64,000 nucleotides of DNA, taken from NCBI GenBank assembly GCA_029266525.1, contig JAQSWQ010000008.1:1-64000 (forward strand), written 5' to 3'. Below are positions 1 to 64,000 of this stretch, piece by piece. Position 1 is the first letter of the stretch. Every line of letters starts with the position of its first letter. The position numbers and the translations under genes are program-made. Under the pieces are notes generated by a model. The model made no database searches, had not been told where the DNA came from, and worked only from the letters and a program-made list of their open reading frames with translations. This DNA is from Microvirga sp. (GTDB lineage Bacteria; Pseudomonadota; Alphaproteobacteria; Rhizobiales; Beijerinckiaceae).

Positions 1-105
1 TGGAGCGTCGACAAGCGCTGGACACCGGCAATGCCGGGCGAGCGGCGCGACGGGCTCTACGCGGGCTGGCGCAAGGCGGTGGAGCGATCGCTGGATTGGT
101 TTTGA
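1..105 (+). CDS. glpK: Glycerol kinase, C-terminal fragment (truncated by window start)
   Basis: Frame 1 reads [34 protein letters not shown], like the GlpK C-terminus (..RLYAGWKKAVERA..). Confidence 0.75.
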
Positions 106-248
106 TCGCCTCTCCCGGAGGGAGAGGCCGAGACGGCGCGGCAGCGCTGTCCGGGTGAGGGGTTTGCACGTAAGACGGAGAGCGGCGAACCCTCTCCCCG
201 CTCGCGCCTTGCGGCGCGAGTCGGCCCTCCCCCGCAAAGGGGGGAGGG
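106..248. repeat. Intergenic palindromic repeat (CTCTCCC/GGGAGAG type)
   Basis: Contains CCTCTCCCGGAGGGAGAGG near 110 and CCCTCCCCCGCAAAGGGGGGAGGG near 223-248; similar to 4021-4201. Confidence 0.5.
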
Positions 249-698
249 TTAGCGCGGCACCACCGCCGTCGCCTCGATCTCGACCCGCGCGGCCTTCTCG
301 ACGAGGCGCACGACCTGCACCACCGCCATCGCCGGGTAGTGCGTGCCGATGATCTCGCGGTAGGCGCGGCCGAGGTCGCGCAGGCTCGCGACGTATTCGT
401 CGACGTCGAGCACGTACCAGGTGAGGCGCACGAGATGGTGCGGCTCGGCGCCGCCCTCGGCTAGGATGGCGCGGATGTTCGCGAGCGTTTGGCGCACCTG
501 CGCCACGAATCCGGCCGGGAAGTTGCCCATGGCGTCCCATCCGACGACGCCGCCGGTCACGAGAATGCGCCCTTCCGCCATCATGCCGTTGGCGTAGCCG
601 CGCGGCTTCGGCCAGCCCTGCGGCTGCAGCACTGTCGGCACATCGTCGCTCAGGGGCGAGGACGCTGGCGGGGGCGGCGGCTTCTTCGGCGCGCTCAT
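249..698 (-). CDS. RidA/YjgF family protein
   Basis: MSAPKK...VLQPQGWPKPRGYANGMMAEGRILVTGGVVGWD...; RidA-like; start overlaps the upstream thioesterase stop (ATGA). Confidence 0.85.
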   Translation of the reverse strand: MSAPKKPPPPPASSPLSDDVPTVLQPQGWPKPRGYANGMMAEGRILVTGGVVGWDAMGNFPAGFVAQVRQTLANIRAILAEGGAEPHHLVRLTWYVLDVDEYVASLRDLGRAYREIIGTHYPAMAVVQVVRLVEKAARVEIEATAVVPR

Positions 699-1156
699 CG
701 GCAGCGCTCCCGGTACGCTTCGAGCGCGGCGCGCAGGTCGTCGGGGATGCGGATCGCCCGGTGCTCGACGAGCGAGGTGGTGACGATCGTCATGCGGGCG
801 GCGAGCACCGGCTCCCCGCCGCGATGCCCGTGCACGCTCAGGGCGAGCGAGCTGTTGCCGATGCGGTCGACCAGCACCGCGAAGACCAACTCGTCGGCGA
901 GGAAGCCCGGCTTCATGAAATCGGCCTCGGCGTGCGCGGGCCCGAGCCCGATGCGCCGGTCGCGGATGAAATGGTGGTGCGGCAGGCCGAGCGCGCCCGC
1001 GAACCAGTCCTCGACGACGCCGTTGATGATGTCGAAATAGCGCGGGAAATAGACGATGCCGGCCGGGTCGCAATGCGAGAAGCGCACGGGCACCACTGTG
1101 CGCCAGGCGTCTGCCGGGAGCGCCGCGGCAGCAATCCGTTCCGGGGGCTTGCTCAT
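695..1156 (-). CDS. Acyl-CoA thioesterase (4-hydroxybenzoyl-CoA thioesterase-like hotdog)
   Basis: VRFSHCDPAGIVYFPRYFDIINGVVEDWF is the typical 4HBT signature. Confidence 0.85.
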   Translation of the reverse strand: MSKPPERIAAAALPADAWRTVVPVRFSHCDPAGIVYFPRYFDIINGVVEDWFAGALGLPHHHFIRDRRIGLGPAHAEADFMKPGFLADELVFAVLVDRIGNSSLALSVHGHRGGEPVLAARMTIVTTSLVEHRAIRIPDDLRAALEAYRERCR

Positions 1157-2796
1157 GCAGCGGCCGGCGCGCTCGAAGCAGCCTGCGCCATCTGCCGCAA
1201 GGCAAAGCGTTGCAGTTTTCCAGTCTGCGTTTTCGGCAGCTCGCTCACGAACTCGATCGCGCGCGGATACTTGTAGGGCGCGATCTCCTGCTTGACGTGG
1301 TCCTGGAGCGCCTTCGCCATCTCCGGTCCAGGCCGCTCGCCCGCGGCGAGCACCACATAGGCCTTGACGATCATCCCGCGCTCCGGGCAGGGCGCGCCGA
1401 CTACGCCGCATTCGGCGACGGCGGGATGCGACAGGAGCGCCGCCTCGACCTCGGGGCCGGCGATGTTGTAGCCGGCCGAGATGATCATGTCGTCGGAACG
1501 CGCCTGGTACCAGAAATAGCCGTCCTCATCGAGGCGGTAGGTGTCGCCGGTGACGTTCCAGCCGTCTTGCACGTATTTCCGCTGGCGCTCGTCGGCAAGA
1601 TAGCGGCAACCGGTCGGGCCTCGGACCGCGAGCCGGCCCACCGAGCCGGGCGGCAGGTCGCGGCCGTCCTCGCCGATGACCTTGGCCTCGTAGCCCGGCA
1701 CCGGCTTCCCGGTGGCGCCGGGCCTGATCTCGTCCTCGCGCGCGGCGATGAAGATGTGCAGCATCTCGGTTGCACCGATGCCGTCCATGAGCTTCAGCCC
1801 GGTCGCCTCGTGCCAGGCCTCGAAGGTGGCCTTGGGCAGAGCCTCGCCGGCCGAGACGCATTTGCGCAGGGATGAAACGTCGTGCTCGCCGAGCTTTGCC
1901 AGCATGGCGCGATAGGCGGTCGGCGCCGTGAAGCAGACGCTCGCGCGATGTTTGGCGATCGCGGGCAATAGCTCGTCGGGCGTCGCCCGTTCGAGGAGCA
2001 CCGTCGCGGCCCCGACATGCATCGGGAACAGCGCGAGCCCGCCGAGCCCGAAGGTGAAGGCGAGCGGCGGCGAGCCGATGAAGCGGTCGTCTGGCGACGC
2101 GCGGAGCACGTGCCGGCCGTAGGAATCGCAGGTCGCGAGCAGGTCGCGATGGAAATGCATCGTGCCCTTGGGCTCGCCCGTGGTGCCCGAGGTGAAGGCG
2201 ATAAGGCAGACATCCTCCGCGGCGGTGTCGACCGCTTCGAACTCAGGGGAGACATCCACCATCAGCGCTTCGAGCCCGTCGGGGGGCCCGTCGCCCCAAT
2301 AGACGACGCGCTTCAGGTCCGGCGCGAGCGGACGCGCCTTCTCGAGCTCCGCCGCAAGCCGAGAGTCGCACAGGGCGAGCGTGACCTTCGCCTTGTTCAG
2401 CGGATAGGCGATCTCGCGCGCCCTCAACAGCGGCATCGTCGCCACCACGACCCCGCCCGCCTTCAGCACGGCGAGGAAGACCGCGACCCACGTCGGATTG
2501 TTGGCCGAGCGCAGAAGCACCCGTCCGCCGGGCACGAGACCGAGCGTGCCGACGAGCACATTGGCGATGCGGTTCACCTGCTCCTGAAGCTGCGCATAGG
2601 TCAGCGTCTCGGCGGGGCCGATCAGGCAGGGCGCGTCGCCCCTGCCCTCCTCGATCCAGCGGTCGAGGAAATGCGTCACGCAGTTCAGCCGCGCGGGGTA
2701 TTGCAGCTCTGGCAGCGTGAAGCGCAACTCCGGCCATCGATCGCGCGGCGGCAGGTTGTCCCGCGCGAAGGTGTCTATGTGGGCGGTGTAGGACAT
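1153..2796 (-). CDS. AMP-binding acyl-CoA ligase, benzoate-CoA ligase family
   Basis: 547 aa; LIAFTSGTTGEPKGTMHFHRD, YNIAGPEVEAALLSHPAVAECGVVG, PKTQTGKLQRF. Confidence 0.88.
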   Translation of the reverse strand: MSYTAHIDTFARDNLPPRDRWPELRFTLPELQYPARLNCVTHFLDRWIEEGRGDAPCLIGPAETLTYAQLQEQVNRIANVLVGTLGLVPGGRVLLRSANNPTWVAVFLAVLKAGGVVVATMPLLRAREIAYPLNKAKVTLALCDSRLAAELEKARPLAPDLKRVVYWGDGPPDGLEALMVDVSPEFEAVDTAAEDVCLIAFTSGTTGEPKGTMHFHRDLLATCDSYGRHVLRASPDDRFIGSPPLAFTFGLGGLALFPMHVGAATVLLERATPDELLPAIAKHRASVCFTAPTAYRAMLAKLGEHDVSSLRKCVSAGEALPKATFEAWHEATGLKLMDGIGATEMLHIFIAAREDEIRPGATGKPVPGYEAKVIGEDGRDLPPGSVGRLAVRGPTGCRYLADERQRKYVQDGWNVTGDTYRLDEDGYFWYQARSDDMIISAGYNIAGPEVEAALLSHPAVAECGVVGAPCPERGMIVKAYVVLAAGERPGPEMAKALQDHVKQEIAPYKYPRAIEFVSELPKTQTGKLQRFALRQMAQAASSAPAAA

Positions 2797-2812
2797 GGTC
2801 CGTTCCTCCCTC

Positions 2813-4012
2813 TCACTCCGCCGCGCGCTGGACGCGCGGCGCGACTTGGGCCCCCTTCATCAGCTCGCGAGCGATGACGATCTTCTGGACCTCGGTCGCG
2901 CCCTCGTAGATGCGAAGCGCCCGGATCTCGCGATAGAGCTCCTCGACCTTGACGCCCTTGGTCACGCCGAGCCCGCCGAAGATCTGCACCGCCTTGTCGA
3001 TGACCTCCTGCGCGGCCTCGGTCGCGTGCATCTTCGCCATGGCGGCCTCGCGCGTGACCCGCGGCGCGCCGCGGTCCTTCGCCCAGGCGGCGCGGTAGAC
3101 GAGGAGAGCGGAGGCATCGACCGCGGTCGCCATGTCCGCGAGAGCGGCTTGCGTGAGCTGCAGGTCGCCTAGAGGAGCGCCGAAGAGCTTGCGCGAGGAG
3201 GCGCGCTCGATCGCCTCGTCGAGCGCGCGCCGAGCGAAGCCGAGGGCCGCCGCGCCGACGGTTGAGCGGAACACGTCGAGCGTCGCCATCGCAACCTTGA
3301 AGCCCTCGCCCGATGCACCGATTCGTTGCGACACTGGCACTCGGCAGCTCTCGAAGCGGAGCGTTGCGAGAGGATGCGGCGCTATCACCTCGATGCGTTC
3401 CTCAACCGTGAGGCCAGGCGCGTCGGCGTCGACCACGAAGGCCGAGAGACCCTTCGCGCCCGGGGCCTCGCCCGTGCGCACGAAGACGACATAATGGTCG
3501 GCGATGCCGCCGTTCGATATCCAGGTCTTCACGCCGTCGATGCGCACGGCCTCCGGTCCGTCCGGTGTGGCGGCGGTCGCCATCGCGGCGACGTCCGAGC
3601 CGGCCTCGGGCTCGGACAGCGCGAAGGCCGCGATCGTGACGCCCTCACCGACCGAGGGAAGGTAGCGCCGCTTCAGCTCCTCGGATCCGAACAGCGCGAT
3701 CGGCGCGGTGCCGAGCCCTTGCATGGCGAAGGCGAAATCGGCGAGGCCGTTGAAGGAGGCGAGCGTCTCGCGGGCAAGGCACAGCGTGCGCACGTCGAAC
3801 TCCGCGCCGAGACCGCCATAGGCCTCGGGCACCACGGCACGTAGCCAGCCGCCCTCGCCGAGGCACTCGACGAGCCGCCGGCACGAGGCGTCCACGTCCT
3901 CATGATCAACCAAGGACGCGAGCGTCTCGCCGGCCCATTCCCGCAGCTGCTCCGCGAAGCGGCGATGCCGCTCCTCAAAAAACGGCCAGTCGAGGAAAGA
4001 GCGGTCAGGCAT
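2813..4012 (-). CDS. Acyl-CoA dehydrogenase
   Basis: 399 aa; [75 protein letters not shown]. Confidence 0.93.
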
Positions 4013-4020
4013 GGGCCGTC

Positions 4021-4201
4021 TCCCCTCCCCCTTGCGGGGAGGGCGGACTCGGCCGAAGGCCGAGCCGGGTGGGGGTCCCAGGCATGGAGCACAGGCCCCA
4101 ATGGTAGGGTAGATTGGTATCAGCCGCCCGGCGCAACGGAGCCCGCTCGAGCTCTGACCCGGCGACCCCCACCCCTACCCCTCCCCGCAAGGGGCAGGGG
4201 A
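4021..4201. repeat. Long imperfect inverted repeat (CCCCTTGCGGGGAGGG arms)
   Basis: Left TCCCCTCCCCCTTGCGGGGAGGG...GGGTGGGGGTCC; right GACCCCCACCCCTACCCCTCCCCGCAAGGGGCAGGGGA is near its reverse complement. Confidence 0.7.
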
Positions 4202-4222
4202 ATATACCGGCGCCGTCCATCC

Positions 4223-5059
4223 TCAATTCCCCTCGAACACCGGCTTCTCCTTCACTGCGAAGGCACGGTAGGCGCGGGCGAAGTCCTCGGTCGTCATGCA
4301 CAGCGCCTGGGCGACGGCCTCGGCCTCGATCGCCTCTTCGACCGACATCGCCCATTCCATGGCGAGCATGCGCTTCGTCATGGTGTTGCCGAAGGTCGGG
4401 CCGGCGGCGATCTCGGCGGCAAGCGCACGCGCCTCCTCGAGCACCCTGTCGGACGCCGCAAGCCGGGTGAAGAAGCCCCAAGCAGCGCCCTCCTCCCCGG
4501 TCATGAAGCGGCCGGTGTAGAGAAGCTCGGAGGCGCGGCCCTGGCCGATGATGCGGGGCAGGATCGCGCAGGCGCCCATGTCGCAGCCGGCAAGCCCGAC
4601 CTTGTTGAACAGGAACGCCACCTTCGCCCGCGGCGTGCCGATACGGATATCGGACGCCATGGCGATGATTGCGCCTGCGCCCGCGCAGACGCCGTCGACG
4701 GCGGCGACGATCGGCTGGGGCGCGGCGCGCATCGCCTTCACGAGCTCGCCGGTCATGCGCGTGAAGTCCGTGAGGCCCTTGGTGTCCATCTCGATGAGCG
4801 GGCCGATGATCTCGAACACGTCGCCGCCGGACGAGAAATTGCCGCCCGCTCCGGCGATCACCAGTGCCTTCACCGCCTCGTCCTTCTGGCAGGCCCAGAA
4901 GAAATCGGCGAGCTCGCGGTAGCTCTCGAAGGTCAGCGGGTTCTTGCGCTCGGGCCGGTTGAGGGTGACGGTCGCGACCTTTCCCTCCACGCTGAGAAGG
5001 AAATGCGTCGGCCTGAAGCCTGAGAGCGGCAGCGAAACGGAGTTGGCCGGCCGGCTCAC
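4223..5059 (-). CDS. Enoyl-CoA hydratase/isomerase family protein
   Basis: [27 protein letters not shown]..., [50 protein letters not shown] start overlapping the MarR stop. Confidence 0.9.
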
Positions 5060-5565
5060 GGGCGCTCTCCCTGCACCGCCTGCCGGGCGGAAGCTTTGGC
5101 CTTGGCGAGTAGCCGCAGCAGCTCCGTGACCTCGCTCCGCGACAGATCCCCGAGCATCTCGGCGATCCACATCTCGTGCTCCGCGGCCATGGCGCGGAAC
5201 TCGGCCCGGCCAAGATTGGTGAGGCTGATCACCTGGGCACGGCGGTCGTTCTCGGCGGTGCGGCGGTCGAGGTGGCACGAGGCAACGAGGCGCTCGACGA
5301 GCGCGGTCAGGTTGCCGTTGGAGACCATCATGCGCCGCGAGAGCTCGCTCAAGGTGAGCCCGTCCGGCGACTTGTCGAGCTGCGCCATCAAGTCGAACCG
5401 CGGCAGCGTCACGTCGAAGCGCTCGCGCAGGCGCTTGCGAACGCCGCCCTCGATGAGCGTGGTGCAGGTGAGAAGGCGCAGCCACAGCCGCAGCTCGTCC
5501 CGATGATCCTGCGGTTGCTCGGCGGCCTTCGTCTCGGCGTCGAGGAGGAGCACGTGCTCGTTCAC
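5056..5565 (-). CDS. MarR family transcriptional regulator
   Basis: [66 protein letters not shown]; typical MarR winged helix; GTG start. Confidence 0.88.
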
Positions 5566-5566
5566 C

Positions 5567-6328
5567 TCACACCTCCCCTCCGGCGACGGCGATGGCCTGT
5601 CCGGTGACCGAGCGCGCGCCGTCTCCGCACAGCCACAGCACCGCGTCGGCAACTTCTGCCGGCGCGACGAGGCGCTTCTGCGGGTTGTGGCGCACGAGCT
5701 CGGCGAGTGCCTCCTCGCGGCTGCGGCCAGTCTTGGCGACGATCCGGTCGAGGCTCTCGCCGACGAGATCGGTGTCCGTGAAGCCGGGACAAACGGCATT
5801 CACGGTCACGCCCGTCGCCGCCGTCTCGAGAGCGAGCGACCGGACGAGCCCGACGACCGCGTGCTTCCCGGCGCAATAGGCGCTGACATAAGGATACCCC
5901 CGCAAGCCCGCCGTAGAGGCGATCGCGACGATGCGGCCGAAGCCGCGTTCGACCATCTTGCCGAGCACCGCCTGGGCGGCGTGCACCGCCCCCATTAGGT
6001 TCACGTCGAGCATGCGGCGGAAAAGCTGGTCGTCGGACTTGGCGAAGGGTGCCGATTCGGCGGCGCCAGCATTCGCGATGAGTAGGTCGATCGGCCCGCG
6101 GTCCTTGGCCGCGATGTCCGCCGCTCTCCTGACTGCCCCGGCGTCGGTTACGTCCGCGGCCGCGAAGCCGTGGGCATCGCCCGCGGCGACGGTGTCGCCG
6201 AGCGCGCATTGATCGCGCCCGACGATCGTCACCTTCGCGCCCGCGGCGACGAGCGCGGCCGCGACGCTCCGGCCGATGCCGCGGCTCCCGCCGGTGACGA
6301 GCGCATGTCGATCCCGAAGCGAATCCAT
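5567..6328 (-). CDS. SDR family NAD(P)-dependent oxidoreductase
   Basis: ALVTGGSRGIGRSVAAALVAAGAKV, NAGAAESAPF, YVSAYCAGKHAVVG. Confidence 0.92.
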   Translation of the reverse strand: MDSLRDRHALVTGGSRGIGRSVAAALVAAGAKVTIVGRDQCALGDTVAAGDAHGFAAADVTDAGAVRRAADIAAKDRGPIDLLIANAGAAESAPFAKSDDQLFRRMLDVNLMGAVHAAQAVLGKMVERGFGRIVAIASTAGLRGYPYVSAYCAGKHAVVGLVRSLALETAATGVTVNAVCPGFTDTDLVGESLDRIVAKTGRSREEALAELVRHNPQKRLVAPAEVADAVLWLCGDGARSVTGQAIAVAGGEV

Positions 6329-6374
6329 CTCGCCTGCGTCACGCCCCCCACGCTCTTGCCGTGCGGCGCCGGTT

Positions 6375-6392
6375 TATTTTAAGCTTAAAATA
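6375..6392. promoter_or_regulatory. 18-bp perfect palindrome TATTTTAAGCTTAAAATA, candidate MarR operator
   Basis: Read directly; lies in the divergent intergenic region between SDR (-) and ABC SBP (+). Confidence 0.65.
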
Positions 6393-6539
6393 TCACGGGG
6401 TCCCGGCCCGAGGTCAAGCGGCAGGGCTTTCGGCGAAAGCGATTGGCCGTCAGACTGCCTAGGACGCCGGACCGCCCTGCGGGCGGACAGGAAAACAGGC
6501 GCGATGCTTGCGCCGCGGAACGATCACGGGAGAGAAACG

Positions 6540-7721
6540 ATGAAGCGGACATTCAAGACGGCGAGCCTCGCGCTTGGGCTCGGCCTCTTTGCCTCGACGG
6601 CGCTCGCCCAATCGGGCGAGAAGATCCGGATCGGGCTCATCCAGACGCTGTCGGGGCCCGCCGCGACACTCGGCCAGCAGGCCCGGGACGGCTTCAACCT
6701 CGCGGTGAAGGAGCTTGGCGGCAAGCTCGGCGGCCGCGACGTCGAGCTTGTTGTTGTCGACGACGAGCTCAAGCCCGACGTCGCGGTGACGAAGGCAAAG
6801 GGACTCGTCGACCGCGACAAGGTCGATGTGGTGGTCGGCCCGATCTTCTCGAACGTGCTGCTTGCGATCCATAAGCCCGTGCTCGAGGGCGGCGCGATCC
6901 TGATCAGCGCCAATGCCGGGCCCTCAAGCTACGCCGGGAAGGAGTGCCACCCGAACTTCTTCGTCACCTCCTACCAGAACGACCAAGTCCACGAGGTCCT
7001 TGGTAAGGTTGCGCAGAACCGCGGCTACAAGAAGGTCTATTTGCTCGCCCCGAACTACCAGGCCGGCCGCGACTCGATGGCGGGCTTCAAGCGTCACTTC
7101 AAGGGCGAGGTCGTGGAAGAGTCCTACGTCCCGCTCAATACGCTCGACTTCCAGGGCGAACTCGCAAAGATCGCCGCTGCGCAACCGGACGCGATCTTCA
7201 CCTTCATGCCGGGCGGCATGGGCGTGAACCTCGTGCGCCAATACGGCCAGGCAGGCTTGAAGGAGCGCATCCCCTTCCTCTCCGCCTTCACGGTCGACGA
7301 GTCGACGCTGCCGGCACAGCAGGATGCGGCGGTCGGACTCCTCGGCGGCATGACCTGGGCGCCGAACATGGACAACCCGGTCAACAAAGCCTTCGTCGCG
7401 GCCTTCGAGAAGGAGTTCAATTACGTCCCCGGCTCTTACGCCATGCAGGCTTATGATACGGCAAGGCTGATCGACTCGGCCTTGAAGGCGACCGGCGGCA
7501 ACAGCGGGGACAAGAAGGCGCTCGCCGCGGCGATCCGCAAGGCCGACTTCAAGTCGGCGCGCGGCGACTTCAAGTTCAACGCCAACGGCTACCCGATCCA
7601 GGACTTTTGGCTAGTGAAGGTCGCGAAGCGGCCCGACGGCAAGTTCCAGACCGAGGTGGTCGAGAAGGTCTTTGACGACTACGGCGACGTCTACGCAAAG
7701 GATTGCAAGCCGGCGAGCTAG
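6540..7721 (+). CDS. ABC transporter substrate-binding protein (branched-chain amino acid/aromatic type, Peripla_BP_6)
   Basis: MKRTFKTASLALGLGLFASTALAQ signal; IRIGLIQTLSGPAATLGQQARDGFNLAVKELGGKLGGRDVELVVVDDELKPD. Confidence 0.92.
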   Translation: MKRTFKTASLALGLGLFASTALAQSGEKIRIGLIQTLSGPAATLGQQARDGFNLAVKELGGKLGGRDVELVVVDDELKPDVAVTKAKGLVDRDKVDVVVGPIFSNVLLAIHKPVLEGGAILISANAGPSSYAGKECHPNFFVTSYQNDQVHEVLGKVAQNRGYKKVYLLAPNYQAGRDSMAGFKRHFKGEVVEESYVPLNTLDFQGELAKIAAAQPDAIFTFMPGGMGVNLVRQYGQAGLKERIPFLSAFTVDESTLPAQQDAAVGLLGGMTWAPNMDNPVNKAFVAAFEKEFNYVPGSYAMQAYDTARLIDSALKATGGNSGDKKALAAAIRKADFKSARGDFKFNANGYPIQDFWLVKVAKRPDGKFQTEVVEKVFDDYGDVYAKDCKPAS

Positions 7722-7729
7722 CTGCGCAG

Positions 7730-7787
7730 GCGAGTGGCGGGTGGCGAATAGAACGGTTATCCCTTCCCGCCATTCGCCATTCGCCGA
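7730..7787. repeat. Intergenic inverted repeat between SBP and permease genes
   Basis: GGCGAGTGGCGGGTGGCGAATAG ... CCCGCCATTCGCCATTCGCCG. Confidence 0.65.
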
Positions 7788-7788
7788 C

Positions 7789-8709
7789 ATGTCCACCACC
7801 CTCCTCCTCGTCCAGACCCTCAATGGCCTGCAGTTCGGGATCATCCTGTTCCTGATCGCGGCCGGGCTGACGCTGGTGTTCGGGGTCATGGACTTCATCA
7901 ACCTCGCGCACGGCGTGCAGTACATGGTCGGCGCCTATTTCGCCGCCATGTTCTCGGCCTACACAGGGAGCTTCGTCGCCGGCCTCGCACTTGCGCTGCC
8001 GGCGGCGCTCGCATTCGGGCTTCTCCTCGAGGTGCTGGTCTTCCGCCACCTCTACGACCGCGACCATCTCGACCAGGTGCTCGCGACTTTCGGCGTCATC
8101 CTTTTCTTGAACCAGGGCGTGAAGGCAGTGTGGGGCGCTGCGCCGCTTTTCGTACCAATGCCGTCCGCGCTCTCCGGCTCGATCGAGCTGATGTCCGGAC
8201 TGCTCTATCCGGTCTATCGCCTCGCCATCATCGCGGCCGGGCTCGGCGTCGGGCTCCTGCTCTACGCTCTCGTCCACCACACCCGCGCCGGCATGCTGGT
8301 GCGGGCGGGCGCGACCAACGCCCCTATGGTCTCGGCTCTCGGCGTCGACATCCGCAGGCTGTTCATGATCGTGTTCGGCTTCGGGGCGATGCTGGCGGGA
8401 TTCGCCGGCGTGATGGTGGCGCCGATCCTCTCGGTCGAGCCCGGCATGGGCGACAACATCCTCATCCTCGCCTTCGTGGTGATCGTGATCGGCGGCATCG
8501 GCTCGATCCGCGGCGCCTTCCTCGCCGCGCTCCTCATTGGCCTCGTCGACACGCTCGGGCGCTCCCTTATGCCGAACATTCTGAGGCTCGCGCTCGATCC
8601 GTCGATGGCGAGCCAGACCGGCCGCGCCGTAGCGCCTATGCTGATCTACATCCTCATGGCCGCGGTGCTGTTCTTCCGGCCGACCGGCCTCTTCCCCGTG
8701 AAGCGGTGA
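7789..8709 (+). CDS. Branched-chain amino acid-type ABC transporter permease (LivH-like)
   Basis: TLNGLQFGIILFLIAAGLTLVFGVMDFINLAHGVQYMVGAYFA; LivH signature. Confidence 0.92.
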   Translation: MSTTLLLVQTLNGLQFGIILFLIAAGLTLVFGVMDFINLAHGVQYMVGAYFAAMFSAYTGSFVAGLALALPAALAFGLLLEVLVFRHLYDRDHLDQVLATFGVILFLNQGVKAVWGAAPLFVPMPSALSGSIELMSGLLYPVYRLAIIAAGLGVGLLLYALVHHTRAGMLVRAGATNAPMVSALGVDIRRLFMIVFGFGAMLAGFAGVMVAPILSVEPGMGDNILILAFVVIVIGGIGSIRGAFLAALLIGLVDTLGRSLMPNILRLALDPSMASQTGRAVAPMLIYILMAAVLFFRPTGLFPVKR

Positions 8710-9704
8710 GCGGCGCCTTGCTCCGGGAGGAGATCGGGACTGGGGACGCGGCTCCCCGCCCCGCGGCAGCGCTTCGGCGCCATGTCCCGCTCATGCTGCT
8801 GTTCCTGACGCTTGCGCTTGCCCCGCTCGTCGCGCGCTTCGGCGGTGAGAGCTATGTGCTGTCGCTTCTGCTACGCGTCATGATCTTCGGCATCGCGGCG
8901 ATGTCGCTTGATCTCATCCTTGGCTACGGCGCGCTGATCAGCTTCGGACACGCTGCCTTCCTCGGTCTCGGCGCCTACGGCGTCGGCATCCTCATGAGCC
9001 ACGGCTTCGACGGCGCCTTCCTGCAGCTTGCCGCGGCGCTTACGGCCTCGGCCCTGTTCGCGCTCGTCACGGGGGCGATCTCGCTGCGTACCAAGGGCGT
9101 CTACTTCATCATGATCACACTGGCCTTCGGCCAAATGCTGTATTTCCTCGCAACTTCGCTCGCGGCTTATGGCGGTGACGACGGAATGACGCTGCCGCGC
9201 AAGAGCCTGGTGTTTGGAACCAGAATCCTGGAGCAGCCCTTCGTCTTCTACTACCTCGTGCTCGCCTGCCTCCTCGGCACCTACCTCCTTTGTTGCGCGA
9301 TCGTAGCCTCGCGCTTCGGACGGGTGCTGCGCGGCACGCGCGAGAACCCGGTCCGCATGCAGGCCATCGGATTTGGGCCCTTCGCCTATCAGCTCACGGC
9401 ATACGTGATCGCCGGCACGCTGTGCGGGCTTTCGGGCTTTCTCCTCGCCAATCAGACCGAGTTCGTGAGCCCCGCCTTCATGACCTGGCAGCGCTCGGGC
9501 GAGCTCATCGTGATGGTGATCCTCGGCGGCATGGGCACGCTGCACGGCGCGATCGTCGGCGCCGCCGCCTTCGTGCTCCTGGAGGAGGGCCTATCGCGCA
9601 TCACCGAGCTTTGGAAGATGATCTTCGGGCCGATGCTGGTGCTGGTGGTCCTCTTCGCCCGCGGCGGCATCCTCGGCTTTTTTCGGCGGGGCGGCCGTGG
9701 CTGA
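8706..9704 (+). CDS. Branched-chain amino acid-type ABC transporter permease (LivM-like)
   Basis: MIFGIAAMSLDLILGYGALISFGHAAFLGLGAYGVGIL; GTG start overlaps the livH-like stop. Confidence 0.9.
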   Translation: MSGALLREEIGTGDAAPRPAAALRRHVPLMLLFLTLALAPLVARFGGESYVLSLLLRVMIFGIAAMSLDLILGYGALISFGHAAFLGLGAYGVGILMSHGFDGAFLQLAAALTASALFALVTGAISLRTKGVYFIMITLAFGQMLYFLATSLAAYGGDDGMTLPRKSLVFGTRILEQPFVFYYLVLACLLGTYLLCCAIVASRFGRVLRGTRENPVRMQAIGFGPFAYQLTAYVIAGTLCGLSGFLLANQTEFVSPAFMTWQRSGELIVMVILGGMGTLHGAIVGAAAFVLLEEGLSRITELWKMIFGPMLVLVVLFARGGILGFFRRGGRG

Positions 9705-10446
9705 GGCGCTCCTTCGCCTCGACCGGCTGCGCAAGGCCTATGGCGCGCTTGTCGTGACCGATGACGTGAATCTGGAAGTGCTCCCGGGTGAGCTTCACGC
9801 GGTGATCGGCCCGAACGGCGCTGGCAAGACCACGCTCATCCACCAGATCTCCGGCCTCGCCGCGCCAGACGCCGGACGTATCCTGTTCGAGGGTGAGGAC
9901 ATCACGCGCCTTGCCATGCATGAGCGGGTGCGGCGCGGGCTTGCGCGCTCCTTCCAGATCACCTCGATCCTGCCCGGCTTCTCGGCGCTGGAAAACGTCG
10001 CGCTCGCCGTGCAGGCGCGTTCCGGCTCGAGCTTCCGCTTCTTCGGCGACGCTTCCGAGGAGCCGACGCTGAACGAGCCGGCGATGAAGTTTCTCGACAC
10101 CGTCTCCCTCGCCCCTCGCGCCCATCTTCCGGCCGGTCTCCTCTCGCATGGCGAAAAGCGCCAGCTCGAATTGGCGATCGCGCTCGCGACCGAGCCGAAG
10201 CTCCTCCTCCTCGACGAGCCGCTCGCCGGCACCGGTCACGAGGAATCGGTCCGCGTGGTCGCCATGCTGCGCGGCCTTAAGGGCCGCTACAGCCTCATGC
10301 TGATCGAGCATGACATGGACGCGGTCTTCGCCCTCGCCGACCGCGTCAGTGTGCTGGTCTACGGCCGAGTTATCGCGACCGGTCGCGCGGAGGAGGTTCG
10401 CGCCAATGCGGAGGTGCGCAGCGCTTACCTTGGCGAGGAGGCGTGA
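9697..10446 (+). CDS. ABC transporter ATP-binding protein (LivG-like)
   Basis: GPNGAGKTTLIHQISGL, LSHGEKRQLELAIALATEPKLLLLDEPLAG. Confidence 0.92.
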   Translation: MAEALLRLDRLRKAYGALVVTDDVNLEVLPGELHAVIGPNGAGKTTLIHQISGLAAPDAGRILFEGEDITRLAMHERVRRGLARSFQITSILPGFSALENVALAVQARSGSSFRFFGDASEEPTLNEPAMKFLDTVSLAPRAHLPAGLLSHGEKRQLELAIALATEPKLLLLDEPLAGTGHEESVRVVAMLRGLKGRYSLMLIEHDMDAVFALADRVSVLVYGRVIATGRAEEVRANAEVRSAYLGEEA

Positions 10447-11144
10447 TGCTGAGCGTGACCAAGCTCCGCACCGCTTACGGCGCCGCGCAGGTGCTGTTCG
10501 ACCTCACCTTCGAAGTCGGGCCGGGCGAGGTCGTGACGCTTCTCGGCCGCAACGGCATGGGCAAGACCACGACCGTCAACTCGATCATGGGACTGGTGCG
10601 CCCGCGCGGCGGCTCAGTGACATTTGAGGGGCGCGAGCTCGCGCGGCTGCCGTCCTACCGCGTCGCGCAGGCAGGGCTCGGCCTCGTGCCGGAGGGACGG
10701 CAGATCTTTCCGACGCTCACAGTCGAGGAGAACCTCGTCGCGACCGCCGCAGCGCGCTTCGGCGCGCCGCGCTGGACGAAGGAGCGCGTCTACGACCACT
10801 TCCCGCGCCTGAAGGAGCGGCGCTCAAATCTCGGCACGCAGCTCTCGGGCGGAGAGCAGCAGATGCTGGCGATCGGACGCGCGCTGATGACCAATCCGAA
10901 GCTCCTCATCCTCGACGAGGCGACCGAGGGGCTGGCGCCGCTGGTCCGGGCTGAAATCTGGAGCTGCCTGGAGCGCCTCAAGGGCGAGCGCCATGCCATC
11001 GTCGTGATCGACAAGAACGTCGATGCCTTGACGCGCTTCGCCGACCGGCACGTGATCGTCGAGAAGGGCCGCGTGGTCTGGACCGGCACGAGCGCCGAGC
11101 TGCGCGCCGATCCTACGGTCAAGGAGCGTTACCTGCATGTCTGA
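10443..11144 (+). CDS. ABC transporter ATP-binding protein (LivF-like)
   Basis: LGRNGMGKTTTVNSIMGLVRPRGGSV, LSGGEQQMLAIGRALMTNPKLLILDEATEGLAPL. Confidence 0.92.
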   Translation: MMLSVTKLRTAYGAAQVLFDLTFEVGPGEVVTLLGRNGMGKTTTVNSIMGLVRPRGGSVTFEGRELARLPSYRVAQAGLGLVPEGRQIFPTLTVEENLVATAAARFGAPRWTKERVYDHFPRLKERRSNLGTQLSGGEQQMLAIGRALMTNPKLLILDEATEGLAPLVRAEIWSCLERLKGERHAIVVIDKNVDALTRFADRHVIVEKGRVVWTGTSAELRADPTVKERYLHV

Positions 11145-11159
11145 GCAACGGAGACGACC

Positions 11160-11609
11160 ATGAAGAACGAAACGGCGGGCATCACTCGGGCCAACGAAGG
11201 GCACGAGGGGATTGTTTGGAACATCCTCGGGCAAACCTATGTGCCGAAGAGCGTTACCGAGCACTCCTTCTCCTGGCACGCGACCTTCCCGCCCGACACC
11301 TTCGTGCCGCCGCACATCCACCCGACGCAGGACGAGTACCTCTACATTCTCGAGGGACGGCTCGATTTCTGGCTGGATGGGCAGGACACATCGGCGACGC
11401 CCGGCGACCTTGTGCGCCTGCCCATGGGCAAGCCCCACGGCATCTTCAACAAGTCGGGCGCGACGGCCAAATGCCTGTTCTGGGTTTCGCCGACCCGCAA
11501 GCTCTACGACCTGTTCTGGGGCATCCACAACATGTCGCCGCAGACGCCGGAGGCGGTGGTGGCGCTCTCCGCGAAGCACGAAGTGGATTTCCTGCCGCCG
11601 CCTGCATGA
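11160..11609 (+). CDS. Cupin domain-containing protein
   Basis: 149 aa; HATFPPDTFVPPHIHPTQDEYLYILEGRLDFWLDGQ...PGDLVRLPMGKPHGIFNKSG. Confidence 0.85.
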   Translation: MKNETAGITRANEGHEGIVWNILGQTYVPKSVTEHSFSWHATFPPDTFVPPHIHPTQDEYLYILEGRLDFWLDGQDTSATPGDLVRLPMGKPHGIFNKSGATAKCLFWVSPTRKLYDLFWGIHNMSPQTPEAVVALSAKHEVDFLPPPA

Positions 11610-11649
11610 CCTGACCATCATCCGGCGAACCGGCGCACGCTCAGAAAGA

Positions 11650-11675
11650 AAAGGCCCCGGCAAGCCGGGGCCTTT
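11650..11675. terminator. Bidirectional intrinsic terminator between convergent genes
   Basis: AAAGGCCCCGG-CAAG-CCGGGGCCTTT, perfect 11-bp stem. Confidence 0.85.
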
Positions 11676-11696
11676 CGAAGCGCAGCGAGCTTTATC

Positions 11697-12786
<1,090 letters not shown>

Positions 12787-13002
12787 CAGTTCTCCTCCCC
12801 TCTGGCGGGGTTCCCTTTGGGCCCGTCTGGTCGGGCTGAGGGAATAAGGCACGGAAACTGGGCCTTTACACAAGGGTAAACTTCGCTCAGCATCGTTAAC
12901 GTTGCGCCCTGCTGCTGATCGCCCCGGTTCGACGGGGCGGGGGCAGAGCCGGTTGAAACGGCAACGCCCGCCGTGCGACGCTGTGCGCATCCACGACCAC
13001 GG

Positions 13003-13779
13003 ATGATCAAGATCTACCGCGCACTCTGCGGCCTCTGGCTTGCCGCGTCCCTCGCCGCCCCGACAGCGGCCGAGGAGGCACACACGCTTCGCATTGCGAC
13101 GGAGGGCGCGTTCCCGCCCTTCAACTACATGGAGGGCGATGAGCCGGCAGGCTTCGAGGTCGACCTCGCAAAAGCGCTCTGCGCGGCGGCAAAGGCGAAA
13201 TGCGTCTTCGTGCTCCGCGAGTGGGACGACATGATCAAGGGCCTCCTGCGGAGGGAGTACGACGCCGTCATGGCCTCGATGGCGATCACCAAGAAACGCA
13301 AGGCCAGGATCGCCTTTTCGATACCTTACTATCGCGTGCCAGCCGCCTTCATCGCTCGCAAGGACGCCGACATCTACACCGTCACGCCTGAGGCGCTTGA
13401 CGGAAAGCGCGTCGGCGCGGTCGCGGACAGCGAGCACGCACGCTTCCTCGAGGCACGCTACCCCGCTGCGGAACTCCGGACTTACGGTAAGCTCGAGGAG
13501 GCGAACCTCGACCTCCTCGCGGAGCGAATTGATCTCGTGCTCGCAGACCGGCTCGCCCTGACGAAGTTCCTCGACGGCCAGGAAGGTCGGAACTGCTGCC
13601 GGCTCGTCGCGAACGCGCCCTTCGATCCCGTCTTCTACCATCCGGGCGTTGCGGTGGGGCTGCGCAAGGACGAGCCGAGCCTGAAGGCGCTGTTCGACCG
13701 CGCCATCGAGGCGGTGATCGCCGATGGCACCCACGATCGCATCCGGGCGAAATATTTCTCCTTCGACATCAAGCACTGA
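13003..13779 (+). CDS. Polar amino acid-type solute-binding protein (SBP_bac_3)
   Basis: LRIATEGAFPPFNYMEGDEPAGFEVDLAKALCAAAKAKCVFVLREWDDMIKGLLRREYDAVMASMAIT. Confidence 0.88.
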   Translation: MIKIYRALCGLWLAASLAAPTAAEEAHTLRIATEGAFPPFNYMEGDEPAGFEVDLAKALCAAAKAKCVFVLREWDDMIKGLLRREYDAVMASMAITKKRKARIAFSIPYYRVPAAFIARKDADIYTVTPEALDGKRVGAVADSEHARFLEARYPAAELRTYGKLEEANLDLLAERIDLVLADRLALTKFLDGQEGRNCCRLVANAPFDPVFYHPGVAVGLRKDEPSLKALFDRAIEAVIADGTHDRIRAKYFSFDIKH

Positions 13780-13879
13780 AGCTTTCCCCGCCGCGGTCAA
13801 GGCAGGTGTTTGACGCCGTTCCGGCCCGACCCTAGAAGCTTCGCTGCGTGCTCCTGCAACTCGAAAAAGGTCGGCAACG

Positions 13880-14746
13880 ATGGCGAAGGTCGCCTTCCTC
13901 GGTCTCGGCGTCATGGGGTATCCAATGGCGCGCCATCTGAAGACCAAGGGCCACGAGGTCACGGTCTACAACCGCACCGCCGCAAAGGCCGAGAAGTGGG
14001 CGTCGGAGAACGGCGGCCGCGTAGCAAAGTCTCCGAAGAAGGCGGCGCAAGAGCAGGAGATCGTATTCTGTTGCGTCGGCAACGACGATGATCTGAGACA
14101 AGTGGCGACCGGCCCTGACGGCGCTTTCGCGGGCATGGAGCGCGGCGCGATCTTCGTCGACCACACGACGGCGTCCGCGCTCGTCGCGCGCGAGCTGCAC
14201 GCCAAAGCCAAGGATGGTGGCATCGGCTTCGTCGACGCACCGGTCTCAGGCGGTCAGGCCGGGGCCGAGAACGGCATGCTGACGGTGATGTGCGGCGGCG
14301 ATGCCGATGTCTATGGCAAGGCTGAGCCGGTCATCATGAGCTTCGCCCGCGCCTGTCGGCTGCTCGGAGGGCCGGGATCAGGCCAGCTCACCAAGATGAT
14401 CAACCAGATATGCATCGCTGGCCTCGTCCAGGGCCTTTCCGAAGGAATCCATTTCGGTAAGCGCGCAGGCCTCGACATCGATGCGGTGCTCGACGTGATC
14501 TCGAAAGGCGCCGCAGGGTCGTGGCAGATGGAGAACCGCGGCAAGACCATGAATCAGGGCAAGTTCGACTTCGGCTTCGCGGTCGACTGGATGCGCAAGG
14601 ACCTCGGCATCTGCCTCGACGAGGCGCGCCGGAACGGGGCGCAGCTGCCGGTCACCGCCCTCGTCGACCAGTTCTACGCCGAGGTTCAGAAGATGGGCGG
14701 ACGGCGCTGGGATACGTCAAGCCTGATTGCCCGGTTCGAGGGCTGA
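13880..14746 (+). CDS. NAD(P)-dependent oxidoreductase, 3-hydroxyisobutyrate dehydrogenase family
   Basis: KVAFLGLGVMGYPMARHLKTKGHEVTVYNRT, FVDAPVSGGQAGAENGMLTVMCGG, LTKMINQICIAG. Confidence 0.92.
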   Translation: MAKVAFLGLGVMGYPMARHLKTKGHEVTVYNRTAAKAEKWASENGGRVAKSPKKAAQEQEIVFCCVGNDDDLRQVATGPDGAFAGMERGAIFVDHTTASALVARELHAKAKDGGIGFVDAPVSGGQAGAENGMLTVMCGGDADVYGKAEPVIMSFARACRLLGGPGSGQLTKMINQICIAGLVQGLSEGIHFGKRAGLDIDAVLDVISKGAAGSWQMENRGKTMNQGKFDFGFAVDWMRKDLGICLDEARRNGAQLPVTALVDQFYAEVQKMGGRRWDTSSLIARFEG

Positions 14747-14931
14747 CGTTAGCGCGCCAGGATCGAGGCCAGTTGGGCGCGGAGGGCCGGCAGGAGCTCG
14801 TCTCGCACCAAGGGGGTGCATCCTCAGCCCGCCGTTGACCGATTGGGCGCGGCTCGTGCGGCAGCGGTCCGCGGTAACGCGGCGTAGGGCGGCAGGCGCG
14901 CAGGCGCTCAAGGGGTTGCTCGAGATCGCGC

Positions 14932-15675
14932 TCAGACGTCGAGAACGAGGCCGTCATATGCGAGGAGATAGCCGCGGGTCTCGATCTCAGCGAGCTTCTC
15001 CAGAACCTCTGCGCTCATATGCGTCAGCATGATGCGGCGCGCCCCGAAGCGGGCGCGGTTCGCGTCGATCTCCTCGAGCGAGAGATGCGCGACCGGCGCG
15101 CCGGTGAGGCGATAGCACTCGGTGACGAAGAGATCGGCGCCCTGAGCCGCCTCGACGAGCGTTTCGGTCCAGCTTGTGTCGCCCGAATAGACCAGGGTGC
15201 GCCCGCTCGCTCTCAGGCGAACCGCTGTGGAAGGCGCGCCCGAAGGATGCACGACTTCGGCGGTCCAGATGTCGATGTCCCCGAAGCGGTGGTCGGTGCG
15301 GCATGGCAGATCGACGAAGTTTAGGGCAAACTTCCATTTGTTGGTGGAAGAGCGCGGGAAGAATACCTCCTGAGCCGCCTTCACGCGCTCTTGCGTGCCG
15401 ACCGGGCCGATGATGGTGAGCGGCTTTTCGCGATGGCGGTCGAACTGCGCGTCGAGCAGGAGAAACGGAAGCCCGCCGAAGTGGTCGCCGTGAAGGTGTG
15501 AGAGCATCACCGCGTCGATGCAGTTCGGGTCGAGGCCAAGCCGCTTCAGGGCGACGAGGGAGGTCGCGCCGAAATCGAGGGCGATGGTCGTGGCGGCGGT
15601 CTCGACGAGGAAGCACGTGTTCGCTCGGGCGCCCGAACCGAACGCGTCTCCGCAGCCAACCGCGGTGAAGCGCAT
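14932..15675 (-). CDS. MBL fold metallo-hydrolase
   Basis: MRFTAVGCGDAFGSGARANTCFLVE..., VMLSHLHGDHFGGLPFLLLDAQF, YSGDTSWTETLVEAAQGADLFVTECY. Confidence 0.9.
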   Translation of the reverse strand: MRFTAVGCGDAFGSGARANTCFLVETAATTIALDFGATSLVALKRLGLDPNCIDAVMLSHLHGDHFGGLPFLLLDAQFDRHREKPLTIIGPVGTQERVKAAQEVFFPRSSTNKWKFALNFVDLPCRTDHRFGDIDIWTAEVVHPSGAPSTAVRLRASGRTLVYSGDTSWTETLVEAAQGADLFVTECYRLTGAPVAHLSLEEIDANRARFGARRIMLTHMSAEVLEKLAEIETRGYLLAYDGLVLDV

Positions 15676-15677
15676 GG

Positions 15678-16289
15678 TCAAGCCTGTGCGCTCGGCCGCG
15701 CCGCCAACGCCGCATGCCATCGGCGGACATTCGCGAACTCGTCGGGAAGGGCGATCTTAGCCGGCTTCATGAAGTCGAGGCCGACGAGACCGGTAATGTC
15801 GGCGACCGAGAAGCGGTCGCCGGCGATGAACTCGCGCGCGCCGAGTTCGCGGTCGACAAGCGACAGGAAGCTCAGCACTTTCGGCTTGTTGGCCTCGCCC
15901 CAGGCCGGGACCTGGGGGATCTCCATCTGCGCCATGGCCGGGTGCAGGTGGCGGAAGACCTCGGCCACGACGCCGAGCAGCCCGAACTCGAGCCGACGCT
16001 GCCACATCTCGACCGTGGCGCGACTGAGCGCGTCGGTTCCGAAGAGCGGCGGCTCGGGGTGGAGTTCCTCGAAATAGCGGCAGATCGCGATCGATTCCGT
16101 CAGTACCGTGCCGTCGTCGAGCTCGAGCGCCGGCGTGCGCTGGAGCGGGTTCACGGCGACATAGGCTGGCGTCCTGTGCTCGAACTTGCCGAGATCGATT
16201 GGGACGAGCGCGACGGATACGCCCTTCTCGGCCAGGAAAATCCGCACCCGGCGCGGATTGGGCGCGCGTCCCGCGTCGTAAAGCTTCAT
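15678..16289 (-). CDS. Glutathione S-transferase family protein
   Basis: MKLYDAGRAPNPRRVRIFLAEKGVSVALVPIDL...; NPLQRTPALELDDGTVLTESIAICRYFEELHP. Confidence 0.9.
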   Translation of the reverse strand: MKLYDAGRAPNPRRVRIFLAEKGVSVALVPIDLGKFEHRTPAYVAVNPLQRTPALELDDGTVLTESIAICRYFEELHPEPPLFGTDALSRATVEMWQRRLEFGLLGVVAEVFRHLHPAMAQMEIPQVPAWGEANKPKVLSFLSLVDRELGAREFIAGDRFSVADITGLVGLDFMKPAKIALPDEFANVRRWHAALAARPSAQA

Positions 16290-16386
16290 CGGCATCCCCT
16301 CGTCTGACAGACGAACCACGGCCGCTGCGACGGAGTCAATCGGCCAAGCTTATCGGCTGCCCCTCGGACGAAAGCCGACCCGAAAG

Positions 16387-16411
16387 AAAAAGGCGCGGCT
16401 TGCGCCGCGCC
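16387..16411 (-). terminator. Orphan intrinsic terminator (minus strand)
   Basis: Minus strand GGCGCGGC-GCAA-GCCGCGCC-TTTTT; no minus-strand CDS immediately upstream. Confidence 0.7.
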
Positions 16412-16540
16412 AGGGGTCTCGAGGGTCAGGAAAAAACGAGAATGTGTTCTACGCCCGCCGGCCCCCAGCCCGATGTGCGCTGGCGCACACGACCCCTGCG
16501 GGCTTGGGGCCCGAGCCGCCGATCAAGGATGGTTAACCAA
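16388..16540 (-). ncRNA. Putative small RNA (speculative)
   Basis: Orphan terminator plus nested inverted repeat GCCCCCAGCCCG (16461-16472)/CGGGCTTGGGGC (16499-16510) with inner TGTGCG-CTGG-CGCACA. Confidence 0.3.
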
Positions 16541-16551
16541 TCTCCGCCATC

Positions 16552-18129
16552 ATGATTTGTGCCGGGCGCCGGTCTTCGCCGCGCCGGCGCGTCTCGTGTT
16601 GCGTGATGAGTTCAACGACGCCGCAGATGATCGAGCGGGGCGCGCCGGCGTCGGAGGGTGGCTCACGGCGGCGCCGGCTTGCAAAGGACGTGCGCGACGT
16701 CCGTGAGCGGCTGACCTCCTCGATCGGTCTCGAGCGCGCCTTCGACTACGAGCTCGTCCGGCTGTTCGCGCAGTACCGCACAAGCGCCTCGCTTCCGCTC
16801 TTCGGACTCGCTTCGGCGATCGGCGCCGTCGCGACGATCTGGATTCCGCTCCAAAGCACAGCCCTCTGGTTCAGCCTAGTCCTGGCCGGGATGGGGCTGA
16901 TGCTGACGCTGTCGCAGCGCTTCCTGCGCGAGGATCCCGACCGCGTCCGGCTCGAAGTCTGGCGTCGGCGCTTCATTCTCGGAGAGCTGCTGCAGGGCGC
17001 GAGCTGGGCGCTGATCATCCAGGTGTTGGTTGCCGCGCAACCTGTCGGAGCGCGCAGCTTCCTTCTCTTCATCATGGTGATGCTCGCGGCCGTCACGGCG
17101 ATGCTGTCCGCGACAATCCCGGTCGCGGTCTATGCCGGGCTCGTCCCGCTTGCCATTGCGATGCTGTCGCTCACGATCTCATCACCCGGCATGGACATGA
17201 TCATGCTGGTGGCGATGGCGGCGAGCGCTCAGGTGTTCTTTCTTTTCCTCGCCAACCGCCTTTATTCGAGCGCCGTGGCGACGCTTCAGTCCCGCGCCGA
17301 GAAGGATGCGATCTTTGCGGAGCTCGAAGAGGCGAAGGCCAACTCGGACGAGGCGCGCCGCCGAGCCGAGGAGGCGAACCTCGCGAAGTCCCGCTTCCTC
17401 GCGACCATGAGCCACGAGCTGCGGACGCCGCTCAATGCGATCCTCGGCTTCTCCGAGGTGATGAAGAACGAGGTGTTCGGGGCGCACGCCTCAGCATCGT
17501 ACAAGGAATATGCGAGCGACATCCACGGAAGCGGTCAGCATCTTCTCACCCTTATCAACGAGATCCTCGACCTCTCGCGCATCGAAGCCGGCCGTTACGA
17601 GCTGAACGAGGAAGCGGTGGCGCTGCCTTACCTGGTCGAGGATTGCCGACACATGCTGACCCTGCGGGCCAAGGCCAAGAACCAGGCTATCCGTGAGTTC
17701 GTGGACCCGAGCTTGCCGCGACTCTGGGCCGACGAGCGGGCGTTGCGCCAGATCGTGCTCAACATCCTCTCGAACGCGGTGAAGTTCACGCCGCCCGGCG
17801 GCGAGATCACGATCAAGGTCGGCTGGACCTCGTCGGGCGGCCAGTACCTCAGCGTCAAGGACACCGGCCCCGGCATCCCCGAAGACGAGATCCCGATCGT
17901 GATGTCGTCCTTCGGCCGGGGCTCGGTCGCGATCAAGACGGCGGAGCAGGGCTCGGGCCTCGGGCTGCCGATCGTGAAGGGCCTGGTCGACCTCCATGGC
18001 GGCGGGTTCCAGCTCAAATCGAAGCCGCGCGAGGGCACGGAGGTGATCGTGACCTTCCCGGCAACCCGCGTGATGGACGCCCTGGCGGCGGTGCAGCAAT
18101 CGAAAGAGCCGCGACCGCGCGCCGCCTAA
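16552..18129 (+). CDS. Membrane sensor histidine kinase (PleC/DivJ-like kinase core)
   Basis: Hydrophobic segments; KSRFLATMSHELRTPLNAILGFSEVMKNEVFG, NILSNAVKFTPPGGEITIKV, GSGLGLPIVKGLVDLHGG. Start may be 16606. Confidence 0.9.
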   Translation: MICAGRRSSPRRRVSCCVMSSTTPQMIERGAPASEGGSRRRRLAKDVRDVRERLTSSIGLERAFDYELVRLFAQYRTSASLPLFGLASAIGAVATIWIPLQSTALWFSLVLAGMGLMLTLSQRFLREDPDRVRLEVWRRRFILGELLQGASWALIIQVLVAAQPVGARSFLLFIMVMLAAVTAMLSATIPVAVYAGLVPLAIAMLSLTISSPGMDMIMLVAMAASAQVFFLFLANRLYSSAVATLQSRAEKDAIFAELEEAKANSDEARRRAEEANLAKSRFLATMSHELRTPLNAILGFSEVMKNEVFGAHASASYKEYASDIHGSGQHLLTLINEILDLSRIEAGRYELNEEAVALPYLVEDCRHMLTLRAKAKNQAIREFVDPSLPRLWADERALRQIVLNILSNAVKFTPPGGEITIKVGWTSSGGQYLSVKDTGPGIPEDEIPIVMSSFGRGSVAIKTAEQGSGLGLPIVKGLVDLHGGGFQLKSKPREGTEVIVTFPATRVMDALAAVQQSKEPRPRAA

Positions 18130-19160
18130 CCGGCCGCAACCTGCCGCGAGACGCCGGCCTGCTCGAAACTCGCCATACCGCGATGGCAAGCGACTGCGGC
18201 GCGGATCAGCCCAAGCGCCAGCGCCGCGCCAGAGGCCTCGCCGAGACGCATGCCGAGGGCCAGCAGCGGAACCTTGCCGAGACGCTCGAGCACCTCCTGG
18301 TGGGCCCCTTCGCCAGAAAGGTGCCCGGCGATGCAATGGTCGATGGACGCCGGGTGGAGCGCATGGAGGACCGCCGCCGCGGCGGTCGCGACATAGCCGT
18401 CGAGCACCACTGGAATGCGCTCCATGCGCGCGGCGAGGATAGCGCCGGCGACTGCCGCGACATCGCGGCCGCCGAGACGGCGCAGCACCTCGAGCGGATC
18501 GCCGAGATGGCCCTCGTGCCGCGCGAGCGCCGCCCTCACCGTCGCAACCTTGCGCGCGTAGCCCGCCTCGTCGACGCCGCTGCCGAGGCCGACCCAAGTC
18601 GCCGGCGCGCCGCCATAGAGGGCGGCGTAGATCGCCGCCGCGATGGTGGTGTTGCCGATTCCCATCTCACCGACGGCAAGGATATCCGTCCCGCCGGCGA
18701 TCGCCTCCATGCCGAATGCCATGGTGGCAACGCAGGCCCTCTCGTCCATGGCTGCGTCGTCCACGATGTCGGCGGTGGGCATGTCGAGAGCGAGATCGAA
18801 GGCCTTGAAGCCGAGGTTGTAGGTGGTGCAGATCTGGTTGATCGCGGCGCCGCCGGCCGCGAAATTCTCGAGCATCTGTCGGTTGACCTCTGGGGGGTAA
18901 GCCGAGACGCCGCGCGCCGCGACCCCGTGGCTTGCGGAAAAGACGCAGACGAGCGGGCGGTCGACCGTCGGGATCGGCTTGCCTTGCCACGCGGCAAGCC
19001 ATTCGACCAGCCATTCGAGCCGGCCCAGGCTCCCGGGAGGCTTGGTCAGCTCGCGATCGCGCGCCCGCACTGCCCGGACGGCGGCTTCGTCCGGCCCCGG
19101 CATTTGGTCGAACAGGCGGCGAACGTCCGCGAACGGGGTCGCGCCGGGGCTCACCTCCAT
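18126..19160 (-). CDS. cobT: Nicotinate-nucleotide--dimethylbenzimidazole phosphoribosyltransferase
   Basis: MEVSPGATPFADVRRLFDQMPGPDEAA...RELTKPPGSLGRLEWLVEWLAAWQGK, ILAVGEMGIGNTTIAAAIYAALYG. Confidence 0.93.
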   Translation of the reverse strand: MEVSPGATPFADVRRLFDQMPGPDEAAVRAVRARDRELTKPPGSLGRLEWLVEWLAAWQGKPIPTVDRPLVCVFSASHGVAARGVSAYPPEVNRQMLENFAAGGAAINQICTTYNLGFKAFDLALDMPTADIVDDAAMDERACVATMAFGMEAIAGGTDILAVGEMGIGNTTIAAAIYAALYGGAPATWVGLGSGVDEAGYARKVATVRAALARHEGHLGDPLEVLRRLGGRDVAAVAGAILAARMERIPVVLDGYVATAAAAVLHALHPASIDHCIAGHLSGEGAHQEVLERLGKVPLLALGMRLGEASGAALALGLIRAAVACHRGMASFEQAGVSRQVAAG

Positions 19161-19238
19161 GGGTATTCCTGGCTGCTTTGCTCGGCAGAACGGCAAGGCC
19201 GACCTATAAGGGGCCATGCCACCCTGGTGAAGCGGGCG

Positions 19239-20084
19239 ATGCCGCTCAAGCCATTTGCCGAAGACGCGTTGCGCCAGCTTGCCGCGGGCGGGAGGAATTT
19301 CCTGTCCGACCTCCTGCGCTGCCTGCGCTTCTATTCACGCCTTCCCGTGCCGGTGCTCGCCTCGGAGATCGAACCCTATGGGGCGCCCGATTTTGCGACC
19401 ATGCCGCGCGCGGTGCCGCTCGCGGGTGCGATCATCGGCGCCGTCGGCGCGCTCGTGCTCGCGGGCGGGCATACGCTGGGCCTAGGCGCCTGGCTCTGCG
19501 CAGCGTTTGCCGTCGCAAGCCTGACGCTCGCAACCGGTGCGTTCCATGAGGACGGTCTCGCCGACGCGGCGGATGGTCTCGGCGGCGGTGCGACGCCCGA
19601 GCGACGCCTCGAGATCATGAAGGATAGTCGCATCGGCTCCTTCGGCGGCGCGGCACTGATCCTGGCTTACCTCCTGCGCATCGGCTGCCTTGCCGAAATC
19701 CTTGCAAGGACCGATCCCTTTAGCGCGGCGGCGGCGCTCATCGTGGTCGCCGCGCTCTCCCGCACGGCCGGGCTCGTGCTGATGACCCTTCTGCCGCCTG
19801 CGCGCGTGACCGGCTCCTCCTATGTGGCGGGGCAGCCCGCGGCGGGGATCGTGGCCACCGCCTGGCTGATCTGCGGCGCGCTCGCCGTGATCGCCGGGAT
19901 TGTCGCACCCCTGCCCTGGCCTGGATTGCTCCTCGCCTTCGTTTTCGCCGGCGGCGTTGCGGTCGCGATGACGCGGCTCTCGGCTCGGCTGATCGGCGGC
20001 CAGACCGGCGACGTCGGAGGGGCCATCCAGCAGCTCGCGGAAATCGCCGCCTATCTCGGGCTCTTGATTGCGGCGCGGCCGTAA
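19239..20084 (+). CDS. cobS: Adenosylcobinamide-GDP ribazoletransferase
   Basis: LLRCLRFYSRLPVPVLASE..., TGAFHEDGLADAADGLGGGATPERRLEIMKDSRIGSFGGAAL. Confidence 0.93.
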   Translation: MPLKPFAEDALRQLAAGGRNFLSDLLRCLRFYSRLPVPVLASEIEPYGAPDFATMPRAVPLAGAIIGAVGALVLAGGHTLGLGAWLCAAFAVASLTLATGAFHEDGLADAADGLGGGATPERRLEIMKDSRIGSFGGAALILAYLLRIGCLAEILARTDPFSAAAALIVVAALSRTAGLVLMTLLPPARVTGSSYVAGQPAAGIVATAWLICGALAVIAGIVAPLPWPGLLLAFVFAGGVAVAMTRLSARLIGGQTGDVGGAIQQLAEIAAYLGLLIAARP

Positions 20085-20104
20085 CGAGATATTCCTGAAG
20101 CCTG

Positions 20105-20299
20105 ATGACGATCTCGAGTCCCTGCATCCGCGTCTGCATCCTCGATCCCGAGACGGGCTTGTGCGAGGGCTGCGGGCGCACTCGTGACGAGATTGCCCGC
20201 TGGTATCAGCTGAGCGAGGAAGAGCGGCTCGCAATCATGAGCGGGCTCGAGGAACGCATGCGCATGGCCTGGGCCACGCCCGCCGGAGAGACCGCCTGA
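20105..20299 (+). CDS. DUF1289 domain-containing protein
   Basis: SSPCIRVCILDPETGLCEGCGRTRDEIARWYQLSEEERLAIM. Confidence 0.9.
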   Translation: MTISSPCIRVCILDPETGLCEGCGRTRDEIARWYQLSEEERLAIMSGLEERMRMAWATPAGETA

Positions 20300-20997
20300 T
20301 GCCGGGCGCCATCGGCCTTGGAATCGTGCTCTTCGCGATGGCGATCCTCGTCGCAAACTGGGGCGAAGCGCCGATCCTCGGCCTCACGCCGCACCAGTTC
20401 GCCTCGGTCGCGGCGCTTTCCGCCATGGCGCTCCTGATAGCGAGCGTCGTCATGTCGGAGTTCCGGGGCCGCTGGATCAACGGCGTGCGCGCCCTCCTCA
20501 CGTGGAGCCTGCTGATCGTGGCGCTCGTCGGCCTTTACAGCTATCGCGACGAGCTTCAGACCGTGGCAGCGCGCGTGGCTGGCGAGCTCATGCCGGGCGA
20601 AACTACGGTCGCCGCCGGAGGTGAGGTCGTGGTGACGCGACGCATGGACGGCACTTTCCTTGTGAACGGCAAGGTCAACGACCGCAATACGCGCTTCATC
20701 TTCGACACCGGTGCGACCACGGTCGTTCTGACGGGTGAGACCGCGAAGGCGCTCGGAATCGAGCCGGGGCCGCTCGGCTATACCGTGATGGTGGCGACCG
20801 CGAATGGCCGGACTCTCGCCGCGCCTGTGACGCTCGATCGCATCGCCGTAGGTTCGATCCGTGAACAGCGCGTGCGGGCCCTCGTGGCCAAACCGGGGGT
20901 GCTCCACGAGAACCTCCTCGGGATGAGCTTCCTTGACCGCCTTGCCTCCTACGAGGTTCGTCAAAATCGTCTGATCCTACGCGGCCGCGCCTCCTGA
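20299..20997 (+). CDS. TIGR02281-like clan AA aspartic (retropepsin-like) protease, membrane anchored
   Basis: DGTFLVNGKVNDRNTRFIFDTGATTVVLTGETAKALGIEP; N-terminal TM segments. Confidence 0.88.
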   Translation: MPGAIGLGIVLFAMAILVANWGEAPILGLTPHQFASVAALSAMALLIASVVMSEFRGRWINGVRALLTWSLLIVALVGLYSYRDELQTVAARVAGELMPGETTVAAGGEVVVTRRMDGTFLVNGKVNDRNTRFIFDTGATTVVLTGETAKALGIEPGPLGYTVMVATANGRTLAAPVTLDRIAVGSIREQRVRALVAKPGVLHENLLGMSFLDRLASYEVRQNRLILRGRAS

Positions 20998-21059
20998 GCG
21001 CAGGTTTGCCGATCCGGCTGGCCGAGCTAAACAGCGGCGCCCGCTGATCAGGAGCCGCC

Positions 21060-22070
21060 ATGCCCCTCCCCGCCGAGATGACCGCCGTCGAGATCACCCG
21101 CCCTGGTGAGCCGGATGTGCTCAAGCCCGGGATACGCCCGCTGCCGAAGCTTGCAGAGAGCGAGGTGCTGATCGAGGTCGCGGCGGCCGGGGTCAACCGT
21201 CCGGACGTTCTGCAACGACGCGGCATGTACGAGCCGCCCCCGGGAACCACCGATATCCCGGGGCTCGAGGTGGCGGGCAGGGTCGTGTCGACGGGGCAAA
21301 AGGCGGTGCGCTGGAAAACTGGCGACTGGGTCTGTGCGCTCGTCGCGGGCGGCGGCTATGCCGAATACTGCGCCGCCCCCGAAGGCCAGTGCCTGCCGGT
21401 TCCGGACGGCTTCTCGATGGTCGAGGCCGCCTGCGTGCCCGAGACCTTCTTCACCGTCTGGACGAACGTCTTCCAGCGCGGGCGGCTCAAATCCGGCGAG
21501 AGCTTTCTCGTGCATGGCGGCTCGTCTGGCATCGGGACGACCGCGATCCAGCTCGCCAAGGCCTTCGGCGCAAAGGTCTTCGCCACGGCCGGCAACGCAG
21601 ATAAATGCGCCGCGTGCGAGAAGCTCGGCGCGGACCAGGCGATCAACTATAGGGACGAGGATTTCGTCGAAGCGATTGGTCAAGCGACCGGCGGTAAGGG
21701 TGTCGACGTGGTGCTCGATATGGTCGGAGGGGACTACATTCCGCGCAGCATCAAGGCGATGGCGATAGAAGGACGCCACGTCAGCATCGCCTTCCTGCGC
21801 GGGCCGAAGGTCGAGCTGAACGTCGAGCCGGTGATGCGCAACCGCCTGACCCTGACGGGCTCGACGCTGCGGCCGCGCTCCGTCGCCGAGAAATCGGCTA
21901 TTGGGGCGGAGCTCAGGGAGAAGGTCTGGCCGCTCCTGTCGTCTGGGAAGATCAAGCCCGTGATCTACAAGACCTTTCTGCTCGCCGAAGCCGCGCAGGC
22001 TCATGCGCTGATGGAGTCGAGCGAGCACATCGGCAAGATCGCCCTTATCACTCGGAACGAAGTGGCCTGA
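21060..22070 (+). CDS. NAD(P)H-quinone oxidoreductase (MDR superfamily, PIG3-like)
   Basis: MPLPAEMTAVEITRPGEPDVLKPGIRPLPKLAESEVLIEVAAAGVNRPDVLQRRGMYEPPPGTTDIPGLEVAGRV. Confidence 0.93.
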   Translation: MPLPAEMTAVEITRPGEPDVLKPGIRPLPKLAESEVLIEVAAAGVNRPDVLQRRGMYEPPPGTTDIPGLEVAGRVVSTGQKAVRWKTGDWVCALVAGGGYAEYCAAPEGQCLPVPDGFSMVEAACVPETFFTVWTNVFQRGRLKSGESFLVHGGSSGIGTTAIQLAKAFGAKVFATAGNADKCAACEKLGADQAINYRDEDFVEAIGQATGGKGVDVVLDMVGGDYIPRSIKAMAIEGRHVSIAFLRGPKVELNVEPVMRNRLTLTGSTLRPRSVAEKSAIGAELREKVWPLLSSGKIKPVIYKTFLLAEAAQAHALMESSEHIGKIALITRNEVA

Positions 22071-22112
22071 GCGCCGTCACTAAAAAGCGTTGAGGACTCT
22101 TGGGAGGTGCCG

Positions 22113-22541
22113 ATGGGCGCGGCCAATGTGAACGATCGTTCGACCATCGAGGCGATCTATTCCCGAGAGGCGTTCGAAGCCGATGCTGCCCGGAACTCTC
22201 TGGCGAACGCGACGGTGCTGCACGGCTTGCTCATCGTCTCCGAAGTTTCCGCGAGCGGGGCCTTCGACCTCCAGCGGGCGAAACGCCAAGTCGGAGAGGG
22301 GGATCCTCTCGGTGATACGCTCTTCCTCGCGCCCTTCCGGCGCGACGCCGATGCGACAATGCAGCAGAACCCGGCCTATGGCGCGCTCGAGGAAAAACCA
22401 GGTCACGTCGGGCAAGCGACGCGGCGGAACGAAGACTACGACGCCTTCCTGGAGCGCGTCTTAGCTGCCGCTGCCGGGGCGGAGTTCAAGGAGCCGATCG
22501 GACGCCATGAGGAGCGCTTGCGTGGCTTCCGCGGCGGCTAG
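22113..22541 (+). CDS. Hypothetical protein
   Basis: 142 aa ORF from ATG 22113 with upstream GGGAGG; no family recognised. Confidence 0.55.
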   Translation: MGAANVNDRSTIEAIYSREAFEADAARNSLANATVLHGLLIVSEVSASGAFDLQRAKRQVGEGDPLGDTLFLAPFRRDADATMQQNPAYGALEEKPGHVGQATRRNEDYDAFLERVLAAAAGAEFKEPIGRHEERLRGFRGG

Positions 22542-22769
22542 GAAATCTGCGGTCCTTCCAGCCCCGATGCAAGGCCCAGCTACGCCGCCGTGCTAGATTC
22601 CGTGCGGCACCCCCACCATAGCTGGGCAAACGGTGTGCCGTGCTCAGTTGCGCCACGGGTGCCATACAATATACTAGCGCGAGTGGCCGCTCGGCTCGCA
22701 ATGAAGAACGAGGCACGAGCAGGGGTTTGCCGCTCCTGCGGATCCGGCCCCTTCAGGAGGAAATCGCCA

Positions 22770-23783
22770 GTGATCAAGCAGCCTTTTCTGACGCAAACCC
22801 TGGTCGCCGCGGGCGCCCTCGGCACTGCCCTCACAGCCCTTCCTGCTGCCGCTGCATGGCAGCCAACCCGGCCGGTTGAGTTCATCGTACCCGCCGGCAC
22901 CGGCGGCGGTGCCGACCAGATGGCGCGGGTCATTCAGGGAATCGTGCAGAAGCACAGTCTGATGTCGCAGCCGCTCGTCGTCATCAACAAGTCCGGTGGT
23001 GCCGGCGCCGAAGGCTTTCTCGACGTGAAGGGCTCGGCCCGCAACCCGCACAAGATCATCATCACCCTCTCGAACCTGTTCACGACGCCGCTCGCGACGG
23101 GAGTGCCGTTCAAGTGGGAGGACATGACGCCGGTCGCGATGCTTGCCCTCGACGAATTCGTGCTCTGGGTGAACGCCAAGTCGCCTTACAAGACCGCGAA
23201 GGAATATGTCGACGCCGCCAAGGCCGCACCGCCGAACCAGTTCAAGATGGGTGGCACCGGGTCGAAGCAGGAAGACCAGATCATCACCGCCGCGATCGAG
23301 CAGCAGACCGGCGTCAAGCTCACCTACGTGCCCTACAAGGGCGGCGGCGACGTTGCGGCGCAACTCGTCGGCGGCCATGTCGATTCGAGCGTCAACAACC
23401 CGATCGAAGCGGTAGCACAATGGCGCGCCGGCGAGCTCCGGCCGCTCTGCGTGTTCGACAGCCAGCGCATCCCGCTGAAGGAGAAGGTCACGAGCGACAT
23501 GGCCTGGGGCGACATCCCCACCTGCAAGGAGCAGGGCCTCGACATCGAGTACCTGATGCTCCGCGGCATCTTCATGACCCCGAACGCCACGCCCGACCAG
23601 GTCGCCTTCTACGTCGATTTGTTCAAGAAGGTGCGGGAGACCCCCGAGTGGAAGGATTTCATGGAGAAGGGCGCCTTCAACACGACCTTCATGTCGGGCG
23701 ATCAGTACAAGGAGTGGGTCCGCAAGGCCGCCGACACGCACCGCGGGCTGATGGAAAAAGCAGGCTTCCTCGCGAAATCGTAG
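22770..23783 (+). CDS. tctC: Tripartite tricarboxylate transporter substrate-binding protein (TctC/Bug)
   Basis: GTG start after AGGAGG; signal peptide; WQPTRPVEFIVPAGTGGGADQMARVIQGIVQKH. Confidence 0.88.
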   Translation: MIKQPFLTQTLVAAGALGTALTALPAAAAWQPTRPVEFIVPAGTGGGADQMARVIQGIVQKHSLMSQPLVVINKSGGAGAEGFLDVKGSARNPHKIIITLSNLFTTPLATGVPFKWEDMTPVAMLALDEFVLWVNAKSPYKTAKEYVDAAKAAPPNQFKMGGTGSKQEDQIITAAIEQQTGVKLTYVPYKGGGDVAAQLVGGHVDSSVNNPIEAVAQWRAGELRPLCVFDSQRIPLKEKVTSDMAWGDIPTCKEQGLDIEYLMLRGIFMTPNATPDQVAFYVDLFKKVRETPEWKDFMEKGAFNTTFMSGDQYKEWVRKAADTHRGLMEKAGFLAKS

Positions 23784-23856
23784 CGGAAGCTGAGGCGCTC
23801 CGGCGGGCGATCGTCGGAGCGCTCCTTCGCGCTCAGTCGGACCCGATCGGCCCCAC

Positions 23857-24360
23857 ATGTCACCTCAAGAGCATGGCGAGACCACAATCTCGAACCGGAC
23901 GATGGAACTCGTCATCGCCGGGCTTTTCATCGCTGTCGCGATTCTGGTGATGTATGACAATTGGCGCATCGGCGCGCGTTGGGCATCCGACGGGCCGCAG
24001 GCGGGGTATTTCCCGTTCTACATCGGCCTCATCATGTTCATCGCGAGCACGACCACGTTTGTCCTGAACCTGCTCGCGCGTTCTGACGCTTCCTCGAACT
24101 TCGTGGACAGGTCGCAGCTGACGCAGGTGCTACAGGTTTTCATGCCGACGGTCGTCTTCGTCGTCCTGATCGGAGTGCTCGGGATCTACGTTGCTGCCGC
24201 AATCTTCATCACCTTCTTCATGTCGTGGCTGGGCAAATATCCGATCTACAAGATCGCGCCGATCGCGGTGCTCATCCCTCTGTTCCTGTTTCTGATGTTC
24301 GAAATCTGGTTCCTGGTTCCATTGCCGAAAGGGCCGCTCGAGACCGCGCTCGGCTACTAA
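23857..24360 (+). CDS. tctB: Tripartite tricarboxylate transporter TctB family protein
   Basis: Four-TM-like small membrane protein between TctC and TctA; ASDGPQAGYFPFYIGLIMFIAS. Confidence 0.88.
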   Translation: MSPQEHGETTISNRTMELVIAGLFIAVAILVMYDNWRIGARWASDGPQAGYFPFYIGLIMFIASTTTFVLNLLARSDASSNFVDRSQLTQVLQVFMPTVVFVVLIGVLGIYVAAAIFITFFMSWLGKYPIYKIAPIAVLIPLFLFLMFEIWFLVPLPKGPLETALGY

Positions 24361-24408
24361 GGACCGCGCAGCCACCAAGCGCGAGCCACGCCTCACCGGA
24401 GAAGCCCT

Positions 24409-25926
24409 TTGGAAGCCCTTTCCTCCCTGATCCACGGCTTCGGCGTGCTCGCCGACCCGATGAATATCCTGTACATGTTCATCGGCATCTTCCTCGGCGT
24501 GCTGATCGGGGTGCTGCCGGGGCTCGGCGGCGCCAACGGCGTCGCGATCCTCCTGCCCCTCACCTTCTCGATGTCGCCCGTCTCGGCGATCATCATGCTG
24601 TCCTCGATCTACTGGGGCGCGCTGTTCGGGGGCGCCATCACCTCGATCCTTTTCAACATACCGGGCGAGCCGTGGTCGGTCGCGACCACCTTCGACGGCT
24701 ATCCGCTCGCGCAGAAGGGGCGCGCCGGCGAGGCGCTCGCCACCGCCTTCACCGGCTCCTTCTTCGGTGCCTTTGTCGCGACCCTGCTCCTGACCTTCCT
24801 CGCCCCGCTGATCGCGCGATTCGCGCTTCAGTTCGGCCCGGCCGAGTTCTTTGCGGTCTATCTCCTGACCTTCTGCAGCTTCGTCGGCATGGGCAAGGAA
24901 TCGCCGTTCAAGGTGATCGCCGCGATGATGCTCGGATTCGCGCTTGCCGCCGTCGGGCTCGACACGGTGACGGGCCAGCTGCGCATGACCTTCGGCACGA
25001 CCGAGCTCCTGCGCGGCTTCGACTTCCTCGTCGCCGTCATCGGTCTCTTCGGCGTCGGCGAGATCCTCCTGACCATGGAGGAAGGGCTCGCTTTCAAGGG
25101 CAAGACCGCGAAGATTAACCTGCGCGTCGTGATCGAGACCTGGAAGGAACTGCCGAAATATTGGCTGACCGCGATCCGCGGCTCGATCGTCGGCTGCTGG
25201 ATGGGCATCACGCCGGGCGGGGCGACGCCCGCCTCCTTCATGAGCTACGGCCTCGCCAAGCGCTTCTCGAAGAGCGGCCACAAGTTCGGCACAGGCGAGA
25301 TCGAGGGCGTGCTCGCGCCGGAGACGGCCGCCCATGCGGCCGGCACCAGCGCCCTCCTGCCCATGCTGACGCTCGGCATCCCGGGCTCGCCGACCGCAGC
25401 GGTGCTGCTCGGCGGCCTTCTTATCTGGGGCCTGCAGCCCGGGCCGCTCCTCTTCGTCGAGCAGAAGGATTTCGTGTGGGGCCTCATCGCCTCGATCTAT
25501 CTCGGAAACATCGCCGGGTTGATCGTGGTGCTGACGACCGTCCCGCTCTTTGCCGCGATCCTGCGCGTACCCTTCAGCATCATCGCGCCGATCATCCTCG
25601 TGATCTGCGCAGTCGGCGCCTATACGGTGCACAACGCGCTCCTCGACATCTCGGTGATGCTGGTCTTCGGCGTGCTCGGCTACATCTTCAAGAAGCTCGG
25701 CTACCCGCTCGCTCCGCTCGTGCTGGCTCTGGTGCTCGGCGACATGGCCGAGAGCTCCTTCCGTCAGGCGATGCTCCTGTCGCAGGGCAGCATGGCGATC
25801 TTCTGGTCGAACTGGCTTGTGGGCTCGATCGTGACTCTGGCGCTGCTGATGCTGTTCTGGCCGCTCATCTCGCTCGCGCTCGGAAAGCTGCGGACGAAGG
25901 CGCCGGCGGTCCCGCAGACGGAGTGA
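24409..25926 (+). CDS. tctA: Tripartite tricarboxylate transporter permease TctA
   Basis: GIFLGVLIGVLPGLGGANGVAILLPLTFSM, GIPGSPTAAVLLGGLLIWGLQPGPLLF; TTG start. Confidence 0.93.
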   Translation: MEALSSLIHGFGVLADPMNILYMFIGIFLGVLIGVLPGLGGANGVAILLPLTFSMSPVSAIIMLSSIYWGALFGGAITSILFNIPGEPWSVATTFDGYPLAQKGRAGEALATAFTGSFFGAFVATLLLTFLAPLIARFALQFGPAEFFAVYLLTFCSFVGMGKESPFKVIAAMMLGFALAAVGLDTVTGQLRMTFGTTELLRGFDFLVAVIGLFGVGEILLTMEEGLAFKGKTAKINLRVVIETWKELPKYWLTAIRGSIVGCWMGITPGGATPASFMSYGLAKRFSKSGHKFGTGEIEGVLAPETAAHAAGTSALLPMLTLGIPGSPTAAVLLGGLLIWGLQPGPLLFVEQKDFVWGLIASIYLGNIAGLIVVLTTVPLFAAILRVPFSIIAPIILVICAVGAYTVHNALLDISVMLVFGVLGYIFKKLGYPLAPLVLALVLGDMAESSFRQAMLLSQGSMAIFWSNWLVGSIVTLALLMLFWPLISLALGKLRTKAPAVPQTE

Positions 25927-25934
25927 CGCAGAGC

Positions 25935-25947
25935 TTACGGTACGTAA
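25935..25947. promoter_or_regulatory. Palindrome TTACGGTACGTAA, candidate operator upstream of gntR
   Basis: Perfect 5-bp arms around GTA, 58 bp before the gntR start. Confidence 0.4.
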
Positions 25948-26004
25948 AATGCGAGTCGCCGCGGCAACCAGGCACGCGGTGCGGACCGGCTAAAGGTTAG
26001 GGAA

Positions 26005-26709
26005 ATGCTCGTGCAGCCAATGGCGGCGCCGAAACTGAAGATCGCACCGATTGAGACGACGGCGAGCCTGCGTATGCTCGCCTATGACGCCATCAAGAAG
26101 GCGATCACGGAGATGGACATTTACGGCCATCCCCGCGAGATCCGGCTGGACGAGCGCCAACTGAGCCAGGATCTAGGGGTCAGCCGCACGCCGATCCGCG
26201 AGGCGCTGACGGTGCTGGAGCAGGAGGGCTTCGTACGCTCCGTGCCGCGTCGGGGCATCTTCGTCGTCCGCAAGTCGAAGCGCGAGATCATCGACATGAT
26301 TCTCGTCTGGGCGGCGCTCGAGAGCATGGCGGCGCGGCTTGCGGCCGAGCGGGCTTCGGACGCAGAGATCGCAGGGCTCAGGCACGTCTTCGACGAGTTC
26401 CAGACCGAGAAGCCCGAAGAGCATCCGGACGAGTACTCACAGGCGAACATCCGCTTCCACCAGACCATCGTCCGGCTCGGCGGCTGCCGGCTGATCGAGG
26501 AAATGACGGAGAACCTTTTCATCCACATGCGGGCGATCCGGGCAGTGTCGATGCGGCAGCAGGACCGCGCGAGGCGCTCTATCCAGGACCACATGCAGAT
26601 CATCGCGGCACTTGAAGCGCGCCACGTCGAAGCCGCGGAACGCCTCGTCCGCGACCACACGCTCGGCCTCGCCGCTCATGTGGAGAAGTATGGCGTGTTC
26701 GCCGAGTAG
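26005..26709 (+). CDS. GntR family regulator (FCD domain), paralogue 1
   Basis: LDERQLSQDLGVSRTPIREALTVLEQEGFVRSVPRRGIFVVRKSKREIIDMILVWAALESMAARLAAERAS. Confidence 0.93.
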   Translation: MLVQPMAAPKLKIAPIETTASLRMLAYDAIKKAITEMDIYGHPREIRLDERQLSQDLGVSRTPIREALTVLEQEGFVRSVPRRGIFVVRKSKREIIDMILVWAALESMAARLAAERASDAEIAGLRHVFDEFQTEKPEEHPDEYSQANIRFHQTIVRLGGCRLIEEMTENLFIHMRAIRAVSMRQQDRARRSIQDHMQIIAALEARHVEAAERLVRDHTLGLAAHVEKYGVFAE

Positions 26710-26723
26710 CGCGCAGCGGCGAG

Positions 26724-29522
26724 CTACTCCGCCGCGACCGCCGGCGACTCAGCGCGCTCGATCCTCGCAGCGCAGAACTTGAACTCCGGGATCTTGCCGA
26801 ACGGATCGAGCTGCGGATTGGTCAAGACGTTCGCTGCCGCCTCGGCAAAAGCGAACGGGATGAAGATCATGCCCGGCGGAATGGCGCTGTCGGCGCGCGC
26901 CTTGAGCTCGATCGTCCCGCGCCGCGTCGTGACCCGCATCACGTCGCCGCCGCCGAGGCCGAGCTTGCGAAGATCCGCCGGGGACACATAGCCCACCGCC
27001 TCGGGCTCGAGATCGTCGAGCACGCTCGCCCGCCGCGTCATCGAGCCGGTGTGCCAATGCTCGAGCTGGCGCCCGGTCGAGAGCACGAAGGGGTATTCGG
27101 CGTCCGGCTCCTCGGCCGGCGGCACGATCTTCGCCGGCACGAACTTGCCGCGGCCGGACGGTGTCGGGAAGCCGTCGCCGAAGACGATGTCGTGACCGGG
27201 CTCGTTGGGTGAGTCGACCGGGTAGGTGACCGAGCTTTCGCGCTCGAGCCGCTCCCAGGTGATGTTGGCGAGCGACGGCATCGCCTGTGTCATCTCGGCG
27301 AAGACTTCGCTGACGTGGCCGTAACTCCACGGCATGCCGAGGCGCCGGGCGAGGTCGATGATGATGTCGAGGTCGGGGCGCGCGTCACCGGGGAGCGGCA
27401 GGGCCTTGCGGCCGATCTGCACCTGGCGGTTCGTGTTGGTGACCGTGCCGTCCTTCTCGGGCCAGGCGGAGGCCGGCAGCACCACGTCGGCGTATTTCGC
27501 GGTCTCGGTCAAAAAAATGTCCTGGACGACCAGGTGCTCGAGCTTGGCGAGCGCCTCGCGAGCGTGCTGCACGTCCGGGTCCGACATGGCCGGGTTCTCG
27601 CCCATGATGTACATGCCGCGGATCTGGTCGGCGTGCACCGCGTCCATGATCTCGACCACGGTGAGGCCGCGCTTCGGGTCGAGCTTCGCGCCCCACAGGT
27701 CCTCGTAGAACGCCCGCGTGTCCGGGCTCTCGACCGACTTGTAGTCGGGGAAGAACATCGGGATGAGGCCGGCGTCGGAGGCGCCCTGCACGTTGTTCTG
27801 GCCGCGCAAGGGGTGAAGCCCCGTGCCGGGCCGGCCGATCTGGCCCGTGCAGAGCGCAAGCGCGATCAGGCAGCGGGTGTTGTCGGTGCCGTGGACGTGC
27901 TGCGATACGCCCATGCCCCAGAAGATGATCGCAGCCTCGGCGCGGGCGTAGAGCCGCGCGACCTCGCGCAGCGTCGCAGCCGGGATGCCGCAAATCTCCG
28001 CCATCTTCTCCGGCGGGAAGTCGCGCACGTTCAGGGCGAGCTTCTCGAAATCCTCGGTGTTGGCCTGCACGTATTGGCGGTCGTAGAGCTCTTCCTCGAT
28101 GATCGTGTGAAGGAGCGCGTTCAGCATCGCGACGTCGCGGCCCGGCTTGAACTGCAGCATGTGGGTGGCGTGGCGCTTGAGCGCCTGTGCGCGCGGATCC
28201 ATGACAACGAGCTTCGCGCCGCGCTCGGCCGCGTTCTTGAAAAAGGTCGCCGCAACCGGGTGGTTCTCCACGGGATTGGCACCGATCACCACGATGACGT
28301 CGGCGTCCTGAGCCGCCATGAAGGGCGCCGACACGGCCCCCGAGCCGACGCCTTCGAGCAGCCCCGCGACCGAGGAGGCGTGGCACAGGCGGGTGCAGTG
28401 ATCGACGTTGTTGGTGCCGAAGCCCGCGCGCACGAGCTTCTGGAACAGATAGGCCTCCTCGTTCGAGCCCTTGGCCGAGCCGAAGCCGGCGAGCGCGCCG
28501 CCGCCGTGCTGGTCGCGGATGCGGCGGAGGCCGCCGGCGGCGCGCTCCAGCGCCTCCTCCCAGGTCGCCTCGCGGAAGTGCGTCCAGGGGTTCGACGGGT
28601 CGATCGCGGTGTCGTGCTTGGAGACGCCGTCCTTTCGGATCATCGGCTTCGTCAGCCGGTCCGGGTGGGCGATGTAGTCGAAGCCGAAGCGGCCCTTGAC
28701 GCAGAGCCGGTTCTGGTTCGCCGGCCCGTCGCGGCCCTGGACCGCGACGATGTGGTCGTCCCTGATCTGGTAGGTGAGCTGGCAGCCGACGCCGCAATAG
28801 GGGCAGACGCTGTCGACCTCGCGCTCCGGCGCGTTCGCCGCGTTGAACACGCCGGCTTCGTCGACGAGGCTCTTCTCCATGAGCGCCCCGGTCGGGCAGG
28901 CCTGGACGCACTCGCCGCAGGCGACGCAGGTCGAGCCGCCCATCGGGTCGTCGAAGTCGAACACGATCTTCTCGAGATGGCCCCGCGCCGCCATGCCGAT
29001 GACGTCGTTGACCTGGACCTCGCGGCAGGCCCGCACGCAGAGCCCGCAATGGATGCAGGCGTCGAGCTGCACGGCCATGGCCGGATGGCTGAAATCATCG
29101 GCCTTGTTCGGCCGCTCGACGGCCGGGAAGCGGCTCTCCGTCACTGCGATGCGGTCAGCCCAATTCCAGAAGGCCGAGTTCGGGTCGTGCGCGATTTCGC
29201 GCTCGGGCTGGTCGGCGACGAGGAGCTCGAAGACCAGTTTCCGCGAATCCGCGGCGCGCTCGGAGGCCGTGTTGACCTTCATCCCGGGCGTCGGGCGGCG
29301 CACGCAGGAGGCGGCGAGCGCGCGCTCGCCCTCGATCTCGACCATGCAGGCGCGGCAGTTGCCGTCGGGACGGTAGCCGGGCGCGGGCGAATAGCACAGG
29401 TGCGGGATGTCGGTGCCGTGCCGGCTCGCCACCTGCCAGATGGTCTCGCCCGGCCGCGCCTCGACCTCCTTCCCGTCGAGGATGAACTTGACCCCTTCGA
29501 TGATGGGCAGTGCGTCGGACAT
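26724..29522 (-). CDS. fdsA: NAD-dependent formate dehydrogenase alpha subunit (FdsA/FdhF-like, Cys form)
   Basis: 932 aa; [2Fe-2S] N-terminus, CIHCGLCVRACREVQ, CVACGECVQACPTGAL, CPYCGVGCQLTY, NNVDHCTRLCHASSVAGL, FPDYKSVE. Confidence 0.93.
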   Translation of the reverse strand: MSDALPIIEGVKFILDGKEVEARPGETIWQVASRHGTDIPHLCYSPAPGYRPDGNCRACMVEIEGERALAASCVRRPTPGMKVNTASERAADSRKLVFELLVADQPEREIAHDPNSAFWNWADRIAVTESRFPAVERPNKADDFSHPAMAVQLDACIHCGLCVRACREVQVNDVIGMAARGHLEKIVFDFDDPMGGSTCVACGECVQACPTGALMEKSLVDEAGVFNAANAPEREVDSVCPYCGVGCQLTYQIRDDHIVAVQGRDGPANQNRLCVKGRFGFDYIAHPDRLTKPMIRKDGVSKHDTAIDPSNPWTHFREATWEEALERAAGGLRRIRDQHGGGALAGFGSAKGSNEEAYLFQKLVRAGFGTNNVDHCTRLCHASSVAGLLEGVGSGAVSAPFMAAQDADVIVVIGANPVENHPVAATFFKNAAERGAKLVVMDPRAQALKRHATHMLQFKPGRDVAMLNALLHTIIEEELYDRQYVQANTEDFEKLALNVRDFPPEKMAEICGIPAATLREVARLYARAEAAIIFWGMGVSQHVHGTDNTRCLIALALCTGQIGRPGTGLHPLRGQNNVQGASDAGLIPMFFPDYKSVESPDTRAFYEDLWGAKLDPKRGLTVVEIMDAVHADQIRGMYIMGENPAMSDPDVQHAREALAKLEHLVVQDIFLTETAKYADVVLPASAWPEKDGTVTNTNRQVQIGRKALPLPGDARPDLDIIIDLARRLGMPWSYGHVSEVFAEMTQAMPSLANITWERLERESSVTYPVDSPNEPGHDIVFGDGFPTPSGRGKFVPAKIVPPAEEPDAEYPFVLSTGRQLEHWHTGSMTRRASVLDDLEPEAVGYVSPADLRKLGLGGGDVMRVTTRRGTIELKARADSAIPPGMIFIPFAFAEAAANVLTNPQLDPFGKIPEFKFCAARIERAESPAVAAE

Positions 29523-29543
29523 GGGTTTAGCCCTATCTCAACA

Positions 29544-29629
29544 TTGTCATGGCCGGCCTTGAGCCGGCCATCCCGGTCCGGAAGGCGCCTCTCTCGTCGG
29601 GATGGCCGGGACAAGCCCGGCCATGACAA
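29544..29629. repeat. 86-bp palindromic intergenic element
   Basis: TTGTCATGGCCGG (29544-29556) ... CCGGCCATGACAA (29617-29629), perfect 13-bp termini; near-palindromic for ~32 bp each side. Confidence 0.9.
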
Positions 29630-29644
29630 GGGAGCGGTTCGCGC

Positions 29645-31372
29645 TCATCTCTTCGTCAGATCCTTGCCGAAATGCTTCAGCACCATCTTCACCGGATTCA
29701 TGGCCGCCTGCCCCAAGCCGCAGATGGAGGCGTCGGTCATGACCTTGGTCAACTCGTCGAGGAGCGTTTCGTCCCAGCGCGGCTGTTCCATCAGGTGCAC
29801 CGCCTTTTCGGTGCCGATCCGGCATGGCGTGCACTGGCCGCAGCTCTCGTCCTCGAAGAATCTCAGGAGATTCAGCGCGACCTCGCGCATGTCGTCCTTG
29901 TCCGAGAGCACGATTACCGCGGCCGAGCCGATGAAGCAGCCATGCGGCTCGAGCGTGCCGAAATCGAGCGGGATGTCGGCCATTGACGCGGGCAGGATGC
30001 CGCCCGAGGCCCCGCCGGGGAGATAGCCCTTAAACGTGTGCCCGTCCGCCATGCCGCCGCAATATTCGTCGATGAGTTCGCGCACGGTAATGCCGGCCGG
30101 CGCGAGCTTCACGCCCGGGCTCTTGATGCGGCCCGAAACCGAAAAGGTGCGCAGGCCCTTGCGCCCGTTGCGCCCGTGCGCCGCGAATGACTCGGACCCC
30201 TTCTCGACGATGTCGCGCACCCACCACAGCGTCTCGACGTTGTTGATGAGCGTCGGGCGGCCGAACAGGCCGACCTGGCTCGGGAAGGGCGGCTTGTGCC
30301 GCGGTAGCCCGCGCTTGCCCTCGATCGATTCGAGCATGGCGGATTCTTCGCCGCAGATGTAGGCGCCCGCGCCCCGGCGGAGATGGATCTTAGTGCCGCG
30401 CGACAGGCCCGCCGACTCGAGCTTCGGGATCTCGCTTAGAAGGATCTCCCGACACTGGGGATACTCGTCGCGCAGATAGATGTAGACGTCCGACGCTTCG
30501 ACCGCCCAGGCGCCGATCAGCATGCCTTCGAGGAAGCGGTGCGGGTCGGTCTCGAGATAGTGCCGGTCCTTGAAGGTGCCGGGCTCGCCCTCGTCGGCAT
30601 TGACCGCCATGAGGCGCGGCGCGGGCTCGGCGCGCACGAAGCGCCATTTGCGCCCGGTCGGAAAGCCGGCGCCGCCGAGACCTCGCAGATTCGAATCCTC
30701 CAGCGGTTTGATCACGTCCTCGGCCGAACGCGTGCCGTCGAGGCAGGTGGCGAGGAGCCGGTAGCCACCCTCGGCGCGGTAGCGCTCGAAATCCGGATAG
30801 GCGGGGATATGCGGATGCGTCTCGCCGGCCGCGACCGCCTGCGTCACGCTCGCGACGGTCGCGTGCTCGTGCAGGGCGTGGCCGATGGCGGTCACGGGGG
30901 CGTTGTGGCAGCCACCCATGCAGGGCGCGCGCACGACCCGGATGTTCGGCTCGAGCTTGGCCGTCAGCTCGGCGAGCAGACGCTCGGCCCCCATCATGGC
31001 GCAGGTGAGGCTGTCGCAGACCCGCACGGTCAGCGGCGGCGGGGCCGGCTCCTCCTCCATGACGATGTCGAAGTGGGCGTAGAACGACGCCACCTCATAG
31101 ACTTCGACGAGGGCGAGCCGCATCTCGTTCGCGAGCGCCACGAGATGGCGGGCGTGCAGGCAGCCGTACTTGTCCTGGATGAGGTGCAGGTGCTCGATCA
31201 GGAGGTCGGCCCGGCGCGGCCGGTCGGCGAGGAGCGCGCGCACCTCGTCAAGGGCCTGTGGGTCGACCTGCCGGCCCTTGGGCGTTTCGCGGGTTTTGCG
31301 CCGCCCGGAGCCCGGGTGGACGCTGCGCGCCGGCGGCGTGCCGTTGGGCTTGGGTCGGGTATGAACGTTCAT
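29645..31372 (-). CDS. Formate dehydrogenase gamma-beta fusion (NuoE-like + NuoF-like)
   Basis: N-terminal NuoE-like (HLHLIQDKYGCLHARHLVALANEMRLALVEVYEVASFYAHFD; CDSLTCAMMGAERL; APCMGGCHNAP) followed by NuoF-like (GLGGAGFPTGRKWRF, VNADEGEPGTFKDRHYLE, GAGAYICGEESAMLESIEGKRGLPRHKPPFP, ESCGQCTPCRIGTEK). Confidence 0.92.
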   Translation of the reverse strand: MNVHTRPKPNGTPPARSVHPGSGRRKTRETPKGRQVDPQALDEVRALLADRPRRADLLIEHLHLIQDKYGCLHARHLVALANEMRLALVEVYEVASFYAHFDIVMEEEPAPPPLTVRVCDSLTCAMMGAERLLAELTAKLEPNIRVVRAPCMGGCHNAPVTAIGHALHEHATVASVTQAVAAGETHPHIPAYPDFERYRAEGGYRLLATCLDGTRSAEDVIKPLEDSNLRGLGGAGFPTGRKWRFVRAEPAPRLMAVNADEGEPGTFKDRHYLETDPHRFLEGMLIGAWAVEASDVYIYLRDEYPQCREILLSEIPKLESAGLSRGTKIHLRRGAGAYICGEESAMLESIEGKRGLPRHKPPFPSQVGLFGRPTLINNVETLWWVRDIVEKGSESFAAHGRNGRKGLRTFSVSGRIKSPGVKLAPAGITVRELIDEYCGGMADGHTFKGYLPGGASGGILPASMADIPLDFGTLEPHGCFIGSAAVIVLSDKDDMREVALNLLRFFEDESCGQCTPCRIGTEKAVHLMEQPRWDETLLDELTKVMTDASICGLGQAAMNPVKMVLKHFGKDLTKR

Positions 31373-31389
31373 GTCCGCTTCAACACGCC

Positions 31390-31485
31390 GTCGTCCCGGA
31401 CGGCCCAAGAGGCCGATCCGGGACCCACGCACCTGCGGGCGGCGCTGTGGGTCCCGGCTCTTCGCTTCGCTCCGGCCGGGACGAC
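31390..31485. repeat. 96-bp palindromic intergenic element
   Basis: GTCGTCCCGG (31390-31399)...CCGGGACGAC (31476-31485); inner CCGGGACCCAC (31418-31428)/GTGGGTCCCGG (31447-31457). Confidence 0.9.
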
Positions 31486-31496
31486 CCCGGCCGAGC

Positions 31497-33668
31497 TTAC
31501 AGCAGCCCCGCGCCGCGGGCCCATTTGTATTTCGCCCCGAGCACCTGGACCGGAATCTCGGTCGAGTAGGCGTAGGCCGGGATACCGTGCTGGTAAAGGT
31601 ACTCGGCCGCCTCCTCGACCTGCACGTCGCCGGCGAGCGACGCGACGACCGGCTTCACCTTGCCCTTACTCCGCATCTCCTCGACGACCTCGGCCATCAG
31701 CGTGGCGAAGACCATCGGCGGCGTCACGATCGTGTGCCAGTAGCCGAGGATGAGCGCGTCGATGCGGTCGTCCTCGAGGCCGAGCTTCACGGTGTTCTGA
31801 TAGGTCTTCGGCGGCTCGCCGCCCGTGATGTCGACCGGGTTGCCGGAGGCGCCGAAGGGCGGAATGAACTTCTTGAACGCCTCGTCGAGGTCTGGCGGGA
31901 ATGACATGAGCTTGAGGTCGTTATCGACGCAGGCGTCCGAGAGCAGCACGCCCGAGCCGCCGGCGCCGGTGATGATGACGACGTTCTCGCCCTTCGGCGT
32001 CGGCAGCACCTGGATCCCGCGAGAGAACTCGAGCATGTCGCGAAGCGAGCGCGCCCGGATGACGCCGGACTGGCGCAGCACGTCCTCGTAGATCTTGTCG
32101 TTGCCGGCGAGCGCCCCGGTGTGGGAGGAGGCGGCCTTGGCGCCGGCCGAGGTGCGGCCGGCTTTGAGCATGATGATCGGCTTCTTCTTCGAGACCCGCT
32201 TCGCGACCTCGGCGAAGGCGCGGCCGTCCTTGAGGTCCTCGCAGTGCTGCGCGATGACCTGGGTGTTGTCGTCCTGCTCGAAGAAGGTCAGAAGGTCGTC
32301 CTCGTCGATGTCCGACTTGTTGCCCAAGCCCACGATTGCGGAGACGCCCATCTTGGCCGAGCGCGAGAAGCCGATGATCGCCATGCCGATGCCGCCCGAC
32401 TGGGACGACAGCGCCACCTTGCCCTTCACGTCGTAGGCCGTGCAGAAGGTCGCGCAGAGGTTCTCCGGCGTGTAGTAGAAGCCGTAGATGTTCGGGCCCA
32501 TCAGGCGGATGTCGTATTTGCGCCCGATGTCCTGGATTTCCTTCTGGCCCTCGTGGTTGCCGGTCTCGGCAAAGCCCGACGGGATCAGCACGGCGCCCGC
32601 GATCTTCTTCTCGCCGCACTCGGTGAGCGCCTGCGCTACGAACTTCGCCGGGATCGCGAACACGGCGACATCGATCTCGCCCTGCACGTCCTTGACCGAT
32701 TTGTAGGCCTTGTAGCCGAGGATCTCGTCGGCCTTCGGGTGGATCGGGTAGATCTGGCCTTTGTAGCCACCGTTGATGAGGTTCTTCATCACGGAGTTGC
32801 CGATCTTGCCGTCCTCGGCGGAGGCGCCGATCACGGCGAGCGTCTTCGGCCGCATGATGCGGTTCATCGCGCGCACGATGTCGTCATGCGCCGGCCGGTG
32901 GCGCTGCTCGTGCGGCTCGAAATCGACCACGATACGCACGTCGGCGGCGGTGGCGTCCTTCGCGGTCGCGAAGACCGGGTTGAGATCGAGTTCCACGATT
33001 TCCGGGAAGTCGCTAACCAGTTGCGATACCTTGACGATGATGTCGGCGAGCGCCTCGCGGCTGACCGCCTCGCCGCCGCGCACGCCGCGCAGCATCTCGG
33101 CTGCCTGGATGCCGTCGAGCATGGAGAGCGCGTCCTCACGGGTGGCGGGCGCGAGGCGGAAGGTGATGTCCTTCAACACCTCGACCAGCACGCCGCCGAG
33201 ACCGAAGGCCACGAGCTTGCCGAAAGAGCCATCGGTGATCGATCCGACGATGACCTCCGTCCCGCCCTTGAGCATCTGCTGGACCTGCACGCCCTCGATC
33301 TTGGCGTCGGTCTTGTATTTCTTGGCGTTGGCGAGGATCGTCTCGTAACCCTTCGAGACCTCCTCCGCGCTCTTCATGCCGACGAGCACGCCGCCCGCTT
33401 CCGTCTTATGCAGGATGTCCGGCGAAACGATCTTCAGCACCACGGGGAAGCCCATGCCGGAGGCGAGCTTCGCCGCGTCCTGAGCGGAGTTCGCGACGCC
33501 CTCCTGCGGAACCGGGATGCCGTAGGCATCGCAGACGAGCTTGCCTTCGGGCGCGGTCAGCGACGCGCGGCCCTCGGCCTTCACCTTGTCCAAGACCCGG
33601 CGAACCTCGCCTTTCCGGGCGGCACCAGCCGACGGGGTTGCTTCACGCTTCAGTGCTGCTTCCGCCAT
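31497..33668 (-). CDS. Acetate--CoA ligase family protein (NDP-forming acyl-CoA synthetase; ATP-grasp then CoA-binding order)
   Basis: N-terminal ATP-grasp (GFPVVLKIVSPDILHKTEAGGVLVG...ELDLNPVF) followed by CoA-binding (RPKTLAVIGASAEDGKIGNSVMKNL) and ligase domains (LSSQSGGIGMAIIGFS, SSHTGALAGND). Confidence 0.9.
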   Translation of the reverse strand: MAEAALKREATPSAGAARKGEVRRVLDKVKAEGRASLTAPEGKLVCDAYGIPVPQEGVANSAQDAAKLASGMGFPVVLKIVSPDILHKTEAGGVLVGMKSAEEVSKGYETILANAKKYKTDAKIEGVQVQQMLKGGTEVIVGSITDGSFGKLVAFGLGGVLVEVLKDITFRLAPATREDALSMLDGIQAAEMLRGVRGGEAVSREALADIIVKVSQLVSDFPEIVELDLNPVFATAKDATAADVRIVVDFEPHEQRHRPAHDDIVRAMNRIMRPKTLAVIGASAEDGKIGNSVMKNLINGGYKGQIYPIHPKADEILGYKAYKSVKDVQGEIDVAVFAIPAKFVAQALTECGEKKIAGAVLIPSGFAETGNHEGQKEIQDIGRKYDIRLMGPNIYGFYYTPENLCATFCTAYDVKGKVALSSQSGGIGMAIIGFSRSAKMGVSAIVGLGNKSDIDEDDLLTFFEQDDNTQVIAQHCEDLKDGRAFAEVAKRVSKKKPIIMLKAGRTSAGAKAASSHTGALAGNDKIYEDVLRQSGVIRARSLRDMLEFSRGIQVLPTPKGENVVIITGAGGSGVLLSDACVDNDLKLMSFPPDLDEAFKKFIPPFGASGNPVDITGGEPPKTYQNTVKLGLEDDRIDALILGYWHTIVTPPMVFATLMAEVVEEMRSKGKVKPVVASLAGDVQVEEAAEYLYQHGIPAYAYSTEIPVQVLGAKYKWARGAGLL

Positions 33669-33753
33669 CTGCGCTCCTCCTGCGAACTCGGTGTTCCCGC
33701 TCGCAGAGCCTCCGTCGTTAGCAGGGCACTCGCGAGAGCCGAAAAATCCGGCT

Positions 33754-33772
33754 TTGGTATTTGGCATACCAA
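33754..33772. promoter_or_regulatory. Candidate GntR operator O1: TTGGTAT-TTGGC-ATACCAA
   Basis: Perfect 7-bp inverted repeat; minus-strand TTGACA at 33785-33790. Confidence 0.65.
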
Positions 33773-33846
33773 CGCTCCTAGCCCTGTCAAGCGCCTTTTA
33801 GCTCAAGCTTTCGTAAGCGGGATGACGCCGGAACGCCGTTGACATC

Positions 33847-33865
33847 CTGGTATCTGGTATGCCAA
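33847..33865. promoter_or_regulatory. Candidate GntR operator O2: CTGGTATCTGGTATGCCAA
   Basis: Aligns to O1 as yTGGTATyTGGyATrCCAA; plus-strand TTGACA at 33839-33844. Confidence 0.6.
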
Positions 33866-34042
33866 ATTCTTACCGAACAGAGCGACGACGTTGCCGGCAA
33901 TTGCCGATGGATGGTCGGGGCCACATCGCCGATGATGGTCGGGCGACATCCGGATGATGTTGCCCGCCCGAGCCAGGATGTTCTCGTGAACAAAGTCGAG
34001 CTGAAATGGCCGTCGCGGGACGAGGCGCAGCCGGTGCTCGTC

Positions 34043-34711
34043 ATGGCGCGCATCACTGCCGAGGCGAGCTTCAAGAGCAAGGCCTACGCGGCGCTCAAGG
34101 ACGCTATCACCAGCCTCGACATATATCGCTCGTCCGAGCCGTTCATGCTCGACGAGCGCGAGCTCTCGGAGCGCCTGGGCGTCAGCCGCACGCCGATCCG
34201 CGAGGCGGTGGCGATGCTGGAGCAGGAAGGCTTCGTGCGCACCGTGCCGCGCCGCGGCATCCTCGTCCTGCGCAAGACCAAGCGCGAGATCGTGGAGATG
34301 ATCCAGGCCTGGGCGGCGCTCGAGAGCATGGCCGCCCGGCTCATCACGAAGAACGCGAGCGACGGCGAGATCGCCACGCTGCGCGTGCTCTTCCAGGGCT
34401 TCAACGACGGCCGCGTGTCGCGCGAGCATATAGACGAGTACTCATCCGCGAACGTCGCCTTCCACCAGGCGTTGATACGCCTGAGCGGCTCGAAGCTCCT
34501 CGAGGCAATGACCGGCAACCTGTTTCTGCACGTCAAGTCGATCCGGCACCGCACGATCTTCGACGACGACCGCGCCGAACGCTCGATCAAGGACCACATG
34601 GAGATCATCGCGGCGCTGGAGGCGCGCGACACCGATCGCGCCGAGCGCCTCGTCCGCGAACACACGCTGCGACTGGCCGAGCACGTCGAAAAGCACGTCG
34701 ACCTCGACTGA
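34043..34711 (+). CDS. GntR family regulator (FCD domain), paralogue 2
   Basis: LDERELSERLGVSRTPIREAVAMLEQEGFVRTVPRRGILVLRKTKREIVEMIQAWAALESMAARLITKNAS; start placed at MARITAEASF because the ORF-track start lies at O2. Confidence 0.88.
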   Translation: MARITAEASFKSKAYAALKDAITSLDIYRSSEPFMLDERELSERLGVSRTPIREAVAMLEQEGFVRTVPRRGILVLRKTKREIVEMIQAWAALESMAARLITKNASDGEIATLRVLFQGFNDGRVSREHIDEYSSANVAFHQALIRLSGSKLLEAMTGNLFLHVKSIRHRTIFDDDRAERSIKDHMEIIAALEARDTDRAERLVREHTLRLAEHVEKHVDLD

Positions 34712-34747
34712 ACCAGCACCACGGAACCGGGAAAGGGAGGGACAACA

Positions 34748-36505
34748 ATGGCCCAGACGGCTCTGAAGGAGCGGCAGACCCAGGCGGAATCCGCCGAGGA
34801 CAGCCACCAGGAACTCACCGACGGCTTTCACCTCGTCATCGATGCGCTGAAGCTCAACGGACTCACCACGATCTACAATGTCCCCGGCATTCCGATCACC
34901 GATCTCGGCCGCATGGCGCAGGCGGCGGGCCTGCGCGTGCTGTCCTTCCGCCACGAGCAGAACGCCGGCTATGCCGCGTCGATCGCGGGCTTCCTGACCA
35001 AGAAGCCGGGCATCTGCCTGACCGTATCGGCGCCGGGCTTCCTCAACGGCCTGACCGCTCTCGCCCACGCGACGACGAACTGCTTCCCGATGATCCTGAT
35101 TTCCGGCTCCTCAGAGCGGGAGATCGTCGACCTGCAGCAGGGCGATTACGAGGAGATGGACCAGCTCGCCATCGCGAAGCCCCTGTGCAAGGCGGCCTTC
35201 CGCGTGCTGCACGCGCAGGACATCGGCATCGGCCTTGCGCGCGCGATCCGCGCCGCGGTCTCTGGGCGTCCCGGCGGCGTCTACCTCGATCTTCCGGCCA
35301 AGCTTTTTGGTCAGGTGATGGATGCCGAGGCCGGCAGGAAGTCCCTCGTCAAGGTGATCGACCCGGCGCCGGCCCAGATCCCCGCGCCGGCGGCGGTCAA
35401 GCGCGCGCTCGAGGTGCTGAAAGCTGCCCGGCGCCCGCTCATCATCCTCGGCAAGGGCGCGGCCTACGCGCAGGCCGACGATGCGATCCGCAGCCTCGTC
35501 GAGAAGAGCGGCATCCCCTTCCTCCCCATGAGCATGGCCAAGGGGCTTCTGCCCGACACGCACCCGCAATGTGCTGGCGCCGCGCGCTCGACGGTGCTGA
35601 AGGACTCGGACGTCGTCATGCTGATCGGCGCGCGCCTGAACTGGCTCCTGTCGCACGGCAAAGGCAAGGCATGGGGCGAGACGCCGAAGAAATTCATCCA
35701 GATCGACATTGAGCCCAAGGAGATGGACTCGAACGTCGAGATCGCCGCTCCGCTCGTCGGCGACATCGGCTCATGCGTATCGGCGCTCATCGAGGGCATG
35801 GGCACCAAGTGGCCCGCTCCGCCGGCCGACTGGACGAACGTCGTCAGCAAGAAGCGCGAAGAGAACGTCGCCAAGATGGCACCGCGGCTGATGAACAACA
35901 ACGTGCCGATGGATTACCACGGCGCGCTCGGCGTGCTGCGTACGATCATCAAGGAGCGGCCGGACGCGATCCTCGTCAACGAAGGCGCGAACACGCTCGA
36001 TCTCGCGCGCGGCATCATCGACATGTACCAGCCGCGCAAGCGCCTCGACGTCGGCACCTGGGGCATCATGGGCATCGGGATGGGGTACGCCATCGCCGCG
36101 GCCGTCGAGACCGGCAAGCCGGTATTAGCGGTCGAAGGCGACTCGGCCTTCGGCTTCTCCGGCATGGAGGTTGAGACGATCTGCCGTTACAACCTTCCGG
36201 TCTGCATCGTCGTCTTCAACAATGACGGCATCTACCGCGGCACAGACGTCAATCCTGCCGGTTCGGACCCGGCGACGACCGTCTTCGTCAAGGGCGCGCG
36301 ATACGAGCGGATGGCCGAGGCTTTCGGCGGCGTCGGCGTCAACGCCACGTCGCCGGACGAGTTGAAGCAGGCCGTGAACGCCGCAATCGATTCCGGCAAG
36401 CCGACGCTCATCAATGCGGTGATCGACCCGGCGGCCGGCAGCGAGAGCGGCCGCATCGGCAACCTCAACCCGCAGAGCGCGCTTCGCAAGAAGCCGACCC
36501 AGTAG
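34748..36505 (+). CDS. oxc: Oxalyl-CoA decarboxylase
   Basis: [59 protein letters not shown], matching remembered Oxalobacter Oxc; ThDP motif [30 protein letters not shown]. Confidence 0.96.
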
Positions 36506-36580
36506 GACCCTGGCGAGGCCCTCCTTCCCTACCGATGGGGCCGCGCTCAGCAATTCCGAGCTAGATCGAGAGGAACGAAG

Positions 36581-37858
36581 ATGGGCAAGGCACTCGAAGG
36601 GGTCCGGATCCTCGACTTCACCCACGTCCAATCGGGCCCGACCTGCACCCAGCTGCTCGCCTGGTTCGGCGCCGACGTGATCAAGGTGGAGCGGCCGGGC
36701 ACGGGCGACATCACCCGCGGCCAGCTGCGCGACGTCCCCAACGTGGACAGTCTCTATTTCACGATGCTGAACCACAACAAGCGCTCGATCACGCTCGATA
36801 CCAAGAACCAGAAGGGGAAGGAGGTGCTCGAGGCGCTTGTGAAGCACTGCGACGTGCTGGTCGAGAACTTCGCTCCGGGCGTGCTCGACCGCATGCTGCC
36901 CTGGGAGAAGATCCAAGAACTCAACCCGCGCATGGTCGTCGCCTCGATCAAAGGGTTTGGTCCGGGGCCGTATGAGGACTGCAAGGTCTATGAGAACGTC
37001 GCGCAATGCGCCGGGGGCTCGGCGTCGACCACCGGCTTCCGGGACGGCCTGCCGCTCGTCACCGGCGCGCAGATCGGCGATAGCGGCACCGGCCTGCATC
37101 TCGCGCTGGGCATCGTCACGGCTCTCTTCCAGCGCGAGAAGACCGGCAAGGGCCAGCGCGTCACCTGCGCCATGCAGGACGGCGTCCTCAATCTCTGCCG
37201 TGTGAAGCTCCGCGACCAGCAGCGCCTGGCTCACGGCCCTCTCAAGGAATACAGCCAGTTCGGCGAGGGCATCCCGTTCGGCGATGCGGTTCCGCGGGCG
37301 GGCAACGACTCGGGCGGCGGGCAGCCAGGTCGCATCCTCAAATGCAAGGGTTGGGAGACCGACCCCAACGCCTACATCTACTTCATCACCCAAGCGCCGG
37401 TGTGGGAGAAGATCTGCGACGTGATCGGCAAGCCGGAGTGGAAGAGCGATCCGAACTTCGCCAAGCCCGAAGCGCGCCTGCCGCGACTGAACGAGGTCTT
37501 CGGCACGATCGAAGAATGGACCATGACCAAGACCAAGTTCGAGGCCATGGAGATACTCAACCAGTACGACATTCCCTGCGGCCCGATCCTCTCGATGAAG
37601 GAGATCATCGAGGACCGTTCGCTCTACGAGACCGGCACGCTCGTTGAAGTCGATCATCCGACCCGCGGCCAGTACGTAACCGTCGGGAGCCCGATCAAGC
37701 TGTCGGATTCGCCCGCTGAGGTCGTCCGCTCGCCCCTCCTTGGCGAACACACCCAGGAAATCCTGCGCGACGTGCTCGGGTTCTCCGAGTCGCAGATGGA
37801 GGAGATCGAGGGCTCGGGCGCGCTCGGCGGCGGCGCCCATCGGATCGCGGCTGAGTGA
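36581..37858 (+). CDS. frc: Formyl-CoA:oxalate CoA-transferase (CaiB/BaiF family)
   Basis: [71 protein letters not shown]..., matching remembered Oxalobacter FRC; adjacent to oxc. Confidence 0.96.
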
Positions 37859-37861
37859 TCG

Positions 37862-37883
37862 CCTCTCCCGCTTGCGGGAGAGG
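37862..37883. terminator. Hairpin CCTCTCCCGC-TT-GCGGGAGAGG between convergent genes
   Basis: Perfect 10-bp stem 3' of frc; no strong T-run; may also be a repeat remnant. Confidence 0.5.
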
Positions 37884-37888
37884 GAGGA

Positions 37889-38344
37889 TCAATCCTTCAC
37901 ATCGTCGCGACCTTCGACGGCCATTAAGGTCGCGGTGATGATCGCAACGAGCTTGCGCTTGCCCTCGCTCTCGGCATGCACCTCGCCTTGCGTGACCGTG
38001 AGCGTGCGCCCGGGCTTGACCACGCGGCCGACCGCGATCAGGCGCTCGCCGGCCGCAGGGGCAAGAAGGTTCACCTTGAATTCGGTCGTGAGCACCCCCG
38101 CGCTGGCCGGCATCAGCGAGAACGCCGCATAGCCGCAAGCCGTATCGGCAAGCGTGGTCACGATCCCGGCATGCACGAACCCGTGTTGCTGGCAAAACTG
38201 CACTGCGATCGGCATTCCCATCTCGACCTCGCCCGGCTCGATACGCGCGAGCGAGGCACCGATCGTGTGCATCATCGGCTGGCGGTCGAAGCTCTTCCGG
38301 ACCCGCGCCTCGAAGTTCGCAACCTGCGGCTTGAAGGTGCTCAC
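37889..38344 (-). CDS. PaaI family thioesterase
   Basis: MHTIGASLARIEPGEVEMGMPIAVQFCQQHGFVHAGIVTTLADTACGYAAFSLMP. Confidence 0.9.
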   Translation of the reverse strand: MSTFKPQVANFEARVRKSFDRQPMMHTIGASLARIEPGEVEMGMPIAVQFCQQHGFVHAGIVTTLADTACGYAAFSLMPASAGVLTTEFKVNLLAPAAGERLIAVGRVVKPGRTLTVTQGEVHAESEGKRKLVAIITATLMAVEGRDDVKD

Positions 38345-39363
38345 GCTGCGGCCTCGAGCGGCGCGGAAGGGCGGCGGACGTGATCGACCGCAGCGCGCAG
38401 GGTCCTGAGGCCGGCGCCGGAGATCACCGCCTCGGTGGCCAGATGGCGCCGATAAGCGCGCGCGCCGGGTCGGCCGGCGAAGAGACCGAGAATGTGCCGC
38501 GTCATCTGGCTGAGCCGCACGCCCTCCGCGAGCCGCGCCGCGACATAAGGCTCGAACGCCTCGAGCGCTTCGAACGCGTCCGCAACCGGAGCGGCCTCGC
38601 CGAACAGTTCCGGATCAGCGCGCAGCAGGAGCTCCGGATTCTGGTAGGCGGCGCGACCCATCATGACCCCGTCGACCTCGCTGAGATGGGTTTTCGCCTC
38701 TTCGATCGTCTTCACGCCGCCGTTCACCGCGATCGGCAGATCGGGGCGCGCCTGCTTGAGCCGGTAAACCCGCTTGTAATCGAGGGGCGGGACATCGCGG
38801 TTCTGCTTCGGGGACAGTCCCTCGAGCCAGGCCTTCCGCGCATGCACGAACAGCGCGTCCGTTCCCGCCCGCACCACGGCATCGGCGATCGCGTCGAGCG
38901 CCTCTTCCGCGTCCTGCTCGTCGACGCCGATCCGGCACTTGACCGTGACCGGCACGGCGACCGCCGCCTTCATCGCCGCGACGCAATCCCCGACGAGCGC
39001 AGGCTCGCGCATGAGGCAGGCGCCGAAGCGCCCGTCCTGCACCCGGTCGGACGGGCAGCCCACATTGAGGTTGATTTCGCTATAGCCGCGCTCGGCGCAG
39101 ATACCGGCGGCCTTCGCCAGATCGCGCGGCTCCGAGCCGCCGAGCTGCACCGCGACCGGATGCTCCTCCGGGCTGAAGCCGAGGAGACGTTCCCGCGGGC
39201 CGTGGATGACGGCGCCGGTCGTGACCATCTCGGTGTAGAGCCGCGTCCGGCGCGACAGGATGCGGTGAAAGAACCGGCAATGCCGGTCCGTCCAATCCAT
39301 CATCGGGGCAACGGAGAAGCGGATGTCCTCAGGCGTCATCGGCCGGAGATAGCGGCTGCGCAA
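38341..39363 (-). CDS. dusA: tRNA dihydrouridine(20/20a) synthase DusA
   Basis: FSVAPMMDWTDRHCRFFHRILSRRTRLYTEMVTTGAVIHG, INLNVGCPSDRVQDGRFGACLM. Confidence 0.95.
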   Translation of the reverse strand: MRSRYLRPMTPEDIRFSVAPMMDWTDRHCRFFHRILSRRTRLYTEMVTTGAVIHGPRERLLGFSPEEHPVAVQLGGSEPRDLAKAAGICAERGYSEINLNVGCPSDRVQDGRFGACLMREPALVGDCVAAMKAAVAVPVTVKCRIGVDEQDAEEALDAIADAVVRAGTDALFVHARKAWLEGLSPKQNRDVPPLDYKRVYRLKQARPDLPIAVNGGVKTIEEAKTHLSEVDGVMMGRAAYQNPELLLRADPELFGEAAPVADAFEALEAFEPYVAARLAEGVRLSQMTRHILGLFAGRPGARAYRRHLATEAVISGAGLRTLRAAVDHVRRPSAPLEAAA

Positions 39364-39432
39364 GGGCGCTTCAATCCAAGCCGGGGTTAACGAGGCTGAG
39401 GTCGATAGCTGTTCGCGGCTGCGGGGAGCTTC

Positions 39433-39537
39433 TCAGAAGCTGCTCAGCGCCACCATGACCAGGCACAGGCAGGCGGTCGAGCTGAGGAAACCCAGGGCGG
39501 CGCGCTTGAAGGACGGGGCCTGTTCGGCGGTGGTCAT
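39433..39537 (-). CDS. Putative 34-aa single-TM small protein
   Basis: MTTAEQAPSFKRAALGFLSSTACLCLVMVALSSF* with GGGAG upstream of ATG. Confidence 0.5.
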   Translation of the reverse strand: MTTAEQAPSFKRAALGFLSSTACLCLVMVALSSF

Positions 39538-39626
39538 GGCGCATCTCCCAAGCCGTCGTGTTCCGATGGCCGGGAGAATGGAGGAGCTCTCTCCTAAACG
39601 ATGTGCGTCAGCGCACGCGATCAGCG

Positions 39627-40205
39627 TCAAGCAGCGAGGAGCACGAGACCGGTCGCAGCCACGGCCGCACCCGACAGCCGCGGGAGCCATTGCGCTCTCG
39701 TGCGCGACAGCGAGACGGTCGCTGCGACCCCTGCCCCGTGCAGCAGTGCGGTGGCGAGGCAGAAGCCGACCACGTAGCGTGCGGCCTCTGCCTCGAGGGG
39801 AAGCTCGGCGCCATGGGCGTGGCCGTGGAAAAGCGCAAAGCCGCCGCACAGGAGGGCCCCGAGCGACACCGCGGTGCGCGCCCTCGCCGCGACGGCAAGT
39901 CCACCCGTGACGAGCGAGAGCGAGAGCATCGCCTCGGACCACGGCAGCGGCACGCCGTGGAGCGCGAGCGCCGCCCCGAGCGCCATCACCGCCACGAAAG
40001 CGGCGGGCCAGGCCCATAGGGCGCGGCCGCCCACGAGACCGGCCCAGGCTCCGACCACGACCATCGCGAGCACGTGGTCCAGCCCGAACAGCGGATGGAC
40101 GAAGCCGGCCAATAGCCCCGGTGCCGGGCCGCCGTCGCCGTGAGCGAGCGCCGGCAATGCGAACAGCGCCATGGCGAGCGCGGCGGCGATCTTCATCGAT
40201 GTCAT
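39627..40205 (-). CDS. ureJ: HupE/UreJ family protein
   Basis: Signal/TM-rich; GFVHPLFGLDHVLAMVVVGAWAG; downstream of ureG. Confidence 0.88.
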   Translation of the reverse strand: MTSMKIAAALAMALFALPALAHGDGGPAPGLLAGFVHPLFGLDHVLAMVVVGAWAGLVGGRALWAWPAAFVAVMALGAALALHGVPLPWSEAMLSLSLVTGGLAVAARARTAVSLGALLCGGFALFHGHAHGAELPLEAEAARYVVGFCLATALLHGAGVAATVSLSRTRAQWLPRLSGAAVAATGLVLLAA

Positions 40206-40250
40206 GCGGCCCCCCGATTGCTCCTCTTTGGCAAGGCAAGTTCTGGGCCG

Positions 40251-40880
40251 TCAGCCTGGCTTCGCCGACAGCCCGCCGCTTTCCTCGATGAAGCGCGCCA
40301 CGGCCTCAACACCCTCACCGGAGCGCATGTTGGTGAACACGAAAGGACGCGTGCGGCGCATTGCCTTGGCGTCGCCCGCCATCACCTCGAGGCTTGCCCC
40401 GACATGCGGCGCGAGGTCGATCTTGTTGATGACGAGGAGATCGGAGCGGGTGATGCCGGGCCCGCCTTTGCGGGGGATCTTCTCCCCGCCGGACACGTCG
40501 ATGACGTAGATCGTGAGGTCGGCGAGCTCGGGCGAGAAGGTCGCTGCAAGATTGTCGCCGCCCGACTCGATCAGGACGAGATCGAGTCTCGGGAAGCGCC
40601 TGGTCATCTCGTGGACGGCGGCGAGGTTGATCGAGCAGTCTTCGCGGATCGCGGTATGCGGACAGCCGCCGGTCTCGACCCCCATGATGCGCTCCTCCGG
40701 AAGCGCGCCGGCGACGGTCAGGATGCGCGCATCCTCCTTCGTGTAGATGTCGTTCGTGATGGCGCAGAGCTCGTAGCGGCCGCGGAAGCGCTTGCACAGC
40801 GCCTCCATCAGCGCCGTCTTGCCGGAGCCGACCGGGCCGCCGATGCCGACGCGAAGCGGTCCGTGCGGGGAAGCGCTCAC
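40251..40880 (-). CDS. ureG: Urease accessory protein UreG
   Basis: [62 protein letters not shown]. Confidence 0.97.
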
Positions 40881-41554
40881 GAGCGAAAAAGCCTCGTGTG
40901 CTGGCTCTCGTGACGCAGCGCGGCGAGATCGGAGCGGAAGGCGCAACCGCCGAGATCGTCCAAGGTGGATGCTTGGGCAAAGGCGGCGAGTCGACGAGCG
41001 GGCGAGACAAGCGCCGCAATCACCCGCTGACCGTCGCTCTGGCCGATGATCCCAAGCCGCACCGCCGCGGAAACGAGGTTCGAAACGAAGCCGAGGGCGA
41101 ATGCCTCCAGCGCCTCAAGGAGCGCAATGTCGTGCCCGGCGGCAGCGACGCCCACCGCGACCGGATAGGCGACGGGCTCGCGCCAGCTCCGCTTGAGAAG
41201 GTCGATCGCCTCACACGGCCAGGAACCCGCAACTGCGACAACGAACGCATCGCCCTGGGTGCTGGTCTCGAGACGGCGCTCGGCGGAGCTCGCGAGCGCG
41301 AGCGCGAGCTCTGCCGCCGCGGCGAGCGCCGGGGCGTCACGCTGCACGGCGGCGCGGTGCGCGACAGCGAAGATCACGGCATCATTGCGGGCGGAGCCGA
41401 AGCGCAGGAGATCGGCGAGCCAGCGCTCGAGAGTGGCGGCATCGGTGACATCGCCCGCTTCTTGCGCCCATTCGAGCCCGTGCGAATAGGCGAAGGCTCC
41501 GACCGGAAAGGCGGGCGACAACCAGACCAGCAGCGGAAGATGAGCGGACGCCAT
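40877..41554 (-). CDS. ureF: Urease accessory protein UreF
   Basis: [43 protein letters not shown]. Confidence 0.93.
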
Positions 41555-42168
41555 CAGTGCTCGTGGCCCTGATGCGCCTGCCCGCAACCAGGCCCGTGCT
41601 CGCGATGATTGCGCTCGGCATCGACGTGGTGGTCGTGACTGTGGCCGTGATCGTGGTGATGATCGTGGCCGTGGTCATGGTGGAGGTCGTGCGCGTGGCC
41701 ATGAGGGTGGCCATGATCGTGGCCGCAATCGTGCTCGTAGGCGCCGCGCTCGGGCTGGAACGGGCGGGTCACCGGCGTCGCCGTGCCGCCCTGGCCGCGC
41801 ACCATCTCGGCGAGCACGTGGTCATCCTCGATGTAGATGGCGTCGGCCGCGATCTCGGCCGGCGTGTGCCGGTTGCCGATATGCCAGGCGATGCGCATAA
41901 GCCGCAGCGGGTTCTCGGCGCGGATCTCGAGCAGCGACTGCGGCGCCGCCTCGACCAGCACGAGCCGCCCGTCCTCGAGCTTGACGGCGTCGCCATCGTT
42001 CAGCACGGCGGCCTTGTCGAGATCGAGCAGGAAGTCGAGCCCGCCCTCGCCTTTCAGCGCCACGCGGCGGCGGTGGCGGCCCTCATGGTCGAGCGTCACC
42101 GTATCGGCGACACGGTCGGATTTGACTGCGGCTTTGCGGACGATGGCGGTGGCGCGGAGCATGTGCAT
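41554..42168 (-). CDS. ureE: Urease accessory protein UreE with long His-rich tail
   Basis: UreE fold plus C-terminal HDCGHDHGHPHGHAHDLHHDHGHDHHHDHGHSHDHH. Confidence 0.93.
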   Translation of the reverse strand: MHMLRATAIVRKAAVKSDRVADTVTLDHEGRHRRRVALKGEGGLDFLLDLDKAAVLNDGDAVKLEDGRLVLVEAAPQSLLEIRAENPLRLMRIAWHIGNRHTPAEIAADAIYIEDDHVLAEMVRGQGGTATPVTRPFQPERGAYEHDCGHDHGHPHGHAHDLHHDHGHDHHHDHGHSHDHHVDAERNHREHGPGCGQAHQGHEH

Positions 42169-42170
42169 CC

Positions 42171-43886
42171 TCAGAACAAAAAGTACCGCTGCGCCATCGG
42201 TAGCACTTTCGCGGGTTCACAGACCAGAAGCTCGCCGTCGGCGGTGACGCGGTAGGTCTCCGGATCGACCTCGATCTCCGGCGTGGCATCGTTATGGACC
42301 ATCGCCTTCTTCGAGATGCCGGCGCGCACGTTCTCGACGGCCACGAGCTCCTTCTCGGCGCCGAGCCGGGACTTGAGGCCACGGGCGAGCGCCGCCTGCG
42401 AAACGAAAGTCAAGGAGGTCGCGAAGAGGGCCTTGCCGAAGGCGCCGAACATCGGCCGGTAATGGACCGGCTGGGGCGTCGGGATCGAGGCGTTGGGATC
42501 GCCCATCGGCGCCGCCGCGATGGCGCCGCCCTTGATCACGAGGTCCGGCTTCACGCCGAAGAAGGCGGGCGACCACAACACGAGATCGGCGAGCTTGCCC
42601 TCCTCGACCGAGCCGATGTGCTTCGAGACGCCATGCGCGATGGCGGGGTTTATCGTGTACTTCGCGAGATAGCGCTTGGCGCGGAAATTGTCGTTCCCAT
42701 TTCCCTCGTCTTCCGACAGCGGCCCGCGCTGGACCTTCATCTTGTGCGCCGTCTGCCAGGTGCGGGTGATGACCTCGCCGATGCGGCCCATGGCCTGGCT
42801 GTCCGAGGACATCATCGAGAGCGCGCCGAGGTCGTGCAGGATATCTTCCGCCGCGATCGTTTCCTTCCGGATACGGCTTTCGGCAAAGGCGAGGTCCTCC
42901 GGGATCGACGGGCTCAGGTGATGGCACACCATGAGCATGTCGAGATGCTCGTCGATGGTGTTGACCGTGAAGGGCCGCGTCGGATTGGTCGAGGAGGGCA
43001 GCACGTTCGGCAGGCCTGCCACCTTGATGATGTCCGGCGCGTGGCCGCCGCCGGCACCTTCCGTGTGGAAGGCGTGGATGGTGCGGCCCTTGAAGGCCCT
43101 GATCGTATCCTCGACGAAGCCCGACTCGTTCAGCGTGTCGGTGTGGATCATGACCTGCACGTCGTGATCGTCGGCGACACTCAGGCAGCAATCGATCGCG
43201 GCCGGCGTCGTGCCCCAATCCTCGTGGAGCTTGAGCGCGCAGGCGCCCGCCTCGACCATCTCGACGAGCCCACCCGGCAGGGAGGCGTTGCCTTTGCCGG
43301 CAAGCCCGAGATTGACCGGGAAGGCGTCGAAGGCGCGCAGCATCATCTCGATGTGCCAGGGGCCCGCCGTGCAGGTCGTGGCCTTGGTGCCTTCCGCAGG
43401 TCCAGTGCCGCCGCCGAGCATGGTGGTGACGCCCGACATCAGCGCGTCGTCGATCTGCTGCGGGCAGATGAAATGGATGTGCGAATCGAAGCCGCCGGCG
43501 GTGAGAATCTTGCCCTCGCCCGCGATCGCCTCCGTGCCCGGCCCTATGACGATGTCGACGTTCGGCTGGATATCCGGGTTGCCCGCTTTGCCGATCTTGT
43601 GGATGCGCCCGTTCTTCAGGCCCACATCGGCCTTCACGATCCCCCAATGGTCGACGATCAGCGCATTGGTGATGACCGTGTCGACGGCGCCCTCGGCGTT
43701 CGTCACCTGCGACTGCCCCATGCCGTCGCGGATGACCTTGCCGCCGCCGAACTTCACCTCCTCGCCATAGGTCGTGAGGTCGCGCTCGACCTCGATCACG
43801 AGATCGGTGTCGGCGAGCCGCACCTGGTCGCCGACGGTCGGCCCGAACATGTCGGCATAGGCGGAGCGGGGGAGATTGGTCGTCAT
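42171..43886 (-). CDS. ureC: Urease subunit alpha
   Basis: [78 protein letters not shown]. Confidence 0.98.
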
Positions 43887-44902
43887 GATATCTCACCTGT
43901 CCGCAGATTTGCTCTTGGAAAAAGCAATGGAAATGCCTGCTTCAGCGACAGAATTCGGCAATCGCTATTTCCTCTAGCTCTCTTCCATAATGCGTCCCAG
44001 TTTTTTCCTACGACGGCGCGAAATCCGCTATCGATCGCAATCCTGCCCAAGCCGTCGATTGGTATTCGAAGACCCTTTTCCGTATACGCGATCCAGCATC
44101 GAGCGCCGTCCCTGAGCTTAAACGAGGGCACGTGTGGCCCGGTCCGGCTAACTGCTTCAATGCGACCGTTTAAGATGTCGACGATGACGGCCGATTCCGG
44201 TATATTCTCGAAATAGTCATAATACCATGACTTGTCGTCAATCGCCTCCGGAACATCACTGTTCTCGCCCTGTGCGATCGTTTCCTCACTCGTTTGCTCA
44301 TTGAATAGAGCAAAGTAAATGTTGTTTTCGCGTGTCAGCTCCGGCCGATCTCTAAGAACATCCGAAAGCGTCTTCGCATTTGTACCCATTGCGGCGGAGG
44401 CTTTTGCCTTTGCATTCCAAATTTCTTCAGCTCGCAACAAGTCAGCTTCTCCGATTGCAACGGCTTGCTTCCAAACTTTCTCGAACCAAAAACCGGCTTC
44501 GGCTCGAAGAGATTTTTGAGAGATTTGCACGTTTAACTCGATCCAACCCTCGTTGTTCTCGGACATTCCGTTGGTCGACGCGTTCGACGAGCCAAGTATT
44601 ATCTGGGCACTTCCGATATAAGCCTTTGCGTGAAGTTTGGACAACATACGTACTTTGAATTGCTTCAGAGCGATTAATTTCCGAATCTCCGCCGGAAACG
44701 AGGCGCCGCTCAGTAAATTACAAATTATTCTCCCTCCTCGCGCCTTACTTAGGCCAAGCTTCTTGACAGCTCCTTCTCCCCAGAACGCAACCGCGATATC
44801 TATCTTCGATCGAGTGACCGCACGCTTGACGATGGAAGCAGCTGCATTTCCGTCGAGCAGTCTGGACTTATTGTCTCGGCTGGTGGACGAAGCAATCATC
44901 AC
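43883..44902 (-). CDS. Phospholipase D-like (HKD) domain protein inserted between ureAB and ureC
   Basis: 339 aa; [34 protein letters not shown] (HxK...GSSN PLD-like motif); AT-richer; ATGA overlap with ureC; GTG start overlaps the ureAB stop. Confidence 0.85.
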
Positions 44903-45519
44903 ACCTTCCCCATCAGTTCGCCGCGGAAGCCATAGACCTCGCGCTTACCCGAGAATGCCACCAGCCGCACCTCCCGCGTCTGCCCCGGCTCGAATCGCAC
45001 GGCAGTCCCGGCGGGGATGTCCAGGCGCATGCCTCGGGCCTTGGCGCGGTCGAAGGACAGCGCCGGGTTCGTCTCGAAGAAATGATAGTGCGAGCCGACC
45101 TGGATCGGGCGGTCGCCGCTGTTCGCGACTGTCAGCGTGATTGCCTCGCGGCCCTCGTTCAGCGTGAGCTCGCCCTCCTGCGGCATCACCGCGCCCGGCT
45201 GCAGCGCCCCCGTCGCGCCGCGGATCGGGTTATGCACGGTGACGAGCTTAGTGCCGTCGGGGAAGGTCGCCTCGACCTGCACGTCGTGGATCATCTCGGC
45301 GACCCCGTCCATGACCTGACCGAGGGCCAGCACCTGCGCGCCCGCCTCCATCAGGTCGGCGACCGAGCGGCCGTCGCGCGCGCCCTCAACGACGAAATCG
45401 GTGATCAGCGCCACCGCCTCGGGATGGTTGAGCTTGACGCCGCGTTCAAGCCGTCGGCGCGCCACCATGGCCGCCATCGCGATCAGCAGCTTGTCCTTCT
45501 CGCGCGGGGTGAGATTCAT
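44899..45519 (-). CDS. ureAB: Fused urease gamma/beta subunits (UreA-UreB)
   Basis: [57 protein letters not shown] (gamma) + [43 protein letters not shown] (beta) in one ORF. Confidence 0.96.
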
Positions 45520-45528
45520 GCGGTTGCC

Positions 45529-46362
45529 TCAGGTCTGCCAGGAGCGCGGCATTGGCGCGCCGCGAAAACGCTCGAGGAAGCGGACGAGATCGGCGCGGAG
45601 CGCCTGCGGGGCGGGCGACAGGAAGCGTGCAACGAGCATGCCGTTCCAGGCGCTAACGCCGCATTCCGAGGTCGCGTTCTCCAGGGCCTCGCGCGCGGGC
45701 TCGCGCCGGCTCTCCGCCTCGAGCGAGACGTGCAGCACCGTCGCCGTCGCTCGCGCGCCGCCGCCGAGCGCCCGGCGCGAGAGCGCATCCTCGATGTCGC
45801 CTTCGAGCTTCACATCCTCAGCGAAAACCACCCTGCCGTCGCGGCGGATGCGCCAGCGATCGCGAAAGAGGCCTTCCCGCAGCGTCTCGCCCCTGGCGGT
45901 ACGCCCGAACATCACGCTCTCGCACAGCGTCAGCGCCGCCCCCGTCGCGATCTCGCAGGCGAGCGTACGCCGGAAGCGCGCCCCATCGAACAGAATCTGC
46001 TCCTGGGGCAGCCACTCGAGCCGGCTTCCCGCGGCAAGCCGTAGATCTACGGTCACCTCGGTATCCGCGTCCTCCGAACGATAAACCTTCTCGGCGGCTT
46101 GCGTCGTCACGACCGCCTGCGCGCCGCCCGCGAGCTCGACCTCGATACTCATCCGGTCGCCCGCGGCCATGCCGCCGCCGGTGTTGAGGAGGACGGCTTC
46201 ACAGGACGCGCCGGCGTTGGGGAAGCGCACGCGGTAGCCGCCGCTCTCGGCGACCCGGACGGGCGCGGCACCGCGCGCAGTCGGCTCGATCACGAGCCGC
46301 ACGCCGCCGCGCGCGCGGATGAAGGCCGGCACCGCTTGCGGAAGGGGCGTCCTCATGAGCAT
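45529..46362 (-). CDS. ureD: Urease accessory protein UreD
   Basis: AVVTTQAAEKVYRSEDADTEVTVDLRLAAGSRLEWLPQEQILFDGARFRRTLACEIA. Confidence 0.93.
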   Translation of the reverse strand: MLMRTPLPQAVPAFIRARGGVRLVIEPTARGAAPVRVAESGGYRVRFPNAGASCEAVLLNTGGGMAAGDRMSIEVELAGGAQAVVTTQAAEKVYRSEDADTEVTVDLRLAAGSRLEWLPQEQILFDGARFRRTLACEIATGAALTLCESVMFGRTARGETLREGLFRDRWRIRRDGRVVFAEDVKLEGDIEDALSRRALGGGARATATVLHVSLEAESRREPAREALENATSECGVSAWNGMLVARFLSPAPQALRADLVRFLERFRGAPMPRSWQT

Positions 46363-46451
46363 GAGCGCACCATTGCCGGGCCGCGGACGACTCGCAAGCG
46401 CGCCATTGCAGACCCTGCTGCCCCATCGCGCAGCGACTGCCCGCAAATGCA

Positions 46452-46937
46452 TCAATATGCGATGCGATCGGGCTTGTTCAGCCAATCGCGGAAGACGGTC
46501 TCGGCCTCGTCGGAAGGCGCATGCTGCATCGGCAGGATGCGCTCGGCCGGTCGCTTCGGCATCTCGTCATAGATGAAGGCGTCGTCGAAGCCGATCGCCG
46601 CCGCCTGATCGCGCGTGTTGGCGTAAACGATGCGCGAGATGCGCGCCCAATAGGCCGAGGCGAGACACATCGGGCAGGGCTCGCAGCTCGCATAGAGCGC
46701 GGCCCCCTCAAGCGCGAAGGTGTCGACCGCGGCGCAGGCGCGGCGGATGGCCACGACCTCGGCATGGGCGGTCGGATCGTTCGTGGAGGTGACCTGGTTC
46801 CAGCCCTCGGCGAGAATCCTGCCGTGGCGCACGATCACGGCCCCGAACGGCCCGCCCTCGCCGGCCTGCATATGCTCGCGCGAGAGCGCGACGGCGCGGG
46901 CGAGGTAAGCGCGGTACTCTTGGGGGAGTGTCGTCAT
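46452..46937 (-). CDS. Nucleoside/guanine deaminase (CDA superfamily)
   Basis: GGPFGAVIVRHGRILAEGWNQVTSTNDPTAHAEVVAIRRAC, SCEPCPMCLASAYWARISRIVYANT. Confidence 0.9.
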   Translation of the reverse strand: MTTLPQEYRAYLARAVALSREHMQAGEGGPFGAVIVRHGRILAEGWNQVTSTNDPTAHAEVVAIRRACAAVDTFALEGAALYASCEPCPMCLASAYWARISRIVYANTRDQAAAIGFDDAFIYDEMPKRPAERILPMQHAPSDEAETVFRDWLNKPDRIAY

Positions 46938-46947
46938 GCTTGGCTCG

Positions 46948-47802
46948 TCACTCCGCTGCGGAGGCTGTGGGCGAGAAGCACGGCACGGCGAGACGCTCCC
47001 GCTCCGCCAAGAGTTGCGCCGCCACGGAGGCAGCGATGACGGGGGGCTCCTTGCCCGCGATGCCCGGCATCCCGATGGGGCAGACGAGCGCGCGGATGCG
47101 CGCTTCAGGGATACCGATCGCGCGGAAGCGCTTCTCGAAGCGCGCCCGCTTGGTCGCGCTGCCGATGAGGCCGACGTAGGGGAGATCGTCGCGCCCAAGG
47201 GCCGCGGCCGTGACGGCGAGATCGAGCGGGTGCGCGTGCGTCATGACGAGAACGAAGCTGCCCGGCTCCGCCAAGGCGAGCTCGGCTTCGGGATTGCCGG
47301 TCGGCATGGGCACGACTTTCGCCGGAATATGCGGTGGGAAGGCGTCGTCGCGGCTATCGATCCAGCGCACCGCGAAAGGAAGCGGCGCCAGCGCCAGCAC
47401 GAGCGCGCGCCCGACATGGCCCGCGCCGAAGAGGAGCAGCGGCGCGCGCCTCTCGTCTTGTTCCTCCACCGCAAGGGCCGCAAGTCGCTCGCTGTCGCGG
47501 CGGTCGAAGGTCTCGATCAGCAGCGTCACGCGCCCGCCGCAGCATTGGGCAAGGTCTGGGCCGAGGACCTTGTCGAGCGAACGCGCCGGACCGCGGCCGC
47601 TTGCGAGCGACTCGCGCGCGGCGGCAAGCGCTTGCCATTCGAGCTGGCCGCCCCCGACCGAGCCGTGGAAGGCCCCGTCCGGCCTCACGATCATGCGCGC
47701 GCCGGCCTCTCGGGGCGTCGAGCCCTGCGCGCTCTGCACGGTGACGAGCGCGGCGGCGCCGTGCTCGGCGACCATTTCCGCGAGGCGGCGCCAGACAATC
47801 AC
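46948..47802 (-). CDS. xdhC: Xanthine dehydrogenase accessory protein XdhC
   Basis: VQSAQGSTPREAGARMIVRPDGAFHGSVGGGQLEW, LLLFGAGHVGRALVLALAPLPFAVRWIDSRDDAFP, GLIGSATKRARFEKRF. Confidence 0.95.
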   Translation of the reverse strand: MIVWRRLAEMVAEHGAAALVTVQSAQGSTPREAGARMIVRPDGAFHGSVGGGQLEWQALAAARESLASGRGPARSLDKVLGPDLAQCCGGRVTLLIETFDRRDSERLAALAVEEQDERRAPLLLFGAGHVGRALVLALAPLPFAVRWIDSRDDAFPPHIPAKVVPMPTGNPEAELALAEPGSFVLVMTHAHPLDLAVTAAALGRDDLPYVGLIGSATKRARFEKRFRAIGIPEARIRALVCPIGMPGIAGKEPPVIAASVAAQLLAERERLAVPCFSPTASAAE

Positions 47803-50153
47803 GGCATCGGCCTCCCGCGCACGGCCTCGCAGGCGCGCAGAATCGCCTCGGGGGTCGCCGGCGCATCGAGGGGCACGGGCCTGTCCGGCGCGAGCGAGCG
47901 GATCGCGTCGGCTATGGCGCAGAAAACGCTGATCGCGAGCATCAGCGGCGGCTCGCCCACCGCTTTCGAGCGGTAGATCGTCTCCTCGCGATTGCTGCCG
48001 GGATAGAGCGCGACCCGGAAATCCGCCGGTACATCTGAGGCGACCGGGATCTTGTAGGTCGAGGGCGCATGGGTGAGGAGCCGCCCCTCCTCGTCGAAGA
48101 CCAGTTCCTCGGTCGTGAGCCAGCCCATGCCCTGGACGAAGCCGCCCTCGATCTGGCCGATGTCGATCGCCGGGTTCAGCGACCTCCCGCAATCGTGCAG
48201 GATGTCGATCCGCGTCACGCGGTTCTCGCCCGTGAGCGTGTCGATCATCACCTCACTGCAGGCAGCGCCACAGGCGAAATAGAAGAAGGGCCGCCCCTGC
48301 CCCTTGGCGCGATCCCAGGTGATCTTCGGCGTCCTGTAGAACCCGGCTTCGGAGAGCTGCACACGCGCCTGGATGCAGGTTCGCGCGAGCTCGCCGAAGC
48401 CGAGGCTCTGGTTGCCGATGAAGACGAGGTCGTCGCGGAAGACGACATCGCTTTCGGCGACCCCATGGGCCGCGGCCGCGAAGGCGGCCATGCGCCGCTT
48501 GATCGCCTGCGCCGCGTTGCGCGCCGCCATGCCGTTGAGGTCCGAGCCGGCCGAGGCTGCGGTCGCGGAGGTGTTCGGGACCTTGCCGGTCGAGGTCGCG
48601 GTGACGCGCACGCGCTCGAGCGCGATGCCGAACTCCTCGGCCACCACCTGCGCCACCTTCACATGGAGCCCCTGCCCCATCTCGGTGCCGCCGTGGTTCA
48701 GATGGACCGAGCCGTCCTGATAGACATGGACCAGCGCGCCAGCCTGGTTGAGGTGGGTCAGGGTGAAGCTGATGCCGAACTTCACGGGCGTGAGGGCGAT
48801 GCCGCGCTTGAGGAAACGCGAGCGCCCGTTGAAGGCTGCGATGTCGTCCCGACGCGCCCGGTAATCGGAGCTGCGCTCGAGCGCGCGCATGATGTCGCGG
48901 AGTATGTCGGCATCCTCCACCGTCATGCCGTAGGGCGTGAGGTCGCGGCCAGGCGCGTAGAGATTGGCATAGCGGATATCGAGCGGGTCGCGGCCGAGCG
49001 CCCAGGCGACGCGGTCGACCGCCTGCTCGATCACGAGCATGCCCTGCGGCCCGCCGAAGCCGCGGAAGGCGGTGTTCGAGACCGTGTTCGTCTTGAGCCG
49101 TTTCGAGGCGATGCGCGCGGCGGGCAGGAAGTAGGCGTTGTCGGAATGCAGCATCGTGCGGTCGACCACACCCTGCGAAAGGTCGGCCGAATAGCCGCAG
49201 CGGGCGAGATGCTCGACCGCATAGCCGAGGATGCGGCCCTCTTCGTCGAAGCCGACGCGCCAGTCGGAGCGGAAATCATGCCGCTTGCCGGTGAGGAGGA
49301 AATCGTCGTCGCGGTCGAGCCGGATCTTGCAGGGGCGGCCGGTGATTCGGGCGGCAAGCGCCGCGACCGCCGCCCATTGCGTCGCCTGGCTCTCCTTGCC
49401 GCCGAAGCCGCCGCCCATGCGCCGCACCTCGCAGGTGACGTAGGCGTCGGGAAGGCCGAGGACGCGCGCCACGACGTGCTGGACCTCGGTCGGGTGCTGG
49501 GTCGAGGAATAGACGTGGACGGAGCCGTCCTCGCCCGGGATCGCGAGCGCAGCCTGGCCCTCGAGATAGAAATGCTCCTGCCCGCCAACCCGGAACGAGC
49601 CCTCGAGCCGGTGCGGTGCGCCCTCGAGGGCGGCGTCTGCATCGCCCCGGCCGAAGGCGTAGTCGGGCAGAACGGTCTCGCCGCGAGCAAGCGCATCCTC
49701 GACGGTCACGCTCGGATGCTCGGCTTCAATCTCGACTAGGGCGAGCCGAGCCGCCCGGCGCGCGGCCTCGTGGCTTTGCGCGACGACCGCAAACAGCGCC
49801 TGGCCGCGAAACGAGACCTTGCCGGCCGCAAAGAGCGGTTCGTCGCCGAAGGCCGGCGAGACATCGTTGCGGCCCGGGATGTGGCCCGGCGTGAGCACGG
49901 CGACCGCTCCGGGCGCGGCACGGACCTTGTCCAGGCCGAGCCCGGCGAGCCGCCCGCGCGCCTTCGGCGCCAGGCCGATCGCGACGTGCAGGGTGCCCTC
50001 CGGCTCCCGGATGTCGTCGATGTACTCCGCGGCGCCCGTGACATGCTTCGCCGCGGAATCGTGCGGCAGCGCGCGGTGAACGTGGCGAAGCTCCCCTCCC
50101 GGTTCAGGAAAGGGGGCAGGAAGCGGGCCTGGCCCTCCATGCCGCTCCTCCAT
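47799..50153 (-). CDS. xdhB: Xanthine dehydrogenase molybdopterin-binding subunit
   Basis: VHRALPHDSAAKHVTGAAEYIDDIREPEGTLHVAIGLAPKARGRL, AFRGFGGPQGMLVIE, NHGGTEMGQGLHVKVAQVVAEEFGI. Confidence 0.96.
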   Translation of the reverse strand: MEERHGGPGPLPAPFPEPGGELRHVHRALPHDSAAKHVTGAAEYIDDIREPEGTLHVAIGLAPKARGRLAGLGLDKVRAAPGAVAVLTPGHIPGRNDVSPAFGDEPLFAAGKVSFRGQALFAVVAQSHEAARRAARLALVEIEAEHPSVTVEDALARGETVLPDYAFGRGDADAALEGAPHRLEGSFRVGGQEHFYLEGQAALAIPGEDGSVHVYSSTQHPTEVQHVVARVLGLPDAYVTCEVRRMGGGFGGKESQATQWAAVAALAARITGRPCKIRLDRDDDFLLTGKRHDFRSDWRVGFDEEGRILGYAVEHLARCGYSADLSQGVVDRTMLHSDNAYFLPAARIASKRLKTNTVSNTAFRGFGGPQGMLVIEQAVDRVAWALGRDPLDIRYANLYAPGRDLTPYGMTVEDADILRDIMRALERSSDYRARRDDIAAFNGRSRFLKRGIALTPVKFGISFTLTHLNQAGALVHVYQDGSVHLNHGGTEMGQGLHVKVAQVVAEEFGIALERVRVTATSTGKVPNTSATAASAGSDLNGMAARNAAQAIKRRMAAFAAAAHGVAESDVVFRDDLVFIGNQSLGFGELARTCIQARVQLSEAGFYRTPKITWDRAKGQGRPFFYFACGAACSEVMIDTLTGENRVTRIDILHDCGRSLNPAIDIGQIEGGFVQGMGWLTTEELVFDEEGRLLTHAPSTYKIPVASDVPADFRVALYPGSNREETIYRSKAVGEPPLMLAISVFCAIADAIRSLAPDRPVPLDAPATPEAILRACEAVRGRPMP

Positions 50154-50157
50154 CGCC

Positions 50158-51636
50158 TCACTCCGCCGCGAGCGGCTTTTCGCGCCGGCCGGCAATGCGG
50201 GTCGCCCGGCTGTCGCCGTGCGCGACTTCGGTCAGCGCCTTGAAGAGCAGGTTACGCGCCACTAGCCCGCGATAGGCGGCGGAGGCCCGCTGGTCCGAGA
50301 GGGGCGTGAAATCGCGCCCGAGGGCCGCGAGGGCGGGCTCCCAGCTCGCCGGATCTTCGAGCGAAGCACCGGTAAGCGCGGCCTCGGCTTTGCCTGCGCG
50401 TTTCGGCACGCCCGCCATGCCGCCATAGGCAAGACGCGCCCCGAGGACACGCCTTCGGTCCAGGGTAAGCTGGAACGCCCCCATCACGGCTGAGATGTCC
50501 TCGTCGAAGCGCTTCGAGACCTTGAAGCAGCGGAAGGCCTCACCAAGCTGCGGCTTCCGGACCACGACCCGCCTGACGAATTCGCCCGGCTCGCGGTCCT
50601 GCTTGCGATAGGCGAGAAAGAAATCGTCCAGCGAGATGGTACGGATGCGCTCGCCTTTGCGGAGCTCGAGTTCCGCGCCCAGTGCCATGAGGGCGGGCGC
50701 GAGATCGCCGATCGGAGAGCCGTTCGCGATGTTGCCGCCGACCGTGCCGGCCGCGCGGATTTGCGCGCCGCCGAAACGGCGCATCAACTCGCCGAGATCG
50801 GGGGCGGTGGCCGAAAGCGCCGCGTAGGCGCGAGACAGCGGGACGGCGGCGCCGAAGGCGATTGCATCCGCTCCTTCCTCAACGAGGTCGAGCCCGCGAA
50901 CGCGGCCAAGCCAGATCACCTTGTCCAGCTCGGCAAGCGCCTTTGTCACCCATAAGCCGACATCGGTGCAACCCGCGACGAGCGTGGCGTCTGGATGTTC
51001 GTCATAGAGGGCGGCAAGCGAGCCCTCGCGCGCGGGCGCGGCGAAGAATCGAGCATCGCTGCCGATGAACAGGTCGGCTTGGTCCGCAAGCGCGGAAACA
51101 GCCTCTGTCCCTTCGGTGCGTCTTTCCGCAAACGCATCGCGGGGCGCTTCTGCGCAAGCCTCCAGCGCAGCGTCGACGATCGGGCGATAACCTGTGCAGC
51201 GGCAGAGATTACCCGCGAGCGCGTCCTTCACGGCCTCGCGGCTCACCGGCCGCTCTGCCGTCTGATAGAGCGCGAAGAGGCTCATCACGATGCCGGGCGT
51301 GCAGAAGCCGCATTGCGACCCGTGATGCGCTACCATCGCCCGCTGGACCGGGTGGAGACCATCGGAGCCGGCGAGATCCTCGACCGTGATCAGTTCGGCG
51401 CCGTCGATCTGGCCGAGAAGATGGATACAGGCGTTGACCGACTCATAAGCTAGCCGGTCCTCCCGCAAGCGCCCGAGCACCACCGTGCAGGCGCCGCAGT
51501 CGCCTTCGGCGCAGCCTTCCTTCGTGCCCAGGCTGCGCTCTCGAAGGCGAAGATAGTCCAGCGCGGTGGCGCGCGGGTGGAAATCGAACAGCTCGACCAC
51601 CCGGCCGTGACGCAGGAAGCGGATCGATTGCCTCAC
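50158..51636 (-). CDS. xdhA: Xanthine dehydrogenase small subunit (FAD/2x[2Fe-2S])
   Basis: RSLGTKEGCAEGDCGACTVVLGRL, HHGSQCGFCTPGIVMSLFAL, GNLCRCTGYRPIVDA, GGAQIRAAGTVGGNIANGSPIGD. Confidence 0.96.
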   Translation of the reverse strand: MRQSIRFLRHGRVVELFDFHPRATALDYLRLRERSLGTKEGCAEGDCGACTVVLGRLREDRLAYESVNACIHLLGQIDGAELITVEDLAGSDGLHPVQRAMVAHHGSQCGFCTPGIVMSLFALYQTAERPVSREAVKDALAGNLCRCTGYRPIVDAALEACAEAPRDAFAERRTEGTEAVSALADQADLFIGSDARFFAAPAREGSLAALYDEHPDATLVAGCTDVGLWVTKALAELDKVIWLGRVRGLDLVEEGADAIAFGAAVPLSRAYAALSATAPDLGELMRRFGGAQIRAAGTVGGNIANGSPIGDLAPALMALGAELELRKGERIRTISLDDFFLAYRKQDREPGEFVRRVVVRKPQLGEAFRCFKVSKRFDEDISAVMGAFQLTLDRRRVLGARLAYGGMAGVPKRAGKAEAALTGASLEDPASWEPALAALGRDFTPLSDQRASAAYRGLVARNLLFKALTEVAHGDSRATRIAGRREKPLAAE

Positions 51637-51722
51637 CCGTGCTCGTCCTACCAGCCGGCCGTCGGCGGGCCGCACAGGATGGCCGAGGCTCGCCTCATAG
51701 CCAAGGCCGGCCGAGCCGCGGC

Positions 51723-52625
51723 TTAAGCCGGGCGGGCGCCCGCCGCCAGGAAAACGTCGACCTCGGCGCGGCTCGGCGCGCCGTCACGCCCGCCGAAGCG
51801 CGTGCATTTGAGCGCCGCCGCGGCAGAGGCGAAGCGGATCGCCGCGCGCTCGCCCCTGCCTTCCGCCAGCGCGAGCGCGAAGGCTCCGTGCCATGTGTCC
51901 CCCGCGCCGAGGGTATCCACAGCCTCGACCGTAAAGGCGGGCTCATGCGCCACAATGTCGCCGTCGCGGAAGAACACGCCGCCCGCGCCGGTGGTCACCG
52001 CGAACCAGGCTGCGGAGCGCGACAGCGATTCGAGCCCGGCGCGGCAATCGTCCGAGCCGGTGAGATCGCGAAGCCCCTGGGCCGAGAAGGCCACATGGGT
52101 CGCAAGCTCCAACACCTCGGGGTGCTCGCGTGGCGCTCGGTCGCCGTCGAGCACCGCCGGTACGCCGGTCTCGCGGGCGAGGCGGAAGAAATGCGCCGAG
52201 CCTGCCTGCCAGCGCGTGTCCCCGAGAACTGCGCCCACGTCCGCCGGCAGGCTCCTCGGCAGGGCGGCGGTCGAGCCGGGGAGTTCCGGATCGGAATATG
52301 AGATGACGACCCGCTCGCCGGCGCGATCGACCAGGATCGCGGAAAGTGGCGATTTCCTGCCGGCGATCCGCCGAACGCCTGCGCAGTCCACGCCCTCCCG
52401 CTCGAGCCCCGCTATGATCTCGTCTCCAGGCCGATCCTCCCCGAGCGCTCCGAAGAAGCCGACCTTGCCCCCGAGTCGGGCAATCGCGACCGCCGCATTC
52501 GCGGCGGTGCCCCCGGTCGTCACGGCGAGATCATGCGCGCGGTACTTCTCGGCCCTTTGCGGCATCGCCTCGACCGCGAAGACCTGGTCGAGCGTGGCGA
52601 TTCCGACGCACAGGATGCGCGCCAC
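51723..52625 (-). CDS. PfkB/ribokinase family sugar kinase
   Basis: GGTAANAAVAIARLGGKVGFFGALGEDRPGDEIIAGLEREGVD, VDTLGAGDTWHGAFALALAEG. Confidence 0.9.
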   Translation of the reverse strand: MARILCVGIATLDQVFAVEAMPQRAEKYRAHDLAVTTGGTAANAAVAIARLGGKVGFFGALGEDRPGDEIIAGLEREGVDCAGVRRIAGRKSPLSAILVDRAGERVVISYSDPELPGSTAALPRSLPADVGAVLGDTRWQAGSAHFFRLARETGVPAVLDGDRAPREHPEVLELATHVAFSAQGLRDLTGSDDCRAGLESLSRSAAWFAVTTGAGGVFFRDGDIVAHEPAFTVEAVDTLGAGDTWHGAFALALAEGRGERAAIRFASAAAALKCTRFGGRDGAPSRAEVDVFLAAGARPA

Positions 52626-52628
52626 TCC

Positions 52629-53069
52629 TTACCACACGCCCGTGTTGGGCATCGAGGCCCAGGGCTCCTGCGGAGGTTTGGCCTCGCCGCGCTGAAGGAG
52701 CTCGATCGAGATGTTGTCGGGAGAGCGGATGAAGGCCATGTAGCCGTCGCGGGGCGGGCGGTTGATGGTCACACCTGCCTCCATCAGCTTCCGGCAGGTC
52801 TCATAGACGTCGTCCACACGGTAGGCGAGGTGGCCGAAGTTGCGCCCGCCCTGATATTCGTGCTCATCCCAATTGTAGGTGAGCTCGACGAGGGGCGCCC
52901 TGGTCTCGCGGGCGCGCTCGAGGTCGTCGCGCGCGGCGAGGAAGACCAAGGTGAAGCGGCCCTTCTCGTTCTCCACCCGGCGCGTTTCGATCAGGCCGAG
53001 CTTGTTGCAGTAGAAATCGAGCGACTGGTCGAGGTCGGCGACCCGAACCATCGTGTGCAGGTATTCCAT
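52629..53069 (-). CDS. gloA: Lactoylglutathione lyase (glyoxalase I)
   Basis: [72 protein letters not shown]. Confidence 0.95.
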
Positions 53070-53141
53070 GCCGCGTCTCCGTGATGAGAAGGCGTCCTAC
53101 ATCGGCGAAACCACGGCGCCTGAAAAGGGCTGGCTTCGCTC

Positions 53142-54557
53142 ATGACGGACCCCGGCCGCCCCGCCGCAGGGCCCGACCCGCGCCGGGCCGAGCGGCGCAA
53201 GGAGCGCGCCGCGATCTGGTCGATCGCGGCGAGCGTTGCCATCACGCTCGGCAAGGGCATCGCAGGCTTCGCGACGGGCTCGCTCGCGCTCATCTCGGAC
53301 GCCGCGCACAGCCTGCTCGACGTCGCCGCAACCACCATGACCTGGCTCGCGATCCGGGCCGCCCACAAACCGGCGGACGAGGAGCACCATTACGGGCACG
53401 GCAAGTACGAGTCGCTCGCGGCCCTGATCGAGACGGCTTTCCTGTTCGTGCTCTCCGGTGCCGTCGCCTTCGAAGGGTTGAGGCGGCTGTGGGCCGGAGA
53501 GAGCGATGTGGTGTTCAGTTGGGCTGCCGTCGCAGTCCTCGGCTTCGCGATCGTCCTCGATTCCTGGCGCTGGTGGTCGCTGAAGCGCGTCGCGCGCGAG
53601 ACCGGGAGCGAGGCCCTCGAGGCCGATGCGCTCCATTTTTCCGCCGACCTGATCAACTCGGTCCTCGTGCTGATCGCATTTGGCGCAGCCGCCCGGGGAT
53701 ACCCTCAGATCGACGCTCTGGTGGCCGTGGGCGTCGCGATGTTCATAGCGGTCGCGGGCTTTCGCCTGGCGCAGCGCACCCTTGCAGCGCTCCTCGACAC
53801 GGCGCCGAAGGGCCTGGCCGAGCAAGTGCGAAACCGCGCCGAGGGTGTCTCGGGCGTCGCCTCGGTCGAGCGGGTGCGCGTGCGGCCGGCGGGCGGGCGG
53901 GCGATCGGAGAGGTTCTGGTCAATGTCTCGCGCACCCTGCCCCTCGAGCGGGTTGCCGCGATCAAGCAGAACGTTGCCGATGCGATCGCGCGGGACCTGC
54001 CCGATGCCGAGCTCACCATCACCGCCGATCCGGTGCAGCTCGATGACGAGACGATCATGGAGCGCGTGATGCTCACCGCGGCGCGGCTGCGCGTGCCGGT
54101 CCATCACATCACGGTGCAAAATCTCGAGGGCCGGATGGCCGTGAGCTTCGATGTCGAGGTCGACGGTTCTCTCAGCCTCGGCCAGGCGCACGAGATCGCG
54201 GATCGCATCGAGACCGCCATCCAGGAGGAGCTGGGGCCGCAGGTCGAGGTGGAGAGTCATATCGAGCCGCTCGCCGTCGGGCATCTCGAAGGGCGCGAGG
54301 CCGACGCCGCCACGGTGGCGCGGATCGCCTCGACGCTTGCCGCCAACACGGCCGAGGGGCCGATCCGCGAGGTGCACAATGTGCGCGTCCGCGAGACCCC
54401 GGCAGGCCTCGTCGTCAACTATCACTGCCGCGTGGATCCGGGCCTCAACGTCGCGGCCGTCCACGAGCTCGTCGACGATCTCGAGCGGCGGGTGCGGCTC
54501 GACCACGCCGAGATCCTGCGTGTGGTCGGTCACGCGGAGCCGCTCGGCAGCGCTTGA
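53142..54557 (+). CDS. Cation diffusion facilitator transporter with extended C-terminus
   Basis: KGIAGFATGSLALISDAAHSLLDVAATTMTWLAIRAAHKPADEEHHYGHGKYESLAAL; three ZT-dimer-like segments. Confidence 0.92.
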   Translation: MTDPGRPAAGPDPRRAERRKERAAIWSIAASVAITLGKGIAGFATGSLALISDAAHSLLDVAATTMTWLAIRAAHKPADEEHHYGHGKYESLAALIETAFLFVLSGAVAFEGLRRLWAGESDVVFSWAAVAVLGFAIVLDSWRWWSLKRVARETGSEALEADALHFSADLINSVLVLIAFGAAARGYPQIDALVAVGVAMFIAVAGFRLAQRTLAALLDTAPKGLAEQVRNRAEGVSGVASVERVRVRPAGGRAIGEVLVNVSRTLPLERVAAIKQNVADAIARDLPDAELTITADPVQLDDETIMERVMLTAARLRVPVHHITVQNLEGRMAVSFDVEVDGSLSLGQAHEIADRIETAIQEELGPQVEVESHIEPLAVGHLEGREADAATVARIASTLAANTAEGPIREVHNVRVRETPAGLVVNYHCRVDPGLNVAAVHELVDDLERRVRLDHAEILRVVGHAEPLGSA

Positions 54558-54625
54558 GCAGCATCGTTGCCGTCACGTCGTCGCCCGGCCATAAGGCGGC
54601 CCCAATCCGTCCGGAAGCGAGCCGC

Positions 54626-57265
54626 ATGCGCACCGACCTCCCCCAGATCGTCCGCCTCGAAGATTATCGGCCGAGCGACTTCCTGATCGATCGGGTCCAT
54701 CTCGACATCCGGCTCCACCCGACTGAGACGCGCGTCACCGCACAGCTCGCGATGCGCCCGAACCCGCACGGCGCAGCCGGGTCGCCGCTCGCGCTTGACG
54801 GAGACGAACTTCAGCTCGTCGCGCTCGCGCTCGACGGCCGCTCGCTCTCACCTGCGGACTATGCGGCGAGCCCGCAATCGCTCACGCTTCCGGACCCTCC
54901 GCGACGGCCGTTCACGCTGACCATCGAGACGCAGGCGAATCCCTCGGCCAACAGCAAGCTGATGGGGCTCTATCGCTCGGGCGGCGTCTACTGCACGCAG
55001 TGCGAGGCGGAAGGCTTCCGTCGCATCACGTATTTCCTCGACCGGCCGGACGTGCTCGCCATCTACACGACCCGCATCGAGGGCGATCGCGACAGCGAGC
55101 CGGTGCTTCTCGGAAACGGCAATCCCGTCGAGCGTGGGGAAGTCGCCGGCACCAACCGCCATTTCGCGGTCTGGCACGATCCCTTCCCGAAGCCGGCCTA
55201 TCTCTTCGCGGTGGTCGGTGGAAAGCTCGGCAAGGTCTCGAAGCGCTTCACCACGATGGGCGGGCATGACGTCGAGATCGGCATCTATGTCGAGCCCGGC
55301 AAGGAGGCCCGCGCCGATTACGCCCTTGATGCGCTCGAGCGGTCGATGCGCTGGGACGAAGAGGCGTTCGGACGGGAATACGACCTCAAGGTCTTCAACG
55401 TCGTCGCGGTTTCCGACTTCAACATGGGCGCGATGGAGAACAAGGGCCTCAACATCTTCAACGACAAATACGTGCTCGCCTCTCCCGAGACCGCGACCGA
55501 CGCCGACTATGCGGCCATCGAAGCGATCATCGCGCATGAGTACTTCCACAATTGGAGCGGCAACCGCGTCACCTGCCGCGACTGGTTCCAATTGTGCCTC
55601 AAGGAGGGGCTGACGGTCTTTCGCGACCAGGAATTTTCGTCCGACATGCGCTCGCGGCCCGTGCACCGCATCTCGGAGGTGAAGACACTGCGCGCGCGCC
55701 AGTTCTCGGAGGATGCAGGGCCTCTCGCCCATGCCGTGCGCCCGCGGCAGTACCGCGAGATCAACAACTTCTACACCGCGACCGTCTACGAGAAGGGCGC
55801 TGAGATCGTGCGCATGCTGAAGACACTGATCGGCGAGGCCGATTTCCGGCGCGGCATGGATCTGTATTTCGAGCGCAACGACGGCAAGGCAGCGACCGTC
55901 GAGGATTTCCTGCAGGCCTTCGCTGACGTGACCGGCAAGGATCTCTCGCATTTCGCGAAGTGGTACGAGCAGGCCGGCACCCCACGCGTCGCGGCGAGCG
56001 GTCACTACGACGCGGCGAGCCAGACCTATCGGCTCGACCTCGCACAGGCGACACCCTCAACGCCGGGTCAGGCGCTCAAGGAGCCGATGGTGATCCCGGT
56101 CATGATCGGCCTCGTCGCGCTCGACGGCACGGCGATGGAGCCGCGCTGCAACCAGGTGAATGCGGATGGCGCCTTCGTGCTCGACCAAGCGGCGGACAGC
56201 CTTATCTTCCACGACGTGCCGACGCAGCCGGTACCGTCGCTGCTCCGGGGCTTCTCGGCGCCGGTGAGGCTTTCGCTCGCTCTCACCGACGACGAGCTCC
56301 TGGGGCTCCTGCGCCACGATAGCGACGCCTTTAACCGTTGGCAGGCGGCGCAGACCGTTGCCCTGCGCTTTCTTGTGCGCGGCGCGTCCGGTGGTGTATC
56401 GCCGGAGGGTGCGGCACTCACCCTCGCCCAGGCCCTCCGTGGCTTTCTCGACCGCGACGCACACGGCGACCCGGCCTTCGCTTCTCTCGTTCTGACGCTG
56501 CCGAGCGAAGCGGAGGTCGCGCAGGAAATCGCGACCGATGTCGATCCTGCAGCGGTCTTCGCGACACGCGAAGCCGCCCGGGCCGCGATCGGCCGCGAAC
56601 TCGCACCGAAACTCGACGGGCTTCTGTCCGCGTTGCGAGACGGGCGGCCGTACTCGCCCGATGCGGCGAGCGCCGGACGACGCGCTTTGAGGCAGGCGGC
56701 GCTCAATCTTCTCGCCGCCGCGGAGCCCGAGCGCGGGCTCGATCTTGCCGAGCAGGAGTATCGCGGCGCCGACAACATGACCGTGCGCCTCGGCGCGCTC
56801 GCGCTCGCGGCATCGCTGCCGCCGAGCGGACGCAGAGAGGCCCTGTTCGAGGATTTCCGCGCACGCTATCGCGACGAGCCGCTCATTCTGGACAAGTGGT
56901 TCGCGGTCCAGGCGACAATCCCCGAGGGCGGCACGCTCGGGCGCGTCACGGCGCTGAGGGGCGATCCGGCCTTCTCGATGTCGAACCCGAACCGCGTGCG
57001 CGCACTGATCGGCGCCTTCGCCATGGCAAACGCAACGCAATTCCACCGCTCGGACGGCGCCGGCTATGATTTCGTGGCCGACGCCGTGCTCGAGCTCGAT
57101 GCCGCAAACCCGCAGGTCGCGGCGCGCCTTCTCACCGCCTTCGGCACCTGGAAAACCATGGAGGGCGGCCGGCGTGCCAAGGCGGAAAGCGCACTCCGGC
57201 GCATCGCGGCCGCCCCCTCGCTCTCGCCCGACGTTGGCGATATCGTGCAGCGCTCGCTCGCCTGA
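54626..57265 (+). CDS. pepN: Aminopeptidase N
   Basis: NMGAMENKGLNIFNDKYVLA, IIAHEYFHNWSGNRVTCRDWFQLCLKEGLTVFRDQEFSSD. Confidence 0.97.
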   Translation: MRTDLPQIVRLEDYRPSDFLIDRVHLDIRLHPTETRVTAQLAMRPNPHGAAGSPLALDGDELQLVALALDGRSLSPADYAASPQSLTLPDPPRRPFTLTIETQANPSANSKLMGLYRSGGVYCTQCEAEGFRRITYFLDRPDVLAIYTTRIEGDRDSEPVLLGNGNPVERGEVAGTNRHFAVWHDPFPKPAYLFAVVGGKLGKVSKRFTTMGGHDVEIGIYVEPGKEARADYALDALERSMRWDEEAFGREYDLKVFNVVAVSDFNMGAMENKGLNIFNDKYVLASPETATDADYAAIEAIIAHEYFHNWSGNRVTCRDWFQLCLKEGLTVFRDQEFSSDMRSRPVHRISEVKTLRARQFSEDAGPLAHAVRPRQYREINNFYTATVYEKGAEIVRMLKTLIGEADFRRGMDLYFERNDGKAATVEDFLQAFADVTGKDLSHFAKWYEQAGTPRVAASGHYDAASQTYRLDLAQATPSTPGQALKEPMVIPVMIGLVALDGTAMEPRCNQVNADGAFVLDQAADSLIFHDVPTQPVPSLLRGFSAPVRLSLALTDDELLGLLRHDSDAFNRWQAAQTVALRFLVRGASGGVSPEGAALTLAQALRGFLDRDAHGDPAFASLVLTLPSEAEVAQEIATDVDPAAVFATREAARAAIGRELAPKLDGLLSALRDGRPYSPDAASAGRRALRQAALNLLAAAEPERGLDLAEQEYRGADNMTVRLGALALAASLPPSGRREALFEDFRARYRDEPLILDKWFAVQATIPEGGTLGRVTALRGDPAFSMSNPNRVRALIGAFAMANATQFHRSDGAGYDFVADAVLELDAANPQVAARLLTAFGTWKTMEGGRRAKAESALRRIAAAPSLSPDVGDIVQRSLA

Positions 57266-57463
57266 CCTTCCCAATTACCGGACCGTCCGCGCTTCATCTT
57301 GTGGCCCCAGTACTCGAGCAAGCAACATCACGGCAGCCAAAATTTTCGTGCGTGAGTCTGCGCCGCGCTAGACAAATCATCAGCCCGTGATTCTATTGAT
57401 GGTGATTCGGAGGGAAGCGTCGGTCCTCCGCGGGCGAGTTCACAATCCGAAAGGGCATCGCGG

Positions 57464-59770
57464 ATGGCGGGGGCGGACGCCGCTTGCGTACCCGCGCGCG
57501 CGGGTACGATTCTCGGAGTGACGCGAGCGGCGCCGCCAAGCCTTCGGCTCAAGCGGGTCGAGCCCTGGCTCCGGCTCTCGGTCCCGACGCTGCTCGGGGT
57601 ATTCCTCGTCACCCTCGGCGCCTGCGCTTTTTTTCAGATCAAGCAAAGCCGCAAGGACGCGCTCGCCGATGCTATCGCCGATGTCGACGTGGTCGCGACG
57701 CTGGCTGCCTCGCTGCAGGCCGGCGTCGGCGGGGACGGTTTAGCTGCGGATGCGCGGCTCGCGGCGCTTCTGCGCGCCCTGCCGCCTTCGGCCCTGCCGC
57801 GGGAACGGCGAGTCCTCATCGCCAACGAGACCGGTGTCGTTCTCGCCGCATATCCAAGCGATGCGCCATCCAAGCGCACGCTGGACGACCTCCTCGGAGA
57901 CGCCCAGCCCCTGACTGCCTTCGCCGAGCGCGCCGGCGTCATGCGCATCGCACTAGGCGACGGACGCGATGCCTACGCGACCGTCCGCAAGCTTGCCGGA
58001 GCGGCGGGACAGATCGCCGTGGTGCAGCCGGTAGAGAGCGCTCTCGCCGAGTGGCGTAACCGAAGCCTGGGACAGGGCTCGCTTCTTGCCGCGGCGGTGT
58101 TCGTGATCCTCGGTCTCGGCGGGGCGTACTGGCTGCAGGCGAGCCGGGCGCGCGAAGCCGACGAGGTGTGCGAAAAGGTCAAGCGCCGGATCGACTCGGC
58201 GCTGAGCCGCGGGCGATGTGGATTGTGGGATTGGGACATCGCCCGCGGCCGGATTTATTGGTCGGATTCCATGTACGAGATGCTCGGCTACGAGAGGAAG
58301 AACGAGTTCCTTTCGTTCGGCGAGGTCAACATGCTCGTGCATCCCGCCGATGGGGACCTCTACAGCCTTGCCGATCGTCTGGCGTCTTCGAAGGCTTCGC
58401 TCATCGACCACGACTTCCGCATCCATAACGCCGCCGGAAGCTGGGTTTGGCTGCGGGCCCGGGCCGAGCTGATGCGCGATGGCGGCGATTCCGGCCAGCA
58501 CCTCGTCGGTATTTCCGTCGACATCACCGACCAGCGCGCGCTCGCCGAGCACACCGCGAAAGCTGATGCGCGGCTGCGCGATGCAGTCGACGCCATCTCC
58601 GAAGCCTTCGTTCTCTGGGATGCCGAGAACCGCCTCGTGCTCTGCAACTCGAAATTCCAGCGCCTGCATGACCTTCCATCGGAGCTTGTGGTTCCGGGTA
58701 AGGACTATGCCGACGTTATGGAAGGCTCGCGGCAGCCTCCGGCGCGGCGACAGCCGGTGGGAGAGCAGGGGAAGGTCGGAGCCCGCACCTTCGAAGCGCA
58801 GCTTGCGGATGGGCGCTGGCTCCAGATCAACGAGCGCCGCACAAAGGATGGCGGATACGTGTCGGTCGGCACCGACATCACCACGCTGAAGCGGCATGAG
58901 GAGAAGCTCGTCGAGTCGGAACGTGAGCTGACGAAGAACGTCGCCAACCTCAAGAAGTCGCGGCAGACGCTCGAAATGCAAGCGCAGCAGCTCGCCGAGC
59001 TTGCCGAGCGCTATCTCGAGCAGAAGGCGCAGGCCGAAAGCGCCAACCGGGCCAAATCCGAGTTCCTCGCCAATATGAGCCACGAGCTCAGGACGCCGCT
59101 CAACGCGATCCTCGGTTTCGCCGAGGTGATGCAAAGCGGGATGTTCGGGGCGCTCGGCTCGGAAAAATATGGCGAGTACTGCCGCGACATCCGTGCGAGC
59201 GGGCAATACCTCCTCACCGTCATCGACGACATCCTCGACATGTCGCGCATCGAGGCCGGGCGTGTGCGGCTGTCGAAAGGCGACGTGTCGGTCGATAAGG
59301 CGGTGCACAGGGCTCTGAAGCTCGTGCGCGAGCGCGTGCGCTCGAAGGAGCTCGAGTTCAATGTCGAAGGCCTGCCCGACATCACCGTGTCGGCGGACGA
59401 GCGCGCGCTGCAACAGATCCTCGTGAATCTGCTCGACAACGCCGTGAAGTTCACGCCGGAAGGCGGCCGCGTTTCGGTCCGAACGCGCTTGGCCGGCAAC
59501 GCGATCAACATCTACGTCGAGGATGCGGGCATTGGCATCCCCAAGGAGGCGCTCGCCAAGCTTGGGCGGCCGTTCGAGCAGGTCGAGACCGAGCTCTCCA
59601 GGAGCCACAAAGGCTCCGGTCTCGGACTCGCGATCGCAAGGTCGTTATCCGAGCTTCACGGCGGCGGCTTGCGCATTCGGTCTCAGCCCGGGCTCGGCAC
59701 GGTCGTGATGGTGCACCTGCCGCGCCTCTCCGTCGCCGCTGCGCGTGAGCCCGTCGAGACCGTACACTGA
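57464..59770 (+). CDS. PAS-domain sensor histidine kinase
   Basis: PAS (CGLWDWDIARGRIYWSDSMYEMLGY), KSEFLANMSHELRTPLNAILGFAEVMQSGMFG, GSGLGLAIARSLSELHGGGLRI. Confidence 0.93.
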   Translation: MAGADAACVPARAGTILGVTRAAPPSLRLKRVEPWLRLSVPTLLGVFLVTLGACAFFQIKQSRKDALADAIADVDVVATLAASLQAGVGGDGLAADARLAALLRALPPSALPRERRVLIANETGVVLAAYPSDAPSKRTLDDLLGDAQPLTAFAERAGVMRIALGDGRDAYATVRKLAGAAGQIAVVQPVESALAEWRNRSLGQGSLLAAAVFVILGLGGAYWLQASRAREADEVCEKVKRRIDSALSRGRCGLWDWDIARGRIYWSDSMYEMLGYERKNEFLSFGEVNMLVHPADGDLYSLADRLASSKASLIDHDFRIHNAAGSWVWLRARAELMRDGGDSGQHLVGISVDITDQRALAEHTAKADARLRDAVDAISEAFVLWDAENRLVLCNSKFQRLHDLPSELVVPGKDYADVMEGSRQPPARRQPVGEQGKVGARTFEAQLADGRWLQINERRTKDGGYVSVGTDITTLKRHEEKLVESERELTKNVANLKKSRQTLEMQAQQLAELAERYLEQKAQAESANRAKSEFLANMSHELRTPLNAILGFAEVMQSGMFGALGSEKYGEYCRDIRASGQYLLTVIDDILDMSRIEAGRVRLSKGDVSVDKAVHRALKLVRERVRSKELEFNVEGLPDITVSADERALQQILVNLLDNAVKFTPEGGRVSVRTRLAGNAINIYVEDAGIGIPKEALAKLGRPFEQVETELSRSHKGSGLGLAIARSLSELHGGGLRIRSQPGLGTVVMVHLPRLSVAAAREPVETVH

Positions 59771-59781
59771 GTGCCATCTCC

Positions 59782-62778
59782 TCAGGAGAGGCTTGGCAAA
59801 GCTTGCAGCGTCCGCGTGAAGATCTCCCGCACACTGGCGCGCGTCGCGTTCAGGTGCTCGAGCAGGACCTTAGCGTCCGGTAGACCGGCCGCCGCGGCAA
59901 GCCGCTGAAGGATCGCGGGCGGTACCGCCGCCGGGTCGAAGGGACCGGCAATCGCGAGCCGCTGCCACTGGAACACGGCGGTGAAAAGCTCGTGCGCTTC
60001 GGTCAGGACGCGCGCGTCCGGCTCCGGCAGCAGGCCGATATGCGCGGCTTCGCCGAGAGCGGCGCGAGTGGGCTTGGCCACCAGGGGGGGGTGGTCTCTC
60101 CCGTAGGCGAGCACGAGCGCCTGAGCCAGGAAATCCAGATTGGTGAGGCCACCAGCGGCGAGCTTCAGGTCCCACGGATCCTGATCGCCCTTTTCCTTGG
60201 CGATGAGCTCGCGCATGGAGTGCACCTCGGCCGAGACCCTCGCCGGATCGCGCCGGCACGTCACGACATCGGCAATCGCGTCGGCAACCTTCCCCGCGAA
60301 AGCCTGTTCCCCCACGATCACGCGAGCCCGGGTGAGCGCCATGTGCTCCCACAGCTCGGCCTCGGTCCTCTCGTACGCGATGAAGCCCTTGAATTGGGAG
60401 GCAAGCGGGCCTTTCCCGCCCTGGGGCCGAAGGCGAAGGTCGACGTCGTAGAGGCGGCCGCGCCGCGTCGGCGCGGTGAGCGCCGAGACGAGCCGCTGCG
60501 TCAGCCGCGTGTGGTACACGACCGCGTCGAGCCGGCGCGGACCCGAGCTCTCGCGCCGCTCCTCGTCGAAATCATAGAGAACGACGAGGTCGAGATCCGA
60601 GTCCGCCGTCAGCTCGCGCGAGCCGAGACGGCCGAGGCCGACGATCGCGAGCGAGCCGCCCGGTACGGCGCCGTGCTCGCGCTCGAAAGCTTCGCGCACG
60701 GCCTCATAGGAGGCGCGGATCACCGCATCGGCAATGGCCGCATAGGCGAGCCCAGCCTGATCCGGGGAGAACACGCCCGACAGCAGCCGGGCGCTGGCGA
60801 GAAAGCGAATCTGCCGCGCGGCATCGCGGGTGCGGTCCAGGAAATCCTCGAAATGGGCCGGCTTTCCGATCAGGCCGCGCACGCGCGCCTCGATGCGGGC
60901 TTGGTCGGTGACCGGGTGGTGGAAGGCGGGATCGATGATCGTGTCGAGGACGTGCGGGCTCTGCGCGACCGTGTCGGCCAATCGAGGCGCGGTGCCGAGA
61001 ATATCCGCGAAGAGCAGGCGCAAGCGCTCATGCGACCGCAGGATCGTCATGAGCTCCACGGCCGCCGGCATGCGACCAAAGGCGCGGTCGAGAGCTGCGA
61101 GCGCCGCGTCCGGATCGGCGGTCCCGCCGAGCGCCGCGAGCAACGCCGGGGTCAGCTCCGTCAGGACCTCGCGGGCGCGGGCGCTCGTCACGGCGGGCCG
61201 GCGGCCGAAATGCCAGCCGCGCACCGTTTCGGCCGCAAGCTCGGGATTCTTGAAGCCGAGGCGGCGCAGCGTCGCGAGCGTCTCCGGGTCGTCGCTCGTG
61301 CCGGTGAAGACGAGATTGCCAAGATCTGACGCGAGCTCCGCCCCCTCCTCGAAGAGCAGCGCGTAATGCGTCTGCACGTTGTTGGCGTGCCTGCACAGAA
61401 CGGTTTCGAAAGCCTTCAGGTTGGGGAAGCCGCAGAATTTCGCAAAGCGCTTCACAGCCTCCCGCTCGGAGGGCAGGCGCTGCGTCTGATCGTCGGCGAC
61501 CATCTGCAGGCGGTGCTCGATGGTGCGCAGGAAGCGGTAGGCCTCGGCAAGCTCGTCGCGCGCCTTCCCGGTAATCCATCCCTCGTCATGAAGCGCGGCG
61601 AGCATCTCGAGCGTGCGCCGCCCGCGCAGGCCGGGGCGACGGCCGCCGAAGACGAGCTGCTGCGTCTGCACGAAAAACTCGATCTCCCGGATGCCGCCGC
61701 GCCCCAGTTTGATGTCGTGCCCGGCGACCGCGATCTGATCATGCCCCCGCACAGCATGGATCTGCCGCTTCATGGCGTGCACGTCGGCAATCGAGGCGAA
61801 ATCGAAATACTTGCGCCAGATGAAGGGCGTGAGATCCTGAAGGAAGCGCTCGCCGAGCGCGACGTCGCCGGCGATCGGCCGCGCCTTGATGAGGGCGGCG
61901 CGCTCCCAATTCTGGCCGACGGTCTCATAATAGGTGTACGCCGAGGCGAGCGAGACGGCTGTCGGCGTGGAGCCTGGATCGGGCCGCAGGCGGTAGTCGA
62001 CGCGGTGCACGTAGCCCTCGGCGGTGCGCTCCTGCAGGAGTTTCGCGAGCTGCTGCGCGATGCGCGTGTAGAAGGTCGTCGGCTCGACGCCATCCGACAG
62101 CGGCGCAGCTGTCGAGTCGAAGAACACGACGAGGTCGATGTCGCTCGAATAATTGAGCTCGCCCGCCCCGTGCTTGCCGAGCGCGAGAATGACGAAGCCT
62201 GAGCCCGCGCCAGGATCATCGGGGTTCGGCAGGGCTATCCGACCGTTCGCGGCAGCCTCGGCGAGGACGACCGCAACCCCGCCCCTCACCGAGGCGTCGG
62301 CGAAGTCGGTGAGGGCCTGTGTGACCTCCTCGACGCTCAATACGCCGCCGATGTCGGCGAGCCCGACCAGGAGCGCATGCGCGCCGCGGTTCCGGCGCAG
62401 CGCGCGAACAACCTCATCGCGCGAGATCTCGCCGGCGGCAAAGCTCCTACCGAGCGAGGCCTGCCGCTCGACGATGACACGAAGCGAAGCCTCGGGCGCC
62501 GTCGCGGCAAGCGAAGCAAGCCGGGCAGGATCCTGGATGGCGAGCTGCCAAAGGAAGGGGGAGTGGTCGGCGAGCGCCCGAATCAGCTCCGCGAAGACGC
62601 CCCCCTCGAGCAGGGCTGCCAGGGGCTCTCCGCCTGGGCGCTGCGAAGCGCGTTCGGCGAGATCGACGAGCTTGGCACGGCTGTCCCTGGCGTCGGCGAG
62701 CGGCGGGGCGCGCCGGATGCGCTCGGCAAGGGAGCCGGCCTCCACCACCGAGGAGATCGCCTGATCGTTCACCTGCAC
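59782..62778 (-). CDS. glnE: Bifunctional glutamine synthetase adenylyltransferase/deadenylylase
   Basis: ILALGKHGAGELNYSSDIDLVVFFD, ELTADSDLDLVVLYDFD, KLAAGGLTNLDFLAQALVLAYG; GTG start inferred. Confidence 0.96.
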   Translation of the reverse strand: MQVNDQAISSVVEAGSLAERIRRAPPLADARDSRAKLVDLAERASQRPGGEPLAALLEGGVFAELIRALADHSPFLWQLAIQDPARLASLAATAPEASLRVIVERQASLGRSFAAGEISRDEVVRALRRNRGAHALLVGLADIGGVLSVEEVTQALTDFADASVRGGVAVVLAEAAANGRIALPNPDDPGAGSGFVILALGKHGAGELNYSSDIDLVVFFDSTAAPLSDGVEPTTFYTRIAQQLAKLLQERTAEGYVHRVDYRLRPDPGSTPTAVSLASAYTYYETVGQNWERAALIKARPIAGDVALGERFLQDLTPFIWRKYFDFASIADVHAMKRQIHAVRGHDQIAVAGHDIKLGRGGIREIEFFVQTQQLVFGGRRPGLRGRRTLEMLAALHDEGWITGKARDELAEAYRFLRTIEHRLQMVADDQTQRLPSEREAVKRFAKFCGFPNLKAFETVLCRHANNVQTHYALLFEEGAELASDLGNLVFTGTSDDPETLATLRRLGFKNPELAAETVRGWHFGRRPAVTSARAREVLTELTPALLAALGGTADPDAALAALDRAFGRMPAAVELMTILRSHERLRLLFADILGTAPRLADTVAQSPHVLDTIIDPAFHHPVTDQARIEARVRGLIGKPAHFEDFLDRTRDAARQIRFLASARLLSGVFSPDQAGLAYAAIADAVIRASYEAVREAFEREHGAVPGGSLAIVGLGRLGSRELTADSDLDLVVLYDFDEERRESSGPRRLDAVVYHTRLTQRLVSALTAPTRRGRLYDVDLRLRPQGGKGPLASQFKGFIAYERTEAELWEHMALTRARVIVGEQAFAGKVADAIADVVTCRRDPARVSAEVHSMRELIAKEKGDQDPWDLKLAAGGLTNLDFLAQALVLAYGRDHPPLVAKPTRAALGEAAHIGLLPEPDARVLTEAHELFTAVFQWQRLAIAGPFDPAAVPPAILQRLAAAAGLPDAKVLLEHLNATRASVREIFTRTLQALPSLS

Positions 62779-62812
62779 GCACCTGGCAGCCCCGCGCTGC
62801 TTAGAACACCGG

Positions 62813-64000
62813 TTACGTTCTCTGGAATGATGGCTCAACCCCCTGGAGCGCCGCTTCAGCAGGGGCCTCGCGCGCCTCGCGGCGCACGAGGGGAAGCTCC
62901 AGAACGGCGCAAAGCCCTGGTCCATTGTCCTCGAGCCTCAACGCGCCGCCATGCAGCCTCGCCACCGCGGTGGCGAGGCTCAGGCCGAGGCCGAAGCCCG
63001 GGCGCGAGCGAGCGCTCTCGAGGCGCACGAAGCGCTCGGTGACACGGCCACGATCCCTCTCCGGGATGCCGGGGCCCCGATCGGCGACCATGATGACGAC
63101 GCGATCGTCGGTCTTTTTCGTGGACACGCTCACCTGCGCCGCAACCCCGGGCCCCGTCGCAGCGCCGTACTTCAGCGCGTTGTCGAGAAGGTTCGCGAGG
63201 GCCTGCCCAAGAAGCTCGCGATTGCCGTGCACCGGTAGGTCGGGCTCGACCGCGACCTCGAGCGTGGCGCCCCCCTCCTCCGCGACAGCCTCGTAGAGCT
63301 CGGCGACGCCGCGCGCCACCTCGGCCGCATCGAAATCCGACAGCGTCTCCCGCGCGTTGCCGGCTTCGAGCCGCGCGATCATCAGGAGCGCATTGAAGAT
63401 TCGGATAAGGTTGTCGCTCTCCTCGATGGTTCCTTCCAGCGCGGCGCGCAGCTCGTCCGGCGTGCGTGCGGCGCGCAGCGCCTCGTCGGCCTTGTTGCGC
63501 AGCCGCGTCAACGGGGTCTTGAGGTCATGCGCGATGTTGTCGGAGACTTCCTTCATGCCCGCCATGAGCTCGCCGATGCGTTCGAGCATGGCGTTGAGGT
63601 TGTGGGCAAGACGGTCGAACTCGTCACCCGAGCCGCTGACCGCGAGACGGCCGCTGAGGTCCCCAGCCATGATCGTACGTGTCGTCTCGGTCATGTCGTC
63701 GACCCGCTTCAGCACGCGCCGCGTCACGAACCATCCGCCGAGAAGCCCGAGCACGCCGACGAGAAGCAGCGACCAGCCCAACGCGCGACGCATCACCTCG
63801 CGCAACCGCGCCCGCTCCTCGACATCCCGCCCGACAAGCAGGCGAAAGCCGCCCGGTAGGGTGAAGACCCGCACGATCGCCTGATGCGTGACCGTGTCGG
63901 GATCGCTCGAGCGGCCGTATGGGCTCTCGCGATAGAGGCAGTCTGGACCGCGCCCGATGCAGGGCTTGGCGTCGACCCGGCTCGGCTGCGCGGCGAGCCC
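62813..64000 (-). CDS. HAMP sensor histidine kinase, 5'-truncated by window end
   Basis: LLLVGVLGLLGGWFVTRRVLKRVDDMTETTRTIMAGDLSGRLAVSGSGDEFDRLAHNLNAML, SDNIAHDLKTPLTRLRNKADEAL; frame stays open to 64000 (..CIGRGPDCLYRESPYGRSSDPDTVTHQAIV). Confidence 0.93.
   Translation of the reverse strand, partial: GLAAQPSRVDAKPCIGRGPDCLYRESPYGRSSDPDTVTHQAIVRVFTLPGGFRLLVGRDVEERARLREVMRRALGWSLLLVGVLGLLGGWFVTRRVLKRVDDMTETTRTIMAGDLSGRLAVSGSGDEFDRLAHNLNAMLERIGELMAGMKEVSDNIAHDLKTPLTRLRNKADEALRAARTPDELRAALEGTIEESDNLIRIFNALLMIARLEAGNARETLSDFDAAEVARGVAELYEAVAEEGGATLEVAVEPDLPVHGNRELLGQALANLLDNALKYGAATGPGVAAQVSVSTKKTDDRVVIMVADRGPGIPERDRGRVTERFVRLESARSRPGFGLGLSLATAVARLHGGALRLEDNGPGLCAVLELPLVRREAREAPAEAALQGVEPSFQRT

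Follow-up and report, generated by a model that had tools for sequence, protein, structure and literature searches.

A PLD-family nuclease gene, probably acquired and defence-related, between ureAB and ureC in a Microvirga urease operon

Why should a gene of the PLD nuclease family lie between the structural genes of a urease operon? The question is raised by a window of 64,000 nucleotides, the whole stretch of Microvirga sp. DNA analysed here, in which an intact open reading frame on the minus strand separates the fused ureAB gene from ureC (Table 1). An earlier note on this DNA had described the frame as a 339-aa ORF on the operon strand, and it is indeed present, overlapping its neighbours by a few bases on both sides. 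Two starts are available: GTG 44902, which gives the 339 aa, and the better placed ATG 44899, which gives 338 aa. The cluster order is ureD-AB-PLD-C-E-F-G, normal apart from the PLD gene; tblastn finds the order D-A-B-C-E-F-G to be kept among relatives.

Table 1. Features of the urease operon and of the PLD-family gene in the window.
Feature	Position	Strand	Basis
PLD-family gene	43883..44902	-	ORF, Pfam, family alignment, AlphaFold, Foldseek
Fused ureA-ureB, upstream neighbour	44899..45519	-	NCBIfam 'bifunctional urease subunit gamma/beta', E 1.8e-95
ureC, downstream neighbour	42171..43886	-	Profile match, E 0
ureD	45529..46485, start approximate	-	ORF; tblastn gene order in relatives
ureE	41554-42168	-	ORF; tblastn gene order
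ureF	40877-41587	-	ORF; tblastn gene order
ureG	40251-40946	-	ORF; tblastn gene order
GGGGAAGG, likely Shine-Dalgarno of the PLD gene	44904..44911	-	Within ureAB 3' end, four bases before ATG 44899; inferred from sequence
AGGTGAG, likely Shine-Dalgarno of ureC	43892..43898	-	Within the final codons of the PLD gene; the ureC ATG follows after five bases; inferred from sequence
N-terminal single-HKD PLD nuclease domain, ~residues 12-165	44405..44866	-	AlphaFold and Foldseek; profile match 7clg_A, E 5e-7
HKD-type motif, residues 89-111	44567..44635	-	Invariant or nearly invariant columns in family alignments
C-terminal domain, ~residues 172-335, possibly PUA-like (EVE/YTH/ASCH/LON-type)	43895..44386	-	Separate AlphaFold model; Foldseek

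The PLD gene is likely to be co-expressed with the urease genes, as judged from how the three genes are joined. The stop codon of ureAB and the start of the PLD gene overlap (GTGATG), with ATG 44899 sharing one base where GTG 44902 would share four, and the PLD stop codon overlaps the ureC ATG as ATGA (43883-43886). Probable ribosome-binding sites for the PLD gene and for ureC lie inside the respective upstream genes, and the operon strand has no promoter-like match around the PLD gene, such matches occurring on the opposite strand only. Terminator-like matches around the gene are no more frequent than in shuffles. This arrangement fits the co-transcription with urease proposed in the earlier note, which stands as a prediction from the sequence.

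In composition the gene stands apart from the other genes of the window, with which it was compared. Its GC content is 50.0% (GC3 53%), against 65.6-72.0% (GC3 76-89%) for the ure genes and a mean of 67.5% (sd 2.3) for 39 long non-overlapping ORFs of the window. Horizontal acquisition of a gene foreign to the urease operon is the best reading of these values. A target-site duplication was not found around the gene; it is not framed by the short direct repeats nearby (21 nt at 86%, 10 nt exact), which are chance-like.

Urease clusters of relatives bear on whether the gene has any part in urease itself, the unrecognised urease-linked function that the earlier note had offered as its second possibility. 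Ninety-six clusters were compared, 95 from Hyphomicrobiales relatives and that of the window, each gap being counted where both flanking genes were found. The PLD gene occupies the ureB-ureC gap in the window alone (1/96), so it is not a universal urease component. Conversely, ure genes are absent from all of the approximately 94 other loci of the PLD family that were examined. A contribution to urease assembly, nickel handling or regulation is suggested only by location, between structural genes with tight overlaps; absence from the 95 other clusters, the lack of any family member near urease, the foreign composition and a fold unrelated to that of urease chaperones make it very unlikely. The gene is most likely a passenger and not a part of urease.

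The passenger sits in an interval that often holds extra DNA. Among these clusters, which are related by descent so that gap counts are not independent events, the ureB-ureC gap measures at least 250 bp in 48 of 96, genes being seen in part of such gaps and not in every one. With half of the gaps occupied, an insert at this place is ordinary, and the unusual part is the PLD occupant. Gaps of at least 250 bp are also found between ureC and ureE (41/88), ureA and ureB (20/96), ureD and ureA (2/93) and ureF and ureG (7/87); ureE-ureF gaps were left out, as they are inflated by the variable His-rich tail of UreE. The ureC-ureE interval (L045-L144) is thus a second variable one, reaching 2.6 kb. 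In the window, UreE has a long, His/Asp-rich C-terminal tail like that of nickel-storing UreE proteins. Three loci (L051, L053 and L056) have ureDAB and no ureC in the stretch covered, which points to a contig end (L051) or to rearranged clusters.

What fills the ureB-ureC gap varies between relatives: Pfam recognises LprI, GFA, MazE, PIN, HD, DUF559, T4-type RNA ligase, LysE and others. The RNA ligase gene lies between ureB and ureC at 6843-7964 of L081. Matches to PIN, MazE, GFA, HD and DUF559, with queries taken from the ureB-ureC interval, all fall in that interval, the other ure intervals giving no match. PIN-domain toxin genes occur in the gaps of eight clusters from several families (L047, L052, L074, L099, L114, L128, L132 and L140), seven of which also have a MazE-type antitoxin match. 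The sizes of these gaps, 737-806 bp, suggest a single arrangement that either recurs or is inherited. Extra ORFs are known from rhizobial urease clusters. A search of the open-access literature found no paper that describes the ureB-ureC gap as a cargo slot.

One of these PIN arrangements (L047, 7268-7938) belongs to the other sequenced species of the window's genus. Since the slot there holds a MazE-type antitoxin and a PIN toxin, and PIN recurs in seven other clusters, the PLD gene might be a selfish, addiction-type insert, a toxic nuclease kept with the urease operon in place of the toxin-antitoxin pair of the sister species. No antitoxin partner lies beside the PLD gene, however. A Barstar match within the protein (residues 287-309, E 0.0015) is weak, covers 23 residues, appears in one family member only and is taken as chance. 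Such an addiction role is very unlikely.

The nature of the protein is clearer. Its AlphaFold model (mean pLDDT 84; residues 11-100 above 90) confirms, at the level of predicted structure, a PLD fold of the single-HKD nuclease branch of the PLD superfamily. Foldseek with the whole model places SauUSI first (7CLG, E 7e-9), followed by NucT (5e-8), Nuc (5e-6) and the NgoAVII R-protein (5e-5), with TrmBL2 and Zucchini also among the matches, and a sequence profile search independently selects the same SauUSI chain. The PLD fold and the low GC content together support the earlier proposal of an acquired nuclease- or phosphodiesterase-like gene. The kinship with BfiI/NgoFVII-type enzymes suggested at the same time holds in part: the NgoAVII R-protein is matched, but over about the PLD part only (157 columns), and SauUSI and NucT are closer. 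A profile match to a PDB 'circular tendon repeat protein' was judged a repeat artefact.

Each chain has one copy of an HxK ... GSxN active-site motif. In an alignment of 35 family members, all from separate genomes or contigs, H90, K92, S104, N106, N110 and G111 are invariant and E121 is nearly so; the motif is therefore not a chance match. The PLD-superfamily-type motif named in the earlier note is accordingly present, though the canonical HxK(x)4D is not kept in full, its D varying across the family. Pfam PLDc_2 scores 22.4 bits against the protein, under its 27-bit cut-off. PLDc_2 is matched at E 0.001 or better by 24 of the 35 members. None of Pfam, NCBIfam and PADLOC gives the family a confident assignment.

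Relatives of the gene are rare (5/398 genomes of the order, 20/397 of the family) and distant, being 21-42% identical, with none above about 42% over a long stretch. A scan of genome contigs with the single protein found no close relative; the profile scan was built on a closer subset, alignment A1 being too diverse. Named relatives belong to Alpha-, Beta- and Gammaproteobacteria, with a few from Bacteroidota and others. Some lie on megaplasmids and in viral contigs, one (L146) in a Mu-like prophage that also carries SIR2; the annotated phage genomes gave no match to the protein.

The neighbours of these relatives point to defence, as the earlier note had thought possible. In 12 of 51 loci a strong PADLOC match to a restriction or other defence gene lies at most two ORFs from the PLD relative; about three quarters of the relatives lack a defence gene that could be recognised among their neighbours. 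The clearest cases are the order hsdR-PLD-hsdM-hsdS (L167) and an operon of type IIG RM, PLD and helicase in Asaia (L168) that recurs on a Thioclava plasmid (L042). In a viral contig (L147) the order is hsdM-hsdS-SLFN-PLD. Other neighbours are the SIR2 gene of the Mu-like prophage (L146), GmrSD-type (L176), C5-MTase (L158), PtuA-like (L172) and HsdR (L149) genes, and L038, L179 and L182 also have strong matches. As a control, 90 urease-flanking genes match 2 PADLOC families at 1e-15, one of them an ATPase model matched 14 times, and 90 PLD neighbours match 218. Counting families is a crude measure, as a single RM protein matches many of the models, and different genomes supplied the two gene sets. 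Several of the matched models (MkoA/MkoC, IetA, mad3) represent generic ATPase or helicase matches, and a DpdJ match (L159), probably a generic Lhr-type helicase, was left out of the count. The best explanation of these neighbourhoods is a defence-associated, unnamed, proteobacterial family.

Two of the loci deserve separate mention. The operon of L168 (4248-11182) and L042 consists of a type IIG restriction-methyltransferase, the PLD gene, a DEAD-type helicase and a further gene, is shared by distant Alphaproteobacteria, and is possibly an undescribed RM variant. On an Azospirillum plasmid (L038, 3796-8993), the gene directly upstream of a solitary PLD gene encodes an AAA protein of 1357 aa, which itself shows a weak PLD-like match at its C-terminus.

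The same neighbourhoods help to weigh two further explanations. The protein might be a phosphodiesterase whose substrate is RNA or something else, used in uptake or stress and not in defence, which would agree with the presence of NucT and Zucchini among the best fold matches. Recognisable neighbours of the relatives are largely restriction and defence genes, not competence or RNA genes, so this role is unlikely. The protein could, instead, derive from a larger restriction or defence system as its accessory nuclease and now be an orphan, its partner lost or supplied in trans, and alone be inactive or a passenger. The hsd and type IIG operons above favour such an origin, as do SauUSI, which has PLD and an SF2 ATPase fused in one chain, and NgoAVII/CglI, where PLD pairs with such an ATPase (PMC7913695). 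Against it, the majority of relatives stand as single genes or next to unrelated ones, so that many may act alone, and both the reading frame and the active site of the window gene are intact. We consider an orphan somewhat unlikely.

The C-terminal domain of the protein is likely to be the targeting part. Residues 172-338 are poorly conserved. Modelled separately by AlphaFold (pLDDT 83, pTM 0.77), the domain finds the EVE-HNH restriction enzyme VcaM4I at rank 1 in Foldseek, at a non-significant E of 0.06, and its top matches include YTH, ASCH, LON N-terminal and cereblon domains, which, with EVE, we take to form one PUA-like superfamily. By name, roughly two thirds of the 50 matches listed are PUA-like, none of them significant, and Pfam and profile searches of the domain give this assignment no sequence support. 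A PUA-like reader of modified bases, which the model weakly resembles, is the leading guess. A PUA-superfamily sensor joined to a nuclease is described as the plan of many modification-dependent restriction enzymes (PMC7897488), and EVE-PLDc fusions have been described (PMC7641849), which makes a compact modification-dependent nuclease plausible. Modified bases as the actual target of the protein are a tentative proposal.

Comparison with characterised systems shows where the protein resembles them and where it departs. SauUSI, a type IV enzyme that depends on ATP, is a dimer in which the PLD domains come together to form an active site with an HxK motif (PMC7913695). It is the best match of the N-terminal nuclease domain by profile and by fold, and it joins PLD to a reader of the SRA type, as the window protein possibly does to a PUA-like one; the C-terminal domain of the window protein is not demonstrably SRA, and the protein, at 338 aa against 953, lacks both the SF2 helicase/ATPase and the coupler domain. 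BfiI and the NgoAVII R-protein (PLD + B3) are of similar size, with PLD first and then a second domain of about 165 aa, but B3 structures are absent among the 50 Foldseek matches listed for the C-terminal domain. The small EVE-PLDc and PLD-wH modification-dependent endonucleases (PMC7641849, PMC11037411) combine a PLD nuclease with a reader, a plan that the window protein possibly follows, and genes for PLD-wH enzymes are reported to lie close to those for methyltransferases or restriction enzymes (same sources); in the window protein Pfam recognises neither an EVE nor a winged-helix domain, and the C-terminal fold is only suggestive. DrmC of DISARM and DpdK of Dpd are also PLD nucleases of defence systems and match weakly by HMM (E 3e-4 and 3e-5), DpdK at 22 bits against a cut-off of 100, whereas the window locus has no partner helicase or modification genes.

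Taken together, the PLD gene is best explained as an acquired gene of a defence nuclease family without a role in urease, to which we give a probability of about 0.68. On this view, horizontal transfer brought a gene for a single-HKD PLD endonuclease, its frame unbroken, into the ureB-ureC cargo slot. The gene would be transcribed with urease, its translation being coupled to ureB and ureC through the overlaps and the internal ribosome-binding sites. On the model of SauUSI, BfiI and NgoAVII, the PLD domains of two subunits are predicted to pair into an active site for metal-independent DNA cutting. The C-terminal domain, if PUA-like, would read modified bases and so confer type IV-like, modification-dependent restriction that requires no helicase of its own. 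A counter-point is the ATPase that the nearest characterised enzymes contain or depend on, as none adjoins the PLD gene; no SF2 helicase-like ATPase is found in the chain, which has two domains only, or in the urease operon.

In a broader joint reading, the Hyphomicrobiales ureB-ureC junction would be a slot where single defence or addiction genes (toxin-antitoxin pairs, DUF559 and PLD nucleases, RNA ligase) dock in general and gain stable expression linked to urea and nitrogen, and the PLD gene in it would encode a new restriction enzyme that is compact, ATP-independent and modification-dependent (PLD + PUA-like reader). As a whole this is doubtful. Searches for defence genes usually turn to islands and prophages, and those based on islands would miss genes within a core metabolic operon, such as the restriction-type nuclease in this urease operon or the toxin-antitoxin pairs at the same place in sister lineages. 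If the slot is general, it would be a simple place to seek small stand-alone defence genes, and one could ask there what makes a single junction of one operon open to cargo. The PLD family, which recurs inside RM operons, is itself a candidate source of a small modification-dependent endonuclease.
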